Origin: Clostridia bacterium | Lineage (GTDB): Bacteria > Bacillota > Clostridia > DUPQ01 | Assembly: GCA_016938455.1 (NCBI GenBank) | Contig: JAFGUQ010000011.1 | Coordinates: forward strand, 1 to 34,733 | Reading direction: 5' to 3' | Length of the DNA: 34,733 bases | In this document: piece by piece, positions 1 through 34,733 of the stretch | Numbering within the stretch: the first letter of the stretch is position 1 | Layout: each line of letters begins with the position of its first letter | Program-made: the position numbers and the translations under genes | Notes under the pieces: generated by a model | What the model was told of the DNA's origin: nothing | The model's input: only the letters and a program-made list of their open reading frames with translations | Databases searched by the model: none

Positions 1-2
1 AT

Positions 3-914
3 ATTTCCTGTCCTGTTGAACTTTCAAAGATTATTTTCCCTGAACCTTCCATATCTCTCGGAGTCACACCTGTTAAAAAAGGAGAGGAAGAAAAAGTCAG
101 TGCAGGCTTACATAAACTTCAGGATGAAGATCCAACCTTCACACTGACCCTCAATACAGAGACTCACCAGGCATTGATTGCAGGGATTGGTGAACAGCAC
201 ATTGATATCCTTACAAGTAAGCTGAAAGCCAAATATGGTATTGAAGTGGAATTAAGCGACCCGATCATCCCTTACAGAGAGGCAATCAAGAGCAAAATCA
301 AGGTTGAAGGTAAACATAAAAAGCAGTCAGGCGGACATGGACAGTTTGGACATGTATGGATTGAATTTGAACCAGGCACTGGAGAAGGTCTTCAGTTTGA
401 AGAGAAAATATTCGGAGGTTCAGTTCCAAAAAACTATATCCCTGCAGTTGAAAAAGGATTAAAGGACTGTATTGTCAAAGGAGTGCTTGCTGGATACCCT
501 ATGGTCAATTTGAAAGCGACACTTGTCGATGGATCATACCATGCAGTTGACTCCTCTGAAATGGCTTTCAAAGTGGCAGCAGGAAATGCTTATAAAAAAC
601 TTATTGATGCGAAACCTGTTCTGCTTGAACCGATTAACAGATATGAGATCATCATTCCTGATGACTACATGGGAGACATCATGGGTGACATCAATAAAAG
701 AAGAGGCAGAATCATGGGCATGAGTCCTATTGAAGGCGGATTGCAGAAAGTAGTGGCAGAAGTCCCTTATGCTGAAATGTTCAAGTATTCCAATGACTTA
801 AGGTCTATGACACAAAGCAGAGGTAAGTTTTCCATGGAATATGTCAGATATGAGGAAGTCCCTGCTCAATATGCAGAAAAAATAATTGCTGAATCTAAAA
901 AAGAAGAAGAATAA
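3..914 (+). CDS. Elongation factor G-type GTPase, C-terminal part (5' end outside window)
   Basis: The reading frame is open from the first bases (ISCPVELSK...) and runs to TAA, giving about 303 residues, a little under half of a usual EF-G of about 690. The G domain therefore lies upstream of the window. Visible parts are EF-G domain III (GIGEQHIDIL), domain IV (KKQSGGHGQFGHVWIEFEP, followed by GGSVPKNYIPAVEKGL) and domain V (PINRYEIIIPDDYMGDIMGDINKRRG). The KHKKQSGGHGQ form of the domain IV signature resembles EF-G-II-type paralogues rather than the main fusA product, so this may be an accessory EF-G rather than the principal translocase; that is inference from memory of the family. The ORF track starts at an internal TTG (174) only because the window is cut. 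A strong terminator follows directly, so this is the last gene of its transcript. Confidence 0.93.
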   Translation: MSCPVELSKIIFPEPSISLGVTPVKKGEEEKVSAGLHKLQDEDPTFTLTLNTETHQALIAGIGEQHIDILTSKLKAKYGIEVELSDPIIPYREAIKSKIKVEGKHKKQSGGHGQFGHVWIEFEPGTGEGLQFEEKIFGGSVPKNYIPAVEKGLKDCIVKGVLAGYPMVNLKATLVDGSYHAVDSSEMAFKVAAGNAYKKLIDAKPVLLEPINRYEIIIPDDYMGDIMGDINKRRGRIMGMSPIEGGLQKVVAEVPYAEMFKYSNDLRSMTQSRGKFSMEYVRYEEVPAQYAEKIIAESKKEEE

Positions 915-918
915 AAAT

Positions 919-948
919 AAGCCCACTTTAAGAGAGTGGGCTTTTTTT
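919..948 (+). terminator. Intrinsic terminator after the EF-G-type gene
   Basis: A perfect 7-bp stem, GCCCACT with AGTGGGC, encloses a 7-nt loop. It is flanked by AA upstream and followed by a run of seven T. It lies 5 bases after the stop codon. Confidence 0.93.
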
Positions 949-961
949 AATGGAACAAAAT

Positions 962-990
962 TTGAAAAAGCTGCGTCTTATTCTTATAAA
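962..990 (+). promoter_or_regulatory. Probable sigma-A promoter of the DUF4349-type gene
   Basis: TTGAAA (962-967), a 17-bp spacer and TATAAA (985-990) each match 5 of 6 consensus bases. The expected start site falls near 997, leaving a very short leader that would only just include the AGAGG ribosome binding site (996-1000). That makes the assignment less certain. Confidence 0.45.
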
Positions 991-1008
991 TGAAAAGAGG
1001 TAAAGAGC

Positions 1009-1908
1009 ATGAAAAGAAAAATTAGTATATTGTTGGTTCTGTTACTTGTTGTTGTTATATTTGCCGGGTGCGCTGCCAATAAAACAGCTGATTATACATC
1101 AGAAATGAGCTATGGGGAACCATCAGTACAATATGACAAGGCACCAGCCTATACATATGCAGAAAGTGGGGCTTCATCTGATTCAGTTTATGCCAATTCA
1201 GTGCAGACAACACACAACAGCGAAAAGAAAATAGTCAAGTATGGTTCTGTGACTCTTGAAGTGAATAATTATACTGAAGCCTATAGTGATCTCCAAGCGC
1301 TTCTTGGAGACAGCGGATATCTTGAGTCAAGTAATATCTGGAAAACACCCAGATATGTCAATGGTGAGAAAATCATGTTGACCAATGCTAATTTAGTCAT
1401 AAGGATTTCAGAAGACAGATTTGAAGGGTTTATCAAAGACCTGGAAAATATTGGCCTGATGGTTACTCAGTCCACCAACAGCGATGATATTTCTTACATG
1501 TATTATGATACTGATGCCAGAGTGAAATTGAAACAGGATGAGAAAGCCAGACTTGAGCAGTATCTGACAGAAATTGATGATGCAAAAGTATACTTTGAAA
1601 TTCAAAGCAGAATCACTGATGTCATTTATGAGATTGAACAGTTAAAAGGTAATATACTGCGCTGGGACAATTAGGTTGCGTATGCTTCAGTCAATCTGAC
1701 AATAAACGAGATTGCTCCTGATGAAAATCCATCTGTGACAGCACCAAAGGGATTCTTCGGTAAAATATGGGAAAACATAGTTAAAGGTGTTGAATTCCTG
1801 GGTGAAGCAGTCATATTCTTAGCTGGAGCCATTCCTGTGCTGATTATCATAGCTGGAATCATCATATTGATTGTTAAACTGGCTACCAGAAAAAAGAAAG
1901 TAAAATAG
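1009..1908 (+). pseudogene. DUF4349-type lipoprotein gene with an in-frame amber stop
   Basis: The start ATG follows AGAGG. The N-terminus is a lipoprotein signal: basic MKRK, a hydrophobic run, then FAGC at residues 18-21. After a low-complexity linker comes the DUF4349-type region (VKYGSVTLEVNNY, then TNSDDISYMYYDTDARVKLKQDE), with a coiled-coil-like stretch ending in IEQLKGNILRWDN. The ORF stops at TAG (1672-1674, codon 222). The same frame continues without a gap as VAYASVNLTINEIAP, a C-terminal membrane helix and a basic tail, ending at TAG 1906-1908. Family members normally have Leu where the TAG sits (RWDNL), so a single TTG-to-TAG change explains it. The 221-residue product would be secreted or lipid-anchored but lack its C-terminal helix. 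Function of the family is unknown. Sequencing error or suppression are alternatives. Confidence 0.8.
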
Positions 1909-1925
1909 TAAAATAAGCAAGTAAG

Positions 1926-1960
1926 CAAGTACTCTGCAATCAGGGTACTTGTTTTTTTTT
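1926..1960 (+). terminator. Intrinsic terminator after the DUF4349-type gene
   Basis: An 11-bp stem, CAAGTACTCTG with CAGGGTACTTG (one T-G pair), closes a CAAT loop. It is followed by nine T. Confidence 0.92.
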
Positions 1961-1977
1961 GTTCAATTTTATATAAT
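1949..1977 (+). promoter_or_regulatory. Probable ctsR promoter
   Basis: TATAAT (1972-1977) is a perfect -10 box. TTGTTT (1949-1954) is a weak -35 at 17 bp and overlaps the tail of the preceding terminator. The start site is expected near 1984, inside the CtsR box. Confidence 0.6.
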
Positions 1978-1979
1978 AA

Positions 1980-1996
1980 GGTCAGAGATAGTCAAA
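1980..1996 (+). promoter_or_regulatory. CtsR box (autoregulatory operator)
   Basis: GGTCAGA-GAT-AGTCAAA matches the established CtsR tandem heptad, RGTCAAA-NAN-RGTCAAA, with one mismatch. It covers the expected transcription start and runs into the ribosome binding site AAAGGAA of the ctsR gene. This is the position expected for repression by CtsR of its own operon. Confidence 0.8.
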
Positions 1997-2009
1997 GGAA
2001 GTGAACGTT

Positions 2010-2468
2010 ATGGCAAGGCTAAGTGATGTCATTGAGGATTTTATAAAAGCTCTTTTAAAGGAAACCGATACCGGAATAGAAATTCAGCGGAATGAACTGG
2101 CAACTTATTTCAAATGTGTTCCCTCACAGATTAATTATGTCATCGGAACAAGATTTACTGCTGAAAAAGGCTATTTTGTTGAGAGCAAACGCGGAGGTGG
2201 AGGATATATCAGTATCAAGAGTGTCTCCATCAAGAAACCATATGAATATCTGATGCATATCATTCTGTCAATGGGAGATGAGATTTCACAGCAGTCAGCA
2301 GAGATTTATCTGAATAATTTTGTGGATTACAACATCATCACCAAGGAAGACAGCCAAATAATAAAAGCCGCTATCAGTAACGGAGCATTACGGAAAGTGG
2401 ATAGTGAAAAAAGGGACATGGTCAGAGTGGATATTTTTAAAAATATCATGATGAGCATGATTGTATAG
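2010..2468 (+). CDS. ctsR: CtsR family transcriptional repressor of heat-shock genes
   Basis: The 152-residue product begins MARLSDVIEDFIKALL, the usual CtsR N-terminus. It contains a winged helix-turn-helix (about 22-75), the glycine-rich wing tip RGGGGYI (about 63-69), and the C-terminal dimerisation region. CtsR dimers repress clp and related protein quality-control genes and release DNA on heating. I chose ATG 2010 over the ORF-track GTG at 2001 because the GTG directly abuts the ribosome binding site AAAGGAA, while the ATG is correctly spaced and matches family starts. A CtsR box lies at the promoter. The usual partners mcsA, mcsB and clpC do not follow: radA starts 7 bases after this stop codon. 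Confidence 0.93.
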   Translation: MARLSDVIEDFIKALLKETDTGIEIQRNELATYFKCVPSQINYVIGTRFTAEKGYFVESKRGGGGYISIKSVSIKKPYEYLMHIILSMGDEISQQSAEIYLNNFVDYNIITKEDSQIIKAAISNGALRKVDSEKRDMVRVDIFKNIMMSMIV

Positions 2469-2475
2469 GAAACAG

Positions 2476-3828
2476 ATGGCTAAATTTAAAAGCAAGTTCA
2501 TATGCAGGGAATGCGGTTACGAAACTGTGAAATGGATGGGGAAGTGTCCTTCCTGTCTGATGTTCGACAGTTTTGACGAGGAAGTCTACAGTACAGAAAA
2601 AGTATTTGAGAACGCAGTGGTCATCAGACCGGTGACACTGCAGAGCATTGAAGATGACAATAAACAGCGGATCGATGTAAACATGGATGAATTGAACAGA
2701 GTGCTTGGTGGCGGTCTGGTGAAAGGGTCCATGGTGCTGGTCGGTGGAGATCCCGGCATAGGAAAGTCTACATTGCTATTACAGTTATGCAAAAGTATTG
2801 AGAATAACTATTCGATATTATATATTTCTGGCGAGGAAAGCCTCTCACAGATTGGCATCAGAGCCAGAAGACTTGGTATGAAAAATCAGAAACTGCAGCT
2901 TGCCTGTGAAACAGACCTTGAAAGCATTGGTGATTTTATTGAAAAAACCAGACCTGACATTGCCATTATTGACTCCATTCAGACAATATACAGCAGGCAA
3001 ATGACCTCAGTACCAGGAAGTGCCAATCAAATCAGGAATGCTACACTTTTATTGATGAATATCGCAAAGAAGACTGATACCGCCATTTTCCTGGTAGGAC
3101 ATGTCACCAAAGACGGAAGCATTGCCGGACCTAAAATTCTGGAGCATATGGTAGATACTGTTTTATACTTTGAAGGTGACCGCAGTTCAAGTTTCCGAAT
3201 CTTAAGAGCAGTTAAAAACCGGTTTGGTTCTACTAACGAAATCGGTGTTTTTGAAATGTCAGATAATGGCCTTGAACAGATAAAGAATCCCTCCCTAAGA
3301 TTGCTGTCAGGAAGAAATGACGGCGCATATGGGTCATGTGTAATGCCGACACTGGAAGGGACAAGACCGATCATGGTGGAGATTCAGGCATTAGTATGTA
3401 CCACAGCATTTGGAATGCCAAGAAGGATGTCTACAGGATTTGATAACAACAGAGTGACCATGCTGATGGCTATACTTGAGAAAGTACTGAGCTATAAAAT
3501 ATATAATTGTGATGCATATGTCAATGTAGCAGGTGGAATAAAGATTAATGAACCGGCCTGTGATCTGGCCATCATCACTTCAATTGCTTCGAGCTTCAAA
3601 AACAAATCCGTAGGTAATGAATGGGTTATCATAGGAGAAGCCGGATTAACCGGAGAAGTCAGGGCTGTTTCTTTCATAGATAAAAGAATCAAGGAATCTG
3701 AAAGACTGGGATTTAAAAAAGCCATTGTTCCTGCAGCCAACTTAAATGAGGCTAAAAAATGCAGTACAGGCATAGAGGTCTTCGGCGTTGACAACATAAA
3801 AAAAGCTTTAGCGCTGGTTTTTGAGTGA
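2476..3828 (+). CDS. radA: DNA repair protein RadA (Sms)
   Basis: RadA is a RecA-like ATPase and helicase that promotes branch migration during recombinational repair. The 450-residue product shows a C4 zinc finger (CRECGYETVKWMGKCPSC, about 10-27), Walker A GGDPGIGKST (90-99), the RadA signature KNRFG (247-251), and the Lon-protease-like C-terminal domain (about 280-450). The ORF track starts at TTG 2461. I prefer ATG 2476, which gives the standard MAKFKSKFICRECGY start and has AGGAAA at 2467-2472, overlapping the ctsR stop. It is therefore cotranscribed with ctsR under the CtsR box. In many Firmicutes disA follows radA; here it does not. Confidence 0.96.
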   Translation: MAKFKSKFICRECGYETVKWMGKCPSCLMFDSFDEEVYSTEKVFENAVVIRPVTLQSIEDDNKQRIDVNMDELNRVLGGGLVKGSMVLVGGDPGIGKSTLLLQLCKSIENNYSILYISGEESLSQIGIRARRLGMKNQKLQLACETDLESIGDFIEKTRPDIAIIDSIQTIYSRQMTSVPGSANQIRNATLLLMNIAKKTDTAIFLVGHVTKDGSIAGPKILEHMVDTVLYFEGDRSSSFRILRAVKNRFGSTNEIGVFEMSDNGLEQIKNPSLRLLSGRNDGAYGSCVMPTLEGTRPIMVEIQALVCTTAFGMPRRMSTGFDNNRVTMLMAILEKVLSYKIYNCDAYVNVAGGIKINEPACDLAIITSIASSFKNKSVGNEWVIIGEAGLTGEVRAVSFIDKRIKESERLGFKKAIVPAANLNEAKKCSTGIEVFGVDNIKKALALVFE

Positions 3829-3848
3829 TTTGATTCAGTCTCAGGGTT

Positions 3849-3877
3849 TTGACACTTACTGATGATTAGTGTATAAT
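3849..3877 (+). promoter_or_regulatory. Consensus sigma-A promoter of carD
   Basis: TTGACA (3849-3854), 17 bp and TATAAT (3872-3877) match both consensus hexamers perfectly at ideal spacing. The leader is short and includes the GGAGG at 3893-3897. Confidence 0.92.
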
Positions 3878-3901
3878 TGAAGGTAGCAGTTCGGAGGAAT
3901 A

Positions 3902-4378
3902 ATGTATAAAATAGGTGACAAAGTAGTATATCCAATGCATGGTGCAGGAGAAATAGTAGAAGTTGTTGAAAAGGAAATTTTAGGGAGCAAAAAAGATTAT
4001 TTTGTTCTTAAGATGCCTATAGGTGATATGAAAGTATTATTGCCTGTTGAAACAGTGGATGCCATCGGTATCAGACAAACTATCTCAAGTGAGGAAATCG
4101 ATCAATTACTGAATTCTATTGACGATATGGAATGCATTGAAAACATCAACTGGAACAAACGTTATAGAGAAAACATGGACCGCTTGAGAACAGGATGTGT
4201 TGAAGATGTCGCCAATGTCATTAAAGCTTTACTATTGAGAGATCAGGGGAAAAGCTTATCAACAGGAGAAAGAAAGATGCTTTCTACTGCAAAACAGATA
4301 CTGACAAGTGAAATCATGCTTGTGAAAAAAATTACCATGGACGAAGCAGATCAATTAATAAATAAACATGTCATTTAA
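3902..4378 (+). CDS. CarD/CdnL-family RNA polymerase-binding regulator
   Basis: The 158-residue protein has the CarD/TRCF-like Tudor fold at the N-terminus (YKIGDKVVYPMHGAGEIVEV, then DYFVLKMPIGDMKVLLPV, about 1-65) and a helical C-terminal domain (about 75-158). CarD proteins bind the RNA polymerase beta subunit and alter open-complex stability; in several bacteria they control rRNA promoters. The start ATG lies 4 bases after a strong GGAGG. It heads a transcript with the PIN-TRAM protein and ispD. The same order (carD-like, PIN-TRAM, ispD) is common in Firmicutes. Its own promoter is perfectly consensus. Confidence 0.93.
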   Translation: MYKIGDKVVYPMHGAGEIVEVVEKEILGSKKDYFVLKMPIGDMKVLLPVETVDAIGIRQTISSEEIDQLLNSIDDMECIENINWNKRYRENMDRLRTGCVEDVANVIKALLLRDQGKSLSTGERKMLSTAKQILTSEIMLVKKITMDEADQLINKHVI

Positions 4379-4396
4379 AAAAGGAGAGAACATCCT

Positions 4397-5431
4397 GTGT
4401 TTATAAAGACTCTTAAGATAATACTTTCGGTATGTGGTGGAATAACAGGCTTTACAATTGTGGTAGCCTTAATGGCAGAATATAATTTTCAGTTTTCAGC
4501 TACTCTTACTGTAATTATTTATATCTTCACGATTGTTCTATTCACATTTCTTGTTTATTTTTTATCAGGAAAAATACTGATTATTGTTAATAAGGCTTTT
4601 GGGAAAGCTGAAAAGTCTGTTTCGGAACTGTCATTATATGAAGTGCTGGTTTCTTTTTTCGGATTGCTTCTTGGATTGATCATCGCTAATCTGATTGCTA
4701 TACCTCTAAGAAATATTGATGTGATAGGTGGACCAATCGCTGTTGTGCTGAATATTTTCTTTGGTCTGGCAGGAATGTATTTACTTTATTTAAAAAGAGA
4801 GGAAATCACTTTTTCAAATTTCAAGGGATTAATTTCCAAAGAATCAGTTAAACTTGTTGACAGCTGTGTTCTTATTGACGGCAGATTGAATGAAGTAGTG
4901 AAAACCGGTTTTATCAAAGGACCTTTTCTGATTCCCACTTTCATTCTTATGGAGCTTCAGATCTTGGCTGATAATAATGACACAACGAAAAGAAGCCGAG
5001 GTAAAAGAGGTCTTGAATTGCTGGAAATGCTGAAAAAAGAAAGTGCCAATATAATCATAAAAGATACGGAGTTTGACAGAATGGATCTTGAAACTGATGT
5101 CAAACTGATTAAATACGCTCAGAAACACAAATACACCATCATCACTCTTGACTATAACCTGAACAAGGTAGCCGGTGTCACAGGAATCAAAGTGCTTAAT
5201 TTAAATGATTTAAGCAGCAGTCTCAAAATGACTGCGATTCCGGGAGAGAGCATGATTGTGGATATTCAGAAACAGGGTAAGGAATTTGGCCAGGGAATAG
5301 GTTATCTTGAAGACGGAACGATGGTAATCATTGAAAACGGGAAGGACTTCATTGGCATGACCAAAGAAGTCATCATCACAACAGTCACACAGACTTCCGC
5401 AGGCAGATTAATCTTTACAAAGGTCAGTTAA
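4397..5431 (+). CDS. Membrane-anchored PIN-TRAM domain protein (YacL-like)
   Basis: Start is GTG 4397 with AAGGAG 10 bases upstream. The 344-residue protein has four predicted membrane helices (about 5-27, 38-63, 83-104, 112-131). A cytoplasmic PIN domain (about 150-265) follows, with acidic catalytic-type residues in VKLVDSCVLIDGR (D155) and TIITLDYNLN, then a TRAM domain (about 280-344). PIN domains are typically metal-dependent ribonucleases and TRAM is an RNA-binding fold, so an RNase role at the membrane is likely but unproven for this family. The canonical LDTSVIIDGR is changed to VDSCVLIDGR, with the Asp retained. The stop abuts the ispD start. Confidence 0.9.
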   Translation: MFIKTLKIILSVCGGITGFTIVVALMAEYNFQFSATLTVIIYIFTIVLFTFLVYFLSGKILIIVNKAFGKAEKSVSELSLYEVLVSFFGLLLGLIIANLIAIPLRNIDVIGGPIAVVLNIFFGLAGMYLLYLKREEITFSNFKGLISKESVKLVDSCVLIDGRLNEVVKTGFIKGPFLIPTFILMELQILADNNDTTKRSRGKRGLELLEMLKKESANIIIKDTEFDRMDLETDVKLIKYAQKHKYTIITLDYNLNKVAGVTGIKVLNLNDLSSSLKMTAIPGESMIVDIQKQGKEFGQGIGYLEDGTMVIIENGKDFIGMTKEVIITTVTQTSAGRLIFTKVS

Positions 5432-6118
5432 ATGAAAACTGGTGTTGTCATTGCAGCTGGTGGATCTTCTACCAGAATGAATCAAAAAGATAAACTGATG
5501 ATCATGATTGAAAACGTGCCGGTGATTATAAGAAGCATTGCGGCCTTTTTAAATTTAAAGGAAATTACTCAGATTGTGGTGGTATGCCCTCAAGAAAAAA
5601 TAAAACAGTATAAAAATCTGATTTCAGGAGTCTTCAACGATAAAGTGACAGTCATTGGAGGAGGCTGTTCAAGGCGGGAATCAGTTTTCAACGGAATCAG
5701 ACAGCTTGATGCTGATACAGATTATGTGCTGATTCATGACGGTGCAAGACCATTGATTAAAGAAACTGATATCAGAAAATGTATCAATGCTACAAAGCAG
5801 TATCTGGCATGCTGTCTTGCTGTCAGAAGCAAAGATACGATCAAAGTGGTCGATGAAGACCTGAAAATCGAAAATACTCTAGACAGAAATAAACTCTATA
5901 ACATTCAGACCCCTCAGGGTTTCACATATGAAATTGCTTATGAGATGCATCTGATGGCAGAAAAATACAAAATTGAGGCTGTTGATGATTGCATCCTTGC
6001 AGAAAAAAGCGGGCATGAAGTCTATGTTGTTGAAGGAAGTTATGACAATATCAAGATAACTACTGATGAAGACATCAAGTATGTCGAATTTCTGCTACTC
6101 CACCGTCAGAATACATAA
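5432..6118 (+). CDS. ispD: 2-C-methyl-D-erythritol 4-phosphate cytidylyltransferase
   Basis: IspD couples CTP to MEP in the non-mevalonate isoprenoid pathway. The 228-residue length is typical. Nucleotide-binding signature AAGGSSTRM (8-16), RRESVFNGI, the IspD signature VLIHDGARPL and IQTPQGF are all present. The start ATG directly follows the TAA of the PIN-TRAM gene with no clear ribosome binding site, so translational coupling is likely. Its last 24 bases overlap the 3' end of the convergent ispF gene. Confidence 0.95.
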   Translation: MKTGVVIAAGGSSTRMNQKDKLMIMIENVPVIIRSIAAFLNLKEITQIVVVCPQEKIKQYKNLISGVFNDKVTVIGGGCSRRESVFNGIRQLDADTDYVLIHDGARPLIKETDIRKCINATKQYLACCLAVRSKDTIKVVDEDLKIENTLDRNKLYNIQTPQGFTYEIAYEMHLMAEKYKIEAVDDCILAEKSGHEVYVVEGSYDNIKITTDEDIKYVEFLLLHRQNT

Positions 6119-6562
6119 AGACATGATTCCAAGACCTTTTCCGAAAGAAGTCAATCCCTCCCCGGAAGTAGCTGTGATACCAACACTGCTTGGACTGATT
6201 GATAATAATTCTGAAATGCTTTCCTTGATTTCCTCAATATAGGGAGATAATCTCGGAGTTTTACATTCAATGGAAAATGAGACATGTGTTATTTTATAGT
6301 CGCTCATGTACTTCAAAGCTTCTCTCACATACTCTTTACTGTCCTTGATTCCTTTTCTCAGGCACAAATCATCAGCAATTTCACCTAAGATGTTCACACC
6401 GGTTATTCCAGAAACAGCATTGGTCAGTGAGTGAAGAATAACATCGGCATCAGAATTACCTTTCAGCGGCATATGGTTGTGAATAAAAACACCACCCAGA
6501 ATGAGTTCTTTTCTGTCATCTTTAGTAAAAAGATGACTGTCCTGGCCTATTGAACACTTCAT
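6095..6562 (-). CDS. ispF: 2-C-methyl-D-erythritol 2,4-cyclodiphosphate synthase, divergent type
   Basis: IspF closes CDP-ME 2-phosphate to the cyclic diphosphate, two steps after IspD. The 155-residue product keeps the metal ligands D8 and H10 (GQDSH) and H44 (SDADVILHS), and the C-terminal ITATSGEGLTSFGKGLG that matches the usual KATTTEGLGFTGRGEG. The usual DIGKHFPDTDP loop is replaced by LGEIADDLCLRKG. I recall a divergent IspF subgroup with this form (GQDSH, SGITGVNILGE), so activity is probable. ATG 6562 has a strong GGGAGGG ribosome binding site and its own promoter. It is the only minus-strand gene here, whereas ispD and ispF are usually codirectional or fused. Confidence 0.9.
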   Translation of the reverse strand: MKCSIGQDSHLFTKDDRKELILGGVFIHNHMPLKGNSDADVILHSLTNAVSGITGVNILGEIADDLCLRKGIKDSKEYVREALKYMSDYKITHVSFSIECKTPRLSPYIEEIKESISELLSISPSSVGITATSGEGLTSFGKGLGIMSLCILTVE

Positions 6563-6579
6563 AATATCCCTCCCGTTTT

Positions 6580-6607
6580 ATCATAACATGTACTTTGCCG
6601 ATTGCAA
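6580..6607 (-). promoter_or_regulatory. ispF promoter (minus strand)
   Basis: On the minus strand, TTGCAA (6607-6602), 16 bp and TATGAT (6585-6580) are present, with an extended -10 (TGT before TATGAT). Confidence 0.65.
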
Positions 6608-6667
6608 AATATTTTCTTTTCAAAGCTATAAATCAAAGTTAACCAACAGCATGAGTAGATAAACCAC

Positions 6668-6694
6668 TTGACTTTTAGGTTCCGCTTTTATACT
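6668..6694 (+). promoter_or_regulatory. Possible promoter of the radical SAM gene
   Basis: TTGACT (6668-6673) and TATACT (6689-6694) are separated by only 15 bp. TACTCT at 17 bp is a weaker alternative. It is supported mainly by position, since the gene must start a new transcript. Confidence 0.4.
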
Positions 6695-6724
6695 CTATAT
6701 GAAGAATAAGCAAGAGGTAATGAA

Positions 6725-8086
6725 GTGATACATATTTATACATTGAATTCTTTGAATATCTGTCTTGATGTCAACAGCGGAACCATCCATCTTCTTGATG
6801 AAGTGACAAAAGATATTTTATTGAAAGCTCCTGAAAAAGAGATGATTGAAAATGCAGCTTCTATGCTGTCAGATAAGTACAGCAATCTGGAACTTAAGGA
6901 AGCGCTTTCTGAAATAAAAAGTTTGATTGACGAGAAAAGCCTGTACTCACCTGATTTTGACAGAGCTATGTTTACTGGTAAGACAATTAAGAAAGTGGTG
7001 GTTAAAGCCATGTGTCTTCATATGGCACATGACTGCAATCTCCGATGCAAATACTGCTTTGCGGAAAAAGGCTCATATGGTGGGAAAAAAAGCCTGATGT
7101 CATTCGATGTAGCCAAACAGGCCATCGATTTTCTGCTTGCGAACAGTGGGTCTAAAAAGAATGTGGAAGTAGATTTTTTTGGAGGAGAACCGCTTTTAAA
7201 TTATGATGTCATCAAACAGACAGTGGAATATGCAAAAGAAAAGCAGAAGGAATACGGAAAAACTGTCCATTTCACAGTGACGACAAACGGGACTATCCTG
7301 AATGAGGAGATGGAAAAATTTCTTAATGAGAACATGGATAATATTGTACTCAGTCTTGACGGCAGAAAAGAAATAAATGACGCGGTGAGAGTGTATCCGT
7401 CAGGAAAAGGTTCATATGATCAGATCATAGACAACATTAAGACCATTGCTAATAACCGAAATGGTAAATCATATTTTGTAAGAGGTACATATACAAGAGA
7501 CAATCTGGATTTTTCCAAAGATGTGAGACATATATATGAAGAACTCGGGTTAAAGGAGATATCCATAGAACCGGTTACCGGCGGAGCGTTTACCTTGACT
7601 GATGAGGAAATCAATGTGGCATTGAAAGAATATGAGCAGTTTGCCTGTGAGTATGCCTTGCAGGATGATTACCGGTTTTATCATTTTAACATCAGCTTGT
7701 ATCACTCACCATGTATCTATAAAAGAATTGCTGCCTGCGGTGCCGGTGTTGACTACTTTGCTGTGTCTCCTGATGGGGATTTATTTGCGTGTCATCAGTT
7801 TGTTGGAGAAAAGCAGTTTAAGATGGGTGATGTTTTCAATGGCATAACAGACTATCAGAGGGTCAACCAATTCCATAACAGCAATGTATTTACAAAGAAG
7901 GGCTGTCAAGACTGTTTTGCCAAGTATTTCTGTTCCGGAGGATGCCATGCCAATGCATATTACACAAATAATGATATTTTAATTCCTGATGAAAATGCCT
8001 GTAAAATGCAGAAGAAGAGGATTGAATGCGCTTTGATGATTGAAACGCTCAGAGCGCTGAAAAGGAGTGAAAATGAAGAACAGTAA
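6725..8086 (+). CDS. SCIFF-type thioether-forming radical SAM/SPASM peptide maturase
   Basis: The 453-residue protein opens with MIHIYTLNSLNICLDVNSGTIHLLDEV, the N-terminal peptide-recognition region typical of SCIFF maturases. The radical SAM cluster motif CNLRCKYC (C104, C108, C111) follows, then FGGEPLL and a SPASM auxiliary-cluster region with CGAGVDYFAVSPDGDLFACHQ and CQDCFAKYFCSGGCHANA. Family members install Cys-to-alpha-carbon thioether bonds in the small SCIFF peptide (six Cys in about 45 residues). Start is GTG 6725 with AGAGG at 6713-6717. The usual small peptide gene is not upstream: the 162 bases to ispF hold only promoters, and I see no Cys-rich small ORF nearby. The product overlaps the downstream HAD gene by 14 bases, so they are coupled. 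Confidence 0.9.
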   Translation: MIHIYTLNSLNICLDVNSGTIHLLDEVTKDILLKAPEKEMIENAASMLSDKYSNLELKEALSEIKSLIDEKSLYSPDFDRAMFTGKTIKKVVVKAMCLHMAHDCNLRCKYCFAEKGSYGGKKSLMSFDVAKQAIDFLLANSGSKKNVEVDFFGGEPLLNYDVIKQTVEYAKEKQKEYGKTVHFTVTTNGTILNEEMEKFLNENMDNIVLSLDGRKEINDAVRVYPSGKGSYDQIIDNIKTIANNRNGKSYFVRGTYTRDNLDFSKDVRHIYEELGLKEISIEPVTGGAFTLTDEEINVALKEYEQFACEYALQDDYRFYHFNISLYHSPCIYKRIAACGAGVDYFAVSPDGDLFACHQFVGEKQFKMGDVFNGITDYQRVNQFHNSNVFTKKGCQDCFAKYFCSGGCHANAYYTNNDILIPDENACKMQKKRIECALMIETLRALKRSENEEQ

Positions 8087-8858
8087 CTTTGAAGGAAAGA
8101 AACTTTTTGTTCTTGATATGGATGGAACTTTTTATCTGGACAGTACTTTAATTGACGGAGCACTTGAATTTCTGGACAGTGCGGTTGAAAAGGGATATGA
8201 CTTTCTGTTTTTCACTAACAATTCCTCTAAATCACTTGATGATTATGAGAAAAAACTGAAAAAACTGCAGGTCCCTGCAACACGGGATAAGATTTTCAGT
8301 TCAGGTGATGTGACAATCAGTTTTCTTAACAGCGAAAGAAAGAATAAAAAAGTATATGTCATCGGAACCATGAGTCTGGTAAAGGGATTCGAAAACAGCG
8401 GTATTGAATTGGATGATCAACATCCTGATATCGTCGTTCTTGGGTTTGATACATCACTTACTTATGAAAAAATTGAAAAAGGGTGTCGTTTCATCAGAAA
8501 CGGTGCTGAATTCATTGCTACTCACCCAGATGCCAATTGTCCGACAGAAAACGGACTGGTCCCTGATACAGGATCAATGATTGAAATGTTTAAGACCTCT
8601 ACAGGGATATCTCCTGTCATCATGGGAAAGCCATTTCATTATACAGTTGAAGCCATAGAAAAGAAAACGGGATATATGAAACATGAAATAATCTGTGTCG
8701 GTGACAGATTAAATACTGATATAGCTCTAGGCGTAAATCATGGCATGACAAGTGTACTGGTCATGACAGGAGCAACAACTGAGGAAATTCTTTCACTTTC
8801 TGCGATACAGCCAACAATGGTTCTGCCATCAATCAAAGACCTGATAAAGATTATTTAA
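8073..8858 (+). CDS. HAD-IIA family hydrolase (NagD/phosphoglycolate phosphatase-like)
   Basis: The 261-residue protein has HAD motif I FVLDMDGT (nucleophile D15), motif II FFTNNSSKS, the cap region with ATHPDANCPTENG, a motif K lysine in IMGKPFHY, and motif III ICVGDRLNTDIALG. It is a class IIA phosphatase; substrate is not readable from sequence (sugar phosphates, phosphoglycolate and p-nitrophenyl phosphate are known for relatives). I chose ATG 8073 over the ORF-track GTG 8067 because AAAGGAG (8061-8067) overlaps the GTG and is correctly placed for the ATG. It overlaps the end of the radical SAM gene. Confidence 0.93.
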   Translation: MKNSNFEGKKLFVLDMDGTFYLDSTLIDGALEFLDSAVEKGYDFLFFTNNSSKSLDDYEKKLKKLQVPATRDKIFSSGDVTISFLNSERKNKKVYVIGTMSLVKGFENSGIELDDQHPDIVVLGFDTSLTYEKIEKGCRFIRNGAEFIATHPDANCPTENGLVPDTGSMIEMFKTSTGISPVIMGKPFHYTVEAIEKKTGYMKHEIICVGDRLNTDIALGVNHGMTSVLVMTGATTEEILSLSAIQPTMVLPSIKDLIKII

Positions 8859-8866
8859 AAAAATTA

Positions 8867-8875
8867 TGGTATGAT
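8867..8875 (+). promoter_or_regulatory. Possible extended -10 promoter before the small membrane protein gene
   Basis: TGGTATGAT is an extended -10 element 25 bases upstream of GTG 8901. No convincing -35 lies at the right distance, so it could be chance. Confidence 0.3.
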
Positions 8876-8900
8876 AGATGAATGAAGGAGGGTAAAATAA

Positions 8901-9404
8901 GTGGAAAACATTATTGAAAAAAGTGTAGTGAAAACAAAACAGCCAAGAGATAAAATCATCAGCTATCTGTCAGTCATTATTTGTGTTTTATTGAGTGCAG
9001 TTCCATTGTTCATCCCTTTGATTTCAGGATTCACACCGGTTTTTGTTTTACTCTTCGGCTTCATTGCCTATAAACTGGTCACCTCAAGGAATATTGAGTT
9101 TGAGTATGAACTGGTGGAAAATTTCATGACGATTTCTAAAATATTGAATAAAAGAAGCAGAAGAAAGATATTTAGCGGAGCCTTAACTGATTTTGATATC
9201 ATTGCTCCAAAAAAATCAAAATTTTATGAAGAATACGGATTAAATGTACAGACTACTCTGGAGGCTGTTTCTGATTTGGAAAACGAAAGCATCTATTTTG
9301 GAGTCATCCAGTTTAACAGCAAAAAAACCTGTGTGTTTTTTGAAACTGATGAGAGAATGCTCAAGCACTTCAAGAAGTATGCTGATTATAAGTATAAGTC
9401 TTAA
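8901..9404 (+). CDS. Conserved small membrane protein, possibly DUF6106-like
   Basis: Start is GTG 8901 with a strong AAGGAGGG at 8885-8892. The 167-residue protein has a short basic N-terminus, two closely spaced hydrophobic segments (about 23-40 and 42-58), then a soluble domain with NIEFEYELVENFMTISKILNKRSRRKI. That block resembles a family of uncharacterised clostridial proteins I associate with DUF6106; the match is from memory and no function is known. The gene lies between the HAD phosphatase and the GH18 protein, 11 bases before the latter, so it is probably cotranscribed with it. Confidence 0.8.
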   Translation: MENIIEKSVVKTKQPRDKIISYLSVIICVLLSAVPLFIPLISGFTPVFVLLFGFIAYKLVTSRNIEFEYELVENFMTISKILNKRSRRKIFSGALTDFDIIAPKKSKFYEEYGLNVQTTLEAVSDLENESIYFGVIQFNSKKTCVFFETDERMLKHFKKYADYKYKS

Positions 9405-9415
9405 CCGGAGAAAAA

Positions 9416-11107
9416 ATGAAAAACAAAATAGCTATCATTATAATCACTGTTATCTATATTGCCCTATCTCTTTGGATTACTAATTTTGCGATTAAAGCTT
9501 TGACAAGCAGATATTCACCTGAAAAAAGCATAATAAGTTTTTTTGATGACGATGTTGTTAATCTGGTCATCGAAGATGAACTAATCAGGGACAGTGCACC
9601 TCCTGTCATAGAAGGAAGAGAGATTCTGCTTCCGTTTGATGTGATTAAAAACTATATTGATGATACCATCTATTATGATAATGAAAGAGCCATCCTGACA
9701 ATCACTTCAGAAGACAAGGTGATCAGAATGAACAGCAACGAACTTCAGGCTTATCTGAATATGGAAGAATATCGTCTTGATGTCAGCTCAAAATTCATCA
9801 ATGGGGTTCTTTATGTGCCGGTGATGGCATTCAAGGATATTTTCTCCATTGAAGTGACCTATCTTGAAAATGATAATGTGGTTATTGTCGATCAGCTGAA
9901 AAACTATAAGATGATCGGGTACATCAATAATGAACAGGCCGTCATCAGAAGTGACATGTCTTTGTATAAACCGATATATAAAGTATATAATCCGAATGAC
10001 ATCACGGTGACTGTTTACGGGACTGACGGTGAATGGACAAAAGTCAGAACTGGTAATGGAGTGATCGGATATATTGAAAGCAAATATCTCAAAACTGAAA
10101 TGAAGTATGGCAAAGTGGTCATTGATATAAGAAAAGATATTCCGGGAGAAATTGAAACTATCATTTTTGCCTGGGAAGCTTTCTATAATCAGACAAATGG
10201 GGATGCGGACATCACAGAAAATGATGTGCTCAACATCATTTCCCCCACATGGTTCAAAGTAGCTGATTTGTCTGGAAACATAGAGAGCTTTGCAGCAATA
10301 ACTTATGTTGAAAAAGCACATGAACTCGGATATCAGGTTTGGCCGCTTATCAGCAATACATTTACTGATATCGACATGACCAGTGAAGTGCTGAATAATA
10401 CTGATGTCAGAGACAACATCATCAGACAGCTTGTAGCATACTCCTCACTATATCAGCTGGATGGCATCAGCCTTGATTTTGAAAATATCTATTTGAAAGA
10501 TAAAGACGCCTATACTCAATTTATCAGAGAGCTGGTTCCCTTTCTTCATAAAGCAAACATCAAACTATCAGTGGCAGTCGGAATCCCCGGTGGAAGCGAC
10601 ACATACTCAAAATGTTATGATCATGAGAAAATAGGCGAAATCGCTGATTATGTCATGGTGATGACTTATGACCAGTATTATGGAGGTTCAACAGTAGCAG
10701 GCAGCCAGGCACAGGTCAGCTGGATGAGCAGTAAATTAAAAGAAACATTGAAGCTTGTCAGCAATGAAAAACTTGTCATGGGAATTCCACTCTATACAAG
10801 ACTGTGGGAAATTACTTCCGAAAGAGCAAGAAACATCAGGAACTATTCGATTGACGGAGCCAAGAAACTGATTGAGGAGAAAAATGCATCACTCCTATGG
10901 GACAGCGAAAGCGGTCAATATGTCGCGACCTACTACGAAGAAGGAAAAACCTATAAAATGTGGCTTGAAGATGAATCAAGCCTAAAAGAAAAAGTGAGCC
11001 TGGTTAACACCTATGAGCTGAGAGGAATCTGCATGTGGGAATTGAACTGGGGTAATGATACCATATGGGACGCCATCAGCCAGACAATCAGTAAAGGAAG
11101 TGAATGA
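9416..11107 (+). CDS. Membrane-anchored GH18-family glycoside hydrolase with copper-amine-oxidase-like and SH3b domains
   Basis: The 563-residue protein starts with a signal anchor (about 6-27) without an obvious cleavage site. A copper-amine-oxidase-N-like stalk (about 50-160, LPFDVIKNYIDDTIYYDNERA) and an SH3b domain (about 170-222, TVYGTDGEWTKVRTGNGVIGYIESKYL) follow, then a GH18 TIM barrel (about 232-555). The chitinase-type catalytic motif DGISLDFEN is intact, with E356 as the predicted acid, and ADYVMVMTYDQYYGGS follows. Relatives with this layout act on peptidoglycan or spore cortex (SleL/YdhD type), so a wall-lytic role outside the membrane is likely. GGAGAAAA precedes the ATG. It is followed by an MgtC-like gene whose start lies 1 base after this stop. 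Confidence 0.9.
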   Translation: MKNKIAIIIITVIYIALSLWITNFAIKALTSRYSPEKSIISFFDDDVVNLVIEDELIRDSAPPVIEGREILLPFDVIKNYIDDTIYYDNERAILTITSEDKVIRMNSNELQAYLNMEEYRLDVSSKFINGVLYVPVMAFKDIFSIEVTYLENDNVVIVDQLKNYKMIGYINNEQAVIRSDMSLYKPIYKVYNPNDITVTVYGTDGEWTKVRTGNGVIGYIESKYLKTEMKYGKVVIDIRKDIPGEIETIIFAWEAFYNQTNGDADITENDVLNIISPTWFKVADLSGNIESFAAITYVEKAHELGYQVWPLISNTFTDIDMTSEVLNNTDVRDNIIRQLVAYSSLYQLDGISLDFENIYLKDKDAYTQFIRELVPFLHKANIKLSVAVGIPGGSDTYSKCYDHEKIGEIADYVMVMTYDQYYGGSTVAGSQAQVSWMSSKLKETLKLVSNEKLVMGIPLYTRLWEITSERARNIRNYSIDGAKKLIEEKNASLLWDSESGQYVATYYEEGKTYKMWLEDESSLKEKVSLVNTYELRGICMWELNWGNDTIWDAISQTISKGSE

Positions 11108-11108
11108 A

Positions 11109-11771
11109 ATGATTTTTGAAATTGACATTATATTACGTCTTTTATCAGCTGCTTTATTAGGGGGACTGATAGGGTACGAAAGAGAGCAGAAACAAAGACC
11201 TGCAGGTTTCAGGACGCATATTCTTGTCTGCATAGGGGCAGCGCTGGTCATGATTATCTCAGAATACATGCTTAAAGAATTCACATCAGGAACTGATCCT
11301 GCCAGAATGGGGGCACAGGTCATCAGCGGAATCGGTTTTCTCGGAGCAGGAACAATCATAAGAGACAAGTTCAAAGTAAAGGGACTGACAACTGCTGCGA
11401 GCCTGTGGGCAGTCGCATGTATCGGACTGGCGGTTGGAATGGGATACTTCTATCTTGCCGGTGTTGCATTTGTTGTCATATTCATCACACTCAGATTTTT
11501 AAGCAGACTGGAGAAAAAAGCAGGAAAAGAATACAATTATGCCAACATAAAAATCACTGCTCATATGGAAGAGGATATTGAAAAAAAAGTGACCAACGAT
11601 ATCAAAGAGTTCGGATATGATATCAAGAAAATGAATTTCAGCAAGACCTTTGAAGACAGTACCGTCGTATTCATCTTTCTGGTCAGCCATAAAACAGGAG
11701 TGGAGTGGGAAGACGTATCGCTTCATTTATTCAAGAAAGAGTATATCAGGAAAGCGACTTTAGATTATTAA
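11109..11771 (+). CDS. MgtC/SapB family membrane protein
   Basis: The 220-residue protein has the MgtC N-terminal domain: IILRLLSAALLGGLIGYEREQKQRPAGFRTHILVCIGAAL, then GFLGAGTIIRD and LTTAASLWAVACIGLAVG, with about four to five membrane helices. A soluble C-terminal domain of about 80 residues (ACT-like in relatives) follows. MgtC proteins are linked to magnesium limitation and membrane ATPase control in some bacteria, but the biochemical role here is unknown. I chose ATG 11109 over the upstream track start at 11055 because AAGGAAG (11094-11100) is ideally placed and family proteins begin here. No magnesium riboswitch is visible; the gene is cotranscribed with the GH18 gene. Confidence 0.92.
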   Translation: MIFEIDIILRLLSAALLGGLIGYEREQKQRPAGFRTHILVCIGAALVMIISEYMLKEFTSGTDPARMGAQVISGIGFLGAGTIIRDKFKVKGLTTAASLWAVACIGLAVGMGYFYLAGVAFVVIFITLRFLSRLEKKAGKEYNYANIKITAHMEEDIEKKVTNDIKEFGYDIKKMNFSKTFEDSTVVFIFLVSHKTGVEWEDVSLHLFKKEYIRKATLDY

Positions 11772-11779
11772 ACCATTTA

Positions 11780-11788
11780 TGATATAAT
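11780..11788 (+). promoter_or_regulatory. Extended -10 promoter of the flavin reductase-like gene
   Basis: TGATATAAT is a perfect extended -10 element. The -35 region inside the end of the MgtC-like gene (TTAGAT, 11760-11765, 17 bp away) is weak, which is tolerated with an extended -10. Confidence 0.6.
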
Positions 11789-11816
11789 TTGATTTAATGG
11801 AAAGAAGGAAAAAATA

Positions 11817-12323
11817 ATGAAAACAGAGAATTATATGACATTGTCTGGAGAAGCCATGGAACAGTTGTCTAAAAACGGTGCTTTTCTGACGACAAAGCAC
11901 GGGGAAAATCTTAACACTATGACCATCAGCTGGGCATCTCTTGGAACAATATGGAATAAGCCTGTGATGATTGTTGCTGTCAGATATTCCAGACATACCT
12001 ATAAATTAATTGATCAGTCCAATCAGTTTACTGTCAGTGTACCTGCACTGGGAGAGAAAAAGAAAGAACTGGCTTTCTGCGGAAGCAAATCAGGAAGAGA
12101 TTACAATAAGTTCAACGAGTGTGGACTGGTATTGAAGGACAGCCAAAAAATCAGCACACCGGTAATTGAAGGTTGCCAGATTCATTTTGAATGTAAGACC
12201 GTATATAAACAGGCCATGGAACCAGGCCTGGTAGATGAAGGAATCAAAAAGACATTCTATGATTCAAATGATAATTACCATGTGATATACTATGGTGAAA
12301 TAGTAGCTTGCTATAAAGAGTGA
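11817..12323 (+). CDS. Flavin reductase-like FMN-binding split-barrel protein
   Basis: The 168-residue protein has the layout of the flavin reductase/FMN-binding split-barrel family: NTMTISWASLGTIWNKPVMIVAVRYSRHTYKLI (FMN-binding region), FTVSVPALGEKKKELAFCGSKSGRDYNKF, and a C-terminal YHVIYYGEIVACYK. In Clostridia such proteins are often annotated as flavoredoxin-like; the substrate is unknown and an independent electron-transfer role is inference. ATG 11817 follows AAGAAGGAA. The stop overlaps the ddl ribosome binding site region, so the two genes are translated from one transcript. Confidence 0.88.
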   Translation: MKTENYMTLSGEAMEQLSKNGAFLTTKHGENLNTMTISWASLGTIWNKPVMIVAVRYSRHTYKLIDQSNQFTVSVPALGEKKKELAFCGSKSGRDYNKFNECGLVLKDSQKISTPVIEGCQIHFECKTVYKQAMEPGLVDEGIKKTFYDSNDNYHVIYYGEIVACYKE

Positions 12324-12334
12324 TGAGGTGGCTA

Positions 12335-13399
12335 ATGAATAAAACAAGAGTGCTTTTAATTTTTGGCGGTGTGTCCACAGAACACGAAGTATCCAGATGC
12401 TCAGCATCTTCTATTATAAAAGAAATAGATGATAACCAGTTTGAACTTCATATAATGGAAATCAGCAAAAAGAATGAATGCTATCTTTATGATTTAAAAG
12501 AAGATAAACATATTGTCATAGAGGAAATTAAAAAAGTGGACAATCAGCTTCAGAAAAAAGCGATTGAATTCTCTGTTGATTTCATCAGACGATATGATGT
12601 TGTCTTTCCGATTATTCATGGAACTGAAGGGGAAGACGGAAAGCTGCAGGGATTGTTTGAAGTGGCAGGAGTCCCTTATGTCGGTGCCAATGTTCTGTCA
12701 TCAGCTATTGGCATGGATAAAACATTCTGTAAAATCCTGTTTGAAAGAGCAGGTATTCCGCAAGCTGATTATCTGGCTTTTACCATTGATGATGATGCTT
12801 CAGAAATTGTTGAGAAAGTAGAAAGCAAATTCACTTACCCTTTATTTATCAAACCTGCGAGCCAGGGATCATCAGTGGGAGTCACAAAAGCTTATGACAG
12901 GACTCAGCTTGAAGCCGGAATTGAATTGTGCAGAAAAGTGGACAGAAAAATTCTGGTGGAGGAATTTATTAAAGGAAGAGAACTTGAATGTGCTGTGTTA
13001 GGGAACTATGTTGATGTTGAAGCGTCTAATATTGGTGAAGTCCTTCTAAAAAGTGATTTCTACAGCTACGAAGCAAAGTATGTGGCAGAGGAAAAAACCG
13101 TCATCACCAGCGACCTTGATGAAAAAGTGGTTTTGCTTATTAAAGAATACGCTATCAAGGCGTTTAAAGCCATTGACTGTTATGGATTAGCAAGAGTTGA
13201 CTTTTTTCTGCAGGCAGGTAATAAACCTGTGCTGAATGAAATCAATACACTGCCTGGTTTTACTAAAATCAGCATGTATCCTAAATTGATGGTAGACTAT
13301 GGAATCCCATACAAGGATTTGATCAGCAGACTGATAAACCTGGCTTTGGAAAGAAGTCGGAAATATCATTTTATTGTTGATTTTGAAGAGGTTAGATAG
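12335..13399 (+). CDS. ddl: D-alanine--D-alanine ligase
   Basis: Ddl makes the D-Ala-D-Ala dipeptide for peptidoglycan precursors in the cytoplasm. The 354-residue protein shows FGGVSTEHEVS (N-terminal substrate loop), IIHGTEGEDGKLQGLFEVAGVPYVG, the ATP-grasp region FIKPASQGSSVGVTKA, the active-site loop DFYSYEAKYV, and the metal-binding C-terminal LNEINTLPGFTKISMYPKL. I chose ATG 12335 over the ORF-track GTG 12320, because GAGGTGG lies just before the ATG and family proteins begin a few residues before FGG. The stop abuts the murI start, giving a wall-precursor pair. Confidence 0.94.
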   Translation: MNKTRVLLIFGGVSTEHEVSRCSASSIIKEIDDNQFELHIMEISKKNECYLYDLKEDKHIVIEEIKKVDNQLQKKAIEFSVDFIRRYDVVFPIIHGTEGEDGKLQGLFEVAGVPYVGANVLSSAIGMDKTFCKILFERAGIPQADYLAFTIDDDASEIVEKVESKFTYPLFIKPASQGSSVGVTKAYDRTQLEAGIELCRKVDRKILVEEFIKGRELECAVLGNYVDVEASNIGEVLLKSDFYSYEAKYVAEEKTVITSDLDEKVVLLIKEYAIKAFKAIDCYGLARVDFFLQAGNKPVLNEINTLPGFTKISMYPKLMVDYGIPYKDLISRLINLALERSRKYHFIVDFEEVR

Positions 13400-14209
13400 A
13401 TGGATAAAAGACCAATCGGAATATTTGATTCAGGTTTAGGCGGATTAACCGTTTTAAAGGAAATCAGTAAGATAATGCCTGAGGAAGACCTGGTTTATTT
13501 CGGTGACAGTAAAAGGACTCCATATGGTTCAAAATCAAAAGAAACAATTATTAATTTTTCAATTCAGGATGTGAATTTCCTGTTATCCAAAAATATCAAA
13601 GCACTGGTCATTGCATGTAACACTGTCAGCTCCAATGCTATCAATGAACTGAAAGAAAGGTTTGACATCCCTATAATTGAAGTCATCAGTCCTGGTGTCA
13701 GCTTAAGTACAAGGGTAACAAAAAACAAGAGAATCGGTGTCATTGGAACAAGAGCCACAGTTGAAAGCGGAGCATATGAAAGCAGTATTAAATCAATTGA
13801 TAAGAACATGACTGTCTTTTCAAAAAGCTGCCCATTGTTTGTCCCTTTGGTTGAGGAAGGTCAGTTATGGTGGAATCACCATATTACAAAAGAAATCATC
13901 AGGTTTTACCTTGATGAGTTTATTGCGATTGATGTTGATACCATGGTCCTGGGATGTACACATTACCCGTTGCTGATTGACGCGATCAATGAAGTGCTTG
14001 AGGGGAGAATAACACTCATCAACTCAGCTGGTGAAGTGGCTAAGGGAGCTTCAGCGATACTTGAAGACATGAATCTCAGAAACTTCAGCCATATTGGTGA
14101 AACTTACTTGTATACCAGTGACAGTGCAGAAAAGTTCATTCCGCTGGCAAAAGACATCCTGCAGCGAAGTGACATACATGCTGAAAAAATCGATATAGAA
14201 AATTATTAA
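13400..14209 (+). CDS. murI: Glutamate racemase
   Basis: MurI converts L-glutamate to D-glutamate for peptidoglycan. The 269-residue protein has IGIFDSGLGGLTVLKE, YFGDSKRTPYGSKS, the first catalytic Cys in ACNTVSS (C73) and the second in LGCTHYPLL (C186). ATG 13400 directly follows the ddl TAG, and GAAGAGG upstream serves as ribosome binding site. Together with ddl it supplies both D-amino acid building blocks. Confidence 0.96.
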   Translation: MDKRPIGIFDSGLGGLTVLKEISKIMPEEDLVYFGDSKRTPYGSKSKETIINFSIQDVNFLLSKNIKALVIACNTVSSNAINELKERFDIPIIEVISPGVSLSTRVTKNKRIGVIGTRATVESGAYESSIKSIDKNMTVFSKSCPLFVPLVEEGQLWWNHHITKEIIRFYLDEFIAIDVDTMVLGCTHYPLLIDAINEVLEGRITLINSAGEVAKGASAILEDMNLRNFSHIGETYLYTSDSAEKFIPLAKDILQRSDIHAEKIDIENY

Positions 14210-14220
14210 GGACGGTTTTA

Positions 14221-14649
14221 ATGAAAGACGTTATTATCTCATTGAAAGGATATAGTGACCACGAGCAGAAACTTGAGTTTGTGACTGAAGGGAAATACTA
14301 TAAAAAGGGGAACCAGTATTTTATAACTTATAACGAATCTGAAATGACTGGAATGGATGGAACCACCACCACTCTTAAGGTCAGTGACCAGGTGGTGTCG
14401 TTAATCAGATTCGGTGCGGTCAATTCCAACTTTGTATTCCAGGAAGGGAAAGTGAACACCTCAAGATACATTACTGAATTTGGTGAATTTTCCGTGGAAA
14501 TCAAAGCAAACAGGGTTTTTGTTGAAATGAATGATTTCGGCGGAGTCATAGAAATGGATTATCTTCTGGATCTTTCAGATGGCAATGATACTGAAAACAA
14601 GTTTTACATGACAATTAAAGAGGCAGGAAATAATGAATATAATCAATAG
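14221..14649 (+). CDS. DUF1934 (YwiB-like) beta-barrel protein
   Basis: The 142-residue protein has the DUF1934 pattern: VIISLKGYSDHEQKLEFVTEGKYYKKGNQYFITYNESEMTGMDGTTTTLKV near the start, and a lipocalin/calycin-like series of beta strands. Function is unknown. It sits directly before argS and overlaps it by 17 bases, the same arrangement as ywiB-argS in Bacillus, which supports the assignment. ATG 14221 follows AAGGACGG. Confidence 0.9.
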   Translation: MKDVIISLKGYSDHEQKLEFVTEGKYYKKGNQYFITYNESEMTGMDGTTTTLKVSDQVVSLIRFGAVNSNFVFQEGKVNTSRYITEFGEFSVEIKANRVFVEMNDFGGVIEMDYLLDLSDGNDTENKFYMTIKEAGNNEYNQ

Positions 14650-16324
14650 TATTGAATTAAGCATAAAAAAAATAACTGAAAACAGCATCAGAAAGTGCAT
14701 GACAGAAAAACTGATTCCGGAATTTGAAATTGATGACATCAATGTAGAAAAACCGAGGGAAAAAGAGCATGGGGAGTTTTCAACCAATATTGCCATGATG
14801 ATGGTGAAGAAAGCGAAAATGGCTCCGGTAAAAATAGCTTCCATGTTAGTTGACAATATGGATTTCAAGAACACATATATTCTAAAAGCAGAAACTGCCG
14901 GACCGGGTTTCATCAATTTTTATTTATCTGATCAATGGCTTTACGACAACACTGAAATGATTATTAAGCAAAAAGATAATTATGGCAGTTCTGATTATGG
15001 CAAAAACGAAAAAGTAGTTGTCGAGTATGTCTCAGCCAATCCCACAGGGCCGCTTCATATGGGAAATGCAAGAGGTGGTGCGCTGGGAGACCTTCTGGCA
15101 AATGTGCTTATCAAGGCGGGGTATCATGTCAGCAAGGAATTCTATGTCAATGATGCCGGGAACCAGATAGAAAAATTCGGACTCTCTCTGGAAGCCAGAT
15201 ATCTTCAGGAACTGCTGGGAGAGGACAAAGTAAAGTTTGATGAGGATCTATACCAGGGTGCTGATATTATTGACCATGTGAAAAATTATATTAAAGAAGG
15301 CAGAGAAAATCTGCTGGATAAAGACAGTGAAGACAGAAAAAAGATACTTGTTGACTATGCGCTTCCGAAAAACATCAGAGCCATTAAAAAGGGACTGAAG
15401 CGATATGGAATCTCTTATGACAAGTGGTTCAGTGAAAAGTCCTTATACGAAAGTAAAGCAGTTGATGAGCTTATTGATTATCTTGTTAAGCATAATCATA
15501 CATTCATTAAAGATGAAGCACTCTGGCTGAAGGGAGAATCAATCGGAAGTGAGAAGGATGAGGTGTTAACCAGAAGCAACGGTTTTCCCACTTATTTTGC
15601 GGCAGACATTGCTTACCACTGGAATAAATTCAAAACAAGAAAATTTGACAGGGCAATTAATCTTTTAGGTGTAGATCATCATGGCCATGTTGCCAGAATG
15701 AAAGGGGCTATGAATGCGATTGGCGTAGGTGAAGAAAAGCTTGATATTATTATTTTTCAGTTGGTCAGACTGTATCGAAACGGTGAAGTGGCCAGAATGT
15801 CAAAAAGAACAGGTAAAGCCATCTCACTTGATGATCTGCTTGATGAGGTAGGTGTTGATGCGGCAAGATTTTTCTTTAACCTGAAAACAAGTGGGAGTCA
15901 TCTTGATTTTGACCTTGATCTTGCCAAGAAGCAGTCAAATGAGAATCCGGTATTCTATGTTCAATATGCTTATGCAAGAATTTGCAGCATGTTAAGAATT
16001 TTAAAAGAAGACGATGCTGATATAGACAAGGAAGAGGGAATTGATTATTCACTTCTCAAGAATAATGAAGAAATTGAATTGATGAAAAAGCTGGCGGAAT
16101 ATCCGAATGACATCATCATTTCATGTCATACTCTGGAACCGTCCAGAATGACCAGATATGTTCTTGATTTAGCTTCCCTGTTTCATAGCTTTTATAATGC
16201 CTGTCGAGTAAAAGGCGAAAATGAAGAACTGTTATATGCCAGAATGGCACTAGTGAAAGCAACGAAAATAGTTCTGAAGAATGCGCTTGATATACTGAGT
16301 ATCAAAGCGCCGGAAAAAATGTGA
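14633..16324 (+). CDS. argS: Arginyl-tRNA synthetase
   Basis: Class I aminoacyl-tRNA synthetase of 563 residues, a normal length. It has the N-terminal Arg-tRNA-binding domain, VEYVSANPTGPLHMGNARGGALGD with the HIGH-type motif HMGN, NLLGVDHHGHVARM, the KMSKS equivalent RMSKRTGKA, and the anticodon-binding DALR domain at the C-terminus. The start overlaps the DUF1934 gene; AGGCAGGAAA precedes the ATG. No T-box or other leader is present because the gene is inside an operon. Confidence 0.97.
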   Translation: MNIINSIELSIKKITENSIRKCMTEKLIPEFEIDDINVEKPREKEHGEFSTNIAMMMVKKAKMAPVKIASMLVDNMDFKNTYILKAETAGPGFINFYLSDQWLYDNTEMIIKQKDNYGSSDYGKNEKVVVEYVSANPTGPLHMGNARGGALGDLLANVLIKAGYHVSKEFYVNDAGNQIEKFGLSLEARYLQELLGEDKVKFDEDLYQGADIIDHVKNYIKEGRENLLDKDSEDRKKILVDYALPKNIRAIKKGLKRYGISYDKWFSEKSLYESKAVDELIDYLVKHNHTFIKDEALWLKGESIGSEKDEVLTRSNGFPTYFAADIAYHWNKFKTRKFDRAINLLGVDHHGHVARMKGAMNAIGVGEEKLDIIIFQLVRLYRNGEVARMSKRTGKAISLDDLLDEVGVDAARFFFNLKTSGSHLDFDLDLAKKQSNENPVFYVQYAYARICSMLRILKEDDADIDKEEGIDYSLLKNNEEIELMKKLAEYPNDIIISCHTLEPSRMTRYVLDLASLFHSFYNACRVKGENEELLYARMALVKATKIVLKNALDILSIKAPEKM

Positions 16325-16331
16325 GGGAAAA

Positions 16332-17807
16332 ATGAAAAATCTTAAATATGGCCTGGTGATTTTACTAGTGGCTGCTCTGGTCGTTCCCGGTCTTGTTATG
16401 GCTAACAATGAAAATGGTAAAGTCAATTCATATCTTGATTTGATGATTGAAAAAAGCAACAGCACCATTGATACAAAGAATGTTACAGCTGATATGATAA
16501 CCGGAGCTTTTTCAGAAACCGATAAGTTTTCATACTTTCAGGCTGTAGAAACATATAATACAGAGCAGAATACTTATATCAATGCAGAATATGTGGGAAT
16601 CGGAGTCAGTATGACAGCGCATATCAAAGGGGTGGAAATTGTCTCTGTTTTTGAATATTCACCTGCATCATTAGCAGGTTTGAAATCAGGTGATATCATA
16701 ATCAGTGTGAATCATGAGAACATTACGGGGAAAAGTCTAGAATATATTGCATCTTTAGTGAAAGGGCCGGTTAATACCTATGTCACACTTGGAATCTTAA
16801 AGAATAATGAAGGACCAGTCCTCTATTATGATTTAAGCAGGCAGGTGGTTGCCATGAAGACTGTCAAATCATATATCATCAATCATGTGGGGTATGTATA
16901 CATCTCATCATTTACTAATGAAACAGGAAAAGAATTCAAAGAAGCTCTTGAGAAATTCAATAAAAAAGGAATCAGTGATGTCATTCTTGATCTGAGAGAT
17001 AACGGAGGCGGAACCTTACAGGGATGTATCGATGTTGCAAGGGCTGTTTTATCTGAATGTGTCGTCACAAAAATGGATTTCAAATACAGCGGATATCTTG
17101 ATATCAGATATGAGGCCATGAAAAATGATGAGACATACAATATGGTCCTTCTTGTCAATGAAAACAGTGCCAGTGCCTCTGAAGTGGTCACAGGTGCATT
17201 GAAAGATAATAAAGCTGCGGTTGTTGTCGGTGAAAAGACTTTCGGGAAAAGCGTGGTTCAATCGTCATATGAAATATTGACACCAAAGGCATATGATCTT
17301 TATTCAGCAAAATATGCAATCAGTGATATGTTCACATTAAGCAGATATGTTTCCTTTTATGAAAAACATATTGATACAGATTATTTAGGTGCAGCTAAGC
17401 TTACCATCGGTGAATATGTGACTCCAAATGGCAGCAGAATCAATCTGGTGGGGATAGAACCTGATATTAACGTAGAATATGACGGGAGTTTATTCATAAA
17501 CATCAATAATCTTGATAATATGCTCTGGATCAGAGCAAAATATGATGTCGGCATGACAAGCTATGAAATCTATAGAGCTAAAGTCATATTAAAAGAGTTT
17601 GGCTATGAAGTCGGAACATTGAATGTTTTATATGATGAGACATTCAAACAGGCTGTAAAGCAGTTTCAGGATGATTATGGTCTGTACCCGTATGGGGTTC
17701 TTGACTACACCACTCAGGATAATATCAATAATATACTTAGACTGAGTTATATCAATGAAGATATACAGCTTAAAAAAGCATTTGAAGTGATTAAGGAGGG
17801 AAAGTAA
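16332..17807 (+). CDS. S41-family carboxyl-terminal processing protease (CtpA-like), catalytically intact
   Basis: The 491-residue secreted protein has a signal peptide (about 1-25, cleavage after VMA likely), a PDZ domain (about 88-160, VEIVSVFEYSPASLAGLKSGDII), an S41 peptidase core, and a C-terminal peptidoglycan-binding-1 domain (about 415-475). The substrate loop DLRDNGGG and the catalytic dyad are present: S281 in NSASASE and K306 in FGKSVV, with the 25-residue separation seen in E. coli Prc (S452/K477). Relatives cleave C-terminal ends of extracytoplasmic proteins, often wall hydrolases. GAGGG precedes the ATG. It lies 1 base before an inactive paralogue. Confidence 0.93.
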   Translation: MKNLKYGLVILLVAALVVPGLVMANNENGKVNSYLDLMIEKSNSTIDTKNVTADMITGAFSETDKFSYFQAVETYNTEQNTYINAEYVGIGVSMTAHIKGVEIVSVFEYSPASLAGLKSGDIIISVNHENITGKSLEYIASLVKGPVNTYVTLGILKNNEGPVLYYDLSRQVVAMKTVKSYIINHVGYVYISSFTNETGKEFKEALEKFNKKGISDVILDLRDNGGGTLQGCIDVARAVLSECVVTKMDFKYSGYLDIRYEAMKNDETYNMVLLVNENSASASEVVTGALKDNKAAVVVGEKTFGKSVVQSSYEILTPKAYDLYSAKYAISDMFTLSRYVSFYEKHIDTDYLGAAKLTIGEYVTPNGSRINLVGIEPDINVEYDGSLFININNLDNMLWIRAKYDVGMTSYEIYRAKVILKEFGYEVGTLNVLYDETFKQAVKQFQDDYGLYPYGVLDYTTQDNINNILRLSYINEDIQLKKAFEVIKEGK

Positions 17808-17808
17808 A

Positions 17809-19239
17809 ATGAAAAAAAGCAATCGCATCGTAATCATTGTCCTTATATTCACTCTCATCTGTTCAGTCGCTTTTTCAGCATCAACAAAAGTAGATGAAAA
17901 CTATCTGTATCATTTCTATGATTTCATGCAGACACTTTATTATAGAGATATATCAACAGACGACCTTGTCGGAGGGTCATTCAATGGAGTCTTAAGCGAA
18001 ACTTCCATATATTCATGTTATGAACAGAATCAGGTAAATGAAACATTTAATTCCAATGTACTGGGAGTATCTCTGGAAAAAGTCAGAACAGGTTTACTGG
18101 TAAGCAATGTATATCCGGGAACAAACGCCTCAAAAATCGGACTTGAAACAGGAGATGTTATTTATAGGGTCAACCGGATCAGCACCAGCATCATGAATAT
18201 CATGGATCTGGATTATGTCATTGAAGAAGCTGGAAGCAAAGCTGAAATAGAAGTCATCAAAGCAGAAACCGGTTCTATTGTTAAACTGCAATGTGAATTA
18301 AGCAAAGGCTATATATCGCTTATTGACTTTTTTATCAAAGATGAGTTCGGCTATATAAGAATTAATCAGTTTAAAGACTTAACCTCAGATGAAGTCGGAA
18401 AAGCACTTCAGTTTTTTGACAACAATCAAATTAAAAACATCATTGTCGATCTCAGGGATCTAATTTCAATGAATATTGAAGAAGCAGGCGAAGTCGCTGA
18501 CTTTTTCCTTCCATTCGGAAGGATTGCAAGCGGCGGTGATATGATTCTGTCAGCTTCTATTAAAAGTGATTATCATTTCGTTAACATCATAATCAATGAA
18601 AAGACTCAAGGAGCGGGAGAAGTCATTGCAAGAGCAGTCAAAAATTACAGAACCGGGAATGTTTTCGGACAGACATCATATGGTCTTGTTGAAGCAGTCA
18701 AAACTTATCCGGTGTTTACAGACGCAGCTTTTTCTTGCTATAGTAAGCTTGCCGGAACAACAGACATTGACGGCATTGTCAATTATATCAACATGAATCA
18801 GCTGTCACTTTCAAATGAGTATGTTTCCGGTTACCTTCATTTAGTTGAGAACGAATTGTATGACAATAACAACATTTCTTATGAAGGTGGGGTCACCCCA
18901 GACTATATATTGAATGCAAGCAGGGTAAGACTGGAGATAAATCCGCAGGATAACGGAATATGGATCAGAAAAGATTACCAGCTTAATGATGTCAGCTATG
19001 ATGTTTTTGTAGCAGAAAAAGTTCTGAGTCAATTGGGCTATTTTAAACAGACACCTGATGTTACATTTGATATAAACACTCAGAAAGCAGTTAATTTGTA
19101 TAAAGCATCAGTTAATCTGCCTCAGGATGGGATATTGGACATGACCACACAGAATATTTTAAACTATAATCTGTTCAAGACGTATATAATGAAAGATGAG
19201 TGCATTGTAAACGTAATGAATTTAATCAAGGAGAACTGA
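17809..19239 (+). CDS. S41-family protease paralogue lacking the catalytic Ser and Lys (pseudoprotease)
   Basis: The 476-residue protein has the same layout as its upstream neighbour: signal peptide (about 1-23), PDZ domain (about 85-160), S41-like core and a C-terminal peptidoglycan-binding-1-like domain (about 395-455). The active site is gone. The SASASE block becomes TQGAGE with Gly268 at the Ser position, Lys becomes Leu293 (SYGLVEA), and DLRDNGGG becomes DLRDLISM. The reading frame is open and keeps an excellent AAGGAGGG ribosome binding site, so the protein is probably made and may act as a partner or regulator of the intact protease; that role is inference. Confidence 0.88.
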   Translation: MKKSNRIVIIVLIFTLICSVAFSASTKVDENYLYHFYDFMQTLYYRDISTDDLVGGSFNGVLSETSIYSCYEQNQVNETFNSNVLGVSLEKVRTGLLVSNVYPGTNASKIGLETGDVIYRVNRISTSIMNIMDLDYVIEEAGSKAEIEVIKAETGSIVKLQCELSKGYISLIDFFIKDEFGYIRINQFKDLTSDEVGKALQFFDNNQIKNIIVDLRDLISMNIEEAGEVADFFLPFGRIASGGDMILSASIKSDYHFVNIIINEKTQGAGEVIARAVKNYRTGNVFGQTSYGLVEAVKTYPVFTDAAFSCYSKLAGTTDIDGIVNYINMNQLSLSNEYVSGYLHLVENELYDNNNISYEGGVTPDYILNASRVRLEINPQDNGIWIRKDYQLNDVSYDVFVAEKVLSQLGYFKQTPDVTFDINTQKAVNLYKASVNLPQDGILDMTTQNILNYNLFKTYIMKDECIVNVMNLIKEN

Positions 19240-19240
19240 C

Positions 19241-21262
19241 ATGAAAGACACACTTAGATTCAGACAGATTCATCTGGATTTCCATACCAGTGAATTAATT
19301 GAAAATGTAGGAAAGGAATTTAACAAAGAAGAGTTTTCCAGCACATTGAAAGAAGCCGGTGTTGATTCCATCTCCTGCTTTGCAAGATGCCACCATGGAA
19401 TGATGTATTATGACTCCAAGAAATTCCCGGAGAGGATTCATCCTAATCTGGTCAATAAAAATCTGTTGAAAGAACAGATTGAAGCCTGCCACAGTGCAGG
19501 AATCAAGGTGCCTGTATATATTACTGTTCAATGGGATTACTATACTTCCATCCATCATCCTGAATGGGCGATGAGAGATGTGACAGGAGCACCAATGTGG
19601 CAGCATTCACTAAAACCCGGATTTTACCATGGGCTCTGTGTCAACACTCCTTACAGAGAATTTTTAAAAGCACATACCATTGAAATTCTTGAAGAACTTG
19701 AACCTGATGGCATATTTTACGATATTGTTCTTGAAAGAGCCTGTGCCTGTGAATATTGTATCAAATCAATGCATGAAAAAGGATATAACCCATTAAATGA
19801 AAAGGACAGACTGACACATTACAGAGAAGTGCTTGATGACTTTAAATTTGAGATGACTGCTTTGATTAATCAATACAAACCGGGCATTTCCATATTTTAT
19901 AACGCAGGTCATATCTCCCATGCTACAAAAAGCTCAGTAAAAGCCTATTCACATCTTGAGCTGGAAAGTCTTCCTGGCGGAGAATGGGGATACATTCATT
20001 TCCCGACCACTATACGCTATGCCAGGAATTTAGGGCTGGACTGTCTGGGACATACTGGTAAATTCCATACATCATGGGGTGACTTCCATTCATTCAGAAA
20101 CAAGGCAGCACTGGAATATGAGTGTTTCAGGATGCTGGCATTGAATTCCAAGTGCCTGATCGGTGATCAGCTTGAACCCGGTGGAAAACTCTCAAAAGAA
20201 GTGTATGAGCTCATAGGAAGTGTGTACAGACAGGTTAAAGAAAAACAGCCCTGGTGTGAAAATGCCACTCCATTAACGAATATAGGGGTCATAGCTCCTG
20301 ATCAGTTCACTCATTCAAACATGGACAGCATGATTTTAGAACAGGTAGGTGTAGTAAGACTGCTTGAGCAGCTGTCACTGCAGTTTGACTTCATTGATTC
20401 TGAAATGGAATTCTCCCGATTTGAACTGATTATTCTGCCAGACTCCATTCCGGTGGAAGGAGAATTTAAGGAGAAGCTTGAACAATATATTAAGCAGGGC
20501 GGGAAAGTACTGGCTACTTTTGAATCAGGTATGGACAGCCAAAAAGAAAAATTCACATTGAAACAACTGGGAGTCGAAGTCTCAAATGTGACATATGACT
20601 CATATCATCAAATTGTCAGAGGTGTTTTTGATCTTAACAATTCATATGCAGACTATATCATTCCTCAAGGACCTATGGGGAAGGGATTGCATACAACAGA
20701 GTATGTCATGTATACCAAAGGGGTTGAAGTCGCTGCGACCACTGGTGAGACCTTGTGTGATACCTATCGGCCGTTCTTCAACAGGACATATCAGCATTTC
20801 TGTTCTCACCGTCAAACACCGTCATCCGGTGAAAAAGATTACAGTGCCATTGTCAAAGGGGAAAATACCATATACTTCTCTCATCCTATTTTCAGATTAT
20901 ATGCTTTACGAGCACCAAAATGGGTTAAGACGTTGCTGGAAAATGCAATTAACGAATTAATCGGACAACCTTTAATAAAGCATAATGGACCTTCGTCCGT
21001 CATTACCACCATCAACCGTAAAGAGCACTTTGATGTGATGCATATTCTTTGGTATATACCTGAAAAGAAGAGTGAGCAGCTGGAAATACTTGAAGATGTT
21101 TTCCCATATCACAACCTTGATGTTGAATTGAAAACTGACAGGAAAGTCACTTCGTTGACAATTGTTCCGAATGGTATTGGACTTTCTTTCAGGCAGATAG
21201 ATAATATCGTTTATTTTACGATTCCTGAAATTCTGGGACACTGCATGATTGAAATAAAATAG
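19241..21262 (+). CDS. Putative glycoside hydrolase, GHL6-like barrel with a C-terminal trimerisation-like domain
   Basis: The 673-residue protein has no signal peptide, so it is probably cytoplasmic. The N-terminal half looks like a glycoside hydrolase TIM barrel: GVDSISCFARCHHGMMYY, GIKVPVYITVQWDYY, and PDGIFYDIVLERACACEYC, where the Asp of FYDI and the CACEYC cluster match my recollection of hypothetical glycosyl hydrolase 6 (GHL6), related to GH29/GH42-like enzymes. The middle (about 345-480, LTNIGVIAPDQF, then LIILPDSIPVEGEFKEKLEQYIKQGGKVLAT) resembles a beta-galactosidase trimerisation domain. Substrate is unknown. It is 1 base after the pseudoprotease stop with GGAGA in front, so it belongs to that operon. 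Promoter and substrate genes are not nearby. Confidence 0.78.
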   Translation: MKDTLRFRQIHLDFHTSELIENVGKEFNKEEFSSTLKEAGVDSISCFARCHHGMMYYDSKKFPERIHPNLVNKNLLKEQIEACHSAGIKVPVYITVQWDYYTSIHHPEWAMRDVTGAPMWQHSLKPGFYHGLCVNTPYREFLKAHTIEILEELEPDGIFYDIVLERACACEYCIKSMHEKGYNPLNEKDRLTHYREVLDDFKFEMTALINQYKPGISIFYNAGHISHATKSSVKAYSHLELESLPGGEWGYIHFPTTIRYARNLGLDCLGHTGKFHTSWGDFHSFRNKAALEYECFRMLALNSKCLIGDQLEPGGKLSKEVYELIGSVYRQVKEKQPWCENATPLTNIGVIAPDQFTHSNMDSMILEQVGVVRLLEQLSLQFDFIDSEMEFSRFELIILPDSIPVEGEFKEKLEQYIKQGGKVLATFESGMDSQKEKFTLKQLGVEVSNVTYDSYHQIVRGVFDLNNSYADYIIPQGPMGKGLHTTEYVMYTKGVEVAATTGETLCDTYRPFFNRTYQHFCSHRQTPSSGEKDYSAIVKGENTIYFSHPIFRLYALRAPKWVKTLLENAINELIGQPLIKHNGPSSVITTINRKEHFDVMHILWYIPEKKSEQLEILEDVFPYHNLDVELKTDRKVTSLTIVPNGIGLSFRQIDNIVYFTIPEILGHCMIEIK

Positions 21263-22948
<1,686 letters not shown>

Positions 22949-22979
22949 AAACTACATGGAAATCATAAAACAGACAAAG

Positions 22980-23010
22980 TGTGCTGACACTTGAAAGACA
23001 GCACATTTTT
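22980..23010 (+). terminator. Intrinsic terminator after pyrG
   Basis: TGTGCTG (22980-22986) pairs with CAGCACA (22999-23005) and is followed by five T. A competing hairpin, AAGTGT-GCTG-ACACTT (22977-22992), overlaps the first arm. Confidence 0.8.
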
Positions 23011-23015
23011 CATGT

Positions 23016-23037
23016 CTATATATTTTACAATATATAG
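23016..23037 (+). repeat. A/T-rich inverted repeat upstream of the tetR-type promoter
   Basis: CTATATAT-TTTACA-ATATATAG is a perfect 8-bp inverted repeat located 24 bases upstream of the -35 box. It could be a weak hairpin or a protein site; base composition alone may explain it. Confidence 0.4.
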
Positions 23038-23061
23038 AAAATATGCATAAAAGTGTGAATG

Positions 23062-23090
23062 TTGCTTTTATGGTAAAGAAATGGTATAAT
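23062..23090 (+). promoter_or_regulatory. Promoter of the TetR/kinase operon
   Basis: TTGCTT (23062-23067), 17 bp and TATAAT (23085-23090) are present, with an extended -10 (TGG TATAAT). Confidence 0.85.
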
Positions 23091-23097
23091 TATTTCA

Positions 23098-23113
23098 GTT
23101 AGTCAATACTAAC
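23098..23113 (+). promoter_or_regulatory. TetR-type operator, site 1
   Basis: GTTAGT-CAAT-ACTAAC is a perfect 6-4-6 palindrome that begins 8 bases after the -10 box and covers the expected transcription start. The identical half-sites recur at the promoter of the hybrid kinase gene (26822-26837). Confidence 0.82.
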
Positions 23114-23124
23114 CAGGAGTAAGG

Positions 23125-23703
23125 ATGCTAAAAAGAAAAGATAAGATTCTAATCAGTGCGATTGAATTATTTGAAAAGTGGGGAGTCAATGGCCTTACTA
23201 CAAAAAATCTTGCTCAAACACAAGGGATATCTGAACCTGCACTTTACCGCCAATATAAGAACAAACAGCAAATCATCAATGCAATCATTGAAGAATTCTC
23301 AAGTTATGACGAAAATATTATCAATACAATTATTGAAAGTAAATTAACCGGAAAAGAAGCAATGCTTTTTTATATTAACCGTTATGCAGAGCTATATCAG
23401 AATTATTCAGGATTTGCCACTATTCTAATATCACTGGATTTGTATTATTACAATGATGAAACCAGAAAAAGGATGAAAGAAATCATTGATAAGAGAAACA
23501 ACTTTCTATCACTGATTATCAGTAAAGGCGAACAGAATTTTTATGAAACATCATTATTTACACCTGATGAGCTTGCCAAGACAATTAATAATATGCTTTT
23601 CGCATTAGTATATGAGTGGTATATGGAAGGGAAGTCTTATGATTTGAAAGAAAGGATTTTATCTTTTTCGTTAAAATTATTTATTGATCATAAAGGAGAC
23701 TGA
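23125..23703 (+). CDS. TetR/AcrR-family transcriptional regulator
   Basis: The 192-residue protein has the TetR DNA-binding domain at the N-terminus: KDKILISAIELFEKWGVNGLTTKNLAQTQGISEPALYRQYKNKQQIINAII (about 5-55), with GISEPALYRQYKNK as the recognition helix region. The C-terminal ligand domain is not recognisable by sequence. AGGAG lies 5 bases before the ATG. The palindrome GTTAGT-N4-ACTAAC sits between its promoter and start codon, so autorepression is expected. It heads an operon with two sensor kinases and a receiver (1-base gap, 4-base overlap, 13-base gap). An inducer cannot be read from sequence. Confidence 0.93.
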   Translation: MLKRKDKILISAIELFEKWGVNGLTTKNLAQTQGISEPALYRQYKNKQQIINAIIEEFSSYDENIINTIIESKLTGKEAMLFYINRYAELYQNYSGFATILISLDLYYYNDETRKRMKEIIDKRNNFLSLIISKGEQNFYETSLFTPDELAKTINNMLFALVYEWYMEGKSYDLKERILSFSLKLFIDHKGD

Positions 23704-23704
23704 A

Positions 23705-24799
23705 ATGTCTGTTAATGAGCAAGCATCAGCGATAATGGAAAATGTTCTTTTGGTTAATGTACTGAATGAAATGAATGTGCTTGTCATGATTCTTAATGAG
23801 AAAGCCGAAATTGTATTTGCCAATAAAGCTCTTTTAAATTTTGTTAACAGTTCTCTTGAAAAAGTCATAGGTAAGAAACCAGGGAACATCATCAAATGCA
23901 AATATGCCAATTCATCATCAAATGAATGCGGATGTGTTAAGCAATGCAAACATTGCAGTGTCAAAAATACTATTGTCGAAGTGATTAATTCTGGAATGAC
24001 TAATGAAGCTCCTGTTACAATCATTTCTTTGTTTAAAGGAGTAGAACAAACTTTCAACTTTCATGAAAAGGTGTCAGTTCTTCATATAGAAAATGAGAAA
24101 CTTTATTTGGCCACATTCCTGAATCGTGATGCTGAGATTGTAAAGAATAATCTGCAGAGGATTTTTTATCATGATATATTGAATTCTGCATCAAGCATTT
24201 ATAATATCATTGAATATCTGAAACTCGAAAATCATGAACTGGCGTTAAACAAGGATGTCATTTTACTGGAAAGCAGTATCGAAATCATGATTGAGGAAAT
24301 CAAATACCAGAAAAGCATATCAGATGCAGAAAGCAATCAACTGAAGATATTAATGGAAAACACTGATATCATCATGATGGTCAATGAGTGTGTTTCTTTA
24401 TTGAAAAAGGATGATAAGTACCGTAAGAATGAAATAACTGTTGTTTCAGAATCCGATGAGCTGATTTATCATTGTGACAGAATCATTTTAAGAAGAATCA
24501 TCTTCAATCTTCTGAAAAATGCGTTAGAAGAAACAAAAGAAAAAGAAGAAGTGAAAATAGTCATTGAAAGTCATGATGAAAGAATTCTGATTAAATTTCA
24601 TAATGATTCAGTGATATCTGAGAAGGTCAGAAAGAATATTTTCACTAAAGGTTTCTCAACAAAAGGCATCGACAGAGGATTTGGACTTTATGGTTCAAAG
24701 CTACTTGCAAATAAGTATTTAAATGGAGATATAAGCTTTGTCTCAAATGAAAAAGACAGAACAGTATTTACTTTAGGATTATGTGGAGGTAATAAATGA
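23705..24799 (+). CDS. Soluble PAS-domain histidine kinase with a Cys-rich sensor motif
   Basis: The 364-residue protein has no membrane helix. A PAS domain (about 18-130) carries five clustered cysteines, C65, C75, C77, C81 and C84 (PGNIIKCKYANS, CGCVKQCKHC). This resembles a Cys pattern I recall in some PAS kinases (G...C..(n)..CG....C..C), suggesting metal or redox sensing; that is inference. The dimerisation domain has the His in FYHDILNSASS (H156, HDxxN type), and the ATPase domain has NLLKNALEE (N box) and STKGIDRGFGLYGSKLLAN (G2 box). I chose ATG 23705 over the ORF-track TTG 23684, since AAAGGAG (23692-23698) lies 6 bases upstream. It overlaps the next gene by ATGA. Confidence 0.9.
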   Translation: MSVNEQASAIMENVLLVNVLNEMNVLVMILNEKAEIVFANKALLNFVNSSLEKVIGKKPGNIIKCKYANSSSNECGCVKQCKHCSVKNTIVEVINSGMTNEAPVTIISLFKGVEQTFNFHEKVSVLHIENEKLYLATFLNRDAEIVKNNLQRIFYHDILNSASSIYNIIEYLKLENHELALNKDVILLESSIEIMIEEIKYQKSISDAESNQLKILMENTDIIMMVNECVSLLKKDDKYRKNEITVVSESDELIYHCDRIILRRIIFNLLKNALEETKEKEEVKIVIESHDERILIKFHNDSVISEKVRKNIFTKGFSTKGIDRGFGLYGSKLLANKYLNGDISFVSNEKDRTVFTLGLCGGNK

Positions 24800-25170
24800 A
24801 GATACTAATTGGCGAAGATGACATGACCAGCAGACTTTTCATGAAGAAATTTCTGTCAGCTTATGGTCAATGTGAGCTTGCAGTTGATGGGCTTGAAGTA
24901 ATTGAAATGGCAATCAAAGCGATTGACAGCGGTGAACCTTTTGACTTGATCAGCCTTGATATCATGATGCCGAAAGTTGACGGAATCAAAGCACTTAAAA
25001 TGATCAGGGAATATGAAAAGAAACAACATTCAAAAATCATTATGACGACTGCGATCAATGATAAAAAATCAGTGGAACTTTCATATGAATATGGCTGCGA
25101 TGCTTATGCATGGAAACCAATTGATATCAAGAAGTACAGAGAGATCATGAAGGAACTGAATCTGATATAA
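24796..25170 (+). CDS. Stand-alone response regulator receiver (CheY-like)
   Basis: The 124-residue protein is a single receiver domain: acidic pair GEDDMTS, phosphoacceptor D55 in SLDIMMPKVDG, Thr in IIMTTA, and Lys in AWKPI. There is no output domain, so it works by protein contact or as a phosphate sink. Its start overlaps the stop of the PAS kinase by ATGA, so that kinase is the obvious partner. GGAGG precedes it. Confidence 0.94.
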   Translation: MKILIGEDDMTSRLFMKKFLSAYGQCELAVDGLEVIEMAIKAIDSGEPFDLISLDIMMPKVDGIKALKMIREYEKKQHSKIIMTTAINDKKSVELSYEYGCDAYAWKPIDIKKYREIMKELNLI

Positions 25171-25183
25171 GGGATGTGATGGA

Positions 25184-26770
25184 ATGAAACGCTGGCTAAA
25201 CAGAAGATTGCTGTTAAGAACGATGAATATATTCTATATGATTGCTGTGGCGATGTTTGAAGTGGTTCATCGTCTTCATTTTCATAAAAGCTATTTCAAC
25301 TCCGTATTGACAATAATAATCATCGAATTAATTTTGCTTCTTGTGTATCTGTCAAGTTCTTTCAGAACAACAAAGAAAGATTATCAGAAATATATTTTAC
25401 TGGTTTTCTGGGTGATTACTGTTTTTAATATAATCGTTTCTTTTAATTACAGATATACCCAATTTGACATGCTCATCTGCATGGTTTTACTTCTCATATC
25501 CATTGAATCCATATTAAACATGAGAATTTTCAAGATATTCGTCTCATTGTTTCTGGTTTCAATGGGGATTGCATATATATTGTCTTCAGGTGAAGCCGAT
25601 CGAAAGATTGTTTTCATACTGACTTCGATGGCTTTCATTACTTTATCTTTTGTCACAAGAAAATATTTTTCTGAACTGTATGACGAATACCAGAAATCCG
25701 TTATATCTCAACAGACAATTTTATATAATGCCAATGAAGCTTTTGCATTATTGAAAACGATTTATGATGATCATCATGAAATAGATGATTTTGAGTTTGT
25801 GGATATAAACCCCGCATATGAGAAAATGTTTAACACTTCAAGAGAGAATGAGATAGGGAAAAATCTTAATGTAGCAAGGCCTAATCTAGAGAGGATATGG
25901 TTTGAATCCTTAAAAAGCATAGTGATAAAGAATGAAGCTGTTACAATCAGCAAGTATTCAAAAGAACTAGATATGACTTTACTGGTCAAAGTATTTCCTG
26001 CTGAAACCAATCACATAGCTCTGTTGATTTCAGATATATCAGATAGCGCGAAAAACAAGAAGCAGATTGAAACAGCAATGGTAAAACTTGAAAAATCTGA
26101 CCAGATGAAAACACAGTTTTTAAGAGACATCAATCATAAACTGAGAAATCCATTAAACGGTATGATGGGAATGATGCAGCTGATAGATTATAAATCGCTT
26201 GAAATTGAGAATAAGGAATTGTTCAAAGCAGTATTAAGAGAAATGCGAAACTCTAAGAATGTATTGAATCAAGTGGCTCGTTTTGTGGAAATTCAGGAAA
26301 TCCACTTTATGTTGAATGAGAAAGAATTAATATCGCTTGTGACAGAGATAGTCAAATCATATGACGATGAAGGTGACATTACCATATTCAATGAAATCGG
26401 AAAAGATGTCGTTCTGGAAATTCCTGAAGAGATCATTACCATCATCATTAAGGAATTAATAGAAAATGCGATCAAACATACAAGTGATAATCAGGTTGAT
26501 GTTGTTTTAGCATATGAAACTAATGAGAATGGGCATCAATCTGAAATTCATATTTCAATAAAAGATTATGGGATTGGAATCAGTGAAGAAACTATGAAAT
26601 ATATATTCAATGAATTCTATCATCACGATTATTTAAAGGTGTATCTTGGTAAAAACAAGTATAGTTTATCCATGTGTAAATTACTAATTGAGAAAATTGG
26701 AGGAGACTTGATCGTATCTGAAAATTCAACTGAAGGCTGTACTTTTACAATTATTATTCCAATTGAATGA
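25184..26770 (+). CDS. Six-helix membrane PAS histidine kinase with degenerate catalytic motifs
   Basis: The 528-residue protein has about six membrane helices (about 13-33, 40-58, 70-88, 94-112, 115-133, 141-158), a PAS domain (about 175-280, FVDINPAYEKMFNTSRENEIGKNL), a HisKA domain and an ATPase domain (about 420-528). The His box reads INHKLRNPLNG: H318 is kept but the adjacent acidic residue is Lys319. The N box (ELIENAIKH) and G1 box (DYGIGI) are intact, while the G2 box is GKNKYSLSMCK instead of G-x-G-L-G-L-x-x-C/V. It may therefore be a weak kinase, phosphatase or signalling partner. The ribosome binding site is poor (AAGGG, 10 bases before the ATG), suggesting low expression or coupling. 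It ends the TetR operon; no terminator is visible. Confidence 0.88.
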   Translation: MKRWLNRRLLLRTMNIFYMIAVAMFEVVHRLHFHKSYFNSVLTIIIIELILLLVYLSSSFRTTKKDYQKYILLVFWVITVFNIIVSFNYRYTQFDMLICMVLLLISIESILNMRIFKIFVSLFLVSMGIAYILSSGEADRKIVFILTSMAFITLSFVTRKYFSELYDEYQKSVISQQTILYNANEAFALLKTIYDDHHEIDDFEFVDINPAYEKMFNTSRENEIGKNLNVARPNLERIWFESLKSIVIKNEAVTISKYSKELDMTLLVKVFPAETNHIALLISDISDSAKNKKQIETAMVKLEKSDQMKTQFLRDINHKLRNPLNGMMGMMQLIDYKSLEIENKELFKAVLREMRNSKNVLNQVARFVEIQEIHFMLNEKELISLVTEIVKSYDDEGDITIFNEIGKDVVLEIPEEIITIIIKELIENAIKHTSDNQVDVVLAYETNENGHQSEIHISIKDYGIGISEETMKYIFNEFYHHDYLKVYLGKNKYSLSMCKLLIEKIGGDLIVSENSTEGCTFTIIIPIE

Positions 26771-26789
26771 TTAATCTGTTAAAAATATA

Positions 26790-26818
26790 TTTACAAAAAC
26801 ATGAGTTTATGGTAAAAT
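26790..26818 (+). promoter_or_regulatory. Promoter of the hybrid kinase operon
   Basis: TTTACA (26790-26795), 17 bp and TAAAAT (26813-26818) are present, with an extended -10 (TGG TAAAAT). This closely parallels the TetR-gene promoter. Confidence 0.78.
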
Positions 26819-26820
26819 AG

Positions 26821-26842
26821 CGTTAGTTAACACTAACTAACG
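26821..26842 (+). promoter_or_regulatory. TetR-type operator, site 2
   Basis: CGTTAGTTA-ACAC-TAACTAACG is a perfect 9-bp inverted repeat, overlapped by GTTAGT-TAAC-ACTAAC (26822-26837), the same 6-4-6 palindrome as at 23098. It starts 3 bases after the -10 box. About 165 bases of leader follow before the hybrid kinase start; I see no larger ORF or recognisable riboswitch there. Confidence 0.8.
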
Positions 26843-27005
26843 ACAATTGAATGTACTTTTAAAATTATTTGGCCATATAGTGAACTTGAGATGAATAGGA
26901 TAGGGAGCAAAACAAAGATTTAATAAAAACAGACACTTATTTCAGATTAATGTATCGACATGCTTTTAAAACAACTTCTGAAGCAAGGTAAAGTTCTAGG
27001 AGACA

Positions 27006-29756
27006 TTGATACCGTTTATGAAGAAAATAACACTTAGAAAAAGATTTATAGCAGTTAATATTTTATCAGTAGTCATTACGTTCTTTCTGTTTTTTGGAGT
27101 TACCTATTTTATCAATAAAAGTGTGTCAACAGAAATCAGCAATATGCAGCTTTTCATGTTAAATGCTGTAAAGAGCCAGATAGACAGTCATGTGTTGAAT
27201 CCGATCATGCTGATTGAGAATGTCGATTCAATTTTACAAGAAGGTATTTCTGCAGACAGCAGAACGGTTTCTAATTATCTTGAGAACATCATTGATTTAT
27301 GCGACTACTTTTCTACAATCTATCTGATTGATGACAATGGACTGATTATCAATTCAGCACCTTTTGATAGTTCGATTGTTGGTGAGAAGGCAGATTTCAA
27401 GTATTATTACAATGAACCCGGAAAAAGCTCATCGATAAAATGGTCAGAAGTATATATTTCAAACTATACAGGAAATCCCTTGGTTCAATTATCGAAAAAA
27501 TTTGACAGCTATACTATAATAGCAGAATTCAATCTTAATGAAATCCCTGCTGATATTGCCAGTAATAAATTTTTCAATCAGATTAAAAGTATAAACATAG
27601 TTGACAAGTATGGTACTTACATATTAACTGAAAATTCAGAGAAAGTGATCAATCGCAATAAATTTGAAGGTTTTGAGTTAATGGAAAATGCTTACAAAGC
27701 AGGATTGAACTATTTTAATGATGGAGACAAGCTGTTTTTTGCCAGGAATGAAGGACTTGGATGGTATCTGATTCTTGAGTTTTATACAGAATCATTATAT
27801 TCTGAGTTACAGGTCATTAATCTGACAATCATTACAATATGGCTGGTTTTCACTTTGCTGTTAGTGTTAATATTGTCTGGTTATTTCAGAAAATTCAATC
27901 AAGAAATCACTATGCTGAAAACAAATACTAAAAAAATAGCAGAAGGAGATTATACAATAACAGATAATGATTACATTTTCAGTGAACTAAGAGAATTAAA
28001 AGATGATTTTGATTATATGATCGGCATTATTGTTTCTAGAGAAAATGACATCGTTAATATCAATAGTGAACTGGAAGAAAAAATAGCCAATTCAACGGCC
28101 TCTTTAATAGTAATAAATGAAAATTTAAGTGAGCAGATAAAAGAAAGAAGAAAAGCGGAAGCAGCTGTTTTGAATATCAACAGAACGCTTGATAAGCAGG
28201 TGACTAGAAGAACAAAAACACTTAAACTGATTAATGATAAGCTTAGAGACAGTATCAAAACACAAAAAGCCATGGAGAAAACTAAAAACACTTTCTTTGC
28301 CATGATGAATCATGAAATGAGGACTCCATTAAATGGTATTGTCGGATTCATACAATTACTTGAAATGGAGGAGCTTAATGAAGAGCAGGCTGACATGCTT
28401 GGAAATATCAAGAATTCAGCGATATTTCTGCAGAAAATCATCAATAATATTCTGGATTATACAAAATATGAAACTGATTCAATTATACTGGAGCATGAGT
28501 CATTTGACCTTGAGCAGCTGATGAAAGTTTCAATTGTTCCGTTCAAGCTTTTGGCTCAGGAGAAAGGGCTTAAATTCAACATGGAAATCAGCTCTGATAG
28601 TCATGAGAAAGTTTCAGGAGACCGAACAAAACTCACACAAATCATTAACAATCTGCTAAGTAATTCTTTGAAATTTACCTTAAAAGGGTTTATCAATGTC
28701 ATTGTCTCAATTAACAAAGATGCAGAAACAAACAAAGTCCATTTGAAGGTCGCTGTAAAAGACAGTGGGATTGGCATAAGTGATGAGGACAAGAAGAAAA
28801 TCTTCAAACCATTTTCTCAAGGACATAAAAGCTCAACAAGGGATTTTGAAGGTTCAGGACTGGGCCTGGCAATCAGTCAGAAAATTGCCAATAAAATGAA
28901 TGGGAATATATCTTTTGAAAGTACACCGAATATCGGATCCACTTTCAGCTTTGATGCCTTTTTTGACTACGAGAATTCTGAAGGTCCTATCTCAAGCATT
29001 AAAACACCGAAACTATTAGCAAACTACAAAGCACTGATAGCTGATGAAAATCTTGTGAATCTTGAAGTCCTGCTGAATTACCTGACAGAGAACAGAATAA
29101 ATTATGACATCGCTTTGAATCAGAAAGATGCCATTGATTTATGCAGGAAAGAAAACTATGACATTATTTTCATTGACTTAATGAGCAGCCATGATGAAAG
29201 TATTCCGTTTTCAATGAAAATTCGAAAAGCTGCAGGAACAAAAACTAAAATTGTCGCAGTTTCCTCAAAACCTATTGTGGATGATCTGACTGAATCAAAT
29301 AAAAACTCTATTAATATAATCATTGGAAGAAAAATTGACGATAATCAATTAAACGCTTTATTTTCCTTAGAAGAGGAAATTGATTTATACACCACTAGCA
29401 GTGATATTGGAGATAAGATGACACTGAAAAAAGTTTATGCTGATATTTTAAAAAATGAAGTTGGATTCGATGATGAAACATCCATGGAACTGATTGATAC
29501 TTTTATTCTGCAGGCGAATGAATCTTTCCAAGAACTGGAAAATTTGTTTCAAGAAGGAGAAAACAGCAAAATCATTCTTCTTTTGCATAAATTGAAAGGT
29601 GCTGCAGGTGTTATCAGAGCTGAGGAAATCAGAAAAATGATTGAACTTGCTGAAACATTAATGAAAAAGGGAAAAGTAAGTGACGCAAAGAAAATCATGA
29701 ACAATGTAAGAGAAAAGAAGCTATTTGACAGCAGGGAGGCTGAAAATGAGGAATAA
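27006..29756 (+). CDS. Hybrid sensor histidine kinase: CACHE-like sensor, HAMP, HisKA-HATPase, receiver, HPt
   Basis: The 916-residue protein has a membrane helix (about 14-34), an extracytoplasmic CACHE-like sensor (about 35-265, IYLIDDNGLIINSAPFDSSIVGE), a second helix (about 271-293), HAMP and a coiled coil (about 295-425). The kinase core follows, with H436 in MMNHEMRTPLNG, N box NNLLSNSLKFT and GSGLGLAISQK. A receiver comes next (about 675-795, D724 in IIFIDLMSS, Lys in IGRKID), then an HPt domain with H861 in LLHKLKGAAG. All phosphorelay residues are present, so His to Asp to His transfer inside the protein is likely, with the next gene as acceptor. Start TTG 27006 has AGGAG only 3 bases upstream; ATG 27018 is the alternative. 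It overlaps the next gene by 11 bases. Confidence 0.92.
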   Translation: MIPFMKKITLRKRFIAVNILSVVITFFLFFGVTYFINKSVSTEISNMQLFMLNAVKSQIDSHVLNPIMLIENVDSILQEGISADSRTVSNYLENIIDLCDYFSTIYLIDDNGLIINSAPFDSSIVGEKADFKYYYNEPGKSSSIKWSEVYISNYTGNPLVQLSKKFDSYTIIAEFNLNEIPADIASNKFFNQIKSINIVDKYGTYILTENSEKVINRNKFEGFELMENAYKAGLNYFNDGDKLFFARNEGLGWYLILEFYTESLYSELQVINLTIITIWLVFTLLLVLILSGYFRKFNQEITMLKTNTKKIAEGDYTITDNDYIFSELRELKDDFDYMIGIIVSRENDIVNINSELEEKIANSTASLIVINENLSEQIKERRKAEAAVLNINRTLDKQVTRRTKTLKLINDKLRDSIKTQKAMEKTKNTFFAMMNHEMRTPLNGIVGFIQLLEMEELNEEQADMLGNIKNSAIFLQKIINNILDYTKYETDSIILEHESFDLEQLMKVSIVPFKLLAQEKGLKFNMEISSDSHEKVSGDRTKLTQIINNLLSNSLKFTLKGFINVIVSINKDAETNKVHLKVAVKDSGIGISDEDKKKIFKPFSQGHKSSTRDFEGSGLGLAISQKIANKMNGNISFESTPNIGSTFSFDAFFDYENSEGPISSIKTPKLLANYKALIADENLVNLEVLLNYLTENRINYDIALNQKDAIDLCRKENYDIIFIDLMSSHDESIPFSMKIRKAAGTKTKIVAVSSKPIVDDLTESNKNSINIIIGRKIDDNQLNALFSLEEEIDLYTTSSDIGDKMTLKKVYADILKNEVGFDDETSMELIDTFILQANESFQELENLFQEGENSKIILLLHKLKGAAGVIRAEEIRKMIELAETLMKKGKVSDAKKIMNNVREKKLFDSREAENEE

Positions 29757-31236
29757 TAATGTACTGGTAGTTGATGATTCAAAAGTTGATCGTCTGATTA
29801 TCATGAAAACACTTGAAAGCGCGAATTATGATATTAATGTCATTGAGTCTGATGATGGAATTGATATTATTGAAAAAATAAAACTAAATGAAATAAAAGT
29901 AGTCATTCTTGATATTATGATTGGTGACATTGACGGGATAGAGATACTGAAACAGATAAAAGCAGATCAGCAGATCTGTGACACACCTGTCATCATGTGC
30001 TCGTCTTTACATGACAGCTATTCCATTACACAATCTCTAGAGAACGGAGCTTATGATTATTTTGAAAAACCGATATCAAACAAAACACTGAAAATCACAC
30101 TGGCTTTAAAGATAAAAAATGCGCTGGATGTTCGATTCAGACTTGACCATATGAAGTATCTGCAGGAGTATGACTCGCTTACCGGTTTATTATCCCGTAA
30201 AAGCATTGAAAGTGAAATTCAGAAATACAGCGAACGAGGACATATCTTGACTGTAGTTATTCTCGATATTAATGGACTGAGAATCTTAAATGATGCCTAT
30301 GGGCATGATGTAGGAGATAAAATCATCAGAGAAGTCAGTGATGCAGTCAGGTGTGTCAGTGACGGATATCTCTGCTCGGGAAGGTGGGGGAGCGATGAAA
30401 TTATAGTGCTTCTTCCTTTCAGTGTTCAAAAAAGCATTGCCAAGTTCATTGAAAGAGTCAAGGAACAGATTGATTCAACAAGGAAAAATGACTATGGCAT
30501 TACCTTTGGCTGGGCAACTTCGAGACATAATGAGCCTTTTGACCGCCTGACGCAGAATGCTGAAGAAAATTTATACAGCAATAAAATCCTGGAAAAAAGT
30601 AATGTAAGAAGATTAATGATTGATTCAATTATGAACACATTACATCAGAAGAATCCAAGAGAAGAAAAACACTCTGTTCGTGTTAGCATGATCAGTGAAG
30701 CACTTTCTAAAGAACTGGGTTTTTCAGACTATGAAGTTAAAAGAATCACCTTAGCCGCTTTGATGCATGATGTCGGGAAAATTGTCGTTGACGAGAAAAT
30801 TCTGAATAAACCGGGAAAATTAAGTGAGGAAGAGTGGATTTCAATCAAACGTCATCCTGAAATAGGATTTAAAATATTAAGCACATCAACAGATACTATT
30901 GATATAGCGAACTCCGTACTGGTACATCATGAAAGATGGGATGGCAAGGGGTATCCGAAAGGGATAAAAGAAAAAGAGATACCTATTGCAGCCAGAATCA
31001 TTGCGGTAGCAGATGCCTATGACGCCATGACAGCTTACAGGACATACAGAGAAAGGCTGAGCAGTGAAGAGGCTGTTCAGGAAATAGTAAGGTGCAGCGG
31101 GACCCAATTTGATCCTTTGGTAGTGGATGCTTTCATTAAAGTATCAGAGAGCAAGAAAATTGATCAGGAAATGGTTTCTATACATGAAAATCAGAACTTA
31201 ATAAACGAAGAACAGCTTCAAAGTGTCATGATCTGA
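29746..31236 (+). CDS. Response regulator with degenerate GGDEF and intact HD-GYP domains (c-di-GMP phosphodiesterase)
   Basis: The 496-residue protein has a receiver (about 1-125, D56 in VVILDIMIGD, Lys in FEKPIS), a GGDEF domain (about 143-295) and an HD-GYP domain (about 300-470). The GGDEF signature is GRWGSDEIIV (G215-S216-D217-E218-I219) and no RxxD inhibitory site is at the usual place, so cyclase activity is doubtful. The HD-GYP residues are complete: H341-D342 in LMHDVGK, HHERWDGKGYP (H394, G402-P404), ADAYDAMTAYRTYR and GTQFDP. Hydrolysis of c-di-GMP controlled by phosphorylation is therefore the likely output. ATG 29746 has GGGAGG 6 bases upstream; the ORF-track TTG 29725 lacks this. 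It is the natural acceptor for the upstream HPt domain. Confidence 0.93.
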   Translation: MRNNNVLVVDDSKVDRLIIMKTLESANYDINVIESDDGIDIIEKIKLNEIKVVILDIMIGDIDGIEILKQIKADQQICDTPVIMCSSLHDSYSITQSLENGAYDYFEKPISNKTLKITLALKIKNALDVRFRLDHMKYLQEYDSLTGLLSRKSIESEIQKYSERGHILTVVILDINGLRILNDAYGHDVGDKIIREVSDAVRCVSDGYLCSGRWGSDEIIVLLPFSVQKSIAKFIERVKEQIDSTRKNDYGITFGWATSRHNEPFDRLTQNAEENLYSNKILEKSNVRRLMIDSIMNTLHQKNPREEKHSVRVSMISEALSKELGFSDYEVKRITLAALMHDVGKIVVDEKILNKPGKLSEEEWISIKRHPEIGFKILSTSTDTIDIANSVLVHHERWDGKGYPKGIKEKEIPIAARIIAVADAYDAMTAYRTYRERLSSEEAVQEIVRCSGTQFDPLVVDAFIKVSESKKIDQEMVSIHENQNLINEEQLQSVMI

Positions 31237-31288
31237 TTCTTTTTATATTATGATCTTAATTAAAATATCCTCATGTGATGTGTTGCAC

Positions 31289-31317
31289 TTGACAAGTAGC
31301 AAATAGTATTTTATAAT
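31289..31317 (+). promoter_or_regulatory. Consensus sigma-A promoter of greA
   Basis: TTGACA (31289-31294), 17 bp and TATAAT (31312-31317) are both perfect hexamers. Confidence 0.92.
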
Positions 31318-31351
31318 TTAAAATCAAAAATATTTAAAGGGAGAACAGAAA

Positions 31352-31828
31352 ATGCCTGATAAAAAGACATTGCTTACATACGAAGGACTAAAAGAGCTGG
31401 AACAAGAACTGGAATTTCTAAAAGGGAAGAAAAGGCTGGAAATTGCAGAGAAAATAAAAGAAGCCCGTTCCTTTGGTGATCTTTCCGAAAATGCTGAATA
31501 TGACGAGGCAAAAAATGAGCAGGCTGCAGTGGAAGCCAGAATTTTGAAAATTGAAAATATATTAAGAAATGCTGAAGTGATTGATGAAGATGAGATAGAT
31601 ATTACAGAAGTACAGGTAGGTTGCAAAGTCAGAATACTTGACCTGGAATATGATGATGAAGAAATATATCATATTGTAGGCTCAACAGAAGCAGAGCCAT
31701 CGAAATGCAGGATTTCAGATGAGTCTCCGGTCGGTTCAGCCATCATGCATAAAAAAGTCGGAAGTGTTGTGCAGGTAGAAACACCATCAGGAGTCATAAA
31801 AATCAAAATACTGGATATCACAAAATAG
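31352..31828 (+). CDS. greA: Transcription elongation factor GreA
   Basis: GreA rescues backtracked RNA polymerase by stimulating transcript cleavage. The 158-residue protein has the N-terminal coiled coil ([50 protein letters not shown], about 8-57), with the tip acidic residues in [13 protein letters not shown]. The C-terminal FKBP-like domain follows ([23 protein letters not shown]). GGGAG precedes the ATG. It has its own consensus promoter and precedes lysS, as in many bacteria. Confidence 0.96.
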
Positions 31829-31831
31829 CAG

Positions 31832-31860
31832 TTGTTAGAAATTAATTAATTATATATAAT
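31832..31860 (+). promoter_or_regulatory. lysS promoter
   Basis: TTGTTA (31832-31837), 17 bp and TATAAT (31855-31860) are present. The expected start is near 31867, immediately before a hairpin. Confidence 0.68.
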
Positions 31861-31868
31861 AAACAATG

Positions 31869-31892
31869 ACAGTTTACTTGATGGTAAACTGT
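31869..31892 (+). other. Hairpin at the 5' end of the lysS leader
   Basis: ACAGTTTAC-TTGATG-GTAAACTGT is a perfect 9-bp stem, 12 bases before the lysS TGGAGG. It lacks a clean T-run (TTATTGTATAA follows), so it is at best a weak terminator for greA readthrough. It could equally stabilise the lysS mRNA 5' end. Confidence 0.65.
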
Positions 31893-31915
31893 TTATTGTA
31901 TAACTGGAGGTAATC

Positions 31916-33397
31916 ATGGAAGAAAATAACAATGTTCAGGATCTAAATGAAATATTAATGGTCAGAAGAGAAAAACTTAAGACATTACAAGATGAAGGAA
32001 AAAACCCTTTTGATATAAAAACTTTCAAAGTCGATTACAGTATCGAAGAGATAATGGAAAAACATGAGCAGCTGACAGAGCAGATATTTACATGTGCCGG
32101 CAGAATCATTGCGAAGAGAGTAATGGGAAAAGCAAGCTTTGCCCATATTCAAGACCGTTCTGGAAAATTACAGCTGTATATCAAGATTGATGAACTGGGC
32201 GAAGAAGTATATGGAGAATTCAAGAAATTTGATATCGGAGATATTGTCGGGGTGACAGGAACTGCTTTTGTGACACAACGCGGTGAAAAATCAGTCAAGG
32301 TGTCTGATATGGTTCTGCTATGCAAATCATTACAGCCGTTACCTGAAAAATGGCATGGTCTGAAGGATGTTGATTTAAGATACAGACAACGATATGTTGA
32401 TTTGATTGTCAATCCTGAAGTAAAGCAGACATTCATCCTTCGTTCAAAAATCATTTCAGCTATCAGAGAATATATGGACAGTAACGGATTTCTTGAAGTG
32501 GATACTCCTGTGCTTCAAAACCATTCTACTAATTCAGCATCACGGCCATTTAAGACACATCATAACACCTTGGATATTGACATGTTCATGAGAGTAGAGA
32601 CTGAACTTGCGCTTAAGAGACTGATTGTCGGTGGACTGGAAAAAGTCTATGAAATGGGTAGAATTTTCAGAAATGAAGGTATGAGTAACAGGCATAATCC
32701 TGAATTCACTTCCATTGAACTATATGAAGCCTATACAGATTACAATGGTATGGCTAGGAGAGTTGAAGAAATTTTTCTATATATAGCTGACAAAGTGTTC
32801 GGTAAGAGAGATTTCACATATCAGGGAACTGACATCAGTCTTAAGACTCCCTTTGAATCCATGACAATGGTGGAAGCAGTAAAGAAATATACCGGGGTTG
32901 ACTTCAATTCTTTTGAATTGGATGATTTGAAAGCAAGAGAAATGGCAAAACTTCATCACATCAAAGTAGAAGATGAGGCTACATGGGGTGGAATATTGAA
33001 TGAGTTTTTTGAAGAAAAAGTGGAAGAACATCTAATTCAACCTACTTTTATTAAGGAGTATCCTATTGAAGTGTCTCCATTAGCAAAAAAAATCGCAGAT
33101 ATGCCACACATGACTGAAAGATTTGAGATTTTTCTGACATCGAGAGAAATCGGAAATGCATTTACTGAATTAAATGACCCAATTGACCAGCGTGAACGAT
33201 TTATAGAACAGGCTAAACAAAAACTCGGCGATGAGGATTACTCAATTGATGAGGATTTCATCCACTCTCTAGAAATCGGAATGCCACCAACAGGAGGATT
33301 AGGACTTGGTGTGGACAGAATGATCATGTTCTTCACTGACAGTGATTCAATCAGAGATGTACTGCTGTTCCCGACCATGAAACCAGCCGAAAGATAG
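31916..33397 (+). CDS. lysS: Lysyl-tRNA synthetase, class II
   Basis: The 493-residue enzyme has the N-terminal OB-fold anticodon-binding domain (about 60-170) and the class II core: motif 1 region (EYMDSNGFLEVDTPVLQ), motif 2 (YEMGRIFRNEGMSNRHNPEFTSIE) and motif 3 (GGLGLGVDRMIMFFTDS). The start ATG follows TGGAGG. There is no T-box leader. The downstream membrane protein gene starts 3 bases after the stop, so the rsb-like genes may be read from the lysS promoter. Confidence 0.97.
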   Translation: MEENNNVQDLNEILMVRREKLKTLQDEGKNPFDIKTFKVDYSIEEIMEKHEQLTEQIFTCAGRIIAKRVMGKASFAHIQDRSGKLQLYIKIDELGEEVYGEFKKFDIGDIVGVTGTAFVTQRGEKSVKVSDMVLLCKSLQPLPEKWHGLKDVDLRYRQRYVDLIVNPEVKQTFILRSKIISAIREYMDSNGFLEVDTPVLQNHSTNSASRPFKTHHNTLDIDMFMRVETELALKRLIVGGLEKVYEMGRIFRNEGMSNRHNPEFTSIELYEAYTDYNGMARRVEEIFLYIADKVFGKRDFTYQGTDISLKTPFESMTMVEAVKKYTGVDFNSFELDDLKAREMAKLHHIKVEDEATWGGILNEFFEEKVEEHLIQPTFIKEYPIEVSPLAKKIADMPHMTERFEIFLTSREIGNAFTELNDPIDQRERFIEQAKQKLGDEDYSIDEDFIHSLEIGMPPTGGLGLGVDRMIMFFTDSDSIRDVLLFPTMKPAER

Positions 33398-33400
33398 ATT

Positions 33401-34198
33401 ATGGAAAAAAAAGATGCGTTGCTGATTTTCGGGTTAGATGATAATAGCAGCGAAAAACAGATAAAAGATAAATACAAAGTGTTTCTGAAAATGCTTAAGA
33501 ATAATGAAGTGGACAATATTCAGGAAATAACGACTGCATATAATCTGCTGATGGGCTATGAAAACTATGACAAACTTGATCCTTCTTCAAAAAGTTTTAA
33601 ATTTCGCAGGTTCTTGTTTAATTACCTCAGTTATATCATTATTTTTCTCGGGTTGATCTCGTTGTTTGTTATCCTTATAGTGCCAAAGTTAACAGAAGTA
33701 AAACCTGATTTATCTGTCTCCTTTGTCGGAAGTTTCTTTAATCTTGAATCAGATGAACTGGAACAGACGCTGTATAATAATATCGAAGGACTTGAAAAAC
33801 TGGTAATTGAAGTCATTTATCTGGATATTGACACCTCAGACGGTGAGTATGATGAAGCAGGCAGAGTGAAGCTGGCAGGACTTATCAGTACTAAAGAAGC
33901 GGATATTTTTATTGAAGATGATGAAAATTTTGTTTATTTATCATCAAATGAGGTTTTGATGCCATTAGATGATATAATACCATTGTTAGACCTGAACATT
34001 GATGAATCAAAATTAATCAGGGGTAGAGACCCGGCTGATGGGAAAATTAAGATTTATGGGATTGATGTAAGTACGAACAGAAAGTTAATGACCACTGTCT
34101 ACAGTGGAGTAATAAGAATTTTTTCTATTGCCAAGGAAACACAGCATTTAGATAAGGCTCTGCAGGCCAGCAAATTGATATTAGAGGAGGGTAATTAA
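33401..34198 (+). CDS. Single-pass membrane protein with a J-domain-like N-terminus lacking HPD
   Basis: The 265-residue protein begins with a J-domain-like helical segment (about 1-55: ALLIFGLDDNSSEKQIKDKYKVFLKML, then IQEITTAYNLLMGYE). The HPD tripeptide needed to stimulate DnaK ATPase is missing. One membrane helix follows (about 72-94), then a roughly 170-residue extracytoplasmic or C-terminal domain. Within it, SVSFVGSFF, EADIFIEDDENFVYL and a terminal alpha/beta pattern vaguely recall solute-binding-like folds. I do not recognise a named family. Its start has no clear ribosome binding site and is 3 bases after lysS, so translation is probably coupled. It immediately precedes an anti-anti-sigma/anti-sigma pair, so a signalling input is possible but unproven. 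Confidence 0.75.
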   Translation: MEKKDALLIFGLDDNSSEKQIKDKYKVFLKMLKNNEVDNIQEITTAYNLLMGYENYDKLDPSSKSFKFRRFLFNYLSYIIIFLGLISLFVILIVPKLTEVKPDLSVSFVGSFFNLESDELEQTLYNNIEGLEKLVIEVIYLDIDTSDGEYDEAGRVKLAGLISTKEADIFIEDDENFVYLSSNEVLMPLDDIIPLLDLNIDESKLIRGRDPADGKIKIYGIDVSTNRKLMTTVYSGVIRIFSIAKETQHLDKALQASKLILEEGN

Positions 34199-34201
34199 AC
34201 G

Positions 34202-34501
34202 ATGACTGAGTATGATATTGTAAATAGAGATAATATATACTATGTTGAAGGTGAGATTGATGTAAGTAACTGCAATGAGTTTAAAGAAAATCTGTACCAG
34301 GTTGTTGACAGTACTGAAGGTGACATGGTTCTGAATTTTAAAGAGCTTAAATATATTGACAGTGCAGGTCTTGGGATATTGGTCGGAACCTATAAACGCT
34401 TAAAGGAATTAGAGCGTAAGTTATCAATTTATGACTGCAGCGATAATATAAAGAAACTGTTTTATATTACCAGGCTGAACACATTGATTGATGTAATGTG
34501 A
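34202..34501 (+). CDS. STAS-domain anti-sigma factor antagonist (RsbV/SpoIIAA-like)
   Basis: The 99-residue protein is a full STAS domain: IYYVEGEIDVSNCNEFKENL at the start and the phosphorylation-site motif YIDSAGLGILVGTYKRL, with Ser in DSAGLG as the expected site of the partner kinase. Unphosphorylated antagonists bind the anti-sigma kinase and free the sigma factor. GGAGGG lies upstream, and the start follows the previous stop by 3 bases. The next gene is the matching kinase, which supports the role. Confidence 0.93.
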   Translation: MTEYDIVNRDNIYYVEGEIDVSNCNEFKENLYQVVDSTEGDMVLNFKELKYIDSAGLGILVGTYKRLKELERKLSIYDCSDNIKKLFYITRLNTLIDVM

Positions 34502-34514
34502 TAGGAGAGAAAAA

Positions 34515-34733
34515 ATGCACTGTAATAATAATGTGATAACAATTAAAATGCCAGTCAAAAAAGAATATTCTCAAGTGTTGCGTTTAACAGCATCAGGAGC
34601 CTGTAATCAGGCCGGATTCGATCTTGACGTCATTGAAGACATCAGAGTAGTTGTTTCAGAGGTGCTGAATTGCCTTCTTGAAGCCGGGTCTGCTCAATTT
34701 GAAGTATCGTTCACCATAGAAAATGAAAAAGTC
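34515..34733 (+). CDS. RsbW/SpoIIAB-like anti-sigma serine kinase, N-terminal part (cut by window edge)
   Basis: Too late in the window for the ORF track. ATG 34515 follows AGGAGAG, and 73 codons are open to the edge. The sequence VITIKMPVKKEYSQVLRLTASGACNQAGFDLDVIEDIRVVVSEVLNCLLEAG matches the N-terminal part of GHKL anti-sigma kinases, with the N box as VSEVLNCLLE. The usual acidic Asn-Asn/Asn-Ala form is altered to NCLLE, but the Asn is retained. It is the expected partner of the preceding STAS protein. A sigma-B/F-like gene may follow outside the window. Confidence 0.85.
   Translation, partial: MHCNNNVITIKMPVKKEYSQVLRLTASGACNQAGFDLDVIEDIRVVVSEVLNCLLEAGSAQFEVSFTIENEKV

Follow-up and report, generated by a model that had tools for sequence, protein, structure and literature searches.

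CtpB of Bacillus subtilis is an S41 protease that acts in sporulation as an active homodimer (PDB 4c2c-4c2h; PMC3808539). Each subunit consists of N-terminal helices, a PDZ domain, a core/cap region, and a peptidoglycan (PG)-binding-like dimerization domain; the N-terminal helices and this C-terminal domain, which resembles PG-binding domains "despite distinct function," close the dimer into a ring, and dimerization is essential for activity (PMC3808539). Catalysis depends on a Ser309-Lys334-Gln338 triad, in which the Q338E substitution alone abolishes activity (PMC3808539). Other CTP proteases are paired with a separate noncatalytic partner, as in Prc-NlpI and CtpA-LbcA (PMC5686067, PMC6050968, PMC11021448), and act on cell-wall hydrolases (PMC6050968, PMC5686067). 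It is also well known that dead paralogues can regulate active enzymes and that the S41 fold can outlive its chemistry. The C. difficile pseudoproteases CspA and CspC act, as a heterodimer, upstream of the active CspB (PMC12880746), and vertebrate RBP3/IRBP is an S41-derived protein that has lost the protease catalytic residues and been retained (PMC11750400).

The window analyzed here, a stretch of 34,733 nucleotides, corresponds to contig G000:C274, one of 301 in a 3.0-Mb genome that is 92% complete. Two consecutive genes, here called P1 and P2, lie in it between argS and a gene for a GHL6-domain protein, with the following features.

16332..17807, plus strand: P1, an intact CtpB-type S41 protease of 491 aa, above the cut-off for TIGR00225 (prc)
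16989..17012, plus strand: DLRDNGGG loop of P1, residues 220-227, by alignment
17172..17174, plus strand: catalytic Ser281 of P1, aligned with CtpB Ser309
17247..17249, plus strand: catalytic Lys306 of P1, by alignment
17259-17261, plus strand: Gln310 of P1, third residue of the triad, by alignment
17809..19239, plus strand: P2, a catalytically dead S41 paralogue of 476 aa with the domain order of P1, from Pfam, alignment, orthologues, and tree
18016..18018, plus strand: Cys70 of P2, invariant among P2 orthologues and Tyr in P1 proteins, by alignment
18448..18471, plus strand: DLRDLISM of P2, residues 214-221, in place of DLRDNGGG, by alignment
18610..18612, plus strand: Gly268 of P2 (GGA) at the nucleophile position, aligned with P1 Ser281
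18685..18687, plus strand: Leu293 of P2 (CTT) at the general-base position, aligned with P1 Lys306
18697-18699, plus strand: Val297 of P2 at the Gln position, aligned with P1 Gln310
19201..19203, plus strand: Cys465 of P2, invariant among full-length P2 orthologues and Gln in P1 proteins, by alignment

P1 comprises a hydrophobic N terminus, N-terminal helices, a PDZ domain, an S41 core/cap, and a C-terminal PG_binding_1/dimerization domain. It scores 228.6 bits against TIGR00225 (cut-off, 218.6) and has the S41 fold, PDZ domain, and Ser-Lys-Gln triad by which S41/CtpB proteases are recognized. P2 is its homolog: the two are 25% identical over their length and match each other with E = 1.8e-30, and they match CtpB at 7e-40 (P1) and 4e-13 (P2). 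A fold search with the P2 model returned CTP proteases, which confirms the family only. A sequence-only reading of this DNA had described a shared PDZ domain, S41 core, and C-terminal peptidoglycan-binding domain, and Pfam matches above the cut-offs for Peptidase_S41, PDZ, and PG_binding_1 in both proteins agree with it; the term "peptidoglycan-binding" stands as the name of the Pfam match and not as a function, the domain being homologous to the CtpB dimerization domain (PMC3808539). The hydrophobic N termini of both proteins look like signal peptides, from which we infer export. A ribosome binding site, AAGGAGGG, followed by ATG precedes the open P2 frame, confirming the same reading on both counts, and the P2 start follows the P1 stop after a single base. 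No terminator-like site was found between P1 and P2, a null result of little weight, and no RNA family was found across the window.

All three residues of the CtpB catalytic triad are replaced in P2. The replacement of the nucleophile by Gly268 and of the base by Leu293, at the same 25-residue spacing as Ser281 and Lys306 in P1, had been proposed from the sequence and was borne out by the alignment, which adds that the triad Gln is replaced as well. The DLRDNGGG loop had been read as lost; NGGG is indeed replaced by LISM, but DLRD is still there. In S41 proteases, the glycine-rich loop after DLR is the oxyanion side. The basic PDZ residue that serves as the substrate "sensor," Arg168 in CtpB (a numbering set here by the Ser309 offset of the P1-CtpB alignment), is Lys144 in P1 and is not kept in P2, and the carboxylate-binding loop is GIG in P1 and variable in P2. 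Since P2 lacks equivalents of Ser309, Lys334, and Gln338 and a basic residue at the Arg168 position, it is most unlikely to work as a Ser-Lys protease.

This state is conserved. Eleven genomes from this order of uncultured clostridia were examined, the relatives with named records being metagenome-assembled genomes, and six carry the P1-P2 pair. The P2 orthologue of G002 is 53% identical to that of the window and those of G004, G006, and G008, from a second genus, are 36 to 38% identical; in G003, only the first 109 residues are present, the contig ending before the catalytic region. All six P2 frames are open in separate assemblies, five of them (window, G002, G004, G006, and G008) at full length. 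Each of these five, across two genera, has Gly at the serine site, no Lys, and no Gln: the three positions read G/L/V in the window and G/Q/R, G/N/T, G/E/I, and G/E/V elsewhere. The NGGG position reads LISM, LISM, LYTM, LVSM, and MVSM, within the motif D-[LM]-R-x-[LM]-x-[ST]-M-N-I, which is conserved among P2 proteins as their signature. The triad is intact in all of the other S41 homologues compared from the order, class, and phylum (∼66 of ∼66; 54 distinct plus 12 more). The PDZ, S41, and C-terminal PG_binding_1 domains are matched in 5/5 full-length P2 proteins. Residues T266, G268, A269, and E271 are conserved at the former active site, as they might be in an enzyme rewired for different chemistry; with the nucleophile, base, Gln, and glycine-rich loop all gone, and the Lys position occupied by L, Q, N, E, and E, we consider such an enzyme very improbable.

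The pair was aligned across the related genomes and dN/dS was compared, as the sequence-only reading had suggested. Between G002 and G003 (NG86), dN/dS is ∼0.12 for P2, 0.11 for P1, and 0.10 for argS; the direct P2 value covers the 109 codons of that one comparison, synonymous sites being saturated between the window and its relatives. P2 codon-position identities between the window and G002 are 0.60, 0.75, and 0.39 at positions 1, 2, and 3, so that third positions approach saturation while the first and second are conserved. Because positions 1 and 2 show much higher identity than position 3 and dN/dS is ∼0.12, these substitution patterns indicate that P2 is under purifying selection, constrained somewhat less than P1: its nonsynonymous rate is ∼1.3 to 1.5 times that of P1 (dN for the window versus G002, 0.422 versus 0.287). 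Such faster evolution is the one observation that would suit a P2 gene in decay or produced by sequencing error. That account, to which we give next to no credence, is contradicted by the orthologues. All five full-length frames are intact and 0/5 has the intact dyad that would point to sequence error; the Ser-site Gly, moreover, is common to P2 proteins that are only 36 to 53% identical. The earlier proposal of a pseudoprotease that is not simply decaying has thus held up, on a single origin, presence in two genera, purifying selection, and a P1 gene that is always adjacent.

In a maximum-likelihood tree, P2 proteins form one clade (support, 100/100) on a long stem (1.74 changes per site), and P1 proteins form another (100/99) whose branching order mirrors that of the P2 clade. 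The two clades are sisters at modest support (73/74). G021 and G058, from another family, carry one intact S41 gene between DUF1934 and pyrG, as would fit an ancestor with a single such gene and a subsequent duplication; given the modest support for the sister grouping, we regard this history as likely. P2 orthologues appear restricted to this family: none was found outside it among 291 genomes of the class (next best match, 232 bits versus 744 or more), and a scan of species-representative genomes for P2 returned four records, matching the four relatives with full-length P2.

The order DUF1934-argS-P1-P2 is identical in the window, G002, G003, G006, and G008 (the G004 contig begins inside argS), and where the contig extends beyond the pair (window, G002, and G008), GHL6 and pyrG come next. 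The P1 gene adjoins P2 in 6/6 genomes, the P1 stop and P2 start overlapping or lying 1 to 2 bases apart. In the four genomes of genus g3, DUF1934, argS, P1, and P2 are all absent between murI and GHL6, nor do these four genomes show a close P1 or P2 homologue at another site. That P1 and P2 are present or missing together would fit a shared function, but it counts as a single event, since argS and DUF1934 are missing with them; one deletion or one gain may account for it. The argS gene at 14633-16324 is a second arginyl-tRNA synthetase-like gene of its genome, another, distant one lying at G000:C130; in genus g3, just the distant type occurs. The GHL6-domain gene that adjoins the pair (19241-21262) occupies the equivalent place where the pair is absent (g3), and several of these genomes encode additional, distantly related proteins.

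We propose that P2 is most likely a noncatalytic subunit of a mixed P1:P2 ring that modulates P1, a reading that we give about an even chance of being correct. A CtpB-type S41 gene at the argS-pyrG locus would have been duplicated in tandem before two genera of the order split. P1 would have remained a Ser-Lys-Gln protease, and P2 would have lost the nucleophile, the base, the triad Gln, the NGGG loop, and the PDZ sensor residue and then been fixed as a noncatalytic protein. Outside the membrane, P2 would use the dimerization motifs at the N and C termini to pair with P1, replacing the P1 homodimer in a CtpB-like ring, and would alter the gating, substrate choice, or activity of P1. The mixed ring is the most economical mechanism because the C-terminal domain matches the CtpB dimerization domain. 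That P2 regulates or scaffolds the active protease, as suggested earlier, is an inference favored by the adjacency of the two genes, their nearly overlapping frames, their absence together from g3, and the architecture of CtpB as an obligate dimer.

Two observations count against the mixed ring. The N-terminal region, which forms one of the two dimer interfaces of CtpB, is among the most diverged parts of P1 and P2 (12 to 18% identity), which could mean separate homodimers. In G006, the P1 frame is split while P2 is intact, a reason for doubt. The sample is also small, the pair occurring in six of 11 genomes of the order. P2 has the C-terminal dimerization-type domain, and its N-terminal helices are predicted at low confidence only; AlphaFold single-chain models, built on shallow alignments, have mean pLDDT values of 55.6 and 45.7, too low for positioning either the dimer interfaces or the cysteine pair. 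The split in G006 (L036, G006:C21; 1687-3170, minus strand) leaves P1 in two open reading frames with an apparent frameshift in the PDZ region, and it may be either a real loss or an assembly error.

Retention of P2 beside a split P1 frame speaks for the main rival reading, in which P2 acts without P1 as a binding protein, its old cleft and PDZ domain reused to hold some ligand, such as a peptide or a piece of cell wall. We consider this possible, if less probable than the mixed ring. RBP3 is a precedent (PMC11750400), and the failure of P2 to keep the basic residue that P1 has at the CtpB Arg168 position also speaks for this reading. The altered catalytic motifs of P2, furthermore, are conserved and not drifting: 9 of 18 residues in the loop (214-223) plus the Ser motif (265-272) are invariant, or 10 of 26 with the Lys/Gln motif, compared with 85 of 476 overall (hypergeometric p, ∼0.009). 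This enrichment is modest, comes from five sequences with motif borders chosen by the analyst, and could reflect fold constraints; the conserved motifs also fit a structural role in a complex equally well. Against independent binding, every P2 gene has a P1 gene beside it, and genus g3 lacks the two jointly. RBP3 itself differs from P2 in having four tandem modules, serving as a retinoid and fatty-acid carrier in the eye, and having no active S41 partner (PMC11750400).

P2 might instead be a decoy or inhibitor that binds P1 substrates or the ligands of the P1 PDZ domain, with no mixed ring. The PDZ domain is present in all five full-length P2 proteins and the adjacent or overlapping frames suggest cotranslation with P1, but, given its variable carboxylate-binding loop and lost sensor residue, the P2 PDZ domain probably does not recognize the C termini bound by that of P1, and we judge this improbable. 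A stricter version of the mixed ring, which we put forward tentatively, is an obligately heterodimeric S41 protease: a CtpB-like ring of one active and one permanently dead subunit, the latter serving within the ring to regulate it or to select substrates, and perhaps locked by the two cysteines conserved in it. A Cys70-Cys465 disulfide specific to the dead paralogue is possible from the alignment. These two residues are the sole cysteines of G002 P2.

Whatever P2 does, a CtpB-like role in sporulation is unlikely for the pair because no Spo0A is detectable in the window's genome: Spo0A_C had no match in this 92%-complete assembly and was found in the control genome, B. subtilis. By analogy with other CTP proteases, cell-wall hydrolases are a possible direction for the function of P1 and P2.

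Elsewhere in the window, 6725-8086 encodes a radical SAM protein that matches the SCIFF peptide maturase family (TIGR03974; 564 bits versus a cut-off of 425); no plus-strand open reading frame of 30 aa or more was found directly upstream as a SCIFF precursor. The open reading frame at 6095-6562 (minus strand) converges on and overlaps the end of that at 5432-6118 (plus strand); the two look like ispF and ispD, respectively. Other genera of this family (L036, L106, and L107) share the overlapping convergent arrangement.

The literature search, which covered mainly open-access papers, returned no report of a tandem pair of active and dead S41 proteins. No other tandem S41 pair was found among the matches listed from 399 genomes of the phylum or in the surroundings of 12 additional loci drawn from the scans of class and phylum; these searches scored only 3 to 5 candidates per genome and could miss weak partners. 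The Csp proteins resemble the P1-P2 pair in being clostridial dead paralogues encoded with an active sister protease; they are, however, subtilisin-like, with another fold and a role in spore germination, and the known Csp heterodimer joins two dead proteins (PMC12880746). The partners in Prc-NlpI and CtpA-LbcA are lipoprotein adaptors, whereas P2 is a dead paralogue. It appears that selection has retained the dead paralogue, whose most likely role is that of a P1 partner or regulator. Bacterial CTP proteases in the papers cited are controlled by PDZ gating or by noncatalytic adaptors; if our reading is correct, a conserved dead paralogue beside the active enzyme would be a third route of control, the pair would offer a natural test of what the second ring subunit does apart from catalysis, and a bacterial paired S41 pseudoprotease would join a family whose described nonprotease member is an eye protein.
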